Shown here piece by piece: positions 1 through 64,000 of a stretch of DNA of 64,000 nucleotides (within the stretch, counting starts at the first letter, position 1; each line of letters starts with the position of its first letter). This stretch comes from Halorubrum trapanicum (GTDB lineage: Archaea; Halobacteriota; Halobacteria; Halobacteriales; Haloferacaceae). The stretch spans positions 372,001-436,000 of the forward strand of contig NZ_AP017569.1 of assembly GCF_002355655.1 (NCBI RefSeq). Reading direction: 5' to 3'. The position numbers and the translations under genes are program-made. Below the pieces are notes generated by a model that ran no database searches, was not told the origin of the DNA, and worked only from the letters and a program-made list of their open reading frames with translations.

Positions 1-965
1 GCGTCGCCGACGGTGTCGCCCTCGAAGAGGATGAGGGGCTCCTCGTAGTCGACGCCGCGTCCCGGCTTGTCCATGTAGATCCGAATCACGCCCAGCTCCT
101 TCCAGAGGCGCTCCTTGAGCCCGTCGAGGCCGAGTTCCTTCTCGGCCGAGATGAAGAGCACGTCGTCGGGGTCGAGGTCGCGCTCGCGCAGTTCCTCCTT
201 CACCGTCGGGAGATAGCTCTTGTCGATGAGGTCCGCCTTGTTGACGGTGACCATCGAGGGGAGGTACTCCCGGTTGTCCATCACGGCGTCGACGAGTTCG
301 TCGATCGTGAGGTCGTGGGGGATCGTCACCTTCGCGTTGACGTAGCCGTACTCGCGGAGGACCTGCTTGACCGTCTCCTCGTCTAAGCTCACGTCGTCGC
401 TCATCGTCACGCCGAGCCCGTCCTTGTGCGTCTTCCGGATGTTGATGTTCGGCGGCTCGGTGTCGAGGCGGATGTTCGTCGCGTACAGCTCCTCGCGCAG
501 GCGGTCGTACTGCTCGATCTCGAAGACGGAGAGCATGAACACGACCAGATCCGCGGTCCGGACCACCGAGAGCACCTCCTTCCCGCCGCCGCGCCCGCCC
601 GCGGCGCCCTCGATCAGCCCCGGCACGTCGAGGATCTGGATGTTCGCGCCGCGGTACTGCAGCATGCCGGGGTTGACGTCGAGGGTGGTGAACTCGTAGG
701 AGCCGACCTCGCTGTCGGCGTTGGTGAGGGCGTTGATGAGGGTGGACTTGCCGACGCTCGGGAAGCCGACGAGGGCGACCGTGGCGTCGCCGTGCTTCTC
801 GACCGCGTAGCCGTGGCCGCCGCCGGCGGAGGACTGGTTCTCCAGCTTCTCCTTCTTCTCCGCGAGCTTCGCCTTCAGACGCCCGATATGAGCCTCGGTG
901 GACTTGTTGTAGGGCGTCTCGGCGATCTCCTCGCGGAGGTCCTCGATCTCCTCCTCCAGTCCCAT
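1..965 (-). CDS. DRG-family (Obg-related) GTPase, 3' end cut by window edge
   Basis: Translation-associated GTPase of the archaeal/eukaryal DRG family. The visible 321 residues start with a charged helix (MGLEEEIEDLREEI), then a P-loop GFPSVGKST near residues 67-75, a DVPGLIEG G3 motif, a glycine-rich GGRGGG stretch typical of Obg/DRG proteins, an NKAD G4 motif, and the start of the C-terminal TGS domain (IRIYMDKPGRG). The family is usually about 365-370 residues, so roughly 45 residues lie outside the window. The ATG at 965-963 is preceded by CTTTAACG about 28 bases upstream, which suggests a leaderless transcript. The family is linked to ribosomes; a specific role cannot be read from this sequence. 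Confidence 0.93.
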   Translation of the reverse strand, partial: MGLEEEIEDLREEIAETPYNKSTEAHIGRLKAKLAEKKEKLENQSSAGGGHGYAVEKHGDATVALVGFPSVGKSTLINALTNADSEVGSYEFTTLDVNPGMLQYRGANIQILDVPGLIEGAAGGRGGGKEVLSVVRTADLVVFMLSVFEIEQYDRLREELYATNIRLDTEPPNINIRKTHKDGLGVTMSDDVSLDEETVKQVLREYGYVNAKVTIPHDLTIDELVDAVMDNREYLPSMVTVNKADLIDKSYLPTVKEELRERDLDPDDVLFISAEKELGLDGLKERLWKELGVIRIYMDKPGRGVDYEEPLILFEGDTVGD

Positions 966-1170
966 TACCCGTCTCTCGGCCGGTCGGCTCGTTAAAGGTG
1001 TTCCTTCGAACCGCCCGCATGGCGGCGCGGACCGCACCGCCCGCCCGGCGGCGCGGACTAGACCGCCCGACCGCGCTCCGCGAACCGACGGATCGTCGCC
1101 GTAGGAGTGGTTGGACCGCCGATACTTCGACACGGTTATATCGGCGCCGAATAATCCCAACCCACGCCGA

Positions 1171-1371
1171 ATGCCAGACCCGTCGAGCCTCCGTGACAGC
1201 ACGCAGATCGTCCTCCCGCGCCGCGCGCTCGACGGTCACCGAGAGTCCCTCGAAGCCCGGTTCACCGTCACCGTCGTCGAGACGGCCGAACAGTACCGGA
1301 TCATCGGCAGCCCGGTCGAGATCAAGGCCGCGAGCGACTACCTCACGCGCAACGGCGTCGCCGTCGCGTAG
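1171..1371 (+). CDS. small conserved haloarchaeal protein (VNG_1110C-like)
   Basis: This 66-residue soluble protein starts MPDPSSLRDSTQIVLPR and ends in a basic/hydrophobic stretch (EQYRIIGSPVEIKAAS) followed by a short helix. The open frame extends upstream to 1111, but the ATG at 1171 is preferred because a TTATATC box lies about 30 bases upstream. I recall similar small proteins annotated as VNG_1110C family in haloarchaea; no function is known to me and no catalytic motif is visible. The alternating pattern with a central IIGSP could be a small KH-like or beta-alpha fold, but that is a guess. Confidence 0.75.
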   Translation: MPDPSSLRDSTQIVLPRRALDGHRESLEARFTVTVVETAEQYRIIGSPVEIKAASDYLTRNGVAVA

Positions 1372-1458
1372 CCGTTTTCACCTCCCCATTCTGCCGAACC
1401 ACTCCGCCGTCCGCCCGTTCGGAGGGTTAAAGTCGCCGCTCGCCGAGGCCACGTGACG

Positions 1459-2610
1459 ATGGTCTCTCGCCGGTCGCTGCTCGCCGCGGGCGTCGCGGGT
1501 CTCGGCGGGACCGCCGGCTGCGCCGCCGTTCCGTCCGGCCTCGACGCGGGCGACCCTGCCGCTGACGACGGCGACGCCGACGACGGACCCCTCGGCGACG
1601 CACGGATCGGCTTCGTCGGCGACCTGATGCTCGGACGCAGCGTCGCCGACCGCTGGGCCGAGAGCGACGACCCGGCGGGCGTCTGGGGGACGACGCTCCC
1701 GCGGCTCCGCGATCTCGACGCGCTCGTCGGCAACCTGGAGTGTTGCGTCTCCGACCGCGGCGAGCGCTGGCCGGACAAGGCCTACTACTTCCGGTCGCCG
1801 CCGTCGTTCGCGATACCCGCGCTGGAGGCGGCGGGCGCCTCTTTCGTCTCGCTCGCCAACAACCACGTCCTCGACTACCGGGAGCCCGCCCTCCGCGACA
1901 CCCGAACGCACCTCGCGGACGCCGGGATCGCCCGCGCCGGCGCCGGCACGAACGCCGACGCGGCGCTCGAACCCGCGACGTTCGAGGCCGGCGACCTCAC
2001 CGTCGCCGCGTTCGGACTCACCGACCAGTCGACGGCGTTCGCGGCGACCGACGACCGCCCGGGCACCGCGTTCGCGCGCCTCGACCCCGCCGTCCGCGAG
2101 ACGCGCGCCCTCGTCGGCGACGTCCTCGACCGCGTCGCCGACCTCGGTCCGGACCTCGTCGTCGCCTCGCTCCACTGGGGCGCCAACTGGGAGACCGAGC
2201 CCCGCGCGGTCCACGAGCGGTTCGGCCGCTGGCTCGTCGAGCGGGGCGTCGACGTCGTCCACGGCCACAGCGCCCACGTTCTCCAGGGCGTCGAGGTGTA
2301 CGAGGGGAGGCCGATACTCTACGACGCGGGCGACTTCGTTGACGACTACGTCGACTACGTCGACCGCGAGGGCGTCCGCAACAAGCGCAGCGCGCTGTTC
2401 GAACTCGTCGTCCGCGACGGCGACCCCGCCGCGCTCGACGTCCGCCCGACCGAGATCGTCGACGAGACCGCGACGCTGGCCGACGGCGACGTCGCCGAGT
2501 GGGTTCGGGAGACGGTCGCCCAGCGCTCCGCGGCGTTCGGGACCGACGTCGAGGGCGTCGACGGCGAGCGCGACGGCGGCCGGTTGCGGATCCCGCTGGG
2601 CGGCGACTGA
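1459..2610 (+). CDS. CapA-family metallophosphatase-fold lipoprotein
   Basis: Secreted, membrane-anchored member of the CapA/PgsA (poly-gamma-glutamate capsule synthesis) calcineurin-like family, 383 residues. The N-terminus has a twin-arginine signal (SRRSLLAAG) followed by a lipobox ending at Cys21, so it should leave by the Tat route and be lipid-anchored, as is common for haloarchaeal exported proteins. Family motifs seen in order: GDLMLGRS, NLEC, ANNHVLDY, SLHWGANWE and HGHSAHVLQ, which carry the predicted metal ligands. A GTG two codons upstream (1453) is an alternative start; a GGGTTAAAG box at about 1425 suits either. The substrate is unknown; homologues occur in archaea without polyglutamate capsules. 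Confidence 0.88.
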   Translation: MVSRRSLLAAGVAGLGGTAGCAAVPSGLDAGDPAADDGDADDGPLGDARIGFVGDLMLGRSVADRWAESDDPAGVWGTTLPRLRDLDALVGNLECCVSDRGERWPDKAYYFRSPPSFAIPALEAAGASFVSLANNHVLDYREPALRDTRTHLADAGIARAGAGTNADAALEPATFEAGDLTVAAFGLTDQSTAFAATDDRPGTAFARLDPAVRETRALVGDVLDRVADLGPDLVVASLHWGANWETEPRAVHERFGRWLVERGVDVVHGHSAHVLQGVEVYEGRPILYDAGDFVDDYVDYVDREGVRNKRSALFELVVRDGDPAALDVRPTEIVDETATLADGDVAEWVRETVAQRSAAFGTDVEGVDGERDGGRLRIPLGGD

Positions 2611-2687
2611 CCTCGTCGCCCGCCCGAGTCGCCCCCGCGCCCTGCTGGGGTCCAAACCCTATTGCGTTTCATACCCTAACGTCGGCC

Positions 2688-3710
2688 GTGACGAACACCA
2701 ACCGCGAGTGGCTTCTCGCCGAGCGGCCGACCGGCGAGCCCGATCGGGACAGCTTCGAACTGCGCGAGACGGACATCCCCGACCCCGCGCCGGGCGAACT
2801 CCTCGTCCGGACGCGGTTCCTCTCCGTGGACCCGTACATGCGCGGCCGGATGCGAGAGGGGGAGTCGTACGCCGAGCCGTGGGACGTCGGCGACGCGCTC
2901 AGGGGCGGCGTCGTCGGCGAAGTGGTCGAGGCGGAGAGCGACGCGTACGACGCGGGCGACCTCGTGACGGGCGAGGGGACGTGGGCCGACTACGCGACCC
3001 TCGACGCCGACGACGTCGCGCCGGTCGACCCGAGCGTCGCTGCCCCCGAGGCGTACCTCGGCGTCCTCGGAATGCCCGGCCGAACCGCCTACTTCGGGCT
3101 CCTCGAAGTCGGCGAGCCCAAGCCCGGCGACACGGTCGTCGTCTCCGGGGCGGCGGGTGCGGTCGGCTCCGTCGTCGGTCAGATCGCGAAGCGCAACGGC
3201 TGCCGCGTGGTGGGCTTCGCCGGCAGCGACGAGAAGACCGACTGGCTCACCGAGGAGCTCGGCTTCGACGCCGCGATCAACTACAAGTCGACCGACGACT
3301 ACCGCGCCGCGCTCGACGAGGCCGCGCCCGACGGCGTCGACGTGTACTTCGACAACGTCGGCGGTCCCATCACGGACGCCGTGTTCACGAAGCTGAACCT
3401 CGACGCGCGCGTCGCGGTCTGCGGCCAGATCGCTCACTACAACGACGAGGAGGTCCCGACCGGACCGCGCAAGCTCCCGGGGCTGATCCCGGTGCGGGCC
3501 AAGGTCGAGGGGCTGCTCGTCGGCGACTTCGCGACCCGCTTCGGCGAGGCGAGCGAGCGGCTGGGTGAGTGGGTCGCGAGCGGCGACCTGAAACACCGCG
3601 AGACGGTCGTGGAGGGGCTGGAGAACGCCCCCGACGCCTTCCTCGGCCTGTTCTCCGGCGACAACATCGGCAAGCAGGTGGTGCGGGTGTCGGCGGCGGA
3701 CGCGGAGTAA
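2688..3710 (+). CDS. NADP-dependent zinc-free medium-chain oxidoreductase
   Basis: Member of the MDR superfamily, in the prostaglandin-reductase/curcumin-reductase (YncB-like) branch, 340 residues. It lacks the zinc-ligand cysteines of alcohol dehydrogenases. The N-terminal GroES-like domain contains LSVDPYMRGRM, typical of this branch. The Rossmann domain has VVSGAAGAVGSVVGQ and later VDVYFDNVGG, both characteristic of NADPH-dependent alkenal/one reductases. The GTG start at 2688 fits the family N-terminus (TNTNREWLLAERP); upstream codons in the open frame are arginine-rich and not protein-like. The physiological substrate is unknown. Confidence 0.9.
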   Translation: MTNTNREWLLAERPTGEPDRDSFELRETDIPDPAPGELLVRTRFLSVDPYMRGRMREGESYAEPWDVGDALRGGVVGEVVEAESDAYDAGDLVTGEGTWADYATLDADDVAPVDPSVAAPEAYLGVLGMPGRTAYFGLLEVGEPKPGDTVVVSGAAGAVGSVVGQIAKRNGCRVVGFAGSDEKTDWLTEELGFDAAINYKSTDDYRAALDEAAPDGVDVYFDNVGGPITDAVFTKLNLDARVAVCGQIAHYNDEEVPTGPRKLPGLIPVRAKVEGLLVGDFATRFGEASERLGEWVASGDLKHRETVVEGLENAPDAFLGLFSGDNIGKQVVRVSAADAE

Positions 3711-3833
3711 CGACGCCGGCTCAGTGCCGCCCCATCCCACCACATCCCACCCATCCCATCCACCGCTCCGCGCCGGTGAGACGCGCGCCGATCGGAGCGT
3801 AACGCAAAAACGCCAACAGGGCGTAGCACAGCC

Positions 3834-4316
3834 GTGCTGTTCGCGACCCACCTCCTCATCGGCGCGCTCGTCGCGCGGAACCGCTTCCCGGTGCCGTGGG
3901 TCGTCGCGGGCGCGGCGCTCCCGGACCTCGTCGACAAGCCGCTGGCGATGCTCGGACACGTCCCCACCTATCACTCCGTCGCCCACTCCGCGCTGTTCGC
4001 GAGCGTCCTCGGCGCCGGGTGGCTGGCGGCCCGTCGGTACGGCGCCGCGTCGGCCACCGGAGCCGTCGCGGCGGTCGGCGTCGGCTGGGCGACGCACCTC
4101 GTCGCGGACGCCGCCCACATCAGTATCAACGGCCGACCGGAGAACACGGTGTTCCTCCTCTGGCCGGTCGTTCGGAGCTGGAACTCCATCGGGGCCGGTC
4201 CCGGGTCATTCGCGCTCCAGTACCTCTGGACGCCGTCGTTCTACGTCGAGGTCGCGATATGGCTGTTCGCCGGCGCGCTCCTGTTGCGCGACGGCCCGCC
4301 GGAGATCGGCGCGTGA
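3834..4316 (+). CDS. membrane protein of the YdjM/DUF457 metal-dependent hydrolase-like family
   Basis: This 160-residue polytopic membrane protein begins at GTG (VLFATHLLIGALVARN). It has about four hydrophobic segments and conserved histidines: THLLIGA at the start, HSVAHS near residue 45, and THLVADAAH near residue 88. This histidine arrangement resembles membrane proteins annotated as metal-dependent hydrolases (YdjM/DUF457). No enzymatic role is established. Its TGA lies just before the tail-to-tail sulfatase gene. Confidence 0.7.
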   Translation: MLFATHLLIGALVARNRFPVPWVVAGAALPDLVDKPLAMLGHVPTYHSVAHSALFASVLGAGWLAARRYGAASATGAVAAVGVGWATHLVADAAHISINGRPENTVFLLWPVVRSWNSIGAGPGSFALQYLWTPSFYVEVAIWLFAGALLLRDGPPEIGA

Positions 4317-4322
4317 CTCCCC

Positions 4323-4376
4323 CTACTCGACGTATTCGAGGGCGCGCAGCTACTCGACGTATCCGAGTGCCCGCAG
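4323..4376. repeat. 27-bp tandem duplication of the sulfatase gene 3' end
   Basis: Two adjacent 27-bp copies (4323-4349 and 4350-4376) match at 24 of 27 positions. Read on the minus strand, each encodes the last eight residues (LRAL-G/E-YVE) plus a stop codon. The inner copy supplies the present stop, so the outer copy is untranslated. Confidence 0.85.
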
Positions 4377-5636
4377 GTGCGACTCGTCGAGACCGGAGAG
4401 GTACTGCTCGTCGCCGACGAGACCGCCCGCCTCGGCGGCCCGTTCGAGCAGCCCCTCGGGGACGCCCGTCGCCGCCGCGCCGTCGCCGTACGGGTCCCCG
4501 ACGACCGTCTCCGCGGCCGGGTCGCCCACCTCGTAGCGGGCGTGGACCACGTCGGTGCCGTCCGCCGTCCGCCGCCCGAACAGCTTCTCCCCGTCCGCCC
4601 GGCGGACCCCGCGGACGACTCCCTCGGCCGTGAGCGTCCCCGCGACCGTCTCCACGTACTCCCGGCCGAACGCCGTCGGCGGCGCGGCCGCTCCCGGTTC
4701 GGGTCGGAGCATACCGGGCAGGTCGACGAGCGAGACCTGCTCGTCCACGGTCGACTCCGGCCAGTCGGGCCGCGCGACGACGAGCGGGACGCGGACGAGC
4801 GACTCCCACGAGGCCGGCGGCAGGTGGCCGAACACTCCCCGCCCGGGGTCGAGGCACTCCCCGTGGTCGGCCGTCACCGCGAGCACGTCCCGGTCGGGCC
4901 TGTACAGCCCGCGCTCCCGGAGTTCGCTCACGAACTCGACGACCGACCCGCCGAGGTGTTCGCAGGCCCGCCGGTACAGCCGCGCGACCGTCTCGGCCTC
5001 GTCCCGGTCCACGTCCGCGGCGTCCCCTATCGTGAGGCTCCGGCTCATCGCGGCCGCCCGGTCCGAGTCGAGCGTCCCGGCCGCCTCGCCGTCGCTCGGG
5101 ACGTAGTAGGGACTGTGGGTGTCCATGTAGTGAAGCCAGCAGAACACCGGGTCGGGCTCCCCCGACAGCGCCTCCAGCGCGCGCTCGTGGAGCCGCGCCG
5201 CCGGCCGATAGTAGGGGTCGGCGAGCCCGAGGCGCCGAAAAGTCGGCCAGAGGCGCCGGAAGTACGCCTGCTCGACGGGACGCGTCACCCCGCGCGGAAG
5301 GAGGTCGTCCAACAGGTTGCTCAGCCCGCCGGCCTCCCCGACGGACCGCTCGGTCAGCGCGTCGGCGGCGAGGGGGTTGTCGGTCAGCAGTTGCGTGCGG
5401 TAGCCGTCGGCCGAAAACGACGACGGGAGCAGCGGGTCGTCGACCGCCCCTTCCTCGTCGATGAACCGCCCGGTCGCGAGGGCCGGGATCGAACTGGCCG
5501 TGTGCGAGGCCGGGGCGACCGCGTTCGCGAACCGGGTCCCGCCCGTCCGTTCCGCGACCGCGTCGACGAGTTCGGTCGCGTGGTCCGCCCTGAGCGCGTC
5601 GGCGGACAGGAGAAAGACGTTCGGCGGGCGTGGCAT
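4350..5636 (-). CDS. sulfatase-fold (alkaline phosphatase superfamily) hydrolase
   Basis: Soluble 428-residue member of the sulfatase/phosphopentomutase-like alkaline phosphatase superfamily. The N-terminal metal motif is seen in NVFLLSADALRADH, and a second metal site in TADHGECLDP, with HYMDTHSPYY between. At the usual formylglycine position (C/S-x-P-x-R) the sequence is SSIPALATG, so the arginine is absent; whether the serine is oxidised or the enzyme acts as another phosphate/sulfate-ester hydrolase is open. The start at 5636 is favoured over the longer frame to 5693 because a TTATATC box lies 26 bases upstream and MPRPPNVFLL matches the family N-terminus. Confidence 0.88.
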   Translation of the reverse strand: MPRPPNVFLLSADALRADHATELVDAVAERTGGTRFANAVAPASHTASSIPALATGRFIDEEGAVDDPLLPSSFSADGYRTQLLTDNPLAADALTERSVGEAGGLSNLLDDLLPRGVTRPVEQAYFRRLWPTFRRLGLADPYYRPAARLHERALEALSGEPDPVFCWLHYMDTHSPYYVPSDGEAAGTLDSDRAAAMSRSLTIGDAADVDRDEAETVARLYRRACEHLGGSVVEFVSELRERGLYRPDRDVLAVTADHGECLDPGRGVFGHLPPASWESLVRVPLVVARPDWPESTVDEQVSLVDLPGMLRPEPGAAAPPTAFGREYVETVAGTLTAEGVVRGVRRADGEKLFGRRTADGTDVVHARYEVGDPAAETVVGDPYGDGAAATGVPEGLLERAAEAGGLVGDEQYLSGLDESHLRALGYVE

Positions 5637-5661
5637 CTGGCCGCAGTACGCCGCCGCTGAG

Positions 5662-5669
5662 GTTATATC
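5662..5669 (-). promoter_or_regulatory. TATA box of the sulfatase-fold gene
   Basis: On the minus strand the sequence reads GATATAAC, centred about 29 bases upstream of the ATG at 5636. This is the spacing of a haloarchaeal promoter with a leaderless transcript and decides the start codon. Confidence 0.6.
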
Positions 5670-5734
5670 TGTTGTCGCCGCAGGATTCGACACCTCGCGG
5701 TGTGGCGTCGCCGAGCGATTCCCGAGGAGAGGCG

Positions 5735-5926
5735 TGCGCGGGACCGGATTCGAACCGAACCCAGACGTGCTCGCTTCGCTGCGCGCGTCTGGGAGGGTTC
5801 GAATCCTCGCAACGATGAGTCTCCTCGCGAACTGCTCGGAGACACATGCGCGGGACCGGATTCGAACCGAGGCGAGAAATGCTCGCTCACTCCGTTCGCT
5901 GCGCCTTTCTCGCTGGGCTCAAATCC
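5735..5926 (-). repeat. two hairpin cassettes ending in tRNA-Leu 3' tails
   Basis: Downstream of tRNA-Leu, on the same strand, two units (5847-5926 and 5735-5806) each end in the T-arm plus 3' acceptor strand of that tRNA. Each begins with an inverted T-loop-like sequence (GGATTCGAACC or GGATTTGAGCC) and holds an inner perfect stem that differs between units: CCCAGACG/CGTCTGGG in one and GCGAGAAA/TTTCTCGC in the other. The loops share GCGCAGCGAA and GCGAGCA. No D-arm or anticodon arm is present, so these are not tRNA genes. They could be attachment-site scars or structured transcript ends. Confidence 0.8.
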
Positions 5927-5967
5927 GCTCCTGCTCCCTCGCTCAGTCGCTACGCTCCTTCGCTCAG

Positions 5968-6052
5968 TGCGCGGGACCGGATTTGAACCGGCGGACCCCT
6001 ACGGGATAGCGTCCTAAGCGCTACGCCTTTGGCCTGGCTCGGCAACCCGCGC
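5968..6052 (-). tRNA. tRNA-Leu, anticodon UAG
   Basis: An 85-base cloverleaf can be folded on the minus strand. The acceptor GCGCGGG pairs with CCCGCGC, followed by discriminator A. The anticodon loop CTTAGGA gives anticodon UAG. A long class II variable arm and the T-loop GGTTCAAATCC are present. No intron is seen and CCA is not encoded. It is followed downstream by two partial 3' copies of itself. Confidence 0.95.
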
Positions 6053-6121
6053 GCGAGTACCCGTACCCGAGTGGTTCAAAAATAGTTGTCGCTACCGACC
6101 CGCCGCGCCCCGATTGTCCGC

Positions 6122-6694
6122 TCAGATGTCGGTGTCGAACGGCAGCAGATCGAGCACCGCCTCCTCACCGACTCGATCGAGGAGCCACTCCGCGAACAGC
6201 ACCGCGGCGACCCCGAGCCCCATCCCGAAGAGGGTGTCGGAGAGGTAGTGCGTCCCGAGGTAGATCCGCGAGAAGGAGATCAGTCCGGCGAAGCCCGCGG
6301 CGACCGCGAACGGGAGCTCGTCGGAGTTGCGCGCGATCGCCGCGTACGCCGTCACTGCGGCCGCGTGTCCCGAGGGGAACGAACTCGTCACGCCGGTGTC
6401 CCCCTCGGTGATACAGATCGGATTCGGTGGGAACGGGCGGTCGACGAGCGACATCAGCCCCCAGACGACGACGCCGAGCAGCGACAGCGCGACGACGCTT
6501 TTGACGAACTCCTCGCGCCAGCCGGCGAGGTAGAACAGCCCGACGAACACGACCCCGGCCGTGACGGAGCCGAGCCCGGTCATCGACGTCATCATCACGG
6601 TCAGAAGCGACGTGCGGATCGCCCCGACGAACTCGACGGCGAGATGGTCGACCGTCTGGACGGCGTTCAGAACCGCTCCGAGAAGGGCGAACAT
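6122..6694 (-). CDS. PAP2-family membrane phosphatase
   Basis: Integral membrane phosphatidic-acid-phosphatase type 2 protein, 190 residues with about five or six membrane segments. The three catalytic motifs are visible: DRPFPPNP (motif 1), SSFPSGHAAAV (motif 2, with the phosphate-contacting Ser-Gly-His) and SRIYLGTHYLSD (motif 3, with the nucleophilic His). Such enzymes remove phosphate from lipid or polyprenyl phosphates; the substrate here is unknown. The ATG at 6694 is the only good start. It stands alone between tRNA-Leu and the endonuclease III gene. Confidence 0.9.
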   Translation of the reverse strand: MFALLGAVLNAVQTVDHLAVEFVGAIRTSLLTVMMTSMTGLGSVTAGVVFVGLFYLAGWREEFVKSVVALSLLGVVVWGLMSLVDRPFPPNPICITEGDTGVTSSFPSGHAAAVTAYAAIARNSDELPFAVAAGFAGLISFSRIYLGTHYLSDTLFGMGLGVAAVLFAEWLLDRVGEEAVLDLLPFDTDI

Positions 6695-6736
6695 GAGTGA
6701 TCGATCCTATCGGCCGAACGACCATAGAGGCCGCGC

Positions 6737-7438
6737 TCACCGGCAGAACTCGCAGTCGCAGTACGCGTCGCAAACGGGGTTGTCGCAGTCGGCGCCGCGG
6801 GCCGAGCAGCGTTCGCGGCCGTGTCGGATCAGGAGGACGTGAAGCGGGTAGATCAGCTCGTCGGGCACCCGTCCGTCTAACACCTCGTGCGCGCGCTCGT
6901 TCGACGCCGACTCCGGCACCAGGCCGAACCGCTTCGAGACGCGCTCGACGTGCGTGTCGACCGCCATCGTCGGCTTTCCGAAGTGGAAGTTCAACACGAC
7001 GCTGGCGGTCTTCGGGCCCACGCCCTTGATCTCGGTGAGCCAGCCTTTCGCCTCGTCGGTCGGCATCGCGTCGAGGAACGCCAGCGAGTACGCGCCGCCG
7101 GTCTCCTCGCGGATCGCGGTCAGGGCGCGCTGGATTCGGGCCGCCTTTTGCTCGGCGAGCCCGGCGACGCGGATCGTCTCCTTCAGCTCCTCGTGGTCGG
7201 CGGCCTCGATCGCGGCGAAGTCGTCGTAGCGGTCGAACAGCGCCTCCGAGGCGCGCCGCGTGTTCTCGTCGGCGACGTTCTGCGAGAGGATCGTCGTCAC
7301 GAGCTGGCGGACGCCCTCGCCCGGCTCGGCCGTCGGGTCCGCGCCGTGCTCGGCGACGCGGTCGACCGGCTCGTACAGCTCGACGAGGTCGTCGTGAAGC
7401 GCCCGGACCCGCGTCTCGTCCCACTGCTGTGTCGACAT
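6737..7438 (-). CDS. nth: endonuclease III-family DNA glycosylase
   Basis: Base-excision repair glycosylase/AP lyase of the HhH-GPD superfamily, 233 residues. The helix-hairpin-helix GVGPKTASVVL contains the catalytic lysine, and VDTHVER has the catalytic aspartate. A cysteine-rich C-terminus (CSARGADC and following cysteines) is consistent with the 4Fe-4S loop. The N-terminal VTTILSQNVADENT matches the usual ILSQNT motif. The frame is open upstream to 7552, but the stretch before MSTQQWDE is arginine-rich and unlike the family, so 7438 is preferred. It is expected to remove oxidised pyrimidines; exact substrate range is not readable. Confidence 0.93.
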   Translation of the reverse strand: MSTQQWDETRVRALHDDLVELYEPVDRVAEHGADPTAEPGEGVRQLVTTILSQNVADENTRRASEALFDRYDDFAAIEAADHEELKETIRVAGLAEQKAARIQRALTAIREETGGAYSLAFLDAMPTDEAKGWLTEIKGVGPKTASVVLNFHFGKPTMAVDTHVERVSKRFGLVPESASNERAHEVLDGRVPDELIYPLHVLLIRHGRERCSARGADCDNPVCDAYCDCEFCR

Positions 7439-7531
7439 ACGCGCGCTACGTGGGCGGGCGACTTGAGCGCGGCGGAGGCGGTGGGATCGTACGCTCCGAA
7501 CGCGGTCGGAGCCGGGCCGCGGACGCGGTCG

Positions 7532-7538
7532 TTTATAT
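7532..7538 (+). promoter_or_regulatory. TATA box of the TFB-like gene
   Basis: TTTATAT lies about 27 bases upstream of the GTG at 7562, which supports a leaderless transcript and this start codon. Confidence 0.6.
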
Positions 7539-7561
7539 CCCTTGCCGGCCAATCACCCCGC

Positions 7562-7870
7562 GTGTACCGGGCGAGCGACCGAGTCGACAACGAGGCGTGG
7601 ATCGAGCTGGTCGAGGAGGCGTGCGTCTCGCTCGACCTCGACGAGGAGACGCGCTCGACCGCGGTGGACCTCTTCCTCTCCCGCGCGCCCGACGACGACC
7701 GGGGGAAGCGCGTCGCGGCCGCGGCCAGCCTCTACGCCGCCGGCCTGATCCGCGGCGAGGAGCGCTCGCAGTCCGCCGTCGCCGACGCGATGGACGTCTC
7801 GCGGCTCTCCGTCCAGAAGCGATGGAAGCCGATCCTCGAAGACGCGGGATTTTCGCCGCCGTCGTGGTGA
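7562..7870 (+). CDS. short TFB-like protein with a single cyclin repeat
   Basis: A 102-residue protein starting at GTG (VYRASDRVDNEAW). It shows one cyclin-like repeat of the transcription factor B type: RVAAAASLYAAGL, followed by SQSAVADAMDVSRLSVQKRWK, a helix-turn-helix-like segment seen in TFB core repeats. Full-length archaeal TFB has about 300 residues with a zinc ribbon, B-finger and two repeats; none of those other parts is present. It might act as a DNA-binding accessory factor or modulator of initiation, but this is inference. It is monocistronic, upstream of the DUF2178/XRE pair. Confidence 0.75.
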   Translation: MYRASDRVDNEAWIELVEEACVSLDLDEETRSTAVDLFLSRAPDDDRGKRVAAAASLYAAGLIRGEERSQSAVADAMDVSRLSVQKRWKPILEDAGFSPPSW

Positions 7871-7938
7871 AATCTGGAAGATCCGGCGTTTGTCGGGCCC
7901 TCAAGCGGCCTGTCCGTAGCGTCCTCGACAGCGACAGA

Positions 7939-7985
7939 TTTATTATTCGACGTAAAGTATCCTTTACTGTAAAGCGAGCTTTACA
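7939..7985 (+). promoter_or_regulatory. promoter with paired palindromic operators for the DUF2178/XRE genes
   Basis: A TTTATTATT box at about 7939 is followed by GTAAAG-tatc-CTTTAC (7952-7967) and by the near-perfect palindrome TGTAAAGC-GA-GCTTTACA (7968-7985). A further GCTTTACC half-site lies close to 8000. Operators just downstream of a TATA box suggest repression, probably by the XRE regulator encoded by the second gene of the pair. Confidence 0.7.
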
Positions 7986-8013
7986 TCTAATCCACGCTCG
8001 CTTTACCTCCACC

Positions 8014-8430
8014 ATGAGCGAACACACCACCTCCGCGACGACTCGGCCCTCCGCCCGAAAGCGGTACAAACGCATCGCGTACGGCCTGCTCGGCGCCGGT
8101 ATCCTCGCGCTGTGGGTCGGCATCGCGCTCGATCGATTCGTCCTCGGCGTCGCCCTGTACTGGGCCGGCGGCCTCGGGATGGGGCTCGTCCAGCGGTTCA
8201 GCCCCGTCGAGCTGTACGACGAGCGCGACACGACCATCGAGCGCAAGGCGAGCCAGAACACGATGAACGTCTTCGCGTACGTCTTCATCCTCGGAACGCC
8301 CGGCGGGCTCGCGTTACAGGAGAGCGGACTGATCACGCTCCCGGGCGAGTTCTACGGCGCGACGTGGACGCTCTTCGCGGTCTTCGCCGTGTTCGGCGCG
8401 TCCGTTCTCTACCACAAGTACCGGACATGA
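8014..8430 (+). CDS. DUF2178-type small membrane protein
   Basis: A 138-residue protein with four predicted membrane segments (AYGLLGAGILALWVGIAL; LGVALYWAGGLGMGLV; AYVFILGTPGGLAL; WTLFAVFAVFGASVLY) and a charged central loop ELYDERDTTIERKASQN, which is typical of DUF2178 proteins. Its stop overlaps the start of the XRE gene by ATGA, so the two are translated together. Such pairs of a small membrane protein and a short XRE regulator are widespread in archaea; the function is not known. Confidence 0.8.
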   Translation: MSEHTTSATTRPSARKRYKRIAYGLLGAGILALWVGIALDRFVLGVALYWAGGLGMGLVQRFSPVELYDERDTTIERKASQNTMNVFAYVFILGTPGGLALQESGLITLPGEFYGATWTLFAVFAVFGASVLYHKYRT

Positions 8431-8630
8431 GAAACGACATCAGCGACCGGCGCGCCGAGACCGACGAGAGTCAGGCCGACCTCGCGGCCGCGGTCGGAGT
8501 CACCCGCCAGACGATCAACGCGATCGAACGCGAGCGGTACGACCCCTCGCTGGAGCTCGCCTTCGAGTTGGCCGCCCACTTCGACTGCCGGATCGAGGAC
8601 ATCTTCGATCCGGCAGAAGAGGGTCGCTGA
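8427..8630 (+). CDS. small XRE-family transcriptional regulator
   Basis: A 67-residue Cro/C1-type helix-turn-helix protein. Recognisable HTH: SQADLAAAVGVTRQTINAIERERYDPSLELAFELA. It is almost only the DNA-binding domain, like the YgzD/PlcR-HTH group that regulates neighbouring membrane-protein genes. Its ATG overlaps the stop of the DUF2178 gene. The TGTAAAGC palindromes upstream of the operon are the likely operator, giving autoregulation (inference). Confidence 0.9.
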   Translation: MRNDISDRRAETDESQADLAAAVGVTRQTINAIERERYDPSLELAFELAAHFDCRIEDIFDPAEEGR

Positions 8631-8675
8631 GCGGTCTCGGGATCGCACACTACGTGCCGTCTCCGGGTCTTCGTA

Positions 8676-9362
8676 TCATATCGGGACAACGTATGATTCG
8701 ATAAAATCGATGAGCTTGGCCTCCAGTTCGTTTCGGTCGGCGAAATATCGGAAGCGCAGGCTGTAGGCGTCGTCCATCTCATCGATCGACGCGCTGCTGA
8801 ACTTCGGTTCGTACGTCTTCTGGTTCCCGCTGCTTCGTTCCGCTTCGGAAAAGATACAGAATGACCTCGGATCGCGTCGCCGTGAGCCGGGTTCTCGAAG
8901 TCTGAAGTACTCCGGAACCGCGCCAGCTTCGGCGCCGGTCCCAGTCGTGAGGCCCGCTTTGGTGAAGACGAACGCGTTCCCGTCGCTCGCCTTCGCGAAC
9001 GCGACCGATTGATCGATTACCGCTAGTCCGGGTTCTGCGAACCCTTCGGTCGTGGTCTCTCCTTTCGTCGGAATATCGACGTCGCTGGCGATGAAGACCG
9101 CGGCTTGCGTCTTCTTCGAGACCTCTCGACAGATCGATCTGAGCGTGGCTTGGATCTCATCGGAAGCAGCAACGTCACCCTCGGGAGCGAGCGGATCTTG
9201 CGGGAGCGGATAGTCGTCGCCGGGATAGAGATACGACGGGTCCAGCAGCCGATACGGTCCCATCAAGAAGACGAGTACATCGGAGGAGTCCGCCCATGAG
9301 ACGGAGTCGACGATGATGTCCCGAATCGGTGTTTCACCGTCGGTCTCGAGGTCCGCCATCAT
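8676..9362 (-). CDS. uncharacterised haloarchaeal protein (possibly DUF7509-like)
   Basis: A soluble protein of about 228 residues, with start MMADLETDGETPIRDII chosen because a GATATAC box lies about 25 bases upstream on the minus strand. The frame is open further to 9419 (MTVKNLLTV). Visible features: an early segment DSSDVLVFLMGPYRLLDP resembling a nucleotide/receptor-type strand-loop, then KKTQAAVFIASDVDIP and FVFTKAGLTTGTGAEAGAVPEY. This resembles proteins from haloarchaea that sit next to winged-helix regulators, but I assign no function. Base composition is clearly lower in G+C than neighbours, suggesting acquired DNA. It is divergent from the winged-helix gene at 9454. Confidence 0.7.
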   Translation of the reverse strand: MMADLETDGETPIRDIIVDSVSWADSSDVLVFLMGPYRLLDPSYLYPGDDYPLPQDPLAPEGDVAASDEIQATLRSICREVSKKTQAAVFIASDVDIPTKGETTTEGFAEPGLAVIDQSVAFAKASDGNAFVFTKAGLTTGTGAEAGAVPEYFRLREPGSRRRDPRSFCIFSEAERSSGNQKTYEPKFSSASIDEMDDAYSLRFRYFADRNELEAKLIDFIESYVVPI

Positions 9363-9453
9363 TCCGGGTGTCGTTACCGCTTCGTATATCAATACTGTCA
9401 GCAAGTTCTTAACAGTCATTAAGTATATCCGTCTTGGCGTCCAACGTACGCGT

Positions 9454-9840
9454 ATGAGCGAACGGGAAGCCGAGATCGAGGAACGGAGGGAAACGGTGGA
9501 CGACCGCCCAGCGGGGTACGATCGAGTCGAAACGGAGCTACTCAACGATGCGCTCGATCTCGATCGCGAGGCGGAGCGGCTCAAAGCGATGGGCGAGCCG
9601 ACCAGATTCACGCTCCTGTACTTACTGTCTCAGGAAGGACAGATCGGGAGCGGTGAGCTCGCAGACGCCCTCGATCGCCGTCAAAACGACCTGTACCACC
9701 ACCTCAACACGCTAGAAGATGCGGGTCTCGTCGGAAAGTACCGAGACGGAAAGAGACGGATATACGAGTTGTCGCCGCTCGCGGAAGCGTTCGTCCCACA
9801 GCTATTCGAGGCGGTCAACGATCGAGCCGAGGCGGTATAA
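9454..9840 (+). CDS. winged-helix (ArsR-like) transcriptional regulator
   Basis: A 128-residue regulator. It has a helical N-terminus rich in charged residues, then a winged helix: AERLKAMGEPTRFTLLYLLSQ, SGELADALDRRQNDLYHHLNTLEDAGLVGKY and RDGKRRIYELSP (the wing). It matches the ArsR/HTH_20 fold without the metal-binding cysteines, so the signal is unlikely to be a thiophilic metal. A TTAAGTATATCC box lies about 30 bases upstream. It is divergent from the uncharacterised gene ending at 8676, sharing an approximately 90-bp intergenic region, and probably controls it. Confidence 0.85.
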   Translation: MSEREAEIEERRETVDDRPAGYDRVETELLNDALDLDREAERLKAMGEPTRFTLLYLLSQEGQIGSGELADALDRRQNDLYHHLNTLEDAGLVGKYRDGKRRIYELSPLAEAFVPQLFEAVNDRAEAV

Positions 9841-9879
9841 GGCGAGAGCTGTCGAGACACCCTCCCACGTATCCCGGCC

Positions 9880-10518
9880 CTACCGCGGCGTCGCGACGAC
9901 GCCGAGGTGGTCCTCGTGGAACCGGTCGAGCCGCCGCGTCTCCAGAATCTCGTACGCGTCTCGGAGCCGGTCGAGCGCGCCCTCGAACACCGTCTTCGGG
10001 TCCGCGGTCACGTCCTCGCTGCGCGCTTTGATCGCTAGCAGGAGCCGCCCGTCCTTGGCCAAAAACTCCGCGTTGCGCACGGCGACGTCTGCTTGCCCGC
10101 GCGTGGCAACGTCCTGAACGAGCGCGTCGACGTCGCTCTCGACGACGTGGGCGTACGTCTCCGGCCTCCGCGCGTCCTTGAGCAGCGGAAACAGCCGGTC
10201 GCGGGACGCCGCGGCGTCGAGCAGGTCCCGTGCCGGGCGGGGCGCGAACTCGACAGCGTAGGTGGGGCCCGCGAAGTCGGCGACGTGACTGACCGTCGTC
10301 CCGCTCGCGGCGCCGAGGTAGAGGACCGTCTCGCCGCCCGACAGGCCGGTCTCCAGCCCGAGTTCGAGCATCCCGCCGAGCTTCGACCGCTCGGGGTCCC
10401 ACGCGCGCCAGCCGTCCGCGGTCGGCTCGCCGTACACGGGCTCGCCGCGGGTCGCCAGCCGTTCCTCGCCGCCGAACTCCCGGCGCTCGACGCCGTCGGG
10501 GAGTGCGGCGTCACTCAT
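9880..10518 (-). CDS. flpA: fibrillarin-like rRNA/tRNA 2'-O-methyltransferase
   Basis: Catalytic subunit of the archaeal box C/D snoRNP, 212 residues. It contains the SAM-binding ETVLYLGAASGTTVSHVAD, the family segment YAVEFAPRPARDLL, QDVATRGQADVAVRN and LLLAIKARSEDVT (catalytic lysine region). The first eight bases overlap the end of the Nop5 gene (10511-10518), so the two are an operon in the usual archaeal order. With Nop5, L7Ae and C/D guide RNAs it adds 2'-O-methyl groups to rRNA and tRNA. Confidence 0.95.
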   Translation of the reverse strand: MSDAALPDGVERREFGGEERLATRGEPVYGEPTADGWRAWDPERSKLGGMLELGLETGLSGGETVLYLGAASGTTVSHVADFAGPTYAVEFAPRPARDLLDAAASRDRLFPLLKDARRPETYAHVVESDVDALVQDVATRGQADVAVRNAEFLAKDGRLLLAIKARSEDVTADPKTVFEGALDRLRDAYEILETRRLDRFHEDHLGVVATPR

Positions 10519-11461
10519 CGCCGTTACCCCCGTCGTTCGCCGCATCGTCCTCGGTACGCTTTCGGATCGTTGCCATCCGCTCGCGGAGGTCGTCGTGGAG
10601 CCGCTCGCGCCGCTCACCGGCGTAATGATCGGCGCGGGCGGCGAGCGTCAGCTTCCCGGCGAGCGCGCGCGCCGCGGAACCGCGGTCCTCGGGTCGCGTG
10701 CCGCGGACGAACTCGTGGGTGTAGATGATCCCGTGTTTCGGCGATGGCGCGCGCCCCGAGAGGTGCGCGAACAGCGCGTCCTCGGCGCCGAGCACCTGAA
10801 CCGTGCCGGAGGGCTTCTTCGCGAGCGGCTCCAGCCCGCCCGCGAGCGCGATCAGCCGCGCGGCGAGCTCCGGCCCGGCCATCTCGGTGAGGTTCGGGGC
10901 GACCGCGGGCGCGATCCGACCGATCGTCTCGGCGAGCGCCGCCCGCTCGTCGTCGAGGCCGGCGGCGCGCTCGGCGAGTGAGACCGCCCGTCGCTCGACC
11001 TCGCTCTCGGGCTCGCGCGCCGCGATTTCTCGGGCGCCCTCGACTCCGGAGCCGACCTCGTCGAAGAGGCTTCCCGCCCACTCGACGGCGCGCTCGGCGA
11101 GCTCGTTGGCGACGCGCTCGGCGTCGTCCATGGCCCGAACCGCGTGGATCAGCTGCGCGTCGTCGGCGCGCTCGCGCTCCCGGACCGCCTCGCGGGTCGC
11201 GCGCGTCGTCGCGGCCTTGAGCCGGTCGTAGTACTCGTCGGCGTCGTCCGCGAAGCCGGACTCGACGGCGCGCGCGGGCCAGTCGGCGGGCGACGCGGCG
11301 CTCCCGTCGCGCACCCGCGTCGCGGCCGCCGCGATCGCGGCGTCGTCGCTTTCCGTCTCGGTATCGATATCGTCGGTCGCGTCCGGTGGCAGCGCCTCGA
11401 ACCAGCCGCCACCGCCGTCGGACGCCCCGCTCGCGTCCGGTTCGGCGTCGGTGTCGCTCAT
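10511..11461 (-). CDS. Nop5/Nop56-family box C/D RNP scaffold protein
   Basis: Structural core of the C/D RNP, 316 residues. It has an acidic, low-complexity N-terminal part (to about residue 70) in place of a full fibrillarin-binding domain, then a long charged coiled coil (ERAVEWAGSLF to ERRAVSLAERAAG) and the Nop domain: ETIGRIAPAVAPNLTEMAGPELAARLIALAGGLEPLAKKPSGTVQVLGAEDALFAHL is unmistakable, as is SPKHGIIYTHEFV. The C-terminal tail is highly charged. A TCTATACC box about 28 bases upstream of the ATG supports the start. It overlaps flpA. Confidence 0.95.
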   Translation of the reverse strand: MSDTDAEPDASGASDGGGGWFEALPPDATDDIDTETESDDAAIAAAATRVRDGSAASPADWPARAVESGFADDADEYYDRLKAATTRATREAVRERERADDAQLIHAVRAMDDAERVANELAERAVEWAGSLFDEVGSGVEGAREIAAREPESEVERRAVSLAERAAGLDDERAALAETIGRIAPAVAPNLTEMAGPELAARLIALAGGLEPLAKKPSGTVQVLGAEDALFAHLSGRAPSPKHGIIYTHEFVRGTRPEDRGSAARALAGKLTLAARADHYAGERRERLHDDLRERMATIRKRTEDDAANDGGNGDE

Positions 11462-11548
11462 TGCCGGCGGCTACTCGCCCCGGCGGTATAGACGTTCCCG
11501 ATGCGACCCGCGGCCGCTCGACTTACGGGTCGCGCCACGGCGCGTCGC

Positions 11549-11812
11549 TCACGCCGCCGCGTCGGACTCGGCGCCACTGTCGTCGCCGTCGGCGTCGTCC
11601 GATTTATCGGCGAACACCCCGCCCGCGCCCGACTTCAGTTCGGCGAGGGTCGCGCCCGCCAACCCGCCGAGCGCGCCGCCCGTGCTGGCCGCGTTTCGGC
11701 TCCACAGCCCGCCGACCGCGGCGCCCACCGCGGCGCCGACGGCCGCGTACTTCGCCCTGCTCAACGAGTTTCGGATTCGGGATCCCATACTCCCCGTTTC
11801 TTGTCTGCTCAT
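11549..11812 (-). CDS. small glycine-zipper-like protein
   Basis: An 87-residue protein with a basic start (MGSRIRNSLSRAKYAA) followed by a glycine-zipper-like repeat (AAVGAAVGAAVGGLW, then GGALGGLAGATLAEL) and an acidic C-terminus. Such GxxxG repeats favour membrane or helix-helix packing. An internal ATG at 11788 is an alternative start giving 79 residues. No function is known; it lies alone between the C/D RNP operon and the CBS-ParB gene. Confidence 0.6.
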   Translation of the reverse strand: MSRQETGSMGSRIRNSLSRAKYAAVGAAVGAAVGGLWSRNAASTGGALGGLAGATLAELKSGAGGVFADKSDDADGDDSGAESDAAA

Positions 11813-11908
11813 AAAAATGTGTCTGCGAAAACCACGAATTGGTGTGGTCGGCGCGGATAGCCCGATCGAGGCGGGTGGTCGGTGTGATGCGGTCGCCGTC
11901 GCTCCCGC

Positions 11909-12691
11909 TTACTGAAGGCGCTTCGTCGTCTCCACGAGGGGATGTCGCGCGTAGTCGACGACCTCGATGTCGCCGACGACGCGGAGCCCCTCCTTCTCCG
12001 CGGTCTTCGCCATCCCCAGGTCGACCGGGGTCTGCGGGACGATCATGTACGCGTCCATCGCCTCGATGCCGGCCTCGCGGGCGGCCATCGCCCGGTGGTG
12101 GCCGTCGGCCAGGTAGAGGGTGCCGCCGTTGTCGATGACGACGAGCGGCTCAGCGAGGCCGTGTTCGAGCTCGTACTGTCGCCCCTCCAGCTCGTCGGCG
12201 TACACGCGGGCCTGCGTCGGCGTCAGGTCCGCGATGGCGACCTCGCGGCGCTCCTCGTCGAGTTCGACGCCGTGGATCTGCGAGAGGGTCCGCATTAGCT
12301 TCCCGACCTTACCGGGCGTCGCGCGCTCGATCTGCGAGCGGACCACGTCGGTGTTCGAGATGATCCCGACGAGGTTGTCGGCGTCGTCGACGACCGGGAG
12401 CCGCTGGATGCCGGAGCGGAGGATTACCCGCGCGGCGTCGGTCACCTTCATATCCGGGTGGGCGACGATCAGGTCCTCCGTCATCACCGTGAACACGGGG
12501 GCGTCGTCGTCCGCGAGCAGCAGGTCCCCGGCCGAGACGAACCCCTCCACGGTGCGGCCCTGCGTGACGGGGAACCCGTTGTGGCCGTCGCTGTCGGCCA
12601 TGCGGCGCGCGACGGTCGCCACCGTCTCGTCCGGGCTGACCGTCTCCACCTCGCGGGTCATGTACTCCCCGACCGTCGGTTTCCCGCTCAT
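11909..12691 (-). CDS. CBS-pair protein fused to a ParB/SerK-like domain
   Basis: A 260-residue protein with two CBS repeats (MTREVETVSPDETVATVARRM and MTEDLIVAHPDMKVTDAARVI) at residues 1-125 and a C-terminal ParB/sulfiredoxin-fold domain. The latter has a conserved loop LYLADGHHRAMAAREAG, which resembles the GHHR nucleotide-binding motif of ParB-like free serine kinases (SerK/SbnI) rather than DNA-partition ParB. CBS pairs usually bind adenine nucleotides, so a nucleotide-sensing small-molecule kinase is plausible; this is inference. A CTTTTTATCC box about 26 bases upstream supports the start. Confidence 0.85.
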   Translation of the reverse strand: MSGKPTVGEYMTREVETVSPDETVATVARRMADSDGHNGFPVTQGRTVEGFVSAGDLLLADDDAPVFTVMTEDLIVAHPDMKVTDAARVILRSGIQRLPVVDDADNLVGIISNTDVVRSQIERATPGKVGKLMRTLSQIHGVELDEERREVAIADLTPTQARVYADELEGRQYELEHGLAEPLVVIDNGGTLYLADGHHRAMAAREAGIEAMDAYMIVPQTPVDLGMAKTAEKEGLRVVGDIEVVDYARHPLVETTKRLQ

Positions 12692-12799
12692 CGTCCGCCG
12701 TAAACGTCCCCGGGATAAAAAGGGGGCGGGGCGACGGCTCGCTAACGAGGAACTGAGCGGGACAGGATAAGGAGGCGGAAAGAGAAGCCGCGGAACCGC

Positions 12800-15109
12800 T
12801 TACTGCGGGCTCGGGTTCGACGGGCCGGAGACGTTGCCGTCCTTCAGCGCCGACCCGGTGATCGACTTCAGCCGGGAGACGAGCGAGTCCTTCTCGGCCT
12901 CGCCTTCGAGGGCGATGTCGAGGACCTCGCTGATGTGCGAGACCGGGATGACCTCGATCATCTCCTCGTACTCGTCTTCGATCATCACGTCCTGCTCGTT
13001 GGCCGCGGGGATGATCACCCGGTCGCAGCCGGCCTTCGCGGCCGCCTCGATCTTGTGGGTGACACCGCCGACGGGGAGCACGTCGCCGCGGACCGACAGC
13101 GAGCCGGTCATCGCGAGGCTCTGGTCGACGCCGACGTTCTCCAGCGCGCTTATGACGGCGGTCGCGACCGTGATGGACGCGCTATCCCCGTCGACGCCCT
13201 GCTGGCCCGTCTGGATGAACTGGATGTGGATGTCCTTCTCGGAGATGTTCTCGTCGGAGAACTTCTTGATGATCGCCGAGACGTTCTGGACCGACTCCTC
13301 GGCCATCTCCTTCAGCTGGCCGGTGGCGATCACCTGGCCGCCGCTCTGGGTGGGCGTCACCTCGGCCATCACCGGGAGCATGATCCCGGAGTCCTCGCCC
13401 ATCACGGCGAGGCCGTTGACGCGGCCGGTGACGTAGCCGTCGGAGACCTGGAGCTCGTAGTCCTTCCGGCGCTCGATGTAGTCGTCGGCGAGCTGCTGTT
13501 CGATGGACCGCGAGCGGCCCTTCGCCTGAAGGACGTGGTCGCGGGTGGTGTAGTCGGCGTCCTCGCCGCGGGCGATGTCGCCCGCGACGCGGACGAGTCC
13601 GCCGAGGTTCCGGAACAGGAGCGTGAGGTGGCCCTTCCGGCCGGAGCGGCGCTTGGCCTCGAGGATGACCTCCTCGACGGCCTCGGCCGTGAACTCCGGC
13701 AGGCGGCCGTCCTTCGCGACCTCCTGGGCGATGAACCGGACGTACTTCCGGCGCATCTCCGGGGTGTCCTCGATCGTGTCCTCCATGTACACCTCGTAGC
13801 CGTACCCCTTGATACGGCTCCGCAGCGCCGGGTGCATGTTCTCCATCGCGTCGAGGTTCCCGGCCGCGATCATGACGAAGTCGGTCGGGACGGGCTCGGT
13901 CTGGACCATCGCGCCCGAGGAGCGCTCGGACTGGCCCGTGATCGAGAACTCGCCCTCCTGAATCGCCGTCATGAGGTGCTGCTGGCTGCGGATGTCGAGC
14001 GTGTTGATCTCGTCGATGAACAGCACGCCCTTGTTCGCCTTGTGGATGGCGCCCGCCTCGACGCGGTCGTGGCTGGGCGTCTCCATTCCGCCGGACTGGA
14101 ACGGGTCGTGCCGGACGTCGCCGAGCAGCGCGCCGGCGTGCGCGCCGGTCGCGTCGCGGAACGGCGCCGTCTTCGTGTCGCCGTTGTTCACCAGCAGGTT
14201 CGGGATCATCGCGTCCGACCCGCGGTTGAGGTAGCGGAAGACGAGGTAGACGACCCCGGCGGCGATGATGCCGACGAGGATCTGGCCGACGATGATGAGC
14301 GCGTAGCCCAGCACGACGGCGATGATGATCCACATGAGGAGCGACCGCATCTGGTTGCGCTTGCGCGCCTCCTCGCGGTGCGCCTCGACGATCTGGTCGC
14401 CCTTGCCGGCCGGCACCGTGCGGACCTTCGGCTTGTTGCCGTCGTCGGGGTTGTGGTACACCAAGACGTCCTGGAGCTCCTCTTTGGGGAGGAGCTCGGA
14501 CATCGCCTTCGCGAGCATCGACTTCCCGGTCCCGGGCGAGCCGATCATCATCACGTGGCGGCGCTGCTTGGCCGCCTTGATGATCACGTCGCGGGCGTGC
14601 TCCTGCCCGATGACCTGGTCGACGAGCCGGTCGGGGATCTCCAGCTCGGCGGTCGTGTCGATCTTGAGCCCGCCGAGGAGGTCGTCCTCGTCCGGGTCCT
14701 CCTCGATCTCGGCGCCCTCGACCTCGACGGTGCTACCGAGTTCGTCGATCCCGCCGTCGTCGGCCGGATCGGGGTTGTTACCGTTCCGGGCCCCGTCGGA
14801 GTCCTCTCCGACGACCTCGGTCTCGTCGAACCCGTCCCCGTCGTCGACGACGACCCCGTCGTCCCAGGGGTCGTCCCCGTCGTCGGGGTCCGCGGCCGAC
14901 TCCCCGTCCTCGGGGTCCGCCGCCGACCCGTCGTCGGAGTCCGCGGCGTCGTCGACGCCGGGGTCGTTCGCCGGACCGTCGTCGGGCTCGGGATCGCCGC
15001 GCGCGGCGTCCTCGCCGTTCCCCGCCGGACTCGAGTCGTCGACGCCGCCGTGGGGCGGTTCGTCGGGGTCGTCGGCCGTCGGGTCGTTCGTGTCCTTCTC
15101 GTTGCTCAT
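12800..15109 (-). CDS. lonB: membrane-anchored ATP-dependent protease LonB
   Basis: Archaeal Lon, 769 residues. Order: an acidic, Asp/Gly/Pro-rich N-terminus (about 1-147), AAA+ domain with Walker A GSPGTGKSM (190-198) and Walker B GVLFIDEIN (361-369), two membrane segments between them (about 257-294, RSLLMWIIIAVVLGYA and following), and a C-terminal protease domain with the Ser-Lys dyad at Ser643 (GDSASIT) and Lys686 (GGVTHKIEAA). It is the main essential housekeeping protease of haloarchaea, facing the cytoplasm. The acidic N-terminus is longer than I expect for the family. The start at 15109 is preferred to longer frames; a GTATATC box lies about 40 bases upstream. It is divergent from nadM. 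Confidence 0.97.
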   Translation of the reverse strand: MSNEKDTNDPTADDPDEPPHGGVDDSSPAGNGEDAARGDPEPDDGPANDPGVDDAADSDDGSAADPEDGESAADPDDGDDPWDDGVVVDDGDGFDETEVVGEDSDGARNGNNPDPADDGGIDELGSTVEVEGAEIEEDPDEDDLLGGLKIDTTAELEIPDRLVDQVIGQEHARDVIIKAAKQRRHVMMIGSPGTGKSMLAKAMSELLPKEELQDVLVYHNPDDGNKPKVRTVPAGKGDQIVEAHREEARKRNQMRSLLMWIIIAVVLGYALIIVGQILVGIIAAGVVYLVFRYLNRGSDAMIPNLLVNNGDTKTAPFRDATGAHAGALLGDVRHDPFQSGGMETPSHDRVEAGAIHKANKGVLFIDEINTLDIRSQQHLMTAIQEGEFSITGQSERSSGAMVQTEPVPTDFVMIAAGNLDAMENMHPALRSRIKGYGYEVYMEDTIEDTPEMRRKYVRFIAQEVAKDGRLPEFTAEAVEEVILEAKRRSGRKGHLTLLFRNLGGLVRVAGDIARGEDADYTTRDHVLQAKGRSRSIEQQLADDYIERRKDYELQVSDGYVTGRVNGLAVMGEDSGIMLPVMAEVTPTQSGGQVIATGQLKEMAEESVQNVSAIIKKFSDENISEKDIHIQFIQTGQQGVDGDSASITVATAVISALENVGVDQSLAMTGSLSVRGDVLPVGGVTHKIEAAAKAGCDRVIIPAANEQDVMIEDEYEEMIEVIPVSHISEVLDIALEGEAEKDSLVSRLKSITGSALKDGNVSGPSNPSPQ

Positions 15110-15249
15110 AGAATCGGGTGTCGCTATCGAAAAGGACGGGTCGGCTACTGATATACTTTCTCCCCCCGGAGGCGCCGGCATGGGGGCAGCAAACGCCGTT
15201 TTGAAGCCGTATATCCGCCGATCTCGGCGTCCGAGCGTTCCCACGGGGT

Positions 15250-15257
15250 TTATAAAT
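15250..15257 (+). promoter_or_regulatory. TATA box of nadM
   Basis: TTTATAAA ends about 24 bases before the ATG at 15280, which fits a leaderless transcript and decides this start over the upstream ATG at 15256, which overlaps the box. Confidence 0.7.
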
Positions 15258-15279
15258 GACGCCGACGGTACGTACACTC

Positions 15280-15810
15280 ATGCGGGGGTTCTACATCGGC
15301 CGGTATCAGCCGTTTCACGACGGCCACCGGCACATGGTGGAAGAGATCGCGGCGGAGGTCGACGAGCTCGTCTTGGGGATCGGCTCCGCCGGCGACTCCC
15401 ACACCACGCGGAACCCCTTCACGGCCGGCGAGCGCGTGATGATGGTGACGAAGGCCGTCGAGGAGCTGGACGCCACCACCTACGTCGTCCCCATCGAGGA
15501 TCTCGACCGCAACTCCGTCTGGGTGAGTCACGTCCAGAGCATGACCCCGCGGTTCGATGTCGCGTACTCGAACAACCCGCTCGTGGTCCGCCTGTTCGAG
15601 GAGGCGGGCGTCGAGGTGCGCCAGTCGCCGATGTTCCGCCGCGACGTGCTGGAGGGAACCGAGCTCCGCGAGCGGATGATCCGCGGCCGCGACTGGGAGG
15701 CCCTCGTGCCCGACGCCGTCGTCGACGTGATCCGCGAGGTCGACGGCGTCGAGCGCATCCGCCGGATCGCCGAGACCGACTCGAACGGCGACGAGCCCTC
15801 GGATCAATAG
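15280..15810 (+). CDS. nadM: archaeal nicotinamide-nucleotide adenylyltransferase
   Basis: Makes NAD+ from NMN and ATP; 176 residues, the usual size for archaeal NadM. The nucleotidyltransferase signature GRYQPFHDGHRHM contains the HxGH motif. Further family segments are GIGSAGDSHTTRNPFTAGERVMM, VPIEDLDRNSVWVSHV and the C-terminal ERMIRGRDWEALVP. It is transcribed away from lonB and followed by a 650-base non-coding region carrying a repeat element. Confidence 0.95.
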   Translation: MRGFYIGRYQPFHDGHRHMVEEIAAEVDELVLGIGSAGDSHTTRNPFTAGERVMMVTKAVEELDATTYVVPIEDLDRNSVWVSHVQSMTPRFDVAYSNNPLVVRLFEEAGVEVRQSPMFRRDVLEGTELRERMIRGRDWEALVPDAVVDVIREVDGVERIRRIAETDSNGDEPSDQ

Positions 15811-15897
15811 GGCGGGGAATACGACCGTGTGAGCGTTCGTTTGCCGCGAATCGCCTGTCACGGACTGACGGAGAGCGTTTTCGACGGCTCCGGTCGC

Positions 15898-16107
15898 TTA
15901 TAAAAGAGTGTCAGCGGATCGGTAGTGTCTATTTTCGAAACTTCAGTCACTCACTTATAAATAGTCGATTACGGATCGGTGGCGAACACCTCCAAAGACC
16001 CAGTTGCTTGTATATAAATAACTGACCGTAGATCGGTGGCAAACACCTCCAAATCCCCAGCTACTCGCTTATAAATAACTGACCGTGGACCGGCGGCGAA
16101 CACCTCC
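15898..16107 (+). promoter_or_regulatory. array of four TATA-bearing units with exact 57-bp spacing (element copy A)
   Basis: TTATAAAAG, TTATAAATA, ATATAAATA and TTATAAATA start at 15898, 15955, 16012 and 16069, exactly 57 bases apart. In units 2-4 the box is followed by a GATCGG-like stretch, an ACACCTCCAAA motif and CCCAG. Units 2-4 are closely similar; unit 1 is diverged. They look like repeated archaeal promoters pointing into the structured element that follows. The region 15811-15897 holds nothing else I recognise. Confidence 0.7.
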
Positions 16108-16387
16108 AAAGCCCCAGCCGCGAGGACTCGCGCGGCTCGGTGCGCGCTTCAGTCGCTCGCGTTGCTCGCTCCTTCCAGTGCTTGCGTCGCCTACGGCGCC
16201 CCCGCGGCTGCCCCTTTGAGTCCCGCCCCGCACCGCAACCGCACCTCACACCTCCCCAGCCTCGTCGCTCGCTTCGCTCGCGACTCCCTCGCGCGTGCGA
16301 CTCGCGCCCTGCGGGCGCTCGTCGGCACGCTGGGAGGCGCGACGCGCCTCTTACAGCCGGCGGCAGAGCCGCCGGCGACGCCACCGC
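16108..16387 (+). repeat. structured non-coding element, copy A
   Basis: Full-length copy of a dispersed element found four times in this window. Hairpin 1 has outer arms CAGCCGCG (16115-16122) and CGCGGCTG (16203-16210), with the inner stem decayed relative to other copies. A conserved single-stranded spacer with CCCCTTTGAGTCCC and CCTCCCCAGCCTC follows. Hairpin 2 is GTCGC/GCGAC (16264-16284), then TCCCTCGCGCG. Hairpin 3 is GCCGGCGGC/GCCGCCGGC (16356-16376). The end is GCCACCGC. Open frames through it are arginine/serine-rich and not conserved as protein. Confidence 0.8.
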
Positions 16388-16427
16388 AGTTGTCGATTGT
16401 CGAGTGAGCGGCGCGGCCGCCCGTTCC

Positions 16428-16435
16428 TTTTAAAT
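16428..16435 (+). promoter_or_regulatory. TATA box of the SAM hydrolase gene
   Basis: CTTTTAAAT lies about 27 bases upstream of the ATG at 16459, suggesting a leaderless transcript independent of the repeat element upstream. Confidence 0.6.
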
Positions 16436-16458
16436 CTGCGCCGACCGCGGGTTCTGAC

Positions 16459-17349
16459 ATGATAACGCTCGCCTCGGACTTCGGCTCGCCGTACCCCGCC
16501 GCGATGAAGGGCGTGATCCGCCGACACACGGACGCCGAGATGATCGACGTCGCGCACGACCTCCCGCGCGGGGACCCGCGCGCGGCGGCCTTCTGGCTCC
16601 GGTTCGTCCTCCCCGAGTTCCCGCCGGCGGTCCACTGCGCCGTGATCGACCCCGGCGTCGGCACCGACCGGTCCGCCCTGGTCGTCCGCGCCGGCGCGAA
16701 CGTCATCGTGGCCCCGGACAACGGCCTCGCGATGCCGCCCGCCCGGGCGCTGGCGGGCGCCGAGGGCGACGTCGAAGCGTGGACCGTCGCGGTCGACGAC
16801 CCCGCGAGCGAGACGTTCCACGGGCGCGACGTGTTCGCCCCGACCGCGGCCCGGGTCCGTGTCGCGCTCGACGACGAACTGGCGGCGGCCGGCGCGCCGG
16901 ACGATGCGCCCGACGCCGACGCGGTCGCCGAGACGCTGGACGCGATGGAGGGCCTCACGCCCGCGGCCGACCCGGTCGACGTCCGCTTCCCGGAGCCGTC
17001 GATCGAGCGCGACGGCGACGACGGTAGCGACGGCGAGGAGGGCGATGGCGGCGGAGGCGACGGCGACGTGACCGCCGTCGACGGCGAGGTACTCGCGATC
17101 GACCGGTTCGGCAACGTGATCACGAACGTCCCCGGCGAGCTGATCCGCGGCCGCGACTGGATCCGGGTCAACGGCGACCTCACTCCGGTCGCGGAGACGT
17201 TCGGCGCGGTCGAGCCCGGCGAGCGCCTCGTCACGGTCGGGAGCCACGGCTACGCCGAGTGCGACGTCAACGACGGCCGCGGCGACGGCGCGTTCGACCT
17301 CCGGCCGGGGGACTCGGTGCGGTTCGTGCCGGACAGCGTGAGCCTCTGA
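16459..17349 (+). CDS. S-adenosylmethionine hydrolase/hydroxide adenosyltransferase (DUF62 family)
   Basis: Member of the fluorinase/chlorinase-like DUF62 family; most archaeal members convert SAM plus water to adenosine and methionine. 296 residues. Seen: MITLASDFGSPYPAAMKGV (SAM-binding Asp), VIDPGVGTDRSALVVRAG, VAPDNGLAMP, and the C-terminal domain with IDRFGNVITNVP and SHGYAECDVNDGRGD. An acidic, glycine-rich loop (about residues 185-208) separates the domains, a common haloarchaeal insertion. No halogenase-specific loop can be recognised, so halogenation is unlikely. Confidence 0.9.
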   Translation: MITLASDFGSPYPAAMKGVIRRHTDAEMIDVAHDLPRGDPRAAAFWLRFVLPEFPPAVHCAVIDPGVGTDRSALVVRAGANVIVAPDNGLAMPPARALAGAEGDVEAWTVAVDDPASETFHGRDVFAPTAARVRVALDDELAAAGAPDDAPDADAVAETLDAMEGLTPAADPVDVRFPEPSIERDGDDGSDGEEGDGGGGDGDVTAVDGEVLAIDRFGNVITNVPGELIRGRDWIRVNGDLTPVAETFGAVEPGERLVTVGSHGYAECDVNDGRGDGAFDLRPGDSVRFVPDSVSL

Positions 17350-17370
17350 GCGTCGAAAAAGCCGGCGCGC

Positions 17371-17862
17371 CTACAGCTCGACGCCCGAGGGGATCAGGCT
17401 CTCGCTGCGGAGCAGGTTCCCCTCGTGGTCGTACACGAGGAAGGTGTCCTTGTCGTAGGCGACGAGGCGCTCGCCGTCCACGTCGATCTCGACGCGGTAC
17501 CGAGCGTCGCCGTCGTCGGTCGCGTCGCGCGCGGCGTGGATGAACGGGAGGACGTCCGTCGCCGTCTCGTTGAGTTCGAGGACGAAGTCGCCGGTGTACC
17601 GGTTGGTGACGCCGACCACGCCCTCCGGGTCGTCCGCCTCGTCCAGCGGCTCGCGGAGCCGGAACGCGACGTCGATCTCGTCTGCTGTGAGCAGGTCGTC
17701 GCCGTCCGTTTCGACGATGACGTCGTCGCTCTCGCCCCCGGAGAGCCGCTCGCGGAGCAGTTCCTCCGGCCCGTGGAAGTCGATCCGCACCAGCGGGGGC
17801 GACCGGGAGCCGGCGCCGTCGTCGACGCCCTCGACGGTCAGATCGAAGTAGTCACGCCGCAT
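17371..17862 (-). CDS. conserved haloarchaeal protein (DUF5793-like)
   Basis: A 163-residue soluble, acidic, mainly beta-strand protein starting MRRDYFDLTVEGVDD and ending in LVAYDKDTFLVYDHEGNLLRSESLIPSGVEL. The N-terminus and the strand-rich pattern match what I recall as DUF5793 proteins of haloarchaea. No catalytic residues or membrane segments are visible. It is convergent with the SAM hydrolase gene, with a 21-base gap. Function unknown. Confidence 0.7.
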   Translation of the reverse strand: MRRDYFDLTVEGVDDGAGSRSPPLVRIDFHGPEELLRERLSGGESDDVIVETDGDDLLTADEIDVAFRLREPLDEADDPEGVVGVTNRYTGDFVLELNETATDVLPFIHAARDATDDGDARYRVEIDVDGERLVAYDKDTFLVYDHEGNLLRSESLIPSGVEL

Positions 17863-18031
17863 TTCCTACCGGATTCTTTGCGGTCCGGCCGTATCAACGT
17901 AACGGGCGGATCGGCGGCGCGGAACCGACAGCGCCGTGTCGACGGCACCCGGCGTCCGGGTCGACGGCGCCTCGGTCGTCCGCGCCGCGTCGGCGCCGCG
18001 GCCGTGGGTCCCGGTGTCGGTCGTGATAATT

Positions 18032-18059
18032 GTCGGGGGTAGTTTAACTTCCCCCCGAC
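18032..18059 (+). promoter_or_regulatory. inverted repeat around the TATA box of the pilB-pilC operon
   Basis: GTCGGGGG (18032-18039) and CCCCCGAC (18052-18059) are perfect inverted repeats that flank a GTTTAACTT box. The operon ATG is at 18077. A regulator bound to both arms would cover the promoter; alternatively it forms a G-rich hairpin in DNA. Confidence 0.55.
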
Positions 18060-18076
18060 TCTAGGCCCTCGTATCC

Positions 18077-19777
18077 ATGGCGAGTGACGCCGGCGGGAGC
18101 GACCTCGGCGACCGGATCGAGGACCTCCGGCTGCGCCTCTCGCGCGCGTGGGAACTGCTCCAGGGGTCGACGCTCGACGTCCGCCCGTTCCGCCCGGGCG
18201 AGGACGGGCCGCTCGCGTCGTTCGTCGTTCCCGACGACGAGCGCGAGGTCGACCGGTACTGGGTGAACGCCCCGTACGCGTACGTCGTGATCACCTACGA
18301 CGAGGTCGAGAGCGAACACCGGTACTACGCGGTCGAACCCGAGCTGGACGCGTTCGAACGCGAGCTCCTCGACCGCGTCGTCGACGACATCCGCGACCCA
18401 CTCTTATACCGCGAGGGGAGCGGCAAGACCGACGAGGAGACGCTCAAGTCGGAGCTGGAGACGCTGTTGGAGGGGTACGGCGTCGAGGCCGAGATGGACA
18501 CGTTCCACGCGCTCGCGTACTACCTCTACCGCGACTTCCGCGGCTACGGGAAGGTGGACCCCCTCCTGAACGACCGCCACATCGAGGACGTCTCCTGTGA
18601 CGGCTACGACCTCCCGATCTTCGTCTACCACGACGAGTACACGGACATCGAGACGAACGTCTCGTTCGCCCAAGAGGCGCTCGACAGCTACGTGATCCGG
18701 CTCGCCCAGCAGTCCGGCCGGCACGTCTCCGTCGGCGACCCCATCGTCGAGACGACGCTGCCCGACGGGTCGCGCGCGGAGTTGGCCCTCGGCGAGGAGG
18801 TGACCCCGCGCGGCTCGGCGTTCACCATCCGCCAGTACGCCGAGGACCCGTTCACGCCCGTCGACCTCGTCGAGTACGGCACGTTCTCGATCGAGCAGAT
18901 GGCGTACTTCTGGCTCTGCATCGAGCACAACAAGAGCCTCATCTTCGCGGGCGGCACCGCCTCGGGGAAGACGACATCGATGAACGCGGTGTCGATGTTC
19001 GTCCCGCCGCGCGCGAAGGTGCTCACCATCGAGGACACCCGCGAGCTCTCCCTCTACCACGACAACTGGCTCTCCGCGGTCACCCGCGAGCGCCGGTACG
19101 AGGGGACGGACATCGACATGTACGACCTGCTGCGGTCGGCGCTGCGCCACCGCCCCGAGTACATCGTCGTCGGCGAGGTGCGCGGCGAGGAGGCGATCAC
19201 GCTGTTCCAGGCGATGAACACCGGCCACACCACCTTCTCGACGATGCACGCCGACTCGATCGAGACGGTGATCAACCGGCTGGAGAACGAGCCGATCAAC
19301 GTCCCCCGCGCGATGGTCCAGTCGCTCGACATGCTGTCGGTCCAGACGCTCACGCGCTCGGACGACGAGCGAGTCCGCCGCGCGAAGACGATCGGCGAGA
19401 TCGGCGGCATCGACCAGCGGACCGGCGAGCTCGACTACTCCTCCGCGTTCGAATGGGTGCCGGACTCCGACACGTTCCGCCGGAACGACTCGTCGCTGTT
19501 GGAGGAGATCGCGGACGAGCGCGGCTGGTCGCGCTCCGAGCTGCTCCGCGAGGTCCGGCGCCGCGAGCGCTTCCTCGAACTGCTCTCCGCGCTCGGCATC
19601 GACGACTACCGCACGTTCACCGCCCTCGTCAACGAGTACTACGCGGACGCCGACCGCGTGATGGAGAAGCTCGACGAGCGCGCCGCCGCGGCCGAGGGCG
19701 TCGACGCCGACGACCTCGGGGCGGAGGAGGCTCGCCCCGGCTCGGACGCCTCGGCGACGGGTCCCTCCGACCGATGA
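18077..19777 (+). CDS. type IV pilus/secretion assembly ATPase (PilB/GspE family)
   Basis: Cytoplasmic motor ATPase for a type IV pilus-like or secretion machine, 566 residues. The N-terminal domain is unconserved and acidic. The catalytic domain shows IFAGGTASGKTTSMNA (Walker A, about 292-300), EYIVVGEVRGEEA (Walker B region, about 361-372) and TGHTTFSTMHADS (His box, about 382-394). The C-terminal tail is acidic. Haloarchaea have several pilB-pilC pairs; this is one of them, but I cannot say which paralogue. Its TGA overlaps the ATG of the membrane gene (ATGA). Confidence 0.93.
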   Translation: MASDAGGSDLGDRIEDLRLRLSRAWELLQGSTLDVRPFRPGEDGPLASFVVPDDEREVDRYWVNAPYAYVVITYDEVESEHRYYAVEPELDAFERELLDRVVDDIRDPLLYREGSGKTDEETLKSELETLLEGYGVEAEMDTFHALAYYLYRDFRGYGKVDPLLNDRHIEDVSCDGYDLPIFVYHDEYTDIETNVSFAQEALDSYVIRLAQQSGRHVSVGDPIVETTLPDGSRAELALGEEVTPRGSAFTIRQYAEDPFTPVDLVEYGTFSIEQMAYFWLCIEHNKSLIFAGGTASGKTTSMNAVSMFVPPRAKVLTIEDTRELSLYHDNWLSAVTRERRYEGTDIDMYDLLRSALRHRPEYIVVGEVRGEEAITLFQAMNTGHTTFSTMHADSIETVINRLENEPINVPRAMVQSLDMLSVQTLTRSDDERVRRAKTIGEIGGIDQRTGELDYSSAFEWVPDSDTFRRNDSSLLEEIADERGWSRSELLREVRRRERFLELLSALGIDDYRTFTALVNEYYADADRVMEKLDERAAAAEGVDADDLGAEEARPGSDASATGPSDR

Positions 19778-21966
19778 TCGAGTACCTCCCCCTCGCCGCC
19801 GCGGTCGCGGCCTGCCTCGCGCTCGCGCTGCCGCTCGTCGACGACCGCGCGGACCTGTTCGTCACCCGCGTCGCGCTGTCGGCGTTCGGCGACTACGTCG
19901 GCGAGGACGAGGCGCGGCGGCAGGCCCAGCGCGACCGGATGCGCGCGGCCCACGTCGCCGGCACCACGCACCGCGTGTACGCCTCGCGGACCCTGCTGTA
20001 CGCCGCCGTCCTCGGCGTCGCCGGCAGCGTGATCGGCGTGTACGCGGCCGGGGGGTCGCTCGCCGCGCTCGACGTCGGCGAGGCGGCGATCCGCGAGGCG
20101 CTCCCGGCTCAGTTCGGGTTCCTCGCGGTCGTCGCGCGGCTGGCCGACCTCGGACTCCTCCGGCTCTTCGTTCTCCTCGCTGTCGTCTCGGCGACCGTCG
20201 GATCCGGGCTCGCGCTCGGCGCGTACGTCGCCCGGTGGCAGCTGCTCGACCAGCGCGCCCACGCTCGCGCGGCGGAGATCGACGCCACCCTGCCGCGGAC
20301 GGTCGCGTTCATGTACGCGCTCTCGCGCTCCGGGATGGCGTTCCCGCGGGTGATGGACACGCTCGCGGAGAACGAGTCGGTGTACGGCGAGGCCGCGACG
20401 GAGCTGTCGGTCGCGGTCCGCGACATGAACGCCTTCGGGACCGACGCGCTCACCGCGCTCCAGCGCGTCTCGCGCCGGACGCCCAGCGACGACCTGGCGG
20501 ACTTCTCGGAGAACCTCGCCTCCGTCCTCGGCACCGGGCAGTCGGTGTCGACGTTCCTCAACGACCAGTACGAGCGCTACCAGGCGGAGGCGGAGGCGAA
20601 ACAGGAGCAGTACTTAGAGCTGCTCTCGACGTTCGCCGAGGCGTACGTGACCGCGCTGGTCGCCGGGCCGCTCTTCTTCATCACCATCCTCGTCGTCATC
20701 GGCCTCGTCTTACAGGACACGATGCCGCTTCTCCGCGTCATCGTCTACCTCGGCGTGCCGCTCGCCACCTTCGGCTTCGTCGTCTACGTCGACAGCGTGA
20801 CGCAGGGCGTCGGCGGCACCGAGACCGTCGCGTCGTCGTCGTTCGACGACCCGGACACCCCGTCGGTCACCGGGGTGCGCCACGCGACGGACGAGCCCGG
20901 CGACCGGGGCGGCTCCCCGCGGTTCGACGGCGGCGCGGCGGCCGGACGCGACGCGGACGCGAGTGCCGCGGACGGGGCCGTCGCGGACCGCTGGGCGGAG
21001 AGCCGCGAGCGGCTCCGGGTCTACGACCGGCTCCGCCGAGTGCGAGACCTGCTCGCGTCGCCTGCCGAGACGGTGCTGGCCTCGCCGCGGACGGTGCTCC
21101 TCGCCGCGGTCCCGGTCGCGGTCGCCGGGCTGCTCGTCTTCGCGTTCCCCGTCACGCTGGGGACGCCGGTGGAGATGGTCGGGCAGATCGACGGGCCGAT
21201 CGTCGCCGCGACCGCGTTCGTCCTCGCAGCGTACGCGGTCGCCTACGAGTTCGGCAAGCGCCGGGTCCGGCGGATCGAGTCCGCGGTGCCCGACTTCCTC
21301 GACCGGCTCGCCAGCGTCAACGAGGCGGGCACCGCCGTGGTCGGCAGCGTCCGCCGCGTCGCCGACTCGAACCTGGAGGCGCTGACCGAGGACCTCCGGC
21401 GGACCCGCCGGGACATCGACTGGGGCGCGGACGTCTCCACCGCGCTGCGCCGGCTGGAGCGCCGCGTCCGGTCGCCGATGACCTCTCGGGCGGTCGCGCT
21501 CGTCACCAACGCGATCCGCGCGAGCGGCGACGTGGGACCGGTCCTCCGGATCGCGGCCGACGAGTCGCGCGCGACGTGGTCGCTCCGGCGCGAGCGCCGG
21601 CAGGTAATGCTCACGTACCTCATCGTGATCTACATCTCCTTCCTGGTCTTCCTCGGGATCATCGCGGCGCTGTCCGTCTCGTTCATCCCCGCCATCGAGG
21701 CGGCCGGCGTCTCGGGGACGGGCGGGAGCCTCCCGGCCGCCGGGACCGGCGTCCCCGGCGGCCCGGGCGGGATCGCGGACGGCATCGGCGACATCAACGT
21801 CGACGCCTACGAGCAGCTGTTCTTCCACGCCGCGGCGATCCAGGCGGTCTGCTCCGGGCTGGTCGCCGGCCAGCTCGGCGAGGGGTCGGTGCGGGACGGC
21901 GTGAAACACGTCGCGGTGCTGCTCGCGCTCACGCTCGTCGCGTTCGCCGCGATCGGCGCCGTGTGA
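19774..21966 (+). CDS. type IV pilus membrane platform protein (PilC/TadC, two T2SSF domains)
   Basis: Polytopic inner-membrane partner of the ATPase, 730 residues, about twice a single T2SSF domain. Two copies of the domain are seen: LPRTVAFMYALSRSGMAFPRVM and PDFLDRLASVNEAGTAVV are equivalent motifs. Membrane segments follow each (LFFITILVVIGLVL; LIVIYISFLVFLGIIAALSV). An acidic linker lies around residues 355-410. The C-terminus has two or three more membrane segments (VAVLLALTLVAFAAIGAV). No pilin gene with a class III signal peptide is found downstream, so the substrate must be encoded elsewhere. Confidence 0.9.
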   Translation: MIEYLPLAAAVAACLALALPLVDDRADLFVTRVALSAFGDYVGEDEARRQAQRDRMRAAHVAGTTHRVYASRTLLYAAVLGVAGSVIGVYAAGGSLAALDVGEAAIREALPAQFGFLAVVARLADLGLLRLFVLLAVVSATVGSGLALGAYVARWQLLDQRAHARAAEIDATLPRTVAFMYALSRSGMAFPRVMDTLAENESVYGEAATELSVAVRDMNAFGTDALTALQRVSRRTPSDDLADFSENLASVLGTGQSVSTFLNDQYERYQAEAEAKQEQYLELLSTFAEAYVTALVAGPLFFITILVVIGLVLQDTMPLLRVIVYLGVPLATFGFVVYVDSVTQGVGGTETVASSSFDDPDTPSVTGVRHATDEPGDRGGSPRFDGGAAAGRDADASAADGAVADRWAESRERLRVYDRLRRVRDLLASPAETVLASPRTVLLAAVPVAVAGLLVFAFPVTLGTPVEMVGQIDGPIVAATAFVLAAYAVAYEFGKRRVRRIESAVPDFLDRLASVNEAGTAVVGSVRRVADSNLEALTEDLRRTRRDIDWGADVSTALRRLERRVRSPMTSRAVALVTNAIRASGDVGPVLRIAADESRATWSLRRERRQVMLTYLIVIYISFLVFLGIIAALSVSFIPAIEAAGVSGTGGSLPAAGTGVPGGPGGIADGIGDINVDAYEQLFFHAAAIQAVCSGLVAGQLGEGSVRDGVKHVAVLLALTLVAFAAIGAV

Positions 21967-22007
21967 CGGTCCGGTCGGCATATACCCGTCGCGACCGAGG
22001 CCCCGAT

Positions 22008-22658
22008 ATGGACCCGCAGTCGACCGGCGATCCGCAGTCGACGTACGACCGCATCGCGACGCACTTCTCGAAGACGCGGGAGCACGCGTGGCCCGAGGTC
22101 GAGTCGTTCCTGGAGAGCCGGTCGGGCACCGTCGCGCTCGACGTCGGCTGCGGGAACGGCCGGCACACGGAGGCGCTCGCGGCGCGCGCCGAGGTCGCGG
22201 TCGGGATCGACCTCAGCCGCGGCCTGCTCGACGAGGCGGTCGCGCGCGCTCGCGACCGGGAATTCGCGGACTCGGCCGCGTTCGTCCACGGGGACGCGGG
22301 CGCGCTCCCGGTCCGCGACGACGCGGTCGACCTCGCCGTCTACGTCGCTACGATCCACCACCTCTCCCCGCGGGAGGCCCGCGTCGAGAGCCTGAACGAA
22401 CTGGCGCGCGTCCTCGCGCCCGACGGGGTCGCGCTCGTCAGCGCGTGGAGCACGGCGCACGACCGGTTCGACCGCGAGGAGGGGTTCGACACGACCGTCG
22501 ACTGGACGCTGCCGGGCGGCGAGACGGTCCCGCGGTACTATCACATCTACTCGCCGTCGGAGTTCGAGGCGGACCTCGCGGAAAGCGCCCTCGAAACCCG
22601 ACACGCGGCGGTCTCTAGCGGGAACTGCTACGCTGCGGTCGCGCCCCGAGACGGCTGA
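22008..22658 (+). CDS. Trm9/ABH8-like SAM-dependent methyltransferase
   Basis: A 216-residue class I methyltransferase. The start TYDRIATHFSKTREHAWPEVESF closely resembles eukaryotic Trm9/ALKBH8, which methylates 5-carboxymethyl groups on tRNA wobble uridines. SAM-binding motif I is ALDVGCGNGRHTEAL; also VGIDLSRGLL, DAGALPVRDDAVDLAV and IHHLSPREARVESLNELARVLAPDG. The similarity suggests a tRNA U34 modification role, but the family is broad and the substrate is inferred. It follows pilC by 41 bases and has its own ATG at 22008; transcription with the pilus genes is possible. Confidence 0.8.
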   Translation: MDPQSTGDPQSTYDRIATHFSKTREHAWPEVESFLESRSGTVALDVGCGNGRHTEALAARAEVAVGIDLSRGLLDEAVARARDREFADSAAFVHGDAGALPVRDDAVDLAVYVATIHHLSPREARVESLNELARVLAPDGVALVSAWSTAHDRFDREEGFDTTVDWTLPGGETVPRYYHIYSPSEFEADLAESALETRHAAVSSGNCYAAVAPRDG

Positions 22659-22718
22659 TTATCACCGCCGATATCGACGGAGGTGGATTAAAGACCCCCT
22701 GTCGACCGCGTGATAGTA

Positions 22719-25214
22719 ATGGCCGACACCTTCCTCGAACGGGCCCTGCGTCGGGTCACTCCCGGCGTGCTGGCCCGGAGCTACCTCGCGAAGTTCCTCG
22801 TCGCCCTCGTCGTCGTCGTGGTCGCGATCGGCGCCGTCGGGGCGGTCACGTACGCGGAGACGACCGATCAGCTCGAATCGAACGCACAGGAGGACTACAC
22901 GGCCGTCGCGGAGCTGAGCGCCACCGAAGCCGGCGGCTGGACCGGCGACCGCCGGGCGACCGCCGCGGCGGTCGCTGACAACGATATCTACAGCGAGAAC
23001 CCGGACGCCGTCGCTGCGTACCTCTCCTCGCATCTGTCCCGGGCGAGCGACGGCGTGCTGGCGTTCCACTACGTCGACCCCGACGACGGATCGGTGATCG
23101 CGTCGTCCGACGAGGCGGGGGGAGACGCCGACCGGGCCGAGACCCTCACGAGCCAGCCGTGGTTCGACGACGGGCTCCTGCTCGGCGACACGGTCACGAC
23201 GACGCCGACGTACGAGGTCGACGGGGAGCGCCGGGTCGCCTACGTGGCCGGAACGCCGAAACGAGAGTACGCGGTGATGGAGGTTTCGCTCGACGCGCTC
23301 GTCGGCGACTTCCGGCAGCCGACCGACGGCGCGTTCACGACGATCGTGGAAACGGACGGCGAAATCGGCGCGAGCGACCGCGACGGCGTCGCCGGCGAGC
23401 GGTACGACGAGGCGGTCCGCTCGCAGCTCTTCGACCGACAGAACCCGATCGGGCACGTCTCGTCGACGAGGCTCGGACTCGCGGACGGCGACAGGTACTT
23501 CGTCGCCTACGCGCCCGTCCCGACCGAGGCCTGGTACGTCGCGGTCCACGTCCCGCTCTCGGAGGCGTACGCGCTCTCGGGGATGATCGGCCGGAACCTC
23601 CTCCTCATCGTCGGGGTCGCGGTCGTCGGGCTCGGGCTGCTCGGCGCGACGCTCGGCCGCGGCACCGTCACCGAGCTGAACCGACTCCGTGGGCGGGCGT
23701 CGGCGCTGGCCGACGGCGACCTCGACGTCGACTTCCACACGGAGCGACGCGACGAGTTCGGCGACCTCTCCGACGCGTTCGCGACCATGCGCGACTCGCT
23801 GCGCGAGCAGATTCAGTCGGCGGAGACCCAGCGGGAGCGCGCCGAGGCGGCGAAGGCGGAGAGCGAGGCGTTCGCCGAGCGGCTGGAGTCGCGGGCGACC
23901 GACTTCGGCGAGACGATGGCGGCCTGCGCCGACGGCGACCTCACCGCGCGGCTCCGCGCCGACCCGGACGACCCCGAGGCGCTCCGCTCGATCGCCGCGG
24001 AGTTCAACGACGCCATGGACGAGCTGGAGGCGACGATCGCCGAGGTCGACGCGTTCGCGGTCGAGGTGGCCGAACGGAGCGACGCGGTCACCGACGGCAC
24101 GGACGAGGCCGCGGCCGCCGGGCGGGAGACGAGCGACGCGGTCGACGAGATCTCCGCCGGCGCGGAGCGGCAGAGCCGCCAGCTGGCCGAGGTGGCCGGC
24201 GAGATGGAGGACATGTCCGCGACCGTCGAGGAGGTCGCCGCCTCGGCGGACGAGGTCGCGACCACCTCCCGACAGGCCGACGCGCTAACCGAGGAGGGCC
24301 GCGAGGCGGCCGCCGACGCCGTCGCGGAGCTCCACGGGATCGAGGCGCGCTCCGAGTCCGCCGCCGAGACGATCGAGCGGCTCGAGGCCGAGATGGCGGA
24401 GGTCGACGCGATCGTCGAGACGATCTCGGAGATCGCCGACCAGACGAACCTGCTCGCGCTGAACGCCTCCATCGAGGCGGCGCGCGCCGGCGAGGCCGGC
24501 TCCGGCTTCGCGGTCGTCGCCGAGGAGGTGAAGTCGCTCGCCGAGGAGACGCAGGAGTCCGCCGCCGAGGTGGAGGCGTTGATCGAGAGCCTCCGCGAGC
24601 GCACCGACGAGAGCGTCGACGAGATGGCCGCGATCCGCGACGGGGTCGACGACGGGGTCGACGTCGTCGAGGACGCGGAGGACGCGCTCGCAGAGGTCGC
24701 GGAGCGGGTGAGCGAGGCCGACGACGGCGTCCAGGAGATCTCCGGCGCGATGGACGCGCAGGCGGAGTCGGTCAACGAGGTGACCGGCGCGGTCGACGAC
24801 CTCGCGGGCGTGAGCGAGCAGACCACTGCCGAGGCGACCACCGTCGCGTCCGCCGCCGAGGAGCAGGCGGCCACGCTCGGCGAGGTCTCCGAGCAGGCGC
24901 ACGACCTCCACGAGCGCGCCCGCGATCTGCGGGAGATGACGGAGGAGTTCGAGGTCGACGCCGAGGCCGCGGACGACGGAGTCAGCGGTACGGAGAGCGA
25001 TTCGATCGGCGGCGCGGACGGCGATTCCGCGCTCGGCGAATCTGACGCCGACGGATCGGTCGAATCGAACGAGTCGGCGTTCACGTTCGGCGCCGACGGG
25101 GAGCGGTCGGACGCCCCCGCCAGCACGGACGGCGGCACCGCCGCCGGCGCGAGCGAGACGAGCGATCCGGAGGGCGACGGCTCGGAGGCACGAGAGCGGT
25201 CGCTCGACGAGTAG
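22719..25214 (+). CDS. haloarchaeal methyl-accepting transducer (Htr)
   Basis: Membrane chemo-/sensory transducer, 831 residues. Order: short cytoplasmic N-terminus, TM1 ([18 protein letters not shown]), an extracellular double-Cache-type sensor domain (to about residue 280), TM2 ([21 protein letters not shown]), HAMP region ([18 protein letters not shown]), a long heptad coiled coil, and the conserved hairpin tip [21 protein letters not shown] with [13 protein letters not shown]. Glutamate/alanine-rich flanks are methylation helices. The last 90 residues are acidic and unstructured. No sensory rhodopsin gene is adjacent. The ligand is unknown. The ATG at 22719 is chosen over the GTG at 22710; a GATTAAAG box lies about 30 bases upstream. 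Confidence 0.93.
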
Positions 25215-25294
25215 GCGTCGGACAGAAGAGTGACCGTCGTCGCCCGCGACGGCGCGTTCGCCGGTCGCGTCGCGGTCGGTGATTCCCGCGCCTT

Positions 25295-25579
25295 TCAGTC
25301 GGCCATCGTCTCGTGGCGGACGTCATCGTCCTCCGGGAGCGGCGTCACGAGCCGGTACGCCGCGTACAGCCCGAGCACCGCGATGCCCGCCAGCACGAAC
25401 GCCGTGCGGATCTCCGGCGAGATCAGCGGCGTCGCGACCACGTCACCCGCCTCGTTCGTTATCGGGACCGGACTGTACGGCTCGCCGGCCAGGATCTCGA
25501 CGATCCCGAGGACGACGATGCCGAACAGCATCAGTCCCGCGCTCAGCGCCCGCGCCGCCGTGTCGATAGTGTCTGTCAT
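25295..25579 (-). CDS. small membrane protein downstream of doxX
   Basis: A 94-residue protein with two membrane segments: ALSAGLMLFGIVVLGIVEILAG and TAFVLAGIAVLGLYAAYRLV, separated by a loop of about 25 residues with PYSPVPITNEAGDVV. The C-terminus is acidic. It starts 13 bases after the DoxX stop on the same strand, so the two probably form an operon and the product may be a partner of DoxX in the membrane. I do not recognise a family. Confidence 0.7.
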   Translation of the reverse strand: MTDTIDTAARALSAGLMLFGIVVLGIVEILAGEPYSPVPITNEAGDVVATPLISPEIRTAFVLAGIAVLGLYAAYRLVTPLPEDDDVRHETMAD

Positions 25580-25592
25580 TTGCGTTCACCTC

Positions 25593-26117
25593 TTAGCCGA
25601 GCAGGTACCGCAGCTTGGGGTTCTGTTTGACGACCGCCGTCTCCTCGATGAGCGCGTCGAGGCCGTAGTACCGCCCGGCCGCGAGCACGATCACCGTCAG
25701 GAACATGAGCAGCCCCATCAGGTCGCTGTTGACGACGCCGTTGCCGAACCCGGCGTTGCCGATCCAGAACAGGATCATGAAGATGACCCCGCCGAACGCG
25801 GCGAGCCGGGTCACGGCCCCGGCCATCAGCGCGAGCCCGATCAGCGTCTCGAAGAGGGGCACCCCGGGCTCGATGAGCCACGCGAGGTTGTTCCCCATCC
25901 AGACCGGGATCCCACCGAGGGCGGTCCCGCTCATCTGTTGCATGTACGCCGACCCGTAGCTGTACGAGAACCCGCTCTCGATGATCTTCGTGATCCCGGC
26001 GTGGAAGAACCACCAGCCGGTGACGACGCGCAGGAACGCGATCCAGTACGTCGCCCATGGTCCGTCCAGCGCGAACTCGGTCTCGCCGACCAGTGGATTG
26101 CTAGATTGGTATGACAT
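25593..26117 (-). CDS. DoxX-family membrane protein
   Basis: A 174-residue protein with four membrane segments, of the DoxX/DoxD type (TQO small subunit-like). Family features: WIAFLRVVTGWWFFHAGITKI, PGVPLFETLIGLALMAGAVTRLAAFGGVIFMI and DLMGLLMFLTVIVLAAGRYYGLD. In Acidianus DoxD is part of thiosulfate:quinone oxidoreductase; most DoxX proteins have no defined reaction. The ATG at 26117 fits the family length; the longer frame to 26156 would read through an inverted repeat. It heads a two-gene operon. Confidence 0.88.
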   Translation of the reverse strand: MSYQSSNPLVGETEFALDGPWATYWIAFLRVVTGWWFFHAGITKIIESGFSYSYGSAYMQQMSGTALGGIPVWMGNNLAWLIEPGVPLFETLIGLALMAGAVTRLAAFGGVIFMILFWIGNAGFGNGVVNSDLMGLLMFLTVIVLAAGRYYGLDALIEETAVVKQNPKLRYLLG

Positions 26118-26133
26118 CGGTGTCACCTCACGG

Positions 26134-26154
26134 GTGTACGTTGGGTGGGTACAC
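26134..26154 (-). promoter_or_regulatory. inverted and direct repeats upstream of doxX
   Basis: GTGTAC (26134-26139) and GTACAC (26149-26154) are inverted repeats spaced by nine bases. Further upstream two GTTAGAAC copies (minus-strand reading) occur about 22 bases apart around 26170-26200. No strong TATA box is visible. The repeats may bind a regulator. Confidence 0.4.
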
Positions 26155-26344
26155 ACAAAGGTCCCGAACAGTGTTCTAACCGGCTGAAAAGCGTTCTAAC
26201 GCGCTGGGAGATGCCCGCAGTATCGTGGCCCTTTAAGTAAAGTGTGGCCGGCGAGCGGTTCGCATCCGTCGACCACCTGCCCGAACACGGAACGCTTATG
26301 AAACACGTTGTGCCTACGTGTAGGTGCGTCATCGACCGACGCGA

Positions 26345-26415
26345 GCGCCGGTGGTCTAGTGGTAGGACCTGAGCCTTCCAAGCTCATGGCCCGGGTTCAA
26401 ATCCCGGCCGGCGCA
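26345..26415 (+). tRNA. tRNA-Gly, anticodon UCC
   Basis: A 71-base cloverleaf: acceptor GCGCCGG pairs with CCGGCGC, discriminator A, anticodon loop CTTCCAA giving UCC, T-loop GGTTCAAATCC. No intron; CCA is not encoded. Its 3' end is copied four times in the next 400 bases. Confidence 0.95.
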
Positions 26416-26866
26416 TTTCTCGAACGTAGTGAGAGAAATCGCCGAGGGATTTGAATCAGAGAGCGAGCGAAGCGAGCGACCGTGGTTCAAATCCCGGCCG
26501 GCGCACTCCCTGCGGTCGTGCGCCGCCCGTACTCCCACTCGCTCGCTTCGCTCGCTCGCGGGAGTCCCGGCCGGCGCATTTTCTGACTGACTTCGTCAGT
26601 CAACGTCCGCTTCGCTCCGCTCAGCGGACTCTCGAACGTAGTGAGAGAAATCGCCGCGGGATTTGAACCCCATCAGTCGCGCGCAGCGAACAAAGTGAGC
26701 GAGCACGTCTGATTCTGGTTCAAATCCCGGCCGGCGCACTCCCTGCGGTCGTGCGCCGCCCGTACTCCCACTCGCTCGCTGCGCTCGCTCGCGGGAGTCC
26801 CGGCCGGCGCATTTTCTGACTGACTTCGTCAGTCAACATCCGCTTCGCTCCGCTCAGCGGACTCTC
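26416..26866 (+). repeat. tandem hairpin array with four tRNA-Gly 3' tails, 233-bp period
   Basis: Two tandem units follow tRNA-Gly. tRNA-Gly T-arm/acceptor tails end at 26505 and 26738 (longer tail, GGTTCAAATCCC onward) and at 26578 and 26811 (short tail after GGGAGTCCC), in both cases 233 bases apart. Each unit contains: CTCTCG/GAGAG, inverted T-arm GGGATTTGAA facing GGTTCAAATCCC, ACTCCC/GGGAGT (26531-26565 in unit 1), TGACTGAC-ttc-GTCAGTCA (near 26583 and 26816) and CCGCT/AGCGG hairpins. The segment inside the T-arm inverted repeat differs between units, while the rest is nearly identical. No coding sequence or integrase is present; 26867-26959 holds nothing I recognise. Confidence 0.85.
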
Positions 26867-26959
26867 GACCACTACGAACGAGGAGCGACAGCGACGAGTG
26901 AGTCCGGAATCAATCCAACCGCGTTTAGGCCGGAAGTGTGGAGGCCGTCGATCGAACTC

Positions 26960-27877
26960 TTACTGGACGGCGGAGCTCGACGCGCGGTTGAGCAGGTAGA
27001 CCATGACGCCGCCGAGCAGGAGATCGAGCGCGAGGAGCACCGCGATCGCCGGGACGAGCGTGTCCCAGATCCCGCCGAAGCGAGTGACCTCGACGACGGT
27101 CATGACGTCCCGGTCGAGCATGAGCGCGCGTGCGGCGTCGACGCCGTAGGTGATGGGGTTGTACGTCGCGACGACCCGAATCCAGTCGGGCATCGCGCTC
27201 AGCGGGAGGAAGGCCGTCGAGACGAACAGCAGGGGGAACTGGAGGAGGTTCGCGCCGATGATCGTCGACTCCTGGTCGCGAGTGACAATGGCCATGATGT
27301 TCGAGAGCGCGACGAACCACAGCGAGAAGAGGATGCCGACGCCGAGGATGCCGACGGCGCCGAGGAACCCGGTAGCGACGTTCGCGCCGAGGACCGCGCC
27401 CAGCGCGAGGATGATGCCGATCTGGACGACGATCCGGAGGATCTCGGCCGCCGTCTTGCCGAGGAACATCGCCGCACGGCTCATCGGCATCACGAGCGTC
27501 TTCTCGAACATCCCCTCCTCCATGTCGTTGACGAGGCCGATCCCCGACCCCGCGGCGGCCGCCAGCGACACCTGCATCGCGATGGCCGGCAGGAGGAACG
27601 TCTCGTAGGTGATACCCCCGGCTCCGCCGCCGAGCGCGCTCGTCGCGATCTGCCCGAACACCTGGGTGAACAGGACCAGGAAGATGATCGGCTGGACGAG
27701 CGAGCCGACGACGACGAACGGGTTGCGCATCGCCTTCCGGTTCCAGCGGACGAAGTTCACCCAGAAGTCGCTGAGGAAGGAGTTACTCGACGGCGTCGCG
27801 CGGACGTGTCCGCCGTCGGCGTGGACCCCGTCGGCAGCCTCTCCCCCCGACCCCTCGTCTCCCGACGCCTCGCTCAT
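26960..27877 (-). CDS. ABC-2 type transporter permease
   Basis: Membrane component of an exporter of the DrrB/NodJ type, 305 residues. The N-terminus is acidic (about 30 residues), then NFVRWNRKAMRNPFVVVGSLVQPIIFLVLFTQVFG leads into six membrane segments. A family motif is seen in FPLLFVSTAFLPLSAMPDWIRVVATYNPITYGVDAAR. The start overlaps the ATPase stop by four bases, so the two form one transporter. Substrate unknown; drugs, lipids or sodium are all possible for this class. Confidence 0.92.
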   Translation of the reverse strand: MSEASGDEGSGGEAADGVHADGGHVRATPSSNSFLSDFWVNFVRWNRKAMRNPFVVVGSLVQPIIFLVLFTQVFGQIATSALGGGAGGITYETFLLPAIAMQVSLAAAAGSGIGLVNDMEEGMFEKTLVMPMSRAAMFLGKTAAEILRIVVQIGIILALGAVLGANVATGFLGAVGILGVGILFSLWFVALSNIMAIVTRDQESTIIGANLLQFPLLFVSTAFLPLSAMPDWIRVVATYNPITYGVDAARALMLDRDVMTVVEVTRFGGIWDTLVPAIAVLLALDLLLGGVMVYLLNRASSSAVQ

Positions 27878-28938
27878 TCGGCGGTCACCTCCGGTTCCGT
27901 CACGTCGCCGGGCTCGGCCGACCGCTCTTCGGAGTCGAGTTCTTCCCCGGTGATCGCGAGGAAGACGTCGTCGAGCGTCGGCGCGCGGATGTTGAACCCG
28001 GTGACGGCGATCCCCGCGTCGCGCAGCGCGACGAGCAGGTCCGTCCCGTGCTCGCGGGCCCGCTCGGCGGTGACGCTGATCCCGTCGTCGGTGACGGTCA
28101 CGTCCGCGTCGGCGTCGAACACGTCGCCCCCGCGGGCGATCTCGGCTGCGCGTTCGCGGGCGTCCTCCCCGGCGGGGACGTCGACGTCGAGGATCTCCCC
28201 GCCGACCCGCCGTTTCAGCTCCGCCGGCGAGCCGGTGGCGACGATTTCGCCGTCCATGATGACGGCGATGCGGTCGCAGAGCTGGTCGGCCTCTTCGAGG
28301 TACTGGGTGGTGAGAAACAGCGTCGTCCCTCGCTCGTTGATGCGCTCGAAGTACTCCCAGAGCCGGTTGCGCGCCTTGGGATCCAGCCCGGTCGTCGGCT
28401 CGTCGAGGAAGACGAGCGGCGGGTCGTGGACGAGCGCCGTCGCGGCGTCCAGGCGCTTTTTCATCCCGCCGGAGAACTCGCCGGCCTGCTTGTCGCCCAC
28501 GTCCGCCAGGTCGACCAGATCGAGCAGTTCGTCGATGCGCTCGGCGCGCTCGCCCTTGGGGACGCCGTAGGCCCGCGCGGCGAACCGAATGTTCTCGCGG
28601 GCGGTGAGCTCCTCGTCGACGCTGGTCTCCTGCGCCATGTAGCCGATCGTCTCGCGGACCCTGCGCGGCTCGTCGCGCACGTCGAACCCGTTGACCGTGA
28701 TCGACCCCGCGGTCGGCGACAGCAGCGTCGAGAACGTCTTGATCGTCGTCGTCTTCCCGGCGCCGTTCGCGCCGAGGAAGCCGAAGAACTCGCCTTCGGG
28801 GACCGTCAGATCGATCTCTTTCACCGCCTCCGTCCCGTCGGCGTAGGTGAGTTCCACGCCCTCGGCGTCGATGGCGGCGTCGCGCCCGTCCGTCCGTCGC
28901 GTGTGGTCGGTCACGGGAGTCGTTGTGACCGTGGACAC
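27874..28938 (-). CDS. ABC transporter ATP-binding protein (DrrA-like)
   Basis: Cytoplasmic ATPase of the exporter, 354 residues, GTG start. Walker A FLGANGAGKTTTIK, signature GEFSGGMKKRLDAATAL, Walker B PPLVFLDEPTTGLDP and the switch TQYLEEADQLCDRI are all intact. The C-terminal 100 residues form the DrrA-type extension ending in RAPTLDDVFLAITGEEL. It lies 12 bases after the HTH regulator gene and overlaps the permease gene, giving a regulator-ATPase-permease operon. Confidence 0.95.
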   Translation of the reverse strand: MSTVTTTPVTDHTRRTDGRDAAIDAEGVELTYADGTEAVKEIDLTVPEGEFFGFLGANGAGKTTTIKTFSTLLSPTAGSITVNGFDVRDEPRRVRETIGYMAQETSVDEELTARENIRFAARAYGVPKGERAERIDELLDLVDLADVGDKQAGEFSGGMKKRLDAATALVHDPPLVFLDEPTTGLDPKARNRLWEYFERINERGTTLFLTTQYLEEADQLCDRIAVIMDGEIVATGSPAELKRRVGGEILDVDVPAGEDARERAAEIARGGDVFDADADVTVTDDGISVTAERAREHGTDLLVALRDAGIAVTGFNIRAPTLDDVFLAITGEELDSEERSAEPGDVTEPEVTAE

Positions 28939-28950
28939 GTAGCCCGTGGC

Positions 28951-29655
28951 CTAATTTGTTCGGGGTTTTATCCCGGAGGTGCGTCGGAACTCCGCGACGA
29001 GGTGGTCCTGCGCGCGACGCAGTCGCTCGGAGAGGGACGCGGACGAGACGCCGAGTTCGTCTGCCACATCGGCCATCGTGGCGGTCCGCGGCGTGTCGAA
29101 GTAGCCCATCTCGTGGGCGGTGACGAGCACCTCCCGCTGGGGGTCGGTCATCTCGCGCGGCCAGGAGCGGCCGGCGGTCCCGAACGGACCGGTCTCTTCC
29201 CCGGCCGACCCGTCGTCGGTCTCCACGAGGCGGTCCAGCCGGAGTTCGTAGTCGTTGGACCGGCAGAACGCCCGGAACTGGTCGAACTCGTCGCGGTCGG
29301 CGAACCAGCGCCGCTCCTCCCACCCGCCCGGCGTCGCGAGCACCCGGTCGGGGATCGATCCGTTGTCCGCGAGCAGTTCCATGTCCGCCGGCGGATCGCC
29401 CGTCGGGCGACAGCGGTAGCGCCGCGTCGTCCCGTCGGCGACGACCAGCGAGTGGTCAGTCACCGAGTCGGCGCCGGCGAACGCCGCGTCGGCCGCGTCG
29501 CCGCCGGCGTCGGCGACCCGCACGATGAACGTCGGCGCGCCGGACGGGCGCACCTGAACCGACTCGAACTCGACGGTCGCCTCGGGTATGGCCGCCGCCA
29601 CGTCGGCGAGCGGTAACTGCTCGGAGGTCATCCGGAACTCCGCGATCAGTCCCAT
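28951..29655 (-). CDS. bacterio-opsin-activator-type HTH regulator
   Basis: A 234-residue regulator. The N-terminal two thirds is an unassigned ligand/GAF-like domain starting MGLIAEFRMTSEQLPLADV, and the C-terminal HTH_10 domain reads LTDPQREVLVTAHEMGYFDTPR-type (here MTDPQREVLVTAHEMGYFDTPR) with ADELGVSSASLSERLRRAQ. This C-terminus is the hallmark of the Bat family of haloarchaea. As the first gene of the operon it probably controls the exporter downstream and itself; the signal is unknown. Confidence 0.9.
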   Translation of the reverse strand: MGLIAEFRMTSEQLPLADVAAAIPEATVEFESVQVRPSGAPTFIVRVADAGGDAADAAFAGADSVTDHSLVVADGTTRRYRCRPTGDPPADMELLADNGSIPDRVLATPGGWEERRWFADRDEFDQFRAFCRSNDYELRLDRLVETDDGSAGEETGPFGTAGRSWPREMTDPQREVLVTAHEMGYFDTPRTATMADVADELGVSSASLSERLRRAQDHLVAEFRRTSGIKPRTN

Positions 29656-29765
29656 AAGGGTCGAAGGGCGGACGGACGCTTAGCGCTGGCGGGAGGAACG
29701 AGCCGTCGCGGAACGGTCGTCGGGGCCGTCCGGCTGTCCGACCGCGTCTTGACGGGGCGGTCCGA

Positions 29766-30842
29766 TTAGTCGTCGTCCGCGGCCGGCGCCTCGACGTTCT
29801 CGGCCTCGGGAGGCTCTCGCGGGCCGCCCGCGTGTCCCTCGTGGGCGACGGCGGTCGCCATGAGGTGCGGCGGGATGGCGGGCACCTCGTCGTCGCCGAC
29901 GGGTCCGTTGCGTGCGATCTCCTCGGTCGAGCGCGGGAACTCGCGGATCTCCTTGTGGATCGCGAGCCCGGCCTTCGCGCCCTGCCCCATCGCGACCGGG
30001 ACCTGGTTGTGGCCGGGCGTGATGTCGCCGACCGCGAACACGCCGTCCTCGCTGGTGCGGCCGTGGTCGTCGACGTCGATGGTGCCGTCGTCGTTGAGCT
30101 CGCAGCCGAGCCCCTCGGCCAGGACGGTGTTGTAGTCGGAGCCGTACATCGCGAAGCCGCCGCGGTACTCGCGGCGCGTGCCGTCCGCGAACTCCAGCGC
30201 CTCCAGCCAGCCGGAGTCGGGGTCGTTCTCGACGCCGGCGACCTCCTCGTGAACCACGTCGACCGGGTGCGCCTCCAGCTGTGCGGCGGTCTCCTCGCTC
30301 CACGTCGGCTCCGCGCCGCGGGTCAGGACGTCCACGTCGTCGGTGACGTTGAGCATGATCATCGCGACGTGGGCGGCGGCCTCGCCGTGACCCATCACGT
30401 ACACCGGCTCGTCGGCGAACATGTAGGCGTCGCAGTGGAGGCAGTAGTGGAGGCCCTTTCCCGTCCGCGGCAGGGGCGGGTCGGGACGCTCGTCGGAGAA
30501 GCCGGTCGCGAGGACGACGCGGTCCGCGAGGAGTTCGGCGTCGTTCGTCGAGAGTCGGAACCGGTCGTCGTCGGTGCGCTCGACGTCGGTGACGAAGCCG
30601 CGCTCGAAGGTGCCGCCGTACGACTCCACCTGCTCGCGGCCGGTCGCGAGGAACTCGTTGCCGGAGACGTCCTCGGTGACGCCGATCACGTTGTGCGTGT
30701 CGGCCATCATCGCCGCGCGCCCGCCGCCGCGGTCGATCAGCACCGTCTCGTGGCCCAGTCGGGCCCCGTACAGCGCGGTCGTCAGCCCGGCCGGCCCGCC
30801 GCCGACCACCGCGATCTCGTACTCGTCGTCGGACGAACTCAT
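29766..30842 (-). CDS. thioredoxin reductase-like FAD/NAD(P) oxidoreductase
   Basis: A 358-residue two-dinucleotide-binding flavoprotein. FAD site: IAVVGGGPAGLTTALYGARLG; NAD(P) site around EPVYVMGHGEAAAHVAM, whose glycine pattern is altered (G-H-G-E-A-A instead of GxGxxA/G). A redox pair CLHC (in HYCLHCDAYMF) sits where thioredoxin reductase has CATC. The C-terminal FAD motif is DGVFAVGDITPGHNQVPVAMGQGAKAG. After it comes a proline/glutamate-rich tail. It is likely a thiol-disulfide reductase, but the partner is unknown. Confidence 0.88.
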   Translation of the reverse strand: MSSSDDEYEIAVVGGGPAGLTTALYGARLGHETVLIDRGGGRAAMMADTHNVIGVTEDVSGNEFLATGREQVESYGGTFERGFVTDVERTDDDRFRLSTNDAELLADRVVLATGFSDERPDPPLPRTGKGLHYCLHCDAYMFADEPVYVMGHGEAAAHVAMIMLNVTDDVDVLTRGAEPTWSEETAAQLEAHPVDVVHEEVAGVENDPDSGWLEALEFADGTRREYRGGFAMYGSDYNTVLAEGLGCELNDDGTIDVDDHGRTSEDGVFAVGDITPGHNQVPVAMGQGAKAGLAIHKEIREFPRSTEEIARNGPVGDDEVPAIPPHLMATAVAHEGHAGGPREPPEAENVEAPAADDD

Positions 30843-31006
30843 TGTCCGTGGTACGAGATGCGCCGGTTTAAATGGCGCCGTGCTGTGCGCGGCGGGCGAC
30901 CAGCCACACCGGCCGGGTGCGTCCCTGCCGCCTCCGACTTGGGGCGTCGTCGCGATCCGACCGCATGCCCGGAAATTTATTGGTCCGTACCGCGTTCGCT
31001 CGGTCA

Positions 31007-31324
31007 GTGCCTTCCCGTCTCGCCTTCGCCGTCGGCCTCCTGCTCGTCGGCATCGTCGCCGACGTGGGAACGACGTACGTCGCCCTCACCGGGAGCGAGT
31101 ACGTCGAGGGGTCGCCCGTCGGCCGGCTGTTCATCTCCCGGTTCGGCCTCCTCGGCGGAATGCTCCTCACGAAGGTCGTCGGCATGGCCGTCATCGGCGT
31201 CCCGGTCGCGGTCGCCGGCGGCACGCGGCGGTTCGTCGCGACCCTGATGTGCGCCGGCGTCGGCGCCCTCTCGCTGGCGGTCGCCGCGCGGAACCTCCTG
31301 TTCGTCGCCGGGCTGTGGCCGTGA
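31007..31324 (+). CDS. small three-helix membrane protein (DUF5658-like)
   Basis: A 105-residue protein from a GTG start, chosen because AATTTATT lies about 33 bases upstream. Three hydrophobic segments: LAFAVGLLLVGIVADVGTTYVAL, GGMLLTKVVGMAVIGVPVAVAGG and ATLMCAGVGALSLAVAARNLLFV. The order, with DxxTTY after the first segment and a conserved lysine in the second, matches what I recall as DUF5658. An ATG at 30965 would lie upstream of the box. Function unknown. Confidence 0.7.
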   Translation: MPSRLAFAVGLLLVGIVADVGTTYVALTGSEYVEGSPVGRLFISRFGLLGGMLLTKVVGMAVIGVPVAVAGGTRRFVATLMCAGVGALSLAVAARNLLFVAGLWP

Positions 31325-31409
31325 CGTTCGCCCCACTGTACAGTGACCGCAGCGTCGTCCTCGACCGCGCGACCCCAGTCATTTTGCCGCGTCGGTGACA
31401 CCGATCCGT

Positions 31410-33644
31410 ATGTCACGCGAATCCGCTCCGGCCCCGTCCCCGCCGGAGACGAGGCGCGAGGTCGTCACGGAGACGCTCCACGGGGTCGACGTCGACGACC
31501 CGTACCGCTGGCTCGAAGGCGACGGCGAGGCGGTCCGCGAGTGGGTCGACGCGCAGAACGCCCACGTCGATGAGGCCCTCGACGACGCCCTCCGCGACCG
31601 GCTCCGGCCTCGCTTCGAGGACCTCGTCGAGGTGGCCGACTACGGTCCGATCGCCGTCCGCGAGGGGCGGTACTTCGCGACGGTCCGCGAGCCCGGGGCC
31701 GACCACGCCCGCCTCGTCGTGCGCGACGCGCCCGACGGCACGGACCGCGTCCTCGTCGACCCGAACGCGTGGACGGCGAACCGGGACGACGACCGCCCGC
31801 CTAGGTCGATGGCGTGGTACGTCCCGTCGCACGACGGCGAGCGCGTCGCCGTCGGCGTCACCGAGGGCGGCGACGAGAACTACGACGTGCGCGTCCTCTC
31901 GGTGCCCGACCCGAGCGAAGCGGGGCCGGCCGCCGAAGCCGACGACCCCGAGGCCGCGGGGGACGACGGCTACGGCGCCGGCGTCGAGGAGGTCGCGGTC
32001 CTCCCCGAGCGCGGGCGCGTCAACGCGGGGAGCCTCGCGTGGGAGGCGGACGGCGGGGGGTTCGTCTACGTCGCCACCGGCGGCGCGGCCGACGGCGCGC
32101 AGATGGACAAGGAGATCCGCCGGTTCCGGCTCGGGGACGGCCCGGACGAGGAGGCGGTCCTGCTCGAACACGACGACCGGCACGTCTGGCCGCGCGTGAC
32201 GGTGGACCCCGACTCGGGGCTGCTCGCGGTCGCCTTCTCGGAGATGGTCGGCGGCACCGAGTGGTACGTCCACGTCGACGGCGAGCTCCGCCCGGTCCTG
32301 ACCGACACCGACGCCGAGACGTCGGTCCGGTTCCAAGACGGGACGGCGTTCGTCACGACCGACCGCGACGCGCCCCGACGGCGACTGCTCGCCTGCTCGG
32401 TCGACCGCTTCCGCGAGGGCGACCTCTCGTTCGACGAGTGCCGCGAGGTGCTCCCCGAGGGCGAGGGGATCCTCCAGTCGGTCGTGCCGACCCCGGAGCG
32501 CCTCCTCGTCCACCGCCAGCGGGACGCGCACTCCCGGCTCTCGGTCCACGACCGCGACGGGACGCACCTGCGCGACGTCTCGCTCCCGTCGTACTGCTCC
32601 GTCACGTGGGTCTCGGCCGCGCGCGACGCGCCGGAGGCGTTCTTCGGACTCACCGGCTTCGACCGCCCGCCGGCCGTTCGTGGGCTCGACCTCGACGGCG
32701 ACGCGGGCGGCGGGGATCCGGGCGCCGAGGACCCGCCGGACCTCCCGTCGACGGAGCTCGACTCGGTCGACATCCACGCCCCCGACGACCTCGTCGTCGA
32801 ACAGCGGTTCGTCGACTCGACGGACGGCGCCGAGGTCCCCGTCTTCGTCTGCTACCGCGAGGGGGCGGACGTCGCCGTCGACGGCGCGCGCCCGACGTTG
32901 TTGTACGGGTACGGCGGGTTTCGGAACAGCGTCACGCCCTCGTTCGGCCGGTTCCGGCTGCCGTTCCTCGCGGATGGCGGCGCGTTCGCGGCGGTGTGCG
33001 CCCGAGGCGGGTACGAGTACGGCGAGCCGTGGCACGAGGCCGGCATGCTGGCCGACAAGCAGCACACCTTCGACGACTTCGTCGCGGCCGGCGAGGCGCT
33101 CTGCGAGTCGGGGCTCACCGACGCGGACCACTTGGCGGTCGCCGGCGGGTCGAACGGCGGGCTCTCGGTCGGCGCGGTCGTCACCCAGCGCCCGGACCTG
33201 TGGGCGGCCGCGCAGTGCGCGGTCCCCTTACTGGACATGCTGCGGTTCCACCGGTTCCTGCTCGGCGAGTCGTGGACGACGGAGTACGGCCACCCGGAGG
33301 ACCCGGAGGCGTTCGAGTACCTCCGCGACTACTCGCCGTATCACAACGTCGAGTCCGGGGAGACCTACCCGCCCGTCTACTTCACCACGGCCGCGAGCGA
33401 CACGCGCGTCCACCCCTCGCACGCCCGGAAGACGACCGCGCGGCTCCAGAACGAGGCGGACGGCGGGCCGTTCCTGCTGCGGACCAAGTCCGAGACCGGT
33501 CACGGGGTCGGCAAGCCCGCGTCGATGATCGTCGACGAGCAGACGGACTCGTGGGCGTTCCTGTACGAGCGGTTGGGGGTCGAGGTCGGGAACGACGCGG
33601 AAGGCGACGTGGACGACTCCGGCCCCGACCGCGACGGCGCCTGA
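31410..33644 (+). CDS. prolyl oligopeptidase-family serine peptidase (S9A)
   Basis: Cytoplasmic peptidase cutting short peptides after proline, 744 residues, close to the family length. The N-terminal seven-bladed propeller begins with GVDVDDPYRWLEGDGEAVREWV, a classic POP start. The C-terminal alpha/beta hydrolase domain has YGYGGF, the nucleophile in AVAGGSNGGLSVGA, the aspartate in TAASDTRVHPSHA and the histidine in SETGHGVGKP. An in-frame GTG at 31395 is an alternative start. Tail-to-tail with the phosphoesterase gene, one base apart. Confidence 0.93.
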   Translation: MSRESAPAPSPPETRREVVTETLHGVDVDDPYRWLEGDGEAVREWVDAQNAHVDEALDDALRDRLRPRFEDLVEVADYGPIAVREGRYFATVREPGADHARLVVRDAPDGTDRVLVDPNAWTANRDDDRPPRSMAWYVPSHDGERVAVGVTEGGDENYDVRVLSVPDPSEAGPAAEADDPEAAGDDGYGAGVEEVAVLPERGRVNAGSLAWEADGGGFVYVATGGAADGAQMDKEIRRFRLGDGPDEEAVLLEHDDRHVWPRVTVDPDSGLLAVAFSEMVGGTEWYVHVDGELRPVLTDTDAETSVRFQDGTAFVTTDRDAPRRRLLACSVDRFREGDLSFDECREVLPEGEGILQSVVPTPERLLVHRQRDAHSRLSVHDRDGTHLRDVSLPSYCSVTWVSAARDAPEAFFGLTGFDRPPAVRGLDLDGDAGGGDPGAEDPPDLPSTELDSVDIHAPDDLVVEQRFVDSTDGAEVPVFVCYREGADVAVDGARPTLLYGYGGFRNSVTPSFGRFRLPFLADGGAFAAVCARGGYEYGEPWHEAGMLADKQHTFDDFVAAGEALCESGLTDADHLAVAGGSNGGLSVGAVVTQRPDLWAAAQCAVPLLDMLRFHRFLLGESWTTEYGHPEDPEAFEYLRDYSPYHNVESGETYPPVYFTTAASDTRVHPSHARKTTARLQNEADGGPFLLRTKSETGHGVGKPASMIVDEQTDSWAFLYERLGVEVGNDAEGDVDDSGPDRDGA

Positions 33645-33645
33645 T

Positions 33646-34326
33646 CTACTTGCCTTCGTAGAGGCGCTCCGCGGTCGTCTCGGGGAGGCCCGCCTCGCGG
33701 ACCGCCTCGGCGACGCGGTCGACGTCGTACGCCACGCGGTGCGTCTCGACCGCGTCGGTCCCCTCGGCCGTCGTGTCGAGGACGGCGTAGCCGGCACGCG
33801 GGTCGCCGTCGCGCGGCTGGCCGACGCTGCCCGGATTGAGGACGAACCCGCCGGCTACGTCGCGGCACCCCTGAACGTGGGTGTGGCCGAGGACGATACC
33901 GTCGTACTCGCCCATGTGGCGGTCGAGGGTGGGGAACTCCTCCGGGTAGACGTAGGCGTCCTCGCGCTCGGCCGCGGGGTGCGAGTGGACGAGCAGGTAC
34001 CGGTCGCCCGCGAACGTCTCCGCGCGCGGGAGGGCGCCGATCCACTCGCGCTGGTCGTCCGAGAGGGACGCCTTCGCGCGTTCGAGGCCCGCCTCGGCCA
34101 TCCGGTTGGCGGCGTAGCGCTCCGGGCTCTCGACGGTGCGGTCGTGGTTCCCGCGCACCGTCGCGGCCGCGACCTCGCGCACGCGCTCGACGCACTCGGC
34201 GGGCCAGGGGTTGTAGCCGACCACGTCGCCGGCGCAGTAGATCCGGTCGACGGCGGGCATGTCGTCGAGCACCGTCTCCAGCGCGGGGAGGTTCGCGTGG
34301 ACGTCCGAGATGAGGCCGATCTTCAT
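33646..34326 (-). CDS. YfcE/DUF2-type metallophosphoesterase
   Basis: A 226-residue calcineurin-like phosphoesterase. Motifs in order: LISDVHANLPALETVL (metal ligands), YCAGDVVGYNPWP, VRGNHDRTV, HSHPA and VLGHTHVQ, then LNPGSVGQPRDGDPRAGYA. This is the compact family that includes small phosphodiesterases and predicted diadenosine-polyphosphate or 2',3'-cyclic nucleotide hydrolases. The substrate is unknown. The stop is one base from that of the peptidase gene. Confidence 0.92.
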   Translation of the reverse strand: MKIGLISDVHANLPALETVLDDMPAVDRIYCAGDVVGYNPWPAECVERVREVAAATVRGNHDRTVESPERYAANRMAEAGLERAKASLSDDQREWIGALPRAETFAGDRYLLVHSHPAAEREDAYVYPEEFPTLDRHMGEYDGIVLGHTHVQGCRDVAGGFVLNPGSVGQPRDGDPRAGYAVLDTTAEGTDAVETHRVAYDVDRVAEAVREAGLPETTAERLYEGK

Positions 34327-34428
34327 CGAGTGATCGTTCGACCGGCGGGAGGGAATAGATTGTGGCGAGACGGTTCGTTGGACGGGTGACCGGGCGTGGG
34401 GTTTCGAGAGAAGTTTAAATAACGATCC

Positions 34429-34667
34429 GCGGTGGCGCGTGCCTCCGAGTGGCCGCCGAAGGCGGCCGCGAGGAGCGCGCGCGAGGGAGTCGGCCGACCG
34501 CAGGGAGGCCGACGAGGCTGGGGAGGGGAGAGGTGCTGTGCGGGGCGGGGTGGGACTCGAAGGGGCAGTCGCGAGGGCGGCGCAGGCGACGTAAGCACTG
34601 GAGGGAGTGAGCGAAGCGAACGACCGAAGCGCGCAGCGAGCGTGCGCCGCCCTCGCGACTGGGGCTT
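34429..34667 (-). repeat. structured non-coding element, copy B
   Basis: Minus-strand copy of the dispersed element. Hairpin 1 arms CAGTCGCGAGGGCGGCGCA (34566-34584) and its exact 19-base complement (34643-34661). Hairpin 2 is GTCGGCC/GGCCGAC (34489-34513). Hairpin 3 is GGCCGCC-gaa-GGCGGCC (34451-34467). The spacer between hairpins 1 and 2 and the end motif GCCACCGC are conserved. The stem sequences differ from those of the other copies but keep pairing. Confidence 0.85.
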
Positions 34668-34790
34668 CGGCGGTGGTCACCGCAGATCTGTATTCGAATA
34701 TTTATAAGCGAGCGACTGGGGCTTCGGCGGTGGTCACCGCAGATCTACTGTCAGTCGTTTATAAGCGATCGACTGGATCCTCGACGGTAT
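34668..34790 (-). promoter_or_regulatory. 57-bp phased TATA units of element copy B
   Basis: TATA-like TTATAAA boxes (minus strand; plus positions 34701 and 34758) are 57 bases apart. Each is followed, in element orientation, by AGATCTGCGGTGACCACCGC and GAAGCCCCAG; GCGGTG-ac-CACCGC is itself a perfect small hairpin. A more diverged third unit reaches about 34790, next to the msrA stop. They point into copy B. Confidence 0.7.
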
Positions 34791-34803
34791 TCTGTCTCGA
34801 TCC

Positions 34804-35343
34804 CTACGCCTTCACTTTCTCGCGGAAGCGCTCGCGGACCTTCTCGACCTTCGGCTGCGCGTGCATCGTACAGTAGGCGTCGGCCGGGTTCTTCTCGAAG
34901 TAGTCCTGGTGTTTCTCCTCGGCGCGGTAGAACGTCCCCAGCCGCTCGACTTCGGTGACCACGTCGTCGTCGTAGCCGCCCTCCTCGTCGAGCGCCTCGA
35001 CGTACCGCTCGACGACGTCGCGCTGCTCGTCGTCGTGGTAGAGCACGATCGACCGGTACTGACCGCCGACGTCCGGGCCCTGCCGGTTCAGCTGGGTCGG
35101 GTCGTGGACGGTGAAGAAAATCTCCAGGATGTCCTCGTAGGAGAGCGCGTCGGGGTCGTACTCGACCTGAACGACCTCGGCGTGGCCCGTGTTGCCGGAA
35201 CACACCTCGCGGTAGGTGGGGTCGTCGGCGTGGCCGCCGGCGTAGCCGGAGGTGACGCTTTCGACGCCGTCGAGTTCCTTGAACGCCGCCTCGACGCACC
35301 AGAAGCAGCCGCCGCCGACCGTCGCGGTCTCGGTGTTCGTCAT
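34804..35343 (-). CDS. msrA: peptide methionine-S-sulfoxide reductase
   Basis: Repairs oxidised methionine (S-sulfoxide) in proteins using thioredoxin-type reductant; 179 residues. The active site is GGGCFWCVEAAF with catalytic Cys13. Other family segments: GVESVTSGYAGGHADDPTYREVCSGNTGHAEVVQVEYDP, HDPTQLNRQGPDVGGQYRS and AEEKHQDYF. A resolving cysteine is present in DAYCTMHAQPK. A TTAATAC box lies about 30 bases upstream of the ATG. It is flanked on both sides by copies of the structured element. Confidence 0.96.
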   Translation of the reverse strand: MTNTETATVGGGCFWCVEAAFKELDGVESVTSGYAGGHADDPTYREVCSGNTGHAEVVQVEYDPDALSYEDILEIFFTVHDPTQLNRQGPDVGGQYRSIVLYHDDEQRDVVERYVEALDEEGGYDDDVVTEVERLGTFYRAEEKHQDYFEKNPADAYCTMHAQPKVEKVRERFREKVKA

Positions 35344-35411
35344 AGCGAGCTATTGGCGTCGCAGACGTATTAATCACGCGTGGCGCGAGACGTGGACGTA
35401 GAGATGTTCGG

Positions 35412-35520
35412 TTATTTACAAGTGGTCGATGCCGGATCGACGACGGACACCTCCAAAGCCCCAGACGCTCGGCGAGATGACAGTGATTCTTATAAATAAC
35501 TGATCGACACGAACACCACC
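35412..35520 (+). promoter_or_regulatory. TATA units upstream of element copy C
   Basis: A weak TTATTTACA at 35412 and a good TTATAAATA at 35490, spaced 78 rather than 57 bases, are each followed by a unit of the type GATCG...ACACC...GCCCCAG. This copy departs from the strict phasing of the other three. The 35344-35411 segment holds the msrA promoter and nothing else recognised. Confidence 0.6.
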
Positions 35521-35783
35521 GAAGCCCCAGCCGTGAGGTGCGCGCACACTCGCTGTGCTCCTCACTCGGTCGCTCACTCCGTTCGCTCCCTCGTTGCGGT
35601 GCTTGCGTCGTCTGCGCGCACCTCACGGCTGCCCCTTCGAGTCCCACCCCGCACCGCACAGCAACCGCACCTCACGCCTCCCCAACCTCGTCGCTGGCAA
35701 CCTCCGCTTCGCTCCGGGTGCCAGCGACTCCCTCGCGCGATGCTGCTCGGCCGCGAGGCGGCCTCGCAGGCGCGCGCCACCGC
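35521..35783 (+). repeat. structured non-coding element, copy C
   Basis: Plus-strand copy. Hairpin 1 arms CAGCCGTGAGGTGCGCGCA (35528-35546) and exact complement (35613-35631), 19 of 19 pairs. Hairpin 2 is GTCGCTGGCA/TGCCAGCGAC (35690-35728). Hairpin 3 is GGCCGC-gag-GCGGCC (35749-35763). The spacer (CCCCTTCGAGTCCC, CGCCTCCCCAACCTC) and the end GCCACCGC are conserved. Another TTTATAAG follows at about 35789. The rest of the gap to 35896 shows nothing else. Confidence 0.85.
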
Positions 35784-35896
35784 GGATTTATTTATAAGCG
35801 ATCGTCCGCCCGTCCGGGACCCGTCCCCGAACGCGTTCGCCCGGCAACCCTGCGGTCGAACGGTAGACCTTTGCCGTCTCCCCCGCCAGTTCGCGT

Positions 35897-36301
35897 ATGG
35901 TCTCGCTGGGACTGGTGGTGGCGCGGTTCAACGACTCCGTCACGGAGCCGATGGCCGAGGCCGCCCGGGAGGCGGCCGCCGACCGCGACGCCGTCGTCGT
36001 CGACGAACTGAGCGTGCCGGGCGCGTACGACAGCCCGCTGGCCGCGGACCGGCTCGCGCGGCGCGAGGACGTCGACGCGGTCGCGGTCGTCGGCGCCATC
36101 GTCACCGGCGACACCGACCACGACCGCGTCATCGCGAACGCGACCGCCGAGAAGCTCACGCAGGTGAGCCTCGACCGGGACACGCCGGTCACCTTCGGCG
36201 TGAGCGGCCCCGGAATGTCCGGCGCGGAGGCGCGCGAGCGGATCGACAAGGGCGCGGACGCGGCCGAGGCCGCGATCGACCTCGCGGAAGCGCTCGACTG
36301 A
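35897..36301 (+). CDS. ribH: 6,7-dimethyl-8-ribityllumazine synthase
   Basis: Penultimate step of riboflavin synthesis: condenses 3,4-dihydroxybutanone phosphate with the ribityl-aminouracil intermediate. 134 residues, the short archaeal form. Family segments: LGLVVARFNDSVTEPM, ELSVPGAYDSPLAADRLA, VVGAIVTGDTDHDRVI (with the catalytic-site histidine) and PVTFGVSGPG. It is 28 bases upstream of the aminotransferase gene on the same strand. Confidence 0.94.
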   Translation: MVSLGLVVARFNDSVTEPMAEAAREAAADRDAVVVDELSVPGAYDSPLAADRLARREDVDAVAVVGAIVTGDTDHDRVIANATAEKLTQVSLDRDTPVTFGVSGPGMSGAEARERIDKGADAAEAAIDLAEALD

Positions 36302-36329
36302 CCGAAACACGACCGACTACACACGACAC

Positions 36330-37484
36330 ATGAGCGACGCATACGACTTCTCGGAGCGGATCGGACGCGTAGAGCCCAGCGCGACGCTGGCGATATCGAA
36401 CCTCGCGGCGGAGAAGGAGGCGGAGGGCGCCGACATCGTCGACCTCTCGGTCGGCGAGCCCGACTTCGACACCCCGGCGAACGTCGTCGAGGCCGGCAAG
36501 GAGGCCCTCGACGCGGGCCACACGGGATACACCTCCTCGAACGGGGTCCCCGAGCTCAAGGAGGCCATCGCGGCGAAGCTCCGCGGGAACGGCGTCGACG
36601 CCGACGCCGACGAGGTGATCGTCACCCCCGGCGGCAAGCAGGCGCTGTACGAGACGTTCCAGACGCTGATCAGCGAGGACGACGAGGTCGTCCTGCTGGA
36701 CCCGGCGTGGGTCTCCTACGAGGCGATGGCGAAGCTCGCCGGCGGCGACCTCTCTCGCGTCGACCTCGCGCCGCACGGCTTCCAGCTGGAGCCCGCGCTC
36801 GACGAGCTCGCCGAGACGATCTCCGACGACACCGCGCTCCTCGTCGTCAACTCCCCGTCGAACCCGACGGGCGCGGTGTTCTCGGATGCCGCGCTGGAGG
36901 GCGTCCGCGACCTCGCGGTCGAACACGACGTCGCCGTCATCTCCGACGAGATCTACGAGCGCATCACGTACGGCGTCGAGCCGACCTCGCTCGCGAGCCT
37001 CGACGGGATGGCCGACCGCACCGTCACGGTCAACGGCTTCTCGAAGGCGTACTCGATGACCGGCTGGCGGCTGGGCTACCTCCACGCCACCGACGAGTTC
37101 GTCGGCGAGGCGGGCAAGCTCCACTCCCACTCCGTCTCCTGCGCGACGAACTTCGTCCAGCGCGCGGGGATCGAGGCGCTCGAAAACACCGAGGAGTCGG
37201 TCGAGGAGATGCGTGCGGCGTTCGAGTCCCGCCGCGACCTCCTCGTCGACCTGTTCGACGAGCACGGCGTCGACGTCGACGTCGGCGACGGCGCCTTCTA
37301 CATGATGATCCCGGTCGATTCGGACGACCAGGCGTGGTGCGAGCGCGCAATCGAGGAGGCGTCGGTCGCCTGCGTCCCCGGCAGCGCGTTCAACGCCGAC
37401 GGCTACGCGCGGATCTCCTACGCCGCGAGCGAGGAGCGCCTGCGCGAGGCGGTCGACCGGCTCGTCGCGAACGACCTGCTTTGA
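36330..37484 (+). CDS. class I/II pyridoxal-phosphate aminotransferase (aspartate-type)
   Basis: A fold-type I aminotransferase of 384 residues, most like archaeal aspartate aminotransferases of the I-gamma group. Motifs: DLSVGEPDFDTP, GYTSSNGVPELKEAIA, VTPGGKQALYETF, VVNSPSNPTGAVFS, SDEIYERI, VNGFSKAYSMTGWRLGY (the PLP lysine) and the C-terminal YARISYAAS with the substrate-binding arginine. The exact amino donor is not certain. The stop codon TGA at 37482-37484 lies inside the inferred right end of the transposable element, so the last codon or two may have been changed by insertion. Confidence 0.93.
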   Translation: MSDAYDFSERIGRVEPSATLAISNLAAEKEAEGADIVDLSVGEPDFDTPANVVEAGKEALDAGHTGYTSSNGVPELKEAIAAKLRGNGVDADADEVIVTPGGKQALYETFQTLISEDDEVVLLDPAWVSYEAMAKLAGGDLSRVDLAPHGFQLEPALDELAETISDDTALLVVNSPSNPTGAVFSDAALEGVRDLAVEHDVAVISDEIYERITYGVEPTSLASLDGMADRTVTVNGFSKAYSMTGWRLGYLHATDEFVGEAGKLHSHSVSCATNFVQRAGIEALENTEESVEEMRAAFESRRDLLVDLFDEHGVDVDVGDGAFYMMIPVDSDDQAWCERAIEEASVACVPGSAFNADGYARISYAASEERLREAVDRLVANDLL

Positions 37485-38875
<1,391 letters not shown>

Positions 38876-38917
38876 GACGGTAAGTTATTATACTTTTAGT
38901 CTTAAAGTCTTTTTGTC
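38876..38917. promoter_or_regulatory. divergent promoter region of tnpB and its small companion
   Basis: The 42-bp A+T-rich gap contains TTATTATAC and two overlapping AGTCTT-type repeats (TTAGTCTTAAAGTCTTTTT). Starts of tnpB (minus) and the 43-residue ORF (plus) flank it. The repeats could bind the small protein. Confidence 0.5.
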
Positions 38918-39049
38918 ATGCGTCCAAACATAGATATTTCACACACGCTTGGTGGGCGGATCAAAGACTACGCGGAAGCGAACGAAATGGGACTCTCAGA
39001 GGCATACACCGAAGTGCTAGAGGCAGGATTGGATGAATTGGAGAGTTGA
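38918..39049 (+). CDS. 43-residue RHH-like protein of the tnpB element
   Basis: A small ORF from the ATG at 38918 encodes MRPNIDISHTLGGRIKDYAE and continues for 23 more residues to a TGA at 39047-39049 (…EAYTEVLEAGLDEL…). The pattern of a short strand followed by two helices resembles ribbon-helix-helix repressors. Similar mini-genes divergent from tnpB occur in haloarchaeal IS elements as far as I recall. A role in controlling tnpB is inferred. The reading frame and base pattern (codon-like third positions) support it being real. Confidence 0.65.
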   Translation: MRPNIDISHTLGGRIKDYAEANEMGLSEAYTEVLEAGLDELES

Positions 39050-39187
39050 ATATCCAGCAATAGCGTAGTTCGCACGTGCTACAGTAATTGTCGGATTCGC
39101 CCCACGACTAAAGCTGTGGGCTCTCTCCTTGCCTACCCGTAGGCGGACTCCCCGACGGTTTTTGTCCTCGCGCCCCGCACCACCCCT

Positions 39188-39616
39188 GTGAGCGACTCCG
39201 ACGAATCCCCGATCACCGACGCGGAGCGGGAGGCCCTCCTCGACCGCGTGAACAGCCAGGGCGCGACGATCGGTGCGAGCGTCCCCGACGAGGTTGAGAT
39301 CCACGGCGAGGCGGTCGACCTCTCCGCGTTCATCGTCGAGACCCGGAAGGTCGACACCGTTCCGCCCGCGCTCGACCGGAAGGTAACGGCGGCGCGCGAC
39401 GCCCTCCGGAGCGAGCGGGAGCGCCGCGTCGAACGGCTGGAGGCCGAACCGATCGACCCGGAAACGGCGGAGACCCTCGCCGAGGAGGTGATCGGCATCG
39501 ACCGCGCGCTCAACGCCTTAGAGGGGATCCGGCACCCGGGGTTCGCCGACGAACACCACGCCGACACGCTGGCGGGCCACGAGCGCTGGCTCGCGTTCGT
39601 CGACCAGGTGCGGTGA
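39188..39616 (+). CDS. conserved haloarchaeal protein (DUF5788-like)
   Basis: A 142-residue soluble, helical, charged protein with GTG start. Sequence features: ITDAEREALLDRVNSQGATIGASVPDEVEIHGEAVDL, then ETRKVDTVPPALDRKVTAARDALRSERERRVERLE, a probable coiled coil. I recall similar proteins as DUF5788; no function is known. It lies between the IS element and gatC with a 101-base gap to gatC. Confidence 0.75.
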   Translation: MSDSDESPITDAEREALLDRVNSQGATIGASVPDEVEIHGEAVDLSAFIVETRKVDTVPPALDRKVTAARDALRSERERRVERLEAEPIDPETAETLAEEVIGIDRALNALEGIRHPGFADEHHADTLAGHERWLAFVDQVR

Positions 39617-39717
39617 CGGTCCCCCGGGACGCCACCGCTCGTCCGCCGGGACGATACCGCTCCCTCGTCGGCCCCCTTCCGAAACCCTTACTCGCCGCCC
39701 GCGTGGTACGTTCGGGT

Positions 39718-40026
39718 ATGAGCGACACCGCAGCGTCGGACGACGGCGAGGACGAGCCCGCCGTCGACGCCGAGGAGGTCAGACACGTCGCCGACCTCGC
39801 GCGGGTGCGGCTCGCCGACGACGAGGTCGACGAGTTCGCGGCGCAGTTCGGCGACATCTTGGAGTACTTCGAGGCGCTCGACGAGGTCCCCGAGACCGAG
39901 CGCGAGGAGGAACTGGTCAACGTGATGCGCCCGGACGAGATCGAGGCGGGGCTCTCGCAGGAGGAGGCGCTCGCGAACGCCGAGGAGACCGAGGACGGCT
40001 TCTTCGTCGGGCCGAAGGTGTCGTAG
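39718..40026 (+). CDS. gatC: Asp/Glu-tRNA amidotransferase subunit C
   Basis: A 102-residue subunit of the GatCAB amidotransferase that converts Glu-tRNA(Gln) and Asp-tRNA(Asn) to the amides. Family features: VRHVADLARVRLADDEVDEFAAQFGDILEYFEALDEV and a C-terminal GFFVGPKV. The ATG at 39718 is chosen; the upstream part of the open frame is not conserved-looking. It is directly abutted by gatA (stop at 40026, start at 40027). gatB is not in this window. Confidence 0.94.
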   Translation: MSDTAASDDGEDEPAVDAEEVRHVADLARVRLADDEVDEFAAQFGDILEYFEALDEVPETEREEELVNVMRPDEIEAGLSQEEALANAEETEDGFFVGPKVS

Positions 40027-41331
40027 ATGGCGGCCGACCTCAACGCCTTCGTGACGGAGGAGCGGATCGAGGGCGCCGACGACGCCGACGGCCCCCTCGC
40101 GGACGCGACCGTCGCGGTGAAGGACAACATCTCCACCGAGGGGATCCGGACGACCTGCGGCTCGGAGATGCTGGCCGACTACGTCCCGCCCTACTCCGCG
40201 ACCGTCGTCGACCGGCTGACGGAGGCGGGCGCGACCGTCGTCGGGAAGACGAACATGGACGAGTTCGGGATGGGGACGACGACGGAGACCTCCGCGTTCG
40301 GTCCCACCAGAAATCCGGTCGACACCGACCGCGTCCCGGGCGGCTCCTCCGGGGGCTCCGCGGCCGCGGTCGCGGCGGGCGAGGCCGACGTGGCGCTCGG
40401 CTCCGACACGGGCGGCTCGGTGCGCTGTCCGGCCGCGTTCTGCGGCGTCGTCGGGATCAAGCCGACCTACGGGCTCGTCTCCCGGTACGGGCTCATCGCC
40501 TACGCGAACTCATTAGAGCAGATCGGGCCGATCGCGGGCACCGTCGAGGAGGCGGCCGCCGCGCTCGACGTCATCGCCGGCGACGACCCGAACGACGGGA
40601 CGACGCGCGACCTCGCGGACGTGGAGGGCGCCGACCCCGACGCGAGCTACGCCGCGGCCGCCGACGGCGACGTCGAGGGGATGACGATAGGCGTCCCCGC
40701 GGAGCTGTTCGAGGGCGCCGACGAGCGCGTCGTCGAGACGGTCGAGGCCGCGATCGACGACCTCGAAGCGCGGGGCGCCGAGACGACCGAAATCTCGCTC
40801 CCCTCCGTCGAGCACGCGGTCCAGGCGTACTACGTGATCGCGATGGCGGAGGCCTCCTCGAACCTCGCGCGCTTCGACGGCGTGCGGTACGGGAACCGCG
40901 CCGAGTCGGACGGCAACTGGAACGAGTCGTTCGCGGAGACCCGCGAGGAGGGGTTCGGCGCGGAGGTCAAGCGTCGGATCCTGCTCGGCACGTACGCCCT
41001 CTCGGCCGGCTACCACGACAAGTACTACGAGAAGGCCCAGGACGCCCGCGCGTGGGTTCGACAGGACTTCGAGGACGCGTTCGACGACGTCGACGTGATC
41101 GCGTCGCCGACGATGCCGGTCCTCCCCTTCGAGCTCGGCGAGAGCCTCGACGACCCGCTGCGGATGTACCTCGCGGACGCGAACACGACCCCCGTCAACC
41201 TCGCGAACCTCCCAGCGGTCTCGGTGCCCGCCGGCGAGGCCGACGGGCTCCCGGTCGGGCTCCAGCTCGTCGGGCCGAAGTTCGGCGAGGAGACGATCGT
41301 TCGCGCCGCGAGCGCGGTCGAGGGCCGATGA
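40027..41331 (+). CDS. gatA: Asp/Glu-tRNA amidotransferase subunit A
   Basis: Glutaminase/amidase subunit of GatCAB, 434 residues. The amidase Ser-cisSer-Lys triad is visible: Lys32 in VAVKDNIS, and the serines in PGGSSGGSAAAV and SDTGGSVRCPAAFCG. The C-terminal part has NLPAVSVPAGEADGLPVGLQLVGPKFGE. It follows gatC without gap and its stop overlaps the start of the next gene (ATGA). Compared with bacterial GatA (about 485 residues) the N-terminus is short, as is usual in haloarchaea. Confidence 0.96.
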   Translation: MAADLNAFVTEERIEGADDADGPLADATVAVKDNISTEGIRTTCGSEMLADYVPPYSATVVDRLTEAGATVVGKTNMDEFGMGTTTETSAFGPTRNPVDTDRVPGGSSGGSAAAVAAGEADVALGSDTGGSVRCPAAFCGVVGIKPTYGLVSRYGLIAYANSLEQIGPIAGTVEEAAAALDVIAGDDPNDGTTRDLADVEGADPDASYAAAADGDVEGMTIGVPAELFEGADERVVETVEAAIDDLEARGAETTEISLPSVEHAVQAYYVIAMAEASSNLARFDGVRYGNRAESDGNWNESFAETREEGFGAEVKRRILLGTYALSAGYHDKYYEKAQDARAWVRQDFEDAFDDVDVIASPTMPVLPFELGESLDDPLRMYLADANTTPVNLANLPAVSVPAGEADGLPVGLQLVGPKFGEETIVRAASAVEGR

Positions 41332-41834
41332 GCCTCACCGAGGAGGAACGCGGGCGGCTCGCGGACGTGGTCCGCCTCCAGCCGACGAAGAACGGCGAGC
41401 TCCGGGACGCCTGGGAGATGGAGAGCGGCAGCGAGGTCCACGGCTACCTGGAGGAGCACCTGAAGGAGTACTACTACCGCGACGACGACAGCCTGATCCG
41501 CGCGACGGCGGAGGCGAACGACCTCGTCGACGTCGAGCCCGGGATCGAGCCCGATGCGGTCGCGCGCGGCGCCGTCCCGGAGACGATCCGCGTCCCGGAG
41601 CTGGAGTCGCGGGTCGTGGACGTGCTCGCCGGGCCGGACGAGCGCTCGCAGTCGGTCGTCAGCGTGCTCAACGCCCTCCGCGAGGCGTTCGACGCCGACC
41701 CCGAGGTGGACGCGGTGCGGCGCGCGCTCCGCAGCCTCGAACGCAAGAACGTCGTCGAGGTCGTCTACCGCACCGTGCCGACGTTCCGGCTGGCGGTCGA
41801 GCGCGACGAGATAACGGTCGAAATCGAGGAGTAG
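41328..41834 (+). CDS. conserved haloarchaeal protein after gatA (DUF5797-like)
   Basis: A 168-residue soluble protein, MSLTEEERGRLADVVRLQPTKNGELRDAWE at the start. The N-terminal half resembles a winged helix used as a repeat (DVVRLQPTKNGEL...EMESGSEVHGYLEEHLKEYYYRD). The C-terminal half has helices around RRALRSLERKNVVEVVYR. It matches what I recall as DUF5797. Translationally coupled to gatA. The function is unknown. Confidence 0.8.
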   Translation: MSLTEEERGRLADVVRLQPTKNGELRDAWEMESGSEVHGYLEEHLKEYYYRDDDSLIRATAEANDLVDVEPGIEPDAVARGAVPETIRVPELESRVVDVLAGPDERSQSVVSVLNALREAFDADPEVDAVRRALRSLERKNVVEVVYRTVPTFRLAVERDEITVEIEE

Positions 41835-41911
41835 ACCCCGCCACGCGGTGGGGTCTGCGACACTTCCGTCCGCCGACACGATTTTGTACCGCGACGGAGA
41901 CCGTTACCCCG

Positions 41912-42358
41912 ATGGCCGACGACGAGACCCTCCGCGAGCGCTTCCGCCGCAACGCGAGCGGCATCGCCGCCATGGTGGTGACCGGGACGTGGCTGGCGGC
42001 GCTGCTCCTCAACGCTGAGTGGTGGCTCCCGTTCATGCTGTTCGGGTACATCGTGATCGTCCCGATCGTCTCGATGCTGTTCGACGAGGAGGAGTCCGAG
42101 TCGGTGTACGTCGAGTCCGACTCCGGGTCGGTCCGGGTCGAGCGGGGAGAGGCGGCGGAGCGCGACGAGGCGACCGGCGACACCACGGACGCCTTAGAGC
42201 GGCTGCGGACCCGGTACGCGAACGGCGACCTCACGGACGAGCAGTTCGAGCGCAAGCTTGACCGGCTGCTGGAGACCGAGACGCCGGAGGACGCCGCGGA
42301 GTGGGCCGAGCGCAACCGGTCCGCAGACCGGGAGCGCGACGCCGAGCGCGAGCGGTGA
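41912..42358 (+). CDS. two-TM protein with C-terminal SHOCT-like domain
   Basis: A 148-residue membrane protein. Two hydrophobic segments (GIAAMVVTGTWLAALLL and WWLPFMLFGYIVIVPIVSML) are followed by an acidic region and a short C-terminal domain ALERLRTRYANGDLTDEQFERKLDRLLET, the SHOCT pattern. SHOCT domains are found at the ends of many proteins and are thought to help oligomerisation. Function unknown. Confidence 0.85.
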   Translation: MADDETLRERFRRNASGIAAMVVTGTWLAALLLNAEWWLPFMLFGYIVIVPIVSMLFDEEESESVYVESDSGSVRVERGEAAERDEATGDTTDALERLRTRYANGDLTDEQFERKLDRLLETETPEDAAEWAERNRSADRERDAERER

Positions 42359-42453
42359 CGCGAGGACCGGGTCGCGGCGATCGGGACCGTGGCGGTCTCC
42401 CGCCGGCGCGGCCGAACCTCAAGCTTCAATGCCCGCGGCCGACTCGTCCGCGT

Positions 42454-42699
42454 ATGAGCGACCAGGAACTGCGGAAGGAGGCGCACGACCTCGACGTCAC
42501 CGTCTGGGTCGGGAAGAAGGGCGTCGACGCGGTCGTCGACGAAACGTCCGACCAGCTCGACGACGCCAAGCTCGTGAAGGTGAAGTTCCTCCGAGCGGCC
42601 CGCGGCGGGACCACGACCGACGAGCTCGCGGAGGAACTCGCCGACGCGGTCGGCGCCGACCTGATCGAGACCCGCGGGAACACGGCGGTGCTCCACTGA
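42454..42699 (+). CDS. YhbY-type CRM-domain RNA-binding protein
   Basis: An 81-residue protein comprising a single CRM domain. Family features: LRKEAHDLDVTVWVGKKGVDAVVDETSDQLDDAKLVKVKFL, with the GxxG-type loop WVGKKG, and the final strand IETRGNTAVLH. YhbY binds precursors of the large ribosomal subunit in bacteria; a ribosome-assembly role is inferred here. Its stop overlaps the mscS start (TGATG), so the two are coupled. Confidence 0.92.
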   Translation: MSDQELRKEAHDLDVTVWVGKKGVDAVVDETSDQLDDAKLVKVKFLRAARGGTTTDELAEELADAVGADLIETRGNTAVLH

Positions 42700-43592
42700 T
42701 GGGCGCTTCCGCGGGACCGCTCGGCCCCCTCGCGATCGCGGGGACGCTGGAGCCGTACCTCGGGCCGGCGACCGGTATCGTCGTCGACGCCGCGATCTTC
42801 CTCGCCGTCGTCGTCGCGACGTACGTCCTCTACAAGGCGGTCGTCGCCCCGCTCGCGCAGCGGGTGTTCGACAGGCAGGGGCTCGACGAACACGCGCGGC
42901 GGCCGCTCCAGAAGATCGTGGCGTTCCTCGTGTTGTTCGCGGGCGTCACGGTCGCGTTCGGCGCGGCGGGCTACCAGGGGTTCCTGCGCTCGCTGGCGAC
43001 GATCGCGGCCGCGGCGACGCTCGCGATCGGCTTCGCCTTACAGGACGTGATCAAGAACTTCGTCGCGGGCGTGTTCATTTATACGGACAAGCCGTTCCGC
43101 ATCGGCGACTGGATCGAGTGGAACGGGAACTCGGGGGTCGTCGAGGACATCTCTTTCCGGGTCACCCGCGTCCGCACGTTCGACAACGAGCTGCTCACGG
43201 TGCCGAACCACGCCCTGACGAGCGACGTGGTGAAGAACCCGGTCGCGAAGAAGACGCTCCGGCTGAAGTTCGTCTTCGGGATCGACTACGAGGACGACGT
43301 CGAGAAGGCGACGGACATCATCGTCGAGGAGGCCGAGAGGAGCGACGCCATCCTCGAAGACCCCGCGCCGTCGGTCCGGCTGACCGAGCTGGCCGACTCC
43401 TACGTCGGCCTCCAGTCGCGGATCTGGATCGACGACCCGTCGCGGGCCGACTTCGTGAAGGCGCGCGCCGACTACGTGAAGGCCGTCAAGCGGCGGTTCG
43501 ACGAGGAGGGCATCTCGATCCCGTTCCCGCAGCGGACCGTCTCGGGGCGCAACGAGTGGACGGACCCCGCGTCGTTCGGCGGGGGCGACTGA
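42699..43592 (+). CDS. MscS-family mechanosensitive channel
   Basis: Small-conductance tension-gated channel, 297 residues. Three membrane segments (IVVDAAIFLAVVVATYVLY; KIVAFLVLFAGVTVAFGAAG; and the pore helix FLRSLATIAAAATLAIGFALQDVIKNFVAGVFI). The beta domain begins FRIGDWIEWNGNSGVVEDISFRVTRVRTFDNELLTVPNHAL, typical of MscS. It would release osmolytes on dilution stress, which fits the K+ uptake genes that follow. Its 3' end (SFGGGD) is tandemly repeated downstream. Confidence 0.93.
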   Translation: MGASAGPLGPLAIAGTLEPYLGPATGIVVDAAIFLAVVVATYVLYKAVVAPLAQRVFDRQGLDEHARRPLQKIVAFLVLFAGVTVAFGAAGYQGFLRSLATIAAAATLAIGFALQDVIKNFVAGVFIYTDKPFRIGDWIEWNGNSGVVEDISFRVTRVRTFDNELLTVPNHALTSDVVKNPVAKKTLRLKFVFGIDYEDDVEKATDIIVEEAERSDAILEDPAPSVRLTELADSYVGLQSRIWIDDPSRADFVKARADYVKAVKRRFDEEGISIPFPQRTVSGRNEWTDPASFGGGD

Positions 43593-43690
43593 ACGGACCG
43601 TCACGTCGTTCGGCGGGGGCGACTGAACGGACCGTCACGTCGTTCGGCGGGGGCGACTGAACGGACCGTCACGTCGTTCAGCGGGGTCGA
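43571..43690 (+). repeat. 34-bp tandem repeat, 3.5 units, of the mscS 3' end
   Basis: Units of 34 bp start at 43571, 43605, 43639 and (partial, two changes) 43673. Each holds GTCGTTCGGCGGGGGCGACTG, i.e. the last codons of mscS and its TGA. The first unit is within the gene, the others are untranslated. Since 34 is not a multiple of three, readthrough would be in another frame. Confidence 0.9.
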
Positions 43691-43759
43691 CTGACGGATC
43701 GGCCGCGCCCGGCGGGGTCGATAGTAACGAACTTGAGGGTCCGGTAACTGGGTGTGCCC

Positions 43760-45097
43760 ATGCACGTGGTCGTCATCGGGGCCGGCGAGGTCGGGACGAG
43801 CATCGCCGCGAGTCTCGCGTCGGACCACGAGGTCGTCGTCGTCGACGTCGACCCGGACCGAGCCGAGCAGCTCAAGTACGAACTCGACGTGCTCACCATC
43901 GCCGGCGACGGCACGTCCTCGGAGATCCAGTCGGCCGCCGAGGTCGACCGCGCGGACATGGTCATCGCGTGTACCGACGACGACCAGACGAACCTCGTCG
44001 CCTGCGGCACCGCGAAGACGCTCGGCGGCGGGTTCACGATCGCCCGCGTGAAGAGCACCGACTTCCTGCGCACGTGGGAGGGGAACGAGGGCGCGTTCGG
44101 CGTCGACTTCATGGTGTGTACGGATCTGTTGACCGCGCAGAACATCGTCCGGGTCATCGGGCTCCCGGCGGCGGTCGACGTCGACCCGTTCGCGGGCGGG
44201 CTGGTCCAGATGGCGGAGTTCGAGATCGCGGAGGGGAGCCCCGTCGCCGGACAGACCGTCTCGGAGGCGGACCGCTTCGAGTCGCTCACCTTCGTCGGCC
44301 TGTTCCGAAACGGCGAGATGACCATTCCGCGCGGGGACACCGGCATCACGGTCGGCGACCGCGCGGTGGTGATCGGCAGCCCCGAGAGCGTCCAGTCGTT
44401 CGCGACCGACGTCGCGCCGGAGACGACGCCGGACCGCGCGGACGAGATCGTCGTCGTCGGCGGCAGCGAGATCGGCTACCAGACCGCCCGGCTGCTGGAA
44501 GAGCGCGAGTTCAAGCCGCGGCTGATCGAGCAGGACCCCGACCGCGCGCGCTGGCTCGCGGAGAACCTCCCGGACACCGTCGTGATGGAACACGACGCGA
44601 CCGACACGGAGTTCCTCTCGCGCGAGCACGTCGACGAGGCCGACATCGTCGTCACCGCGCTCCGGTCCGACGAGAAGAACCTCCTCATCTCCGTGCTCGC
44701 CAAGCGCCTCGGCGTCGACCGCGTGATCGCCGTCGTCGACAGCCCGGACTACGTCACCGTCTTCGAGGAGATCGGCATCGATATCGCGATCAACCCCCGC
44801 ACCGTGACCGCCGAGGAGATCACGCGGTTCACCTACGAGAGCGTCGCGGAGAACATCGCGGTGCTGGAGAACGACCAGGCGGAGGTCCTCGAACTCGAAC
44901 TCACCGAGGGGTGCGGGCTCGTCGGGCGACCCATCTCGGAGATCGTCGCCGACAGCGACGTGCGGTTCGTCATCGGCGCGATCACCCGGAACCGCGAACT
45001 CGTCACGCCGCGGGGCGACACCGTCCTCCAGGCCGGCGACCACGTCATCCTGCTCGTCGAGTCCGACTCGGTGAGCGACATCGCCTCGATGGCCTGA
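43760..45097 (+). CDS. trkA: Trk K+ uptake regulatory NAD-binding protein
   Basis: Cytoplasmic gating subunit of the Trk channel, 445 residues, with the full duplicated arrangement: RCK-N (VVIGAGEVGTSIAASL), RCK-C, RCK-N (IVVVGGSEIGYQTARLL), RCK-C. Both glycine motifs are intact. It lies directly upstream of trkH (stop 45097, start 45099). NAD(H)/ATP binding to TrkA controls the TrkH pore. The ATG at 43760 is preferred to a GTG two codons earlier. Confidence 0.95.
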   Translation: MHVVVIGAGEVGTSIAASLASDHEVVVVDVDPDRAEQLKYELDVLTIAGDGTSSEIQSAAEVDRADMVIACTDDDQTNLVACGTAKTLGGGFTIARVKSTDFLRTWEGNEGAFGVDFMVCTDLLTAQNIVRVIGLPAAVDVDPFAGGLVQMAEFEIAEGSPVAGQTVSEADRFESLTFVGLFRNGEMTIPRGDTGITVGDRAVVIGSPESVQSFATDVAPETTPDRADEIVVVGGSEIGYQTARLLEEREFKPRLIEQDPDRARWLAENLPDTVVMEHDATDTEFLSREHVDEADIVVTALRSDEKNLLISVLAKRLGVDRVIAVVDSPDYVTVFEEIGIDIAINPRTVTAEEITRFTYESVAENIAVLENDQAEVLELELTEGCGLVGRPISEIVADSDVRFVIGAITRNRELVTPRGDTVLQAGDHVILLVESDSVSDIASMA

Positions 45098-45098
45098 G

Positions 45099-46607
45099 AT
45101 GTCCGGAGGGTCCCGCATCCGCGTCGGCTGGCGTGCGAGCGTGGGGCTCACCGGCGACGTCCTCGCCGCCCTCCCCGTCCCGCTGGCGTTCCCGCTGCTG
45201 ATCGCCGTCTACTACGGCGAGTCGCCGGTCCCGTTCCTCGCGGCGATCGCGGTCTCGCTCGCGCTCGGCGCGGCGTTCCGGTGGACGCGCGACCCCGCGG
45301 AGGACCTCGGACCGCGCGAGGCGTTCCTCGCGGTCGCGCTGATCTGGTTCCTCGTCGCCGCGGTCGGCGCGATCCCGTTCGTCGTGGCGGGTGTCGGCAC
45401 GGTCGCGAACCCGGTGAACGCTATGTTCGAGTCGATGAGCGGGCTGACGACGACCGGCGCGACCGTCCTCCGAGACTTCTCGCTCCACTCTCGCTCGGTC
45501 ATGATGTGGCGGCAGGTGATCCAGTGGCTCGGCGGGCTCGGCATCCTGATTCTGGCGACCGCGGTCCTCTCCGAGATCGGGGTCGGTGGGGCACAGCTGA
45601 TGGAGTCGGAGTCGCAGACCCAGGACGTCAACAAGCTCACGCCGAAGATCTCGCGGACGGCGCAGCTGATCTGGGGGATCTACTTCGGCCTCACGGGGCT
45701 CGCGATAGCTGTCTACTTCCTGCTCGGGCTCGCGGTCGACCCGCAGATGGACCTGTACAACGCCGTCGCACACGCGTTCACGTCGGTCGCGACCGCCGGG
45801 TTCTCGCCGGAGCCGCTCTCGGTCGGCGCGTTCCACCCGCTGATCCAGTGGGCGGTCGTCCCGTTCATGGTGATCGGCTCGACCAGCTTCGTGCTCATCT
45901 ACTTCGCCATTAACGGCGAGCCGATGCGCCTCCTGAAGAACGAGGAGTTCCACTTCTACCTCGGCGCGATGGGGACGCTCGCGTCGGTCGTCGCGCTCGG
46001 CCTCTTCCTCGATCCGAGCATCGCCTACGGTCCCGAGGCGACCCTCCGGCACGCCGTCTTCAACGTCGCGTCGGTCGTGACGACGACGGGGTACGCCAGC
46101 ACCGACTACGTACAGTGGGCGCCCGCGGCGAAACACATGCTGTTCATGGGGATGTTCGTCGGCGGGATGGTCGGGTCGACCACCTGCTCGATCAAGTCGT
46201 TGCGGTGGCTGGTCGCGCTGAAGTCGTTCAAGCGGAACCTCTACACCGCAATTCACCCGGACTCCGTGCGACCGGTCCGGATCTCGGGGAAGCCGATCGA
46301 CGAGGGCGCGATCCGCGATATCTACGCGTACCTCCTCCTCAGCATCGTGATATTCTTTCTGCTCGCCATCGTCATCGTCGTCGACGCCGAACGGGCGGAC
46401 GTCCCGGTCACCGAGTTCGAGGCGCTCGGCGCCGCGGCGACGACGTTCCTCAACATCGGCCCCGCGTTCGGCGACGCCGGGCCGTACGGGACGTTCGCGA
46501 CGTTCCCGATGAGCACGCGGGCAGTGATGATCGTCTTAATGTGGATCGGTCGGATCGAGATCATCCCCGTTCTCGTGCTGTTCACGAAGGCGTTCTGGAC
46601 CTCCTGA
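45099..46607 (+). CDS. trkH: Trk K+ transporter membrane subunit, first copy
   Basis: K+ channel-like subunit, 502 residues. Four pore-loop repeats are visible: SMSGLTTTGATVL, AFTSVATAGFSPE, ASVVTTTGYAS and TTFLNIGPAFG, each with the selectivity-filter glycine. About ten membrane segments in total. It is one base downstream of trkA. A second, different trkH follows, so TrkA may pair with either. Confidence 0.95.
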   Translation: MSGGSRIRVGWRASVGLTGDVLAALPVPLAFPLLIAVYYGESPVPFLAAIAVSLALGAAFRWTRDPAEDLGPREAFLAVALIWFLVAAVGAIPFVVAGVGTVANPVNAMFESMSGLTTTGATVLRDFSLHSRSVMMWRQVIQWLGGLGILILATAVLSEIGVGGAQLMESESQTQDVNKLTPKISRTAQLIWGIYFGLTGLAIAVYFLLGLAVDPQMDLYNAVAHAFTSVATAGFSPEPLSVGAFHPLIQWAVVPFMVIGSTSFVLIYFAINGEPMRLLKNEEFHFYLGAMGTLASVVALGLFLDPSIAYGPEATLRHAVFNVASVVTTTGYASTDYVQWAPAAKHMLFMGMFVGGMVGSTTCSIKSLRWLVALKSFKRNLYTAIHPDSVRPVRISGKPIDEGAIRDIYAYLLLSIVIFFLLAIVIVVDAERADVPVTEFEALGAAATTFLNIGPAFGDAGPYGTFATFPMSTRAVMIVLMWIGRIEIIPVLVLFTKAFWTS

Positions 46608-46727
46608 GCCCCGCCCCGCCCCACCCCCTCCCCGACCGCGGCCGCGACGCGTCGCGACCGCCCGCGCCGTCCGCCGTTCGACAGTTTAATACAGCGAACG
46701 GGCGACTCCCATATCGATCGAGTGACT

Positions 46728-48296
46728 ATGTCGGTGGGCGTCAACTGGAAGGCGAGCGTGGGGCTTCTCGGCGTCGGAATCAAGTATCTGGCCGCCACGC
46801 TGCTGGTCCCGCTGGTCGTCGCCGTCGCGTACGGCGAGGACGTCTGGGTCTTCCTGGTCTCGATGGCGCTCGTCGCGGGGGTCGGGTTCGCGATCGAACG
46901 TGTCGACGCCGACCCCGACCTCGGCCCCCGCGAGGCGCTGCTGTTCGTCTCGCTCGCGTGGCTCGCGGCGGCGGTCATCGGTACCATCCCGTACCTGCTT
47001 GCGGGCTATGGCACGGCGTCGACGATCGGGCTCCAGACCGGGTCGGTCGGCGCGTTCACCGAATCGATCGTCAACGCCCTGTTCGAGTCGATGAGCGGGT
47101 TCACGACGACGGGCGCGACGGTGCTGGGCGAGATCAGCACTGACCAGCACTCCCACGCCGTGCTGATGTGGCGCCAGCTCACCCAGTGGCTCGGCGGGAT
47201 GGGGATCATCGTCCTGATGATCGCCATCCTCCCGGAGGTCGCGGTCAACGGCGCGCAGCTGATGGACTCGGAGGCGCCGGGCCCGGAGCTCCAGAAGCTC
47301 ACGCCGAAGATCGCGGAGACGGCGCGCGCGCTCTGGCTGATCTACTTCGGGTTCACCGTGCTGATGATCGCGGTCCTGTACGGGCTCCACCTCGTTGGAA
47401 TGGCGCCGAACATGGACCTGTACAACGCCGTCGCGCACGGATTCTCCACCCTCCCGACCGGCGGGTTCTCGCCGCAGGCCGAAAGCATCGGGTACTTTTC
47501 CGCGGCCGTTCAGTGGGTCGTCATCCCCTTCATGGTCGTCGCCGGCGTCAACTTCGCGCTGTTCTGGCACGTGCTGCGCGGCGAGGTCGACACGCTGCTG
47601 GAGAACGCGGAGTTCCGGACGTACGCCGGCGCGCTCGCCGTCGTCACCGCCCTGCTCGCCGTCCTCCTGTTCCGCGGCGCCGCGCCGGTCTTAGAGATCG
47701 GGGGCGCCACGGAGGGGGTCACGGAGAACGCGCTCCGGCAGGCAGCGTTCCAGATCGGCTCGCTGCTGAACTCCACCGGGTTTGCCACCTCGGACTTCGC
47801 GCAGTGGGACACGCACGCGCAGGTGCTGCTGCTGTTCGCGATGTTCATCGGCGGCTCCGCCGGCTCGACCGGCGGCGGTATCAAGATCGTCCGGTGGCTG
47901 ATCGTCGCGAAGGCGATCCGCCGCGAGCTGTTCACCTCGGCGCACCCCGACGTCGTCCAGCCCGTCCGGCTCAGCGGGAGCGTCGTGGACGAGGACGCGA
48001 TCCGCGGGATCATGGCGTTTACGCTGTTGTACCTCGTGCTTCTCGCCGTCTCGGCGGTGTTCCTCTCGCTGGACGCCGCGCGAGTCGGCACGCAGCTCAC
48101 CGCGCTGGAGTCGTTCAGCGCCTCGCTCGCCACCATCGGGAACATCGGGCCCGGGTTCGGCCGGCTCGGACCGTTCGGGAGCTACCTCTTCTTCCCGGAC
48201 TCCTCGAAGCTGCTGATGATATTCCTGATGTGGATCGGCCGGCTGGAGATCGTCCCGGTACTCGCGGTGTTCATCTCCGGGGTCGACGGGAGGTAG
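46728..48296 (+). CDS. trkH: Trk K+ transporter membrane subunit, second copy
   Basis: Second TrkH, 522 residues, with pore loops SMSGFTTTGATVL, GFSTLPTGGFSPQ, GSLLNSTGFATSD and LATIGNIGPGFG. It differs enough from the first copy to be an old paralogue rather than a recent duplication. It is 120 bases after trkH-1, with its own TTTAATAC box at about 46685, so it is probably transcribed separately as well. A GTG at 46722 closer to the leaderless distance is an alternative start. The two universal stress protein genes follow. Confidence 0.95.
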   Translation: MSVGVNWKASVGLLGVGIKYLAATLLVPLVVAVAYGEDVWVFLVSMALVAGVGFAIERVDADPDLGPREALLFVSLAWLAAAVIGTIPYLLAGYGTASTIGLQTGSVGAFTESIVNALFESMSGFTTTGATVLGEISTDQHSHAVLMWRQLTQWLGGMGIIVLMIAILPEVAVNGAQLMDSEAPGPELQKLTPKIAETARALWLIYFGFTVLMIAVLYGLHLVGMAPNMDLYNAVAHGFSTLPTGGFSPQAESIGYFSAAVQWVVIPFMVVAGVNFALFWHVLRGEVDTLLENAEFRTYAGALAVVTALLAVLLFRGAAPVLEIGGATEGVTENALRQAAFQIGSLLNSTGFATSDFAQWDTHAQVLLLFAMFIGGSAGSTGGGIKIVRWLIVAKAIRRELFTSAHPDVVQPVRLSGSVVDEDAIRGIMAFTLLYLVLLAVSAVFLSLDAARVGTQLTALESFSASLATIGNIGPGFGRLGPFGSYLFFPDSSKLLMIFLMWIGRLEIVPVLAVFISGVDGR

Positions 48297-48359
48297 GCCG
48301 CTCTCTCGACCCGGCTCCGAGAGCGTATCTTCATAACCGACGAGGAGAGTGGTGTCCGT

Positions 48360-48800
48360 ATGACGAGTTCCGACGACGCCGGCGGTCAGGACCTGCTCGG
48401 CCACGCGCTCCTCCCGGTCGCGAACGAGGACGACGCGCTGGCGACGGCGCGGGCGCTCGAACCGTACGACCCGGAGCGGGTGACCGCGCTCCACGTCGTC
48501 GAGAAGGGCGACGGGGTGCCGGACAAGACGCCCGTCGAGCAGTCGGAGGAGCTGGCCGCCGAGTCGTACGCGGCGGTCCGAACGGTGTTTCCCGACGCGA
48601 GCGAACACACCGCGTACGCCCGGGACGTGGTCGAGGCGATATTCGACGCCGCCGAGGAGGTAGACGCGACCGCGATCGCGTACCGCTCGCGCGGCGGGAA
48701 CCGCCTCGTCCAGTTTCTCTCGGGCGACCTGTCGACCGAGCTCGTGACCGACGCGCCGGTTCCGGTCGTCGCGCTCCCGCGCGCGAAGGCGGACGAATGA
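48360..48800 (+). CDS. universal stress protein (single UspA domain)
   Basis: A 146-residue UspA-fold protein. Starts with an acidic tail, then LLGHALLPVANEDDALATARALEPYDPERVTALHVVEKG. The C-terminal nucleotide-loop region reads AIAYRSRGGNRLVQFLSGDLSTELVTDAPVPVVAL, resembling the ATP-binding G-2x-G-9x-G(S/T) motif although with changed spacing. It follows the Trk genes and may bind ATP and act on the K+ system, as seen for other Usp-Trk neighbours; this is inference. Confidence 0.88.
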   Translation: MTSSDDAGGQDLLGHALLPVANEDDALATARALEPYDPERVTALHVVEKGDGVPDKTPVEQSEELAAESYAAVRTVFPDASEHTAYARDVVEAIFDAAEEVDATAIAYRSRGGNRLVQFLSGDLSTELVTDAPVPVVALPRAKADE

Positions 48801-48845
48801 GGGGCCGAAGTCGCCTCGCCTCCGAGCGCTGACCGGGTCCGACCG

Positions 48846-49694
48846 ATGACGCCGACCGACGACCGCCCTACCGTCATGGTCGCGCTCTCGAACCCGCGGA
48901 CGGAGGGTGCGCTCGTCGCGCTCGCCGGCGCCCTTGCCGAGCACAGGGGCGGCCGTCTCCTCGCCGTCCACGTCGTCACCGTTCCCGACCAGACGTCGCT
49001 GGAGACGGCCGCGGAGAACAGAGAGCGGCTCGACGACTCCTCCGAGGCGCTGCTCGCCGCCGCCGTCGACGACGCCGCGGCGTTCGACGCGCCCGTCGAG
49101 ACGAAGACGATCCTCTCGCACCGCGGGATCGAGGAGGTGTTCGACGCCGCGCGGACGAACGACGCGGACGCCGTCGTGATGGGGTACGGCGGGGCCCGGT
49201 TCGCCGGCGGGCGCGTCGAAGGGTCGCTCGACGAAGTCGCCCGCGACCTCCCCTGCGACTTCCTCGTGCTGGACGGCCAGCAGCTGAACCTCTCTGAGGT
49301 GCTCGTGCCGACCGCCGGCGGGCCCTCCTCCGACCTCTCCGCGGAGGTCGCGCTGGCGCTCCGAGACGTCTCCGGCGCGGACGTGTCGCTGCTCCACGTC
49401 GTCGACGAGGGCGAGGAGGAGTCGGGTCGCGAGTTCCTCGCCGACTGGGCCGACGGCCACGGGCTCGTGGACGCGGACCTGCGGATCGAGGCGGGCGACG
49501 TCGGAACGACGATCGAACGGGTCGGCGCGGGGTACGACCTCGTGGTCGTCGGCGCCACGGAGCGCGGGCTCCTCTCGCGGGTCGTCCGCGGGTCGCTCGC
49601 GTCCGCGGCGATCGAGCGGCTCGACGCGCCGGTGCTGCTCGCGGAGTCCCCCTCGTCGCGGTCGCTCCGCGAGCGGCTGTTCGGCGGGCGCTGA
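48846..49694 (+). CDS. universal stress protein with two UspA domains
   Basis: A 282-residue tandem UspA protein. Domain 1 begins PTVMVALSNPRTEGALVALAGALAEHRGGRLLAVHVV; domain 2 begins LNLSEVLVPTAGGPSSDLSAEVALAL. The second domain has a full ATP-binding loop VVGATERGLLSRVVRGSLAS. It is 45 bases after the single-domain gene, same strand. This kind of double Usp often accompanies cation transporters in haloarchaea, and here it probably belongs to the Trk block. Confidence 0.9.
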   Translation: MTPTDDRPTVMVALSNPRTEGALVALAGALAEHRGGRLLAVHVVTVPDQTSLETAAENRERLDDSSEALLAAAVDDAAAFDAPVETKTILSHRGIEEVFDAARTNDADAVVMGYGGARFAGGRVEGSLDEVARDLPCDFLVLDGQQLNLSEVLVPTAGGPSSDLSAEVALALRDVSGADVSLLHVVDEGEEESGREFLADWADGHGLVDADLRIEAGDVGTTIERVGAGYDLVVVGATERGLLSRVVRGSLASAAIERLDAPVLLAESPSSRSLRERLFGGR

Positions 49695-49755
49695 GGGCGC
49701 GGGTTCAGTCGACGAGTGCCACCCGGGCCGACGCCTCCTTTCAGAATATAATGAA

Positions 49756-49764
49756 TATTTATAC
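49756..49764 (+). promoter_or_regulatory. TATA box of the methylmalonyl-CoA mutase gene
   Basis: TATTTATAC starts 32 bases upstream of the ATG at 49788, in a locally A+T-rich stretch. It marks a leaderless promoter separate from the stress protein genes. Confidence 0.65.
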
Positions 49765-49787
49765 GCGACCGGCGGGTACCCGGGGGT

Positions 49788-51488
<1,701 letters not shown>

Positions 51489-51567
51489 CCGCGGACGAGG
51501 AAGCGTGAAACGGGGCGGACCGACGGCGGTCCCGCGAGGGAGCGCGGGCGGCGCTACGAGACCTCCC

Positions 51568-51804
51568 TTACGCCGTCTCGACCGGCCGCGCGGACTCCGC
51601 GCACCACGCGTTACCCCGGCGGCCCGCCCGCCGGAGGTCGAGCTCGACGACCGAGCCGGCGTCGAGCGACGACAGCTCGGCCTCCACGTCGGGGTCGTCG
51701 TACTCGACGACGTACAGCGTCCCGTTGCGCGGGTATTCGCGGAGCGTGATCGCTCCGTGGTCGTTACACGCGTCGACGACCGTGTACTTGCCTGTGCGGT
51801 CCAT
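51568..51804 (-). CDS. small conserved haloarchaeal protein
   Basis: A 78-residue protein, MDRTGKYTVVDACNDHGAIT at the start, mostly beta strands with two cysteines (DACND and NAWCAES). A run of hydrophobic/polar alternation LYVVEYDDPDVEAELSSLDAGSVVELDLRRAGRRG suggests a small barrel, perhaps an OB/SH3-like fold. I recall no family name with certainty. The start is set at the ATG 51804 since codons upstream lack a start closer to a promoter. Convergent with the mutase gene. Confidence 0.6.
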   Translation of the reverse strand: MDRTGKYTVVDACNDHGAITLREYPRNGTLYVVEYDDPDVEAELSSLDAGSVVELDLRRAGRRGNAWCAESARPVETA

Positions 51805-51924
51805 CCCGAGTCGAGCTACGTAGTGTTCCTTGTTAACAGTTGTCCGGGTGGGCGGCGCGGCCGCACGCACCCGTCACCCGGCCGCGAACGGTCCATTTTA
51901 ATCGGCCCGTCGCCTCGCTCGGGT

Positions 51925-52689
51925 ATGACGGAGACGGAGATCCCCGAGGACCACCCGCGGTACGCGTCGCTCGTGACGCGCCACCGGATCGAGGCGGGCG
52001 TGGAGAAGGGGATCACCTCGAAGCAGGGGCTGATCGCGCAGGGAAGAGGGGAGGCGTTCGACTACCTCCTCGGCGAGCGCACCCTCCCGAGCGCCGACGA
52101 CGCCGCGCGCGCCGCGGCCGCGACGCTCCTGCTCGCCGACCGCCCCGTGATCTCGGTCAACGGTAACGTCGCGGCGCTCGCGCCGGCGGAGACGGTCGCC
52201 CTCGCGGACGCGGTCGGCGCCGACCTGGAGGTGAACCTGTTCAACCACACCGACGAGCGCGTCCGCCGGATCGCCGACCACCTCCGCGAGCACGGCGCCG
52301 AGGAGGTGAAGGGACTCGCCGGGGACGGCGAGATCCCCGGGCTCGACCACGCGCGCGGCGTCGTCGACGCCGACGGGATCGAGGCGGCCGACGTCGTCGT
52401 GGTCCCCCTGGAGGACGGCGACCGCGCCGCCGCGCTCGACGCGATGGGGAAGACGGAGATCGTCGTCGACCTCAACCCGGGAAGCCGCTCGCCGCGGACC
52501 GCCGACGTGCCGATCGTCGACAACCTGCTGCGCGCGGTGCCGAACGTGACGGCGCACGCGGAGGACCTCGCGGACGCGACGCCCGCTGAACTGGAGCGGA
52601 TCGGCGACGAGTTCGACGCCGACGCCGCGCTCGACGCGGCCGAGGCGGCGATCCGCGAGGGGTCGTTCGCGGACGCGGACCCGGAGTAG
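51925..52689 (+). CDS. 4-phosphopantoate-beta-alanine ligase (phosphopantothenate synthetase)
   Basis: Archaeal-type CoA pathway enzyme joining 4-phosphopantoate and beta-alanine with ATP; 254 residues. Family segments: IPEDHPRYASLVTRHRIEAGVEKGITSKQGLIAQGRGEAFDYLLGE at the N-terminus, TLLLADRPVISVNGNVAALAP, EVNLFNHTDERVRRIADHLREHGAEEVKG, and KTEIVVDLNPGSRSPRTADVPIVDNLLRAVPN. A TTTTAAT box 24-29 bases upstream supports the ATG. CoaBC, the next enzyme but one, is encoded 2.3 kb away on the same strand. Confidence 0.95.
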   Translation: MTETEIPEDHPRYASLVTRHRIEAGVEKGITSKQGLIAQGRGEAFDYLLGERTLPSADDAARAAAATLLLADRPVISVNGNVAALAPAETVALADAVGADLEVNLFNHTDERVRRIADHLREHGAEEVKGLAGDGEIPGLDHARGVVDADGIEAADVVVVPLEDGDRAAALDAMGKTEIVVDLNPGSRSPRTADVPIVDNLLRAVPNVTAHAEDLADATPAELERIGDEFDADAALDAAEAAIREGSFADADPE

Positions 52690-52744
52690 TTCGACGGTCG
52701 CCCCCGCCGGAAGGCAAAAGCGTGCGCCGCCCCTAACAGTCGGT

Positions 52745-53194
52745 ATGGAACTCGACGAGACGGACCGGGCGATCCTGCGAATCCTCCAGGAGGACGCGCG
52801 GACCCCGTTCTCGGAGGTCGCGCGCCGGATCGACATGTCCAGTGCGACCGTCCACGACCGAGTGAGTCGCCTCGAAGAGGCCGGCGTCATCCGGGGGTAC
52901 CACGCCGACATCGACCCGAAGGCGGTCGGGTACGGAGTGGGCGCGTTCGTGGGCCTGCGCGTCGAGCAGGGTCGCGAGGAGGACGCGCTCGACCGGCTCC
53001 GCGGCATCGACGGCGTGCGCGAGATCCACCTCACCACCGGCGAGTGGGACGTGATCCTCCGGGTCGTCGCGGCCGACACCGACCGGCTCCGCGAGCTGAT
53101 GTTCGATCGGATCGCGGAGACCGAGGGGTTCTCGCGCTCGCAGACGATGGTCATCCTCGGGACCGACTACGAGCAGCCCGGGCCGCCGCTGTAG
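52745..53194 (+). CDS. Lrp/AsnC-family transcriptional regulator
   Basis: A 149-residue regulator. N-terminal HTH: LDETDRAILRILQEDARTPFSEVARRIDMSSATVHDRVSRLEEAGVIRGY; C-terminal RAM domain VGAFVGLRVEQGREEDALDRLRGIDGVREIHLTTGEWDVILRVV with the GxxD-type loop TGEWD. Such proteins form octamers and sense amino acids. The target is unknown; it lies next to CoA synthesis genes. Confidence 0.93.
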   Translation: MELDETDRAILRILQEDARTPFSEVARRIDMSSATVHDRVSRLEEAGVIRGYHADIDPKAVGYGVGAFVGLRVEQGREEDALDRLRGIDGVREIHLTTGEWDVILRVVAADTDRLRELMFDRIAETEGFSRSQTMVILGTDYEQPGPPL

Positions 53195-54454
<1,260 letters not shown>

Positions 54455-54480
54455 ATATCGTATTCCCGTTACGTCGTTTA

Positions 54481-54577
54481 TTTATAAGCGACCGGCGGGA
54501 GGCATTCCGAGGACGCCGACAGATTCCCAGCCACTTGATTATAAATCGATGACTACAGACCGGCGGCGAACTCCTCC
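54481..54577 (+). promoter_or_regulatory. 57-bp phased TATA units of element copy D
   Basis: Boxes TTATAAGCG (54482) and TTATAAATC (54539) are exactly 57 bases apart. The second is followed by CAGACCGGCGGCGAAC and CTCCTCCAAAGCCCCAG, as in copy A. A TTTAAATAT lies still further upstream at about 54451, overlapping the end of the DUF63 gene. Confidence 0.7.
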
Positions 54578-54869
54578 AAAGCCCCAGCCGGGAGGCGGGC
54601 GCACGCTCGCTGTGCTCCTCAGTCGCTCGCGCTGCTCGCTCCTTGCGGTGCTTGCTTCGCCTGCGCCCGCCTCCCGGCTGCCCCTTTGAGTCCCGCCCCG
54701 CACAGCACCGCACAGCGCCTCACGCCTCCCCAGCCTCGTCGCGGCCGCTTTTGAGCGGCCGCGACTCCCTCGCGCGGGCGACTCGCGCCCTGTCGGGCGC
54801 TCGTCGGCACGCAGGGAGGCGCGACGCGCCTCTTGCAGCCGGCGGCTCTGCCGCCGGCGACGCCACCGC
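54578..54869 (+). repeat. structured non-coding element, copy D
   Basis: The best-preserved full-length copy. Hairpin 1 arms CAGCCGGGAGGCGGGCGCA (54585-54603) and exact complement (54662-54680), 19 of 19 pairs. Hairpin 2 is GTCGCGGCCGCT-tttg-AGCGGCCGCGAC (54738-54765). A GGCGCG/CGCGCC stem and hairpin 3 GCCGGCGGC-tct-GCCGCCGGC (54838-54858) follow. The end GCCACCGC is followed by another TTTATAAG at about 54876. The segment 54880-54971 contains the coaBC promoter. Confidence 0.85.
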
Positions 54870-54937
54870 CGATCATTTATAAGCTATTTCTGGGGGTCGC
54901 GGTGGTTTGGTCATCCGACCCCATTCCGCAACGGCAT

Positions 54938-54944
54938 CTTATAA
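54938..54944 (+). promoter_or_regulatory. TATA box of coaBC
   Basis: TTATAAG lies about 28 bases upstream of the ATG at 54972, consistent with a leaderless transcript. Confidence 0.65.
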
Positions 54945-54971
54945 GCCGTCGGGCGCGGAACGGTCTCGGTA

Positions 54972-56141
54972 ATGCTGGACGGGGTCAACGTCGCGCTCGG
55001 CGTCTCGGGGAGCATCGCGGCGGTGAAGGTCGTCGAACTCGCGCACGAACTGCGCCGGCACGGCGCGAGCGTGCGCGCCGTCATGTCCCCGGCGGCGACG
55101 AATATTATTCACCCGTGGGCGGTCGACTTCGCGACCGACGAGCCCGTCGTCACCGAGATCACCGGGAGCGTGGAACACGTGGAGCTCTGCGGCCGCGAGG
55201 GGTGGGCGGACGTGCTGCTGTTGGCTCCGGCGACCGCGAACACCGCCGGGAAGGTCGCGGCCGCGGTCGACGACACGCCCGTGACGACCTGCGCGACGAC
55301 GGCCTTGGGCGCGGACGTGCCGGTCGTGATGGCGCCCGCGATGCACGAGCCGATGTACGACCACCCGGGCGTTCTGGACGCGCTCGACAAACTGGAGTCG
55401 TGGGGCGTGCGCTTCGCCGACCCGCGGATCGAGGAGGGCAAGGCGAAGATCGCGGCCGAAGGGGACATCGTCACCGAGGTCGCCCGCGCGACGACGCCGC
55501 AGACGCTCGCCGGGACGCACGTCGTCGTCACCGCCGGCGCGACGAAGGAGCGGATCGACCCGATCCGGATCTTGACGAACCGCGCGTCGGGGAAGACGGG
55601 CCGGGCGGTGGCGCGGGCGTGCTACGTCCGCGGCGCCCGGGTGACGCTCGTTCAGGACGGCCCCGAGGTCCCGTACGCCGACGTGGTCGCCGTGGAGACG
55701 GCCGACGAGATGATGGCGGCCTGTCGGCGGACCGCGGCGACCGCGGATGCGCTGGTGTCGGCGGCCGCCATCTCCGACTTCACCGCCGACGCGGTCGACG
55801 AGAAGATCCGGTCGGGGTCGCCGCTGTCGGTCGAGTTGGAGCCGACGCCGAAGCTCATCGACTCGGTGCGCGAGGCGTACCCGGACCTCCCGATCGTCGG
55901 GTTCAAAGCCGAGACGTCGGGCGACGACGCGGCGATGGTCTCCGAGGCGGAGCGCATCCGCGACCGGGTCGGGCTGGCGTTCGTCGTCGCGAACGACGCG
56001 AGCGTGATGGGCGGCGACGAGACGCGCGTCCTGCTGGTCGGCGAGGACGGGACCGACCCGGAGGAGGCCGCCGGCTCGAAGGACGCGGTCGCCGGCCGCA
56101 TCGCCGACCGGCTCGCGGCGGCGCTCGACGCGTCGGGGTGA
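54972..56141 (+). CDS. coaBC: bifunctional phosphopantothenoylcysteine synthetase/decarboxylase
   Basis: CoA synthesis: CoaB couples 4'-phosphopantothenate with cysteine (CTP), CoaC decarboxylates the product with FMN. 389 residues. The CoaC flavoprotein domain comes first (VNVALGVSGSIAAVKVVELAHEL, MSPAATNIIHP, LLLAPATANTAGKVA and VMAPAMHEPMYDHP). The CoaB domain begins near residue 180 (GTHVVVTAGATKERIDPIRILTNRASGKTG) and includes VSAAAISDFTADAVDEKIRSG and VGFKAETS. It has its own promoter downstream of element copy D. Confidence 0.96.
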   Translation: MLDGVNVALGVSGSIAAVKVVELAHELRRHGASVRAVMSPAATNIIHPWAVDFATDEPVVTEITGSVEHVELCGREGWADVLLLAPATANTAGKVAAAVDDTPVTTCATTALGADVPVVMAPAMHEPMYDHPGVLDALDKLESWGVRFADPRIEEGKAKIAAEGDIVTEVARATTPQTLAGTHVVVTAGATKERIDPIRILTNRASGKTGRAVARACYVRGARVTLVQDGPEVPYADVVAVETADEMMAACRRTAATADALVSAAAISDFTADAVDEKIRSGSPLSVELEPTPKLIDSVREAYPDLPIVGFKAETSGDDAAMVSEAERIRDRVGLAFVVANDASVMGGDETRVLLVGEDGTDPEEAAGSKDAVAGRIADRLAAALDASG

Positions 56142-56346
56142 GGGGCGGCCGGAGCGATCGCCTCCGCGACGCTTCCGCGCCGCCCCTTCGACGCTTCCGT
56201 GCCGCCCCGCGACGACCGCGAACCGCGCGGACGGTATCGCCCGGCCCCGGCAGGGTTACCGCGGATACAAACTGTTTTGGGGCGGTAGAGTAACCACTCG
56301 GGTAGAACCATTCATGTGTAACGAGACGGTCACGCACGACCCCGTG

Positions 56347-56353
56347 GGAGGTG
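56347..56353 (+). promoter_or_regulatory. Shine-Dalgarno-like site of the mrp operon
   Basis: GGAGGTG lies seven bases before the GTG at 56360. Many haloarchaeal first genes lack such a site, so this one suggests a leadered transcript and decides 56360 over the in-frame GTG at 56351, which overlaps the site. Confidence 0.5.
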
Positions 56354-56359
56354 TGGTGG

Positions 56360-57601
56360 GTGGCTGACACCGATCCGCCCGCCGGCGACTCCGCTCCCGA
56401 CGCGGAGGCGACGGTCGGTTCCGGTGCGGGCGCGGTCATCGTTCCGGTCGAGCCGAGCTCCACGCTGCGCTCGACGATCGCCCACGTCGCGGAGGCCGCC
56501 GCGGCCGACGGCGCGTCCGCGGTCCACCTCGTCGAGATCGCCTCGTGGCGGAACGGGGACCCCGAGAGCGACGAACGGGCCGCCGCCGCCGAGCGCGTGC
56601 TCGAACGCGCGGCGGCGTGGGCGAGAGCCGACTTGGAGGACTCCGAGGAGACCGCCGCCCCGGACGTCGAGGTCGTCACGGCGGTGCTCGGGGCCGACGG
56701 CTACCTGTTCGGCGCCGACGACTACGTCCGCGTCCTCGCGGAGTACGCCGAGGACAACGGCGCCGACCGCGTCGTCTTGGACCCCGAGTACACCCCGGTG
56801 GGGAACACGACGCTTCTCCAGCCGCTGGAGTTCGCGCTCTCGAACACGCCGCTGTCGGTCGAGACCGCGCCGGTCGACCGACCGACGCGCCGGGAGCGGT
56901 TCCGAACCGAGGCCACGACCGGCCGGTTCGTGGCGCTGTTCGGGCTCTCGCTGGCCTTCTATCTCCTGTTGGGCGACCCGACCTACTGGTTCGACGCCGT
57001 GACGGGCGTCGCGACCGCCGCGGTCGTCTCGATCACCCTCTCGCGGGTGAGCCTCGACTCGAACCCGGCGTTCCCGCGGACCCCGATGCGGATCGTTCGC
57101 GGCGTGATTTACGTCCCCGTGCTGCTGTTCGAGATCGTGAAGGCGAACCTCGTCGTCGCCCGGGTCATCCTCGACCCGCGGCTCCCGATCGACCCGACGC
57201 TGAACCGGATGCGCGTGATCGTCGGGAGCGGGCTCCCGCTGATGACGCTCGCGAACTCGATCACGCTGACGCCCGGGACGCTCACCGTCCGCGCCCGCGA
57301 CAGCGACCTCTACGTCCACTCGCTCGTCCCGTGGGCCCGCGAGGGGCTGTTCGACGGCCCCCTCGAACGGTGGACGCGCTTCGTCTACTACGGCCGCCGA
57401 GCGGCCCGGCTTCCGTCCCCACGCGAGCGCGACGACGTCGCGATCCTCCAGGGCCCCGACGCCACCGAGGAGCTGCCGATCGCCGCCGCCGACGGGGGCG
57501 ACCCGGGATCGGGCGGCGAGGCCGAGTCGAGTGACGGTCCGGGCGGCGATGCCGAGCCGACCGACGACCCGAGCGACGGGGACGAGGTGACCGACCGATG
57601 A
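56360..57601 (+). CDS. mrpE: Mrp-type Na+/H+ antiporter subunit E with Usp-like N-terminal domain
   Basis: A 413-residue fusion. Residues to about 170 form a soluble alpha/beta domain like a universal stress protein: AVIVPVEPSSTLRSTIAHVAEAAAADGASAVHLVEIA, later YAEDNGADRVVLDPEY. The MrpE domain follows, with membrane segments FVALFGLSLAFYLLLG and VTGVATAAVVSITLSRV, and the family motif RIVRGVIYVPVLLFEIVKANLVVARVILDPRLPIDP and SGLPLMTLANSITLTPGTLTV. The tail is acidic. It is the first gene of the operon. The Usp-like part could sense nucleotide or energy state; that is inference. Confidence 0.9.
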   Translation: MADTDPPAGDSAPDAEATVGSGAGAVIVPVEPSSTLRSTIAHVAEAAAADGASAVHLVEIASWRNGDPESDERAAAAERVLERAAAWARADLEDSEETAAPDVEVVTAVLGADGYLFGADDYVRVLAEYAEDNGADRVVLDPEYTPVGNTTLLQPLEFALSNTPLSVETAPVDRPTRRERFRTEATTGRFVALFGLSLAFYLLLGDPTYWFDAVTGVATAAVVSITLSRVSLDSNPAFPRTPMRIVRGVIYVPVLLFEIVKANLVVARVILDPRLPIDPTLNRMRVIVGSGLPLMTLANSITLTPGTLTVRARDSDLYVHSLVPWAREGLFDGPLERWTRFVYYGRRAARLPSPRERDDVAILQGPDATEELPIAAADGGDPGSGGEAESSDGPGGDAEPTDDPSDGDEVTDR

Positions 57602-57903
57602 GCCTCGTGGACGCCTCGCTCGCGGCCGGCTACACGCTCGGCGACTTCCTGCTCGTCGCGGCCGCGGGCTTCGCCGTCCTCGCGGTCGGGATGCTCTACC
57701 GCGCGGTCGTCGGGCCGACGATGCAAGACCGGGTGCTGGCGGTGAACGTCCTCGGGACGAACACCGTCGTCATCCTCGCCATCCTCGGCGCGGCGCTCGG
57801 CGAGCCGACGTTCCTCGACATCGCCTTAGTGTACGCGCTGCTGAACTTCCTGATGGCCATCGCCATCTCGAAGTTCACCGTCGAGCGGGGTGGCGTGCTG
57901 TGA
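57598..57903 (+). CDS. mrpF: Mrp Na+/H+ antiporter subunit F
   Basis: A 101-residue protein with three membrane segments. Family motif AVGMLYRAVVGPTMQDRVLAVNVLGTNTVVILAILG and FLDIALVYALLNFLMAIAISKFTVERG. Its start overlaps the stop of mrpE by ATGA and its stop overlaps the start of mrpG. It is one of the small subunits needed for assembly of the antiporter. Confidence 0.94.
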   Translation: MSLVDASLAAGYTLGDFLLVAAAGFAVLAVGMLYRAVVGPTMQDRVLAVNVLGTNTVVILAILGAALGEPTFLDIALVYALLNFLMAIAISKFTVERGGVL

Positions 57904-58232
57904 CCGCCGCCCCCGTGGAGACGGCTCGCGTGTGGCTCGTGGTCGCGCTCACGCTGCTCGGGCTGTTCTTCTCGTTCGTCTCGATGGTGGGCGTCCTCCG
58001 GCTGCCGGACGTCTACTCGCGGGCGCACACCGCCTCGCAGGCCGACACGCTCGGCGCGGGGTTCGGCCTCGCGGCCGTCGCGCTCACCGTCGGGCTGGCG
58101 GGGTCCGGCTTCAAGTCGGTGCTCCTGCTGTTCTTCATCTTCGTGACGAACCCGACCGCGGCCCACGCCATCGCCCGGGCCGCCTTCGAGGAGGGAACCG
58201 TGCCGTGGATCGAGGGGGACGACCGCCGATGA
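57900..58232 (+). CDS. mrpG: Mrp Na+/H+ antiporter subunit G
   Basis: A 110-residue protein with three membrane segments and GTG start. Family motif FFSFVSMVGVLRLPDVYSRAHTASQADTLGAGFGL and the segment VLLLFFIFVTNPTAAHAIARAA. It overlaps its neighbours on both sides by four bases. Confidence 0.93.
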   Translation: MTAAPVETARVWLVVALTLLGLFFSFVSMVGVLRLPDVYSRAHTASQADTLGAGFGLAAVALTVGLAGSGFKSVLLLFFIFVTNPTAAHAIARAAFEEGTVPWIEGDDRR

Positions 58233-58819
58233 CGGGCGCGCTCGCGTCGGCCGCCCCCCTCGGCGCGCCGGTGGTCGCGCAGATCACCGCCGTCGAGGCG
58301 AGCCTGTTCGCCTTCGTCGTGCTGACCGCGCTGTTCACGGCCTTAGCGCGCGACGTGCTCGCGGCGGTGATCATCTTCGGCGCGTACAGCCTCGGGATGG
58401 CAGCGCTGTACACGTTCTACCGCGCGCCGGACGTGGCGATGACGGAGGCCGCCATCTCCGCTGGCGTCACGACCGTGCTGCTGCTGTTGACGCTCGCGAA
58501 GACGACCCGCCTCGACCACGAGGCCGCCTTCGAGTCGGTGAACCTGCCCGCGGCCGGCGCGGCCGGCCTGCTGTTCGCCGGACTGATGCTCACGATGGGC
58601 GACATTCCTGCGGTGGGCTCTCGGGACGCGCCGATCTGGTCGAACCCGGACGTGACCCAGTGGTACATCGCGGAGACGTACGCGGAGACGGGCGTCGAGA
58701 ACACGGTGATGGCCGTGTTAGCGGCGTTCCGCGGGTTCGACACGTTCGGCGAGGCGGTCGTCGTGTTCGCGGCCGGGATCGCCGCCCTCATCGTCCTCCA
58801 CAGGGAGGTGTTCGCATGA
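58229..58819 (+). CDS. Mrp antiporter subunit with DUF4040 (MrpA C-terminal/MbhD-like) domain
   Basis: A 196-residue protein with five or six membrane segments. The conserved DUF4040 region is VEASLFAFVVLTALFTALARDVLAAVIIFGAYSLGMAALYTFYRAPDVAMTEAAISAGVTTVLLLLTL; this corresponds to the part found at the end of bacterial MrpA or as MbhD in archaeal hydrogenases. The second half (IPAVGSRDAPIW to VVFAAGIAALIVLHREVF) resembles the MbhE-like segment. Overlaps the genes on both sides. Confidence 0.88.
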   Translation: MTGALASAAPLGAPVVAQITAVEASLFAFVVLTALFTALARDVLAAVIIFGAYSLGMAALYTFYRAPDVAMTEAAISAGVTTVLLLLTLAKTTRLDHEAAFESVNLPAAGAAGLLFAGLMLTMGDIPAVGSRDAPIWSNPDVTQWYIAETYAETGVENTVMAVLAAFRGFDTFGEAVVVFAAGIAALIVLHREVFA

Positions 58820-59625
58820 GCGGCACAGACTCCGGCGTCGACGCCGGCGCCGGTTCCGACACAGGCGCCGCTGCCGACGCCGACGCCGCAGAAGCCAGCG
58901 ATGCCACCGATACCGACGCCGCAGGAACCAGCGACGCCGCCGGTTCCGAGTTCGCCTCCGGCGGCGGGTTCGGCCGTGACCGGCCGCCGCGCAGCGACGG
59001 CCGCCTCGACTCGGAGCGCCGACAGGGGACCCCGTACACGGAGAGTCAGGTGATCATGCCGACGGTGAAGATCGTCGCGCCGTTCGCGTTCACCTACGGG
59101 CTGTTCGTCACCTTCCACGGCGCCGGCTCGCCCGGCGGCGGGTTCCAGGGCGGCGCCATCGTGGCCGCGGTCGTGTTCATGATCGCGTTCGCGTTCGGCA
59201 TCGAGGCGACCCGGCAGTGGCTCGCGAACACCGTCGTCGTCGCGCTCGCGGTCGGCGGCGCGCTCGTGTTCGCCGGCATCGGGCTGGTCCCGGTCGCGCT
59301 CGGCGGCGCGTTCCTCCAGTACGAGCTGCTCCCGATCCCCGACCCCGTGAAGTACGGGATGGAGGGCGTCGAGATCCTCGGGATCGGCACCATCGTCGCC
59401 GGCGTCCTCATCGGGCTGTTCTTCGTCCTCGCGAAGGGGTTCAGCGACGCGGGCGGGTTCGCCGACGCGGACGCGTTCGACGACGAGGTCGGCGAGGGCC
59501 CCGACGGAGCCGACGAATCGACCGCCGGCGACGACGCGGCGGACGGCGCTTCCGACTCGGCCGACGACGGTCGGTCGGACCCGGGAGCGTCCGGTCCGGC
59601 CGCGACCGACGGGGGTGAGCGGTAG
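58816..59625 (+). CDS. mrpB: Mrp Na+/H+ antiporter subunit B
   Basis: A 269-residue protein, long because of acidic, Ala/Asp/Gly-rich extensions at both ends (residues 1-70 and about 215-269). The MnhB core has four membrane segments: TVKIVAPFAFTYGLFVTFHGAGSPGGGFQGGAIVAAVVFMIAFAFG is highly characteristic. Extensions are probably surface-exposed, as commonly seen for haloarchaeal proteins. Overlaps the upstream gene by ATGA and mrpC by one base. Confidence 0.93.
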   Translation: MSGTDSGVDAGAGSDTGAAADADAAEASDATDTDAAGTSDAAGSEFASGGGFGRDRPPRSDGRLDSERRQGTPYTESQVIMPTVKIVAPFAFTYGLFVTFHGAGSPGGGFQGGAIVAAVVFMIAFAFGIEATRQWLANTVVVALAVGGALVFAGIGLVPVALGGAFLQYELLPIPDPVKYGMEGVEILGIGTIVAGVLIGLFFVLAKGFSDAGGFADADAFDDEVGEGPDGADESTAGDDAADGASDSADDGRSDPGASGPAATDGGER

Positions 59626-60203
59626 TGTCCGCTCCCCTCGGTACGGTCGACCTCGCCGGAACCGCCGTCTCGGCGCTCGCCGCTACCGCCAGCGCCGTCG
59701 ACATCCTCACGACGAGACACGCGTACGTCGCGTTCGCGCTGCTGCTGTGCATCGGCCTGTACATGATGATCGCGAACCCGAACCTCGTGAAGAAGATCAT
59801 CGGACTCAACCTGTTCCAGACGGCGATCTTCCTGCTGTTCATCGCCTCGGCGTACGTCGAGGGCGGATCGATCCCGATCGTCCCGACCGGCGGTCCGGAG
59901 GGCGGGCTCTACGTGAGCCCGCTGCCGCACGTCCTCGTGCTCACCGCCATCGTCGTCGGCGTGAGCCTCACCGCGGTCGCGCTCGCGCTGTGCATCCGGA
60001 TCTACGACGAGTACGGCACGCTGCGCACCGACACGCTCCGCGAACTGCTCCGCGACGAGGGGTCGATCCCGTCGCGCCGGTCGCCGGATGTGTCGGGCAC
60101 CGACGGGGCGGCAGGCGTCGACGGTGCGCCGGCCGCCGACGGGGCGCCCGCCGCCGACGATGCGTCGGGCGCACCCGAGACGGGGGGTGAGACGGATGAT
60201 TGA
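59625..60203 (+). CDS. mrpC: Mrp Na+/H+ antiporter subunit C (NuoK-like)
   Basis: A 192-residue protein, GTG start. The NuoK-like core has three membrane segments: HAYVAFALLLCIGLYMMIANPNLVKKIIGLNLFQTAIFLLFIASAYVEGG and LPHVLVLTAIVVGVSLTAVALALCIRIYDEYGT. The last 50 residues are acidic and Ala/Gly/Pro-rich. Its end overlaps mrpD by eight bases. Confidence 0.93.
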   Translation: MSAPLGTVDLAGTAVSALAATASAVDILTTRHAYVAFALLLCIGLYMMIANPNLVKKIIGLNLFQTAIFLLFIASAYVEGGSIPIVPTGGPEGGLYVSPLPHVLVLTAIVVGVSLTAVALALCIRIYDEYGTLRTDTLRELLRDEGSIPSRRSPDVSGTDGAAGVDGAPAADGAPAADDASGAPETGGETDD

Positions 60204-61869
60204 CGTCCTCCTGCCGCTCGCGGTCGTCGTCCCCATCGTGGCGGCGACGCTGCCGCTGGCGCTCGGGCTCCGGTACGACCGGGTCGGCTGGCCGATCGCC
60301 GCGGTCGGTACGACGGCCGTGGCCGGAATCGCGGCCGCGATCGCGGCGGAGGTGGTCGTCAACGGCCCGTTCGACCACGCGCTCGGGGGCTTCCTCCCGC
60401 CGGTGGGGATCGAACTCGTCGCCGACCGGCTGTCGGTGGCGGTGCTGCTGCTCGTCGCCGCGGTGTCGGTCGCGACGCTCGCGTTCGCGCGGGTCGCCGG
60501 CCCGCGGGGGAACCCCTTCTACAGCGCCTACCTCCTGCTGGTCGGCGGCCTCGTGGGGATGGTGCTCACCGGGGACCTGTTCAACCTGTTCGTCTTCTTA
60601 GAGATCACCGGGCTGACGACGTACGCGCTCATCGCCGCGGACCGGTCGGGCGCGAGCGCGTACGCCTCGCTGAAGTACCTCGTCGTCGGGACCGTCGGCG
60701 CCTCGCTGTACCTGCTCGGCGTCGGCTACGTCTTCCTCGCGACGGGGACGCTGAACATGATCGCCGTCCAAGAGCAGATCGTCGCGCAGGCCGGTTACGG
60801 CGACCCGCTCGTCCGCGCGAGCTACGCGTTCATCGTGACCGGGCTGGCGCTGAAGATCGCCATCTTCCCGGTCCACTCCTGGCAGCCCGACGCCTACCAG
60901 CGCGCGCCGGACTCGGTCACGACGATCGTCGCGGCGCTGGTCTCGACGACGAGCGCCTACGCGCTGATCCGCGTGACGTACACCGTGTTCACGGTCGACT
61001 TCCTCGCGGCCAACGAGGGGATCGCCACCGCGCTGCTCGTCGTCTCGACCGTTTCGATCGTCGCGGGCTCCGCGCTCGCCGCGATGCAGTCGGACCTCAA
61101 GCGGATGTTCGCGTACTCCTCGGTCGCGCAGTTCGGGATGATCGGCGCGGCCGTCGCGCTGGCGAACGAGACGGCCCTGCTCGGCGGGATCGTCCACCTG
61201 ATCGGCCACGGAATCATGAAGTTCGGCCTGTTCCTCGGGATCGGCCTGCTCGCGCTCGGCTACGGCACCCGGCGGATGGAGGACCTGGCGAGCGCCGCGC
61301 GCGCGGCCCCGTACACGTCCGGCGCGCTCGCCGTCCTCGGCCTCGGGCTCGTCGGGATCCCGCCCTCGATCGGCTTCCTCGGAAAGTGGTACATCGGCGT
61401 CGGCGCGGTCGACGCCGGCCTCGTCGGCGGCGGCGCGGTCGGGATCGCGGTCGCGGGGGCGATATTCGTCAGCACGCTGTTCACGCTGTCGTACGTCGCG
61501 CGGCTGTTGGAGCGGTTCTACTTCGGCGGGGCCGGGCTGCCCGGCGATCACGGCGAGCCGGCCGGAGACGGCGGTGACGGCGCGGGCGAAGGGGCGGCGA
61601 CCGACGGTGGCCGCGGAAATGACCACGCGGCGACCGACGGCGCCGACGCCGCCACGGCCGGCGGCGGAGAGTCGTCCCCCGCGAAGACCGCCGACGGCCT
61701 CCCCGCGCCCGTCGAGGGCGCGCCGCGGTCGTCGCTCGTCCCCGACCGGGTGCCGACCGCGCCGCTGCTCGCGCTCGGACTGGCGGTGGTGGCGACCGTC
61801 GCGCTCGGCTTCGGCGGCTTCGCGCTCGCGGAGTGGTTCGGCCCGTTCCTCACGGAGGCCTTCGCATGA
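60196..61869 (+). CDS. mrpD: Mrp Na+/H+ antiporter subunit D (NuoM/N-like)
   Basis: A proton-translocating antiporter-like subunit, 557 residues with about fourteen membrane segments. Key charged residues of the family are seen: the glutamate in FNLFVFLEITGLTTYAL, lysine in VTGLALKIAIFPVHSWQPDAYQRAPDSVT, and the histidine/lysine-bearing VHLIGHGIMKFGLFLG. A hydrophilic insertion of about 80 residues (446-524), Gly/Ala/Asp-rich, sits before the last membrane segment. It overlaps its neighbours. Confidence 0.93.
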   Translation: MIDVLLPLAVVVPIVAATLPLALGLRYDRVGWPIAAVGTTAVAGIAAAIAAEVVVNGPFDHALGGFLPPVGIELVADRLSVAVLLLVAAVSVATLAFARVAGPRGNPFYSAYLLLVGGLVGMVLTGDLFNLFVFLEITGLTTYALIAADRSGASAYASLKYLVVGTVGASLYLLGVGYVFLATGTLNMIAVQEQIVAQAGYGDPLVRASYAFIVTGLALKIAIFPVHSWQPDAYQRAPDSVTTIVAALVSTTSAYALIRVTYTVFTVDFLAANEGIATALLVVSTVSIVAGSALAAMQSDLKRMFAYSSVAQFGMIGAAVALANETALLGGIVHLIGHGIMKFGLFLGIGLLALGYGTRRMEDLASAARAAPYTSGALAVLGLGLVGIPPSIGFLGKWYIGVGAVDAGLVGGGAVGIAVAGAIFVSTLFTLSYVARLLERFYFGGAGLPGDHGEPAGDGGDGAGEGAATDGGRGNDHAATDGADAATAGGGESSPAKTADGLPAPVEGAPRSSLVPDRVPTAPLLALGLAVVATVALGFGGFALAEWFGPFLTEAFA

Positions 61870-63986
61870 CTGACGCTGTACTCTCAGACCCACGACCCCT
61901 ACTGGCGGTCCTCGTCTCGTTCGTCGCGGCGTTCCTCATCGTCGCGTCGTACCGCTCGCCGAACGTCCGCGAGGGGTGGACGCTCGTCGCCTCGCTCGCG
62001 AAGTTCGGCATCGTCGCGTCGATGCTGCCGGCGGTCCTCGACGGCGCGGTGTTCGAGTGGTCGGCCGGAGCGTTCCTCCCGGGCATCGGCGCGCCGATCG
62101 AGTTCGCGCTCCGCGCGGACGCGCTCGGCATGCTGTTCGCGTTCCTCGCGAGCGGGCTGTGGATAATCACCTCTTTCTACAGCATCGGCTACATGCGCGG
62201 GCTCGACGAGCCGAACCAGACCCGGTACTTCGCAGCGTTCGCGGTGTCGCTCGCCGCGACGATGGGGATCGCGTTCGCCGGCAACCTCGTGACGATCTTC
62301 GTCTTCTACGAGCTGCTGTCGATCGCCACGTACCCGCTCGTCGCGCACGACGAGACGGCCGAGGCGCGCTCGGCCGGCCGAAAGTACCTCGCGTACACGA
62401 TGTTCGGGGGCGGCGTGCTCGTCCTCGCCGGCACCGCGCTCGTCTACCTGATCGCCGGCTCCGTCGACTTCACCGCGGGCGGCATCGCGGAGCTCGCGAA
62501 CGCCGACCCCGGGCTCGCGATGCTCGCCTTCTTCCTGCTCGCGATCGGGTTCGGCGTGAAGGCGGGGATCATGCCGCTCCACCGGTGGCTCCCCGAGGCG
62601 ATGGTGGCGCCGACGCCGGTCTCCGGGCTGCTCCACGCGGTCGCGGTCGTCAAGTCGGGCGCGTTCGGCGTCGCCCGGGTCGTCCTCGACGTGTTCGGGC
62701 CCGAGCTCGTCTACAACCTCTCGCTGCCGTTCGGGTTCTCTGCCGGGCTCGTCCTCTCGACCATCGGGGCGATCACGCTCACCGCGGCCTCCCTCATTGC
62801 CCTGCGGAAGGACCACCTGAAGCGCCGGCTCGCCTACTCGACGATCAGCCAGCTGAGCTACATCATCCTCGGGCTCGGCCTCTTCGGCTGGTACGGGCTC
62901 GTGGGCGCGCTGCTTCACATCCCGGCGCACGCGTTCATGAAGCTCACCCTGTTCTTCTGTGCGGGCAACATCCACGTGTCGACCCACACCGACTACATCT
63001 CGCAGATGGCCGGGATCGGCAAGCGGATGCCGCTGACGATGGGGGCGTTCACGATAGCCTCGCTGGGGATGGCCGGGATACCGCTGCTCGCCGGTTTCGT
63101 CAGCAAGTACTACATGCTGATCGGCGGGGTGCGGATGGGGATGAACTTCACCCCGGTCGCGTACTACCTCGCCGGCGCGCTGCTGCTCTCCGGCGTGCTC
63201 AACATCGCGTACTTCTGGCCCGTGATCTACACCGCCTTCTTCGAGGCGGAGGACGCCCACGACGCGAAACCCCTCGTCGACTTCCCGCTCGGCGGCGAGT
63301 CGCGGTCGATCGCCGCGGCGACAGACGGGGGCCGCGCGGGCGATGGTGAAGACGACAACCGTGACGACAGCGAGGACGTCGACGACATCGTCGCGGACGC
63401 GGGCGATGGCGACGACTCCACGCCCGACGCCGCCGAAGGCGTCGACGAGTCCGAGGTGCCCGACGCCGATCTCGACGACCTCCCGACCGACGAGGAGGGC
63501 GTCGTCCGGCCGGACTTCGCGGCGAGCGAGCGCGACTTCTCGGAGCCGGCCGAGCGCGTCGACACGGGCGACTACGCGGTCGACCAGCGCCCCTCCGACG
63601 CGGACGTGCCGTTCGGTCCCGGGCGCGGCGAGGCGGCCGACGACGCGGAGACCGCCGACGCCGACGAGGCCCCCCCGGAGCCGACCGAGTCGAGCCGCGG
63701 CCCCGACGACCCGCACGGCGACCACGACGACGAGCCGCACGGCGGGCACGACGCGGACACGCACGACGACGACCACCACGGCGGGCCGCCGGCGGGCGGC
63801 TGGGAGCACATCGCGGGGCTCGACGCGCTCCGCGGGCGCGAGTCGACGTGGTTCACGCTCGGGCCGATCCTCGCCGCGATGACGCTCGCGGTGCTGCTCG
63901 GCGTGATCCCCTACGAGATGGGCTTCCTGGAGCTGATCGAGCTCATCGTCGACACGCGGCTCCCCGAGGGGGTGGTTCGGCCGTGA
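61866..63986 (+). CDS. Mrp antiporter large subunit (MrpA/D-like) with histidine-rich insertion
   Basis: Second proton-antiporter subunit, 706 residues. Core motifs: VTIFVFYELLSIATYPLVAHDETAEA (key glutamate), GFGVKAGIMPLHRWLPEAMVAPTPVSGLLHAVAVVKSG (key lysines) and HIPAHAFMKLTLFFCAGNIHVSTHTDYI. An unusually long acidic insertion (about 462-655) ends in a His/Asp-rich run (DPHGDHDDEPHGGHDADTHD, about 615-640) and is followed by one last membrane segment. The insertion is at the same place as that in mrpD. Metal or Na+ binding on the membrane surface is a possible role (inference). The frame is intact. Confidence 0.92.
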   Translation: MTDAVLSDPRPLLAVLVSFVAAFLIVASYRSPNVREGWTLVASLAKFGIVASMLPAVLDGAVFEWSAGAFLPGIGAPIEFALRADALGMLFAFLASGLWIITSFYSIGYMRGLDEPNQTRYFAAFAVSLAATMGIAFAGNLVTIFVFYELLSIATYPLVAHDETAEARSAGRKYLAYTMFGGGVLVLAGTALVYLIAGSVDFTAGGIAELANADPGLAMLAFFLLAIGFGVKAGIMPLHRWLPEAMVAPTPVSGLLHAVAVVKSGAFGVARVVLDVFGPELVYNLSLPFGFSAGLVLSTIGAITLTAASLIALRKDHLKRRLAYSTISQLSYIILGLGLFGWYGLVGALLHIPAHAFMKLTLFFCAGNIHVSTHTDYISQMAGIGKRMPLTMGAFTIASLGMAGIPLLAGFVSKYYMLIGGVRMGMNFTPVAYYLAGALLLSGVLNIAYFWPVIYTAFFEAEDAHDAKPLVDFPLGGESRSIAAATDGGRAGDGEDDNRDDSEDVDDIVADAGDGDDSTPDAAEGVDESEVPDADLDDLPTDEEGVVRPDFAASERDFSEPAERVDTGDYAVDQRPSDADVPFGPGRGEAADDAETADADEAPPEPTESSRGPDDPHGDHDDEPHGGHDADTHDDDHHGGPPAGGWEHIAGLDALRGRESTWFTLGPILAAMTLAVLLGVIPYEMGFLELIELIVDTRLPEGVVRP

Positions 63987-63988
63987 CT

Positions 63989-64000
63989 ATGTCGACCGAG
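63989..64000 (+). CDS. start of a further mrp operon gene, cut by the window end
   Basis: ATG-TCG-ACC-GAG begins two bases after the TGA at 63984-63986, on the same strand. Only four codons (MSTE) are in the window. By position it is probably the next antiporter subunit of the operon; nothing in the sequence itself shows this. Confidence 0.4.

Follow-up and report, generated by a model that had tools for sequence, protein, structure and literature searches.

The window, a 64,000-nucleotide stretch of the 3.08 Mb genome of Halorubrum trapanicum, carries copies A to D of an interspersed structured element. The core of the element is a rod hairpin of ~116 nt, consisting of helices P0/P1 and short helices split by tandem G·A mismatches. 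Beyond the rod lies a conserved linker, G-rich on the folded strand, followed by two more hairpins, P2 and P3. TATA boxes are found on the rod side, often as a tandem array. The far edge, past GCCACCGC, usually has another TATA box that is different from the array boxes, and sometimes TATTTAAATA farther out. The features in the window are:

15898-16111, plus strand: copy A array of four 57-bp TATA modules (boxes at 15898, 15955, 16012 and 16069), ending in the hairpin foot CCAAAG
16106-16221, minus strand: copy A rod hairpin P0/P1; the minus strand folds
16222-16388, minus strand: copy A from the conserved linker (CCTCCCCAGCCTCG at 16251) through hairpins P2 and P3 to ACCGC, with additional palindromic inserts
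34430-34554, plus strand: copy B linker, P2 and P3, with TTTAAATA at about 34413-34420 just beyond the edge
34555-34670, plus strand: copy B rod hairpin; the plus strand folds
34671-34792, minus strand: copy B array with TATA boxes at 34701 and 34758; the array direction is minus
35404-35524, plus strand: copy C degenerate upstream module and one TATA box at 35490 (TATAA at -34, not -42)
35519-35642, minus strand: copy C rod hairpin; the minus strand folds
35643-35797, minus strand: copy C linker, P2, P3 and far-edge TATA box TTTATAA at 35791
54481-54581, plus strand: copy D array of two TATA modules (boxes at 54481/54482 and 54539)
54576-54691, minus strand: copy D rod hairpin; the minus strand folds
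54692-54882, minus strand: copy D linker, P2, P3, palindromic inserts and far-edge TATA box at 54876

Ninety-nine full copies were collected from the genome and the stretches around them were analysed. The set takes in nearly all copies that lie on one strand; the other-strand copies were mostly found by similarity to copy A and are biased. The far edge was located in 90 copies. In 43 of them the far-edge TATA box lies 6-8 bp past the core, its commonest position, and in 18 none was present within 75 bp.

Several smaller features accompany the element. Short near-perfect palindromes, GCCGGCGGCAGAGCCGCCGGC and GAGAGCTTCGCTCTC, occur in hairpin loops and edges of many copies (in the window at 16330-16390 and 54800-54870) and look like a second, smaller repeat family. 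A nested GC-rich module, starting with CCGGAAGACGGTCCTGCTCGCT and ending at about GCTCGCGGGACCGCA, lies inside the linker at loci L039, L040, L043, L173, L213, L217 and L225. An unrelated 34-bp tandem repeat of 3.8 copies with a 96% match is located at 43570-43698 of the window.

TATA modules at one edge of the element

The first-pass annotation had reported TATA boxes at 57-bp intervals in copies A, B and D, and these are indeed present. Copy A has TATAAA at 15899, 15956, 16013 and 16070, copy B has TTTATAA at 34701 and 34758, and copy D has TTTATAA at 54481 and TTATAAA at 54539, the common TATAA pentamers being 57 apart. The period of 57 was independently called by Tandem Repeats Finder at 15973-16118 and 34655-34776. 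Every box is followed by the same unit in the window, a GATCGG-type sequence, ACACC, CCAAAG and CCCCAG.

The pattern extends through the genome. TATAA density upstream of the 99 copies is ~15 times that of the remoter flank (0.0054 vs 0.00037 per base), and successive TATAA intervals are exactly 57 in 86 of 136 cases; other Halorubrum species gave 26 of 40. This regularity is far beyond chance. When units and spacings were counted across copies, 57 was dominant but not universal: intervals of 54 (n=7), 33/34 (n=12) and a few others occur among the 99 copies, and a second subtype has spacings of 63, 69 and 74. The final TATAA lies 42 bases ahead of the core in 69/99 copies and at -34 in 10/99, the latter being the second subtype, which includes copy C with its single clear box and no 57-bp partner. 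The number of in-register modules per copy ranges from 0 to 7, with none in 21/99 copies and one in 27/99.

Each 57-bp module contains a TATA box and also repeats one strand of the hairpin foot (CCAAAGCCCCAGCC). The box is more conserved than the remaining unit (0.87 vs 0.75), and although the modules of one array agree at only ~68% of sites, their boxes stay in register. Such conservation favours a function, for which the simplest candidate is TBP binding and transcription of the element itself. The unit number differs by exactly one whole unit between orthologous loci. This, together with the other spacings, indicates that the 57-bp period is the length of a duplicated module.

Promoters of the neighbouring genes were considered and rejected as an explanation of the boxes. 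Box presence is independent of neighbouring gene orientation, so the boxes serve the element or nothing. Array size and the far-edge TATA likewise depend little on gene orientation. The flanking bases are of no use as a guide to promoter direction: native promoters have too little asymmetry and no strong BRE, and since TTATAAAT is nearly palindromic, the orientation of the TATA boxes is unreadable from sequence.

Fold and strand of the element

The foot CCAAAG pairs with CTTTGAG past the rod, and the 14 copies with a CCGAAG-type foot all have CTTCGA-type partners. The foot pair covaries (A-T in 85, G-C in 14) with zero mismatches at that pair. Thus the module is physically part of the hairpin. 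In the rod, 43 diverse sequences had 95.9% of cells paired, compared with 76.8% when shuffled and 30-44% when slid, the slid control favouring the fold to some extent because the structure was derived by RNAalifold from the same alignment. Double-sided changes were found in 215 cells vs 57 in a shuffle control that does not keep relatedness, and 23 of 30 pairs were compensated. E-values of model R1 are rough, and one row of its alignment (L074) has an inverted rod. At L074:1276-1389 and L096:6734-6823 the inner rod is inverted within an otherwise normal P1 helix, as if flipped via recombination between the two arms.

The two strands are not equivalent. In this genome the strand complementary to the array direction forms the more stable fold in 92/99 rods and 90/91 remaining domains, and the same preference was seen in 52/54 copies of other Halorubrum species and 16/16 loci of other genera. 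When each strand is counted on its own consensus fold, the complement strand has 61 G·U and 13 A·C, and the array-direction strand 31 and 31. Tandem G·A mismatches lie between the short rod helices; read on the other strand they would be U·C. At the level of sequence it is shown that selection keeps the fold of one specific strand, the one complementary to the array direction, which places the arrays 3' of the folded strand. In single-stranded DNA, too, tandem G·A and G·T are stable, and the comparison of strands therefore does not tell RNA and ssDNA apart.

Distribution, placement and evolution of the copies

Matches to copy A lie at dozens of sites in the genome. There are at least 150 rod matches, and all 150 listed are on the main chromosome (P=4e-6 if uniform). 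The linker 14-mer CCTCCCCAGCCTCG was counted 159 times here, and all 53 Halorubrum genomes have it, with 7-176 occurrences each; the reversed control occurs at most twice. Under strict filters the rod was found in 40/53 Halobacteriales genomes and in 0/242 other genomes of the phylum. Copy numbers are 131 in Hrr. distributum, 43 in Hrr. coriense, 36 in Hrr. saccharovorum, 8 in Hrr. aidingense and 1 in Hrr. vacuolatum, and outside Halorubrum 63 in Halobium salinum, 55 in Haloparvum sedimenti and 26 in Haloarchaeobius iranensis. The rod search gave none in Haloferax larsenii, Haloferax elongans, Natrinema pallidum and Haloplanus ruber. Rod matches are almost absent from plasmid records, and no match was found when copy D was compared with phage records and the core motif with viral contigs.

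In the other genera the rod lacks TATA arrays and, as a rule, any obvious promoter; no 57-bp array was seen at the loci read. Rods there are often in head-to-head inverted pairs ~30 bp apart (L247, L248, L250, L257, L262, L264). At L230, L231, L235 and L241, rods from different genomes of one family occupy what looks like a single intergenic site, which suggests that positions are conserved over the long term.

With gene calls made by a GC3 heuristic, the neighbouring genes were convergent in 31 cases, divergent in 12 and co-directional in 31 and 21. Since every orientation occurs, a leader or 3' UTR of a fixed gene was rejected. A replichore-oriented signal was also rejected, there being 76 plus and 74 minus among the matches listed, without domains. 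The arrays face the intervening short stretch in 8/8 neighbouring pairs <1.5 kb apart and 12/15 <2.5 kb apart. In the cases read, the stretch between the closest pairs is mostly one ordinary gene, for instance msrA, hisA or cysS. The inverted bracket recurs genome-wide and resembles a composite element or else a transcription unit that is fenced in; in the window it is formed around msrA at 34430-35797.

Elements flank both sides of msrA in the same orientation in most species. Orthologous copies there have identities of 0.80-0.92 and are no closer than paralogues in this genome (mean 0.86-0.87), even where the adjacent msrA is 95% identical. Pairwise orthologue alignments showed that hairpins had been swapped and that exactly one 57-bp module had been lost between otherwise conserved flanks. 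At nadM some species carry the element and close relatives lack it; comparison of filled and short sites at this one locus showed no clear target duplication. As read from these alignments, evolution at conserved sites is mosaic and concerted, positions often being kept and sequences replaced or homogenised.

Interpretation and comparison with known systems

The favoured reading, to which an even chance is given, is that an old haloarchaeal family of interspersed mosaic elements, REP/BIME-like in character, has the arrays as edge modules specific to Halorubrum, and that the boxes transcribe the element, which has a border role. The TATA boxes of both edges would recruit TBP/TFB, and transcription of the element itself would begin from them. 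The far-edge box, a candidate promoter for the folded strand, would give rise to the folded RNA, and the arrays to opposite-strand RNA with 5' ends stepped by 57 nt. Hairpin and convergent transcription together would let the element delimit transcription units, for the most part at the 3' ends of genes, as its placement suggests. The border idea draws on the excess of convergent over divergent sites and on the closest pairs, whose arrays face the stretch between them. One point stands against the far-edge promoter: the usual -30 TATA distance of leaderless genes puts the start inside the 5' strand of P3.

The serious rival, held to be somewhat unlikely, is a selfish REP/MITE-like element acting via strand-specific ssDNA hairpins, its TATA modules being passengers from slippage or recombination with no transcription role. 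The copy number is patchy, falling from 131 to 1 in five Halorubrum species and to 0 in some haloarchaeal genera, a pattern equally compatible with a selfish repeat and with a functional border. Mosaic hairpin swaps, head-to-head inverted pairs in other genera and presence or absence at the nadM locus are also what such an element would leave. Against it, the TATA boxes are conserved above the rest of the unit and stay in register in modules that differ at about 30% of sites. A Y1 (RAYT) transposase as partner was not supported: Y1 counts, in which RAYTs are pooled with other Y1 proteins, are unrelated to copy number, and one genome with 63 element copies has no Y1. The near absence of plasmid matches, the lack of any in phages and viral contigs, and the absence of replichore-type orientation domains also argue against it.

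Under another explanation, each 57-bp box starts a transcript into the element, which is a functional folded RNA. The first-pass annotation had proposed repeated promoter units of this kind, always pointing into the structure. A repeated TATA unit with near-fixed spacing at one edge stands, genome-wide and genus-wide, and the boxes do point at the core, the last at a fixed -42 in most copies; 58-bp intergenic repeats of Halorubrum virus HF2 are proven promoters (PMC8707807), by analogy only. But the folding strand is the opposite one. The array-direction strand folds worse in 92/99 copies and has U·C and A·C where the other has G·A and G·U, and folding and covariation alike favour the other strand as the structured RNA. 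Thus structured RNA made from these promoters is quite improbable; the arrays as such may act as a multi-start promoter.

Histone-sized phasing or a TBP/TFB sink, both suggested earlier, is highly implausible: 57 is near 60 bp and strong TATA boxes are many for a 70% GC genome, but nothing else was found in favour of a sink, the spacings of 54, 63, 69 and 74 and the whole-unit changes fit a duplicated module rather than phasing, nearly half of the copies have no or one in-register module, and arrays were not seen in other genera.

The favoured reading could be carried further, to a haloarchaea-specific RNA system in which at least 150 chromosomal tandem-G·A rods are transcribed both ways from their own edge promoters and fence single transcription units, the promoter dosage being set by the number of 57-bp modules. 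This extension is unlikely. A conserved structured element occupies at least 150 intergenic gaps on one chromosome and is spread over the order Halobacteriales. It was not detected in the two Haloferax genomes searched and may easily have escaped work on the usual model species. It bears on how Halorubrum intergenic regions, antisense transcription and recombination are read, and the tandem TATA modules in varying number are a natural series for archaeal promoter-dosage tests.

The element has a covarying secondary structure on one strand, a trait of independent ncRNA gene families, and had no match in Rfam at gathering or relaxed thresholds. It is apparently undescribed; no published description was found in the open-access literature, and an earlier one in subscription papers is possible. 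The class I intergenic repeats of halovirus HF2 are 58 bp long, contain a TATA box and were shown to be promoters in Haloferax (PMC8707807). They resemble the arrays in near-equal length, TATA box and the Halorubrum connection of the virus. Unlike the tandem arrays, the viral repeats are dispersed, are promoters of viral genes and have no structured core described; no likeness by sequence was found, as no phage record matches copy D. In Haloquadratum walsbyi, the PATEs, MITEs and SMRs form families of mobile elements, whose definition rests on their ends and on strain-specific insertions (PMC3119063). Like them, the element is a transposase-free, many-copy haloarchaeal repeat. It differs from them in that neither terminal inverted repeats nor target duplications could be made out, and in often keeping its positions from one species to the next.

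The closest known kind are the REP/BIME-type interspersed elements of bacteria, mosaic intergenic hairpin repeats with up to hundreds of copies and inverted pairs (PMC2817692, PMC3733652, PMC3116915). The element shares with them the high-copy intergenic hairpin, the mosaic composition and the inverted pairs. It differs in having a rod of ~116 nt instead of a 20-40 nt palindrome, a foot GGGTGGGACT... on the folded strand instead of a GTAG/CGTC tag, a copy number that does not follow a Y1 transposase, and TATA arrays attached to it. Like the bacterial repeats, it prefers gene 3' ends to divergent promoters. It is a haloarchaeal counterpart to the REP/BIME elements.

Follow-up and report, generated by a model that had tools for sequence, protein, structure and literature searches.

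Architecture of the array behind tRNA-Gly(TCC)

Downstream of a tRNA-Gly(TCC) gene, copies of the tRNA's own tail recur between hairpins, and the segments between the copies differ from one repeat to the next. What kind of element is built from the end of a tRNA gene, and by which process do its parts change? We addressed this in a stretch of 64,000 nucleotides (the window, G000:C1:372001-436000) from a genome of 3.08 Mb, and then in related genomes. The gene lies at 26345-26415 on the plus strand (ARAGORN and Rfam RF00005, 71 bits), and its array sits between a gene of the DoxX family and one for an ABC-2 permease. The array is composed of cassettes of the form h1-X'-h2-X, in which h1 and h2 are hairpins, X repeats the final ~22 nt of the host tRNA (here 26394-26415) in direct orientation and X' is an inverted copy.

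All features of the array lie on the plus strand. The first cassette begins with the h1 linker hairpin TTTCTCGAACGTAGTGAGAGAAA, read directly in the sequence at 26416-26438 and found in near-identical form at the orthologous locus of other genomes of the genus. It continues with X', an inverted copy of the tRNA T-arm (26445-26457), an h2 of family R (CAGAGA...GACCGTG, 26458-26483) and X copy 1, identical to the tRNA-Gly tail (26484-26505). Next comes a class IV hairpin consisting of an inverted acceptor end, a stem-loop and a partial tail (26506-26578). The h1 of the second unit (26579-26656) comprises a TTTTCTGACTG... hairpin, a CCGC...GCGG hairpin and a TCTCGAACGTAGTGAGAGA hairpin, followed by X' (26657-26669), an h2 of family P class I (CATCAGTCGCGCGCAGCGAA...GCGAGCACGTCTGATT, 26670-26716) and X copy 2, again identical to the tail (26717-26738). 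A second class IV hairpin with a partial tail (26739-26811) and trailing h1-type hairpins (26812-26868) bring the 233-nt repeat to its end. Class IV pieces, whose arms consist of the acceptor end only, are also found in orthologous arrays. No gene or recombinase was found inside the cassettes in the arrays read.

The original prediction described a 233-bp tandem array with four tRNA-Gly tails. The array is real, but here it amounts to two copies only, and two of the tails are full while two are partial. The 21-nt tail is identical at 26485-26505 and 26718-26738; the partial copies, which end at 26578 and 26811, have 5 of 21 mismatches and share only the ~14-nt T-stem/acceptor end. The exact offset of 233 was recovered between 26483-26635 and 26716-26868 (153 nt, 99% identity). 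The block left of the insert is likewise repeated (26418-26455 and 26630-26667, 97%), at an offset of 212 rather than 233 because the two inserts differ by 21 nt in length. Their complete difference, noted before, was borne out since they belong to separate hairpin families, R and P/class I.

A second array in the window is hosted by tRNA-Leu(TAG) on the minus strand (5968-6052). It has two units, the first with X' at 5928-5916, a class I h2 and X at 5868-5847 (5847-5928 in all), the second with X' at 5808-5796, a class I h2 and X at 5756-5735 (5735-5808). The GCGCAGCGAA / GCGAGCA loop ascribed to this array is present, and it also occurs in the second Gly unit.

Occurrence within and among genomes

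In the window's genome, we scanned stretches around 44 of the 45 tRNA genes for copies of each tRNA's own last 21 nt, with at most five mismatches and within 1,200 nt of the tRNA. Such tail copies were found for 17 of the 44, two of which are tandem tRNA-Asp genes with one common array; the 45th tRNA has no tail copy in the stretch viewed. Class IV half-tails alone, judged by eye, stand behind Ala-CGC, Ala-GGC and Arg-CCG. A genome of another family, G071, has tail copies at 22 of 42 tRNA genes. The copies are mostly spaced by 70-160 nt, and hairpins fill the spacing.

The linkage to tRNA genes was also recovered starting from the hairpins. A degenerate palindrome pattern gave 63 matches in G016, G071 and G184, and leaving out the two inside tRNA genes, 57 of 61 follow a tRNA on the same strand at a distance of at most 700 nt. 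The other four stand behind a tRNA-Trp-like sequence, behind a tRNA-Arg pseudogene and, in two cases, a long way downstream of a tRNA whose tail is the same. One of these distant matches has a tail identical to that of Arg-TCG, 54.8 kb away; the other is a G016 array parted from its tRNA-Gly by an integrated element. Across Halobacteria, 68 of 82 class I matches have a tRNA on the same strand at most 700 nt upstream.

Of 293 Halobacteriales genomes, 257 contain the signature palindrome ATTTGAA-N25..55-TTCAAAT, which is found in 82 of 87 genera; its reversed control turns up in 4 of the 293. The genomes of the order that have no match include several of genus g46. In the window's genome the reversed control pattern has no match, against five for the real one. 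As the reversed control is almost empty, chance is excluded as the source of the arrays. A stricter form of the palindrome matched 16 of 19 genomes within the order; among 101 genomes from elsewhere in the phylum it matched 2, and both of these look like A+T-rich chance. A search with the class I pattern over 84,980 species returned 93 stretches, and 79 of the 80 matches listed are haloarchaea by title. One class I match (L244, PXTT01000074.1) comes from a contig assigned to a Bacteroidetes MAG, which may reflect misbinning or transfer. In a search of Rfam 15 at gathering score, the tRNAs alone matched and the hairpins corresponded to no known structured RNA, so a known RNA family was rejected as a source. 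An element CACTTTTTCCGAG...CTCGCAAAAACTTGGGGAAAAAG...CCGCTA.CGGCTGT recurs at or near the end of arrays in G071 (L181, L199, L203, L206, L211) and G045 (L111).

The arms follow the local tRNA

X' tracks the T-arm of its host tRNA. Over 19 units of the window's genome, X' differs from its own tRNA by 33 mismatches in total; permuted assignments gave a mean of 62.5 and a minimum of 45, and none of 20,000 was as low as observed. In the outer hexamer of X', the resemblance to the host tRNA is only weak: there are 157 mismatches versus 173 permuted, a value reached in 97 of 20,000 permutations and, with collapsing, in 478 of 20,000. Variant tRNAs are mirrored as well: in G055 the arms read AATTGAA opposite TTCAATT, in G045 ATTCGAA opposite TTCGAAT. 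In G071 one and the same h1 plus h2 cassette stands behind Arg-CCG, Lys-TTT and Arg-TCT, with X' differing.

Hybrids occur too. A unit behind Leu-TAA of G071 has an X' that fits Leu-TAA and an X resembling the Leu-TAG tail, and the Lys-TTT array of the window's genome contains an Arg-like tail. In integrons new cassettes enter at the anchor end; in these arrays, tail copies near the tRNA are only slightly better preserved, with mean mismatches of 0.97 for copy 1 (n=40), 1.5 for copy 2 (n=16) and 1.33 for copy 3 (n=6). At Arg-TCT of G071 (L198), the acceptor part is the same in all three tail copies (CCACCGTGCCCG) but different in the tRNA itself (CCGTCGTGCCCG); it looks as if the gene end was replaced later. 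Some X copies carry an extra T-loop base (GTTCACAATC or GTTCATAATC instead of GTTCAAATC), namely at Gly-TCC of G004, G030 and G033, at Lys-CTT of the window's genome and at Phe of G071.

Cassette middles are shared between loci and replaced as blocks

The original prediction suggested a common system that borders on tRNA 3' ends, and proposed to test whether inserts match between tRNA loci. The common system held up, and inserts do match: the Gly insert and the one behind tRNA-Ser(GGA) share 93% identity across 70 bp, and among the 68 tRNA-linked class I matches this one h2 family stands behind 17 named tRNA types. Both h1 and h2 belong to small families common to different tRNAs and species.

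Orthologous tRNA-Gly loci bear out the proposed exchange of variable blocks between conserved borders. Between G005 and G020 the left flank is 92% and the right 75 nt are 100% alike, while the h2 sequences are 56% alike and belong to different families. Between G005 and G015, X'-h2-X is alike almost letter for letter and the flanks are unrelated. G026 and G029 have the linker, X' and loop core in common and differ in the h2 stem. At this locus the boundaries of exchange are X' and X, and because flanks are shared while h2 is replaced at these boundaries, the comparisons support the exchange idea. Since inserts match between tRNA loci and blocks are exchanged, the inserts are more than locally mutated versions of one another; for the two Gly inserts of the window, membership of different hairpin families together with block exchange rules out that they are point-mutated forms of each other. 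As for the suggestion of a site-specific mini-cassette, the exchangeable blocks stand, while site-specific recombination is conjectural, as no recombinase belongs to the cassettes. The exchange may proceed by homologous recombination or by template switching.

Array content at the Gly-TCC locus varies between congeneric species. Among 33 loci of the genus (32 fetched plus that of the window), six have no unit right behind the tRNA. Tandem growth is seen at tRNA-Gly of G184, with seven units of ~111 nt, some of them decayed, and at Ser-TGA of G071, where a two-unit block is duplicated. The comparisons thus indicate that units multiply in tandem, get lost and swap their middles at the X'/X boundaries. 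Content that varies in this way would be expected of something mobile and not of a conserved feature of the gene.

h2 folds imperfectly and on one strand

Watson-Crick pairs make up 97.6% of the 5-bp stem across a set of 49 distinct P-frame h2 sequences, against a permuted mean of 65.7%, and ten different perfect stems occur. These sequences had passed a filter of at least 3 of 5 pairs, which 12 of 94 P-frame strings failed, the 94 coming from a wider set of fetched loci than that behind the 49 h2 units. In 43 distinct joined-arm rows, six of seven inner pairs have changed on both sides; the covariation score of 0.342 was reached in 0 of 500 shuffles, slid controls stayed at or below 0.08, and only one cell of the inner helix is a G.U. 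Helix 1 of these rows was left unused because the X/X' pairing was biased by the search expressions: X was constant in them, and the variation they admitted in X' was mostly of the G.T type.

The fold also has conserved defects. With no pairing filter, a T stands opposite the conserved T in 66 of the 67 class I matches in which the right side was found (it was not found in 15 of 82), and 57 of the 67 have a perfect right stem. A CT/TCC internal loop and the T.T mismatch are kept while the h2 stems covary. The h2 lies in tRNA sense; ARAGORN called a tRNA on the opposite strand for 2 of the 82 matches, one of them implausible (2.4-kb span). The covarying stems and the conserved T.T mismatch therefore indicate that h2 is a one-strand, consistently imperfect fold in tRNA-sense orientation. 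Within 26458-26483, the h2 core of the first Gly unit is of a kind (GCGAGCGAAGCGAGC and similar cores) that includes GCGAAGC, an unusually stable DNA mini-hairpin, and cores bearing it have tandem G.A steps on the tRNA-sense strand.

The folding strand may be either DNA or RNA. A wobble asymmetry would be a sign of single-strand folding; G.T outnumbers A.C by 22 to 8 in 39 units, the less biased set, and by 45 to 29 (p=0.08) in a larger set that was selected by regular expressions and is biased by them. By folding energy, the sense strand is the better folder in 22 of the same 39 units and the antisense strand in 14; the 39 are those left of 41 after exclusion of one Lys-TTT hybrid and one duplicate.

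Could the hairpins act as RNA? A read-through tRNA trailer might fold and aid 3' processing or termination, or give rise to small RNAs. The position of the hairpins directly downstream of and sense to the tRNA, and their strand-specific, covarying structure, would suit such a role. So would the eight tRNAs without hairpins in both the window's genome and G071 (Thr, Cys, Gln, Asn, Tyr, Ser-GCT, Leu-CAG and Ala-TGC), of which Ser-GCT and Leu-CAG have a reading frame that apparently starts within ~60 nt. However, G.T shows no clear excess over A.C, Rfam offers no match and more than half of the tRNAs of the window's genome lack hairpins. An RNA role is possible but fits badly with a presence as erratic as that among congeneric Gly-TCC loci, and we consider the RNA explanation improbable. 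We infer a process acting on folded single strands at the DNA level.

tRNA ends are shared with ordinary integrative elements

tRNA 3' ends are classic docking sites of archaeal mobile DNA. In G016 an insertion of 8.1 kb and in G012 one of 12.0 kb separate the tRNA-Gly from its downstream sequence, and in each case the 3' half of the tRNA is duplicated over at least ~42-46 nt, from the anticodon arm to the 3' end. The G016 array is intact behind the attR copy, while in G012 h1 and a decayed unit remain behind the insertion. The G012 element encodes a protein matching Pfam Phage_integrase; the one reading frame of the G016 element that was tried against Pfam gave no match. In L230 and L268 a displaced array is immediately preceded by the end of a tyrosine integrase; in L282 the integrase at this position is truncated and falls below the Pfam cut-off.

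Arrays at such positions could be scars of these elements, that is, attR remnants after deletion, a reading suggested by the shared tRNA ends and by the integrases that adjoin some arrays. Yet the G016 and G012 duplications are longer, the G016 array is separate from its element, and the elements lack X'; they also leave the inverted X' and the shared h2 families unexplained. This reading was rejected as highly improbable; ordinary integrative elements, although they use the same tRNA ends, are distinct from the cassettes. An origin from phages or plasmids was likewise rejected: the class I pattern has no match in viral contigs, the window's array has no match among phages, and a cassette unit has one partial match among plasmids. 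The palindrome pattern was found in two viral contigs, in apparently unrelated sequence.

Candidate mechanisms

We tentatively favour, at somewhat less than an even chance, an element that acts at the DNA level and maintains itself through recombination mediated by hairpins at tRNA 3' ends. The folded sense strand (X'-h2-X) would offer a duplex with the sequence of the tRNA end, and in this form it could be copied or inserted there. The inserted unit would rebuild the tRNA end, often supplying a new T-rich start, so that the tRNA would stay intact. Template-switch correction would then make the arms follow the local tRNA. On this account, integron-like insertion would explain the fixed strand and the conserved unpaired bases, template switching would explain the tracking of the arms, and block replacement would fit the near absence of G.U intermediates from the inner helix. 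In favour of such an element stand the tRNA linkage, the tracking of the T-arm by X', the block exchange, the tandem growth, the strand-specific structure of h2 and the differences in array content between congeneric species. Against it weigh that no recombinase or gene is tied to the cassettes, that the outer part of X' follows the tRNA weakly, that copies near the tRNA are hardly better preserved, that neither the wobble nor the folding-energy counts give a clear excess, and that covariation may also stem from template switching.

Non-enzymatic replication errors, without dedicated machinery, might instead have produced the arrays. Tandem inversion duplication yields a direct-inverted-direct order, which is the order of X-h1-X'-h2-X. 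The tRNA end would undergo such duplication at hairpins, arms would be homogenised by template switching and h1 and h2 would spread by ectopic gene conversion. Homogenisation of arms is documented elsewhere in excerpts of PMC8604942 and PMC8794818, the latter noting that covariation may arise by template switching without selection. The hybrid units of the G071 Leu-TAA and window-genome Lys-TTT arrays are consistent with this, as is the single G.U cell of the inner helix, which is expected if stems change in blocks. According to PMC8604942, however, the spacer too is inverted when templates are switched from one inverted arm to the other, yet the orientation of h2 is fixed (68 of 82 matches on the strand of the tRNA, 2 of 82 opposite). 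Homogenisation would also erase the T.T mismatch and the internal loops, which persist, and it leaves aside that h2 families are common across the order. Replication errors alone are therefore, in our estimate, a somewhat unlikely source.

The favoured element may be narrowed to a gene-less, integron-like system in Halobacteria, with single-stranded cassettes (X'-h2-X), a host-encoded enzyme and insertion at tRNA 3' ends. Here the T.T mismatch and internal loop would provide strand-specific recognition, and tRNA 3' ends would be a universal set of genomic docking sites. With the arms re-templated on the local tRNA, one cassette could spread over many tRNA genes. This specific form is unlikely in our judgement.

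Relation to known repeat systems

The attC sites of integrons are imperfect palindromes with strand-specific unpaired bases and the core boxes GTTRRRY / RYYYAAC. The arrays resemble integrons in that exchangeable units, each ending in an imperfect palindrome, are arrayed next to a fixed site, and in that the folded site has conserved unpaired bases on one strand (T.T and the CT/TCC loop). They differ in that the cassettes have no ORF, the tail spacing being filled by hairpins, and in that no integron integrase was seen at the array, either among the genes next to the window's tRNA-Gly array or in the arrays read. Moreover, a genome has many tRNA anchors instead of one attI, the arms follow the local tRNA, and their sequence (TTYGAAC ... 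GTTCRAA) does not match the attC core GTTRRRY.

Junctions of tandem inversion duplications arise locally and not as conserved families. The arrays share with them the direct-inverted-direct order of X-h1-X'-h2-X and the palindromic junctions, whereas here the junction hairpins belong to order-wide conserved families in fixed orientation. This also sets them apart from the template-switch palindromes in the excerpts of PMC8604942 and PMC8794818, with which they share arm homogenisation.

Among haloarchaeal repeats, the SMR-A, PATE and MITE elements of Haloquadratum are, as described in part of PMC3119063, short, gene-less and palindromic like the cassettes. The palindromes of PATEs and of IS605-type elements serve as insertion sites of SMR-A, whose mobilisation is there called enigmatic. 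By that description these repeats target mainly other mobile elements, whereas the cassettes are bound to tRNA 3' ends and have tRNA-derived arms. Integrative elements that target tRNA genes share with the cassettes the border at the T-loop/acceptor end and the intact tRNA, as excerpts of PMC8371274 describe them. They measure kilobases, encode an integrase, often duplicate more of the tRNA and lack X', while the cassettes are gene-less and have X'.

No earlier description of tRNA-tail hairpin arrays was found in the open-access literature, the scope of our search (subscription papers lay outside it), nor do the excerpts of PMC3119063, PMC8371274, PMC12558985, PMC8604942 and PMC8794818 describe them. 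Repeats that copy each tRNA's own end and swap hairpin modules between loci and species would bring to light an archaeal process of recombination or copying that works on folded single strands, and the arrays would offer a natural system with measurable turnover. The cassettes also explain tRNA-tail repeats that could pass for prophage scars.

Other repeats in the window

Near-tandem repeats of 57 nt with the motifs CCAAAGCCCCAGC / TTATAAATA lie at 15973-16118 and 34655-34776. Letters resembling them also stand behind other tRNA loci (L049, L171), and one such stretch apparently interrupts a Gly-GCC unit. A 34-nt tandem repeat is found at 43570-43698, with 3.8 copies and 96% matches.
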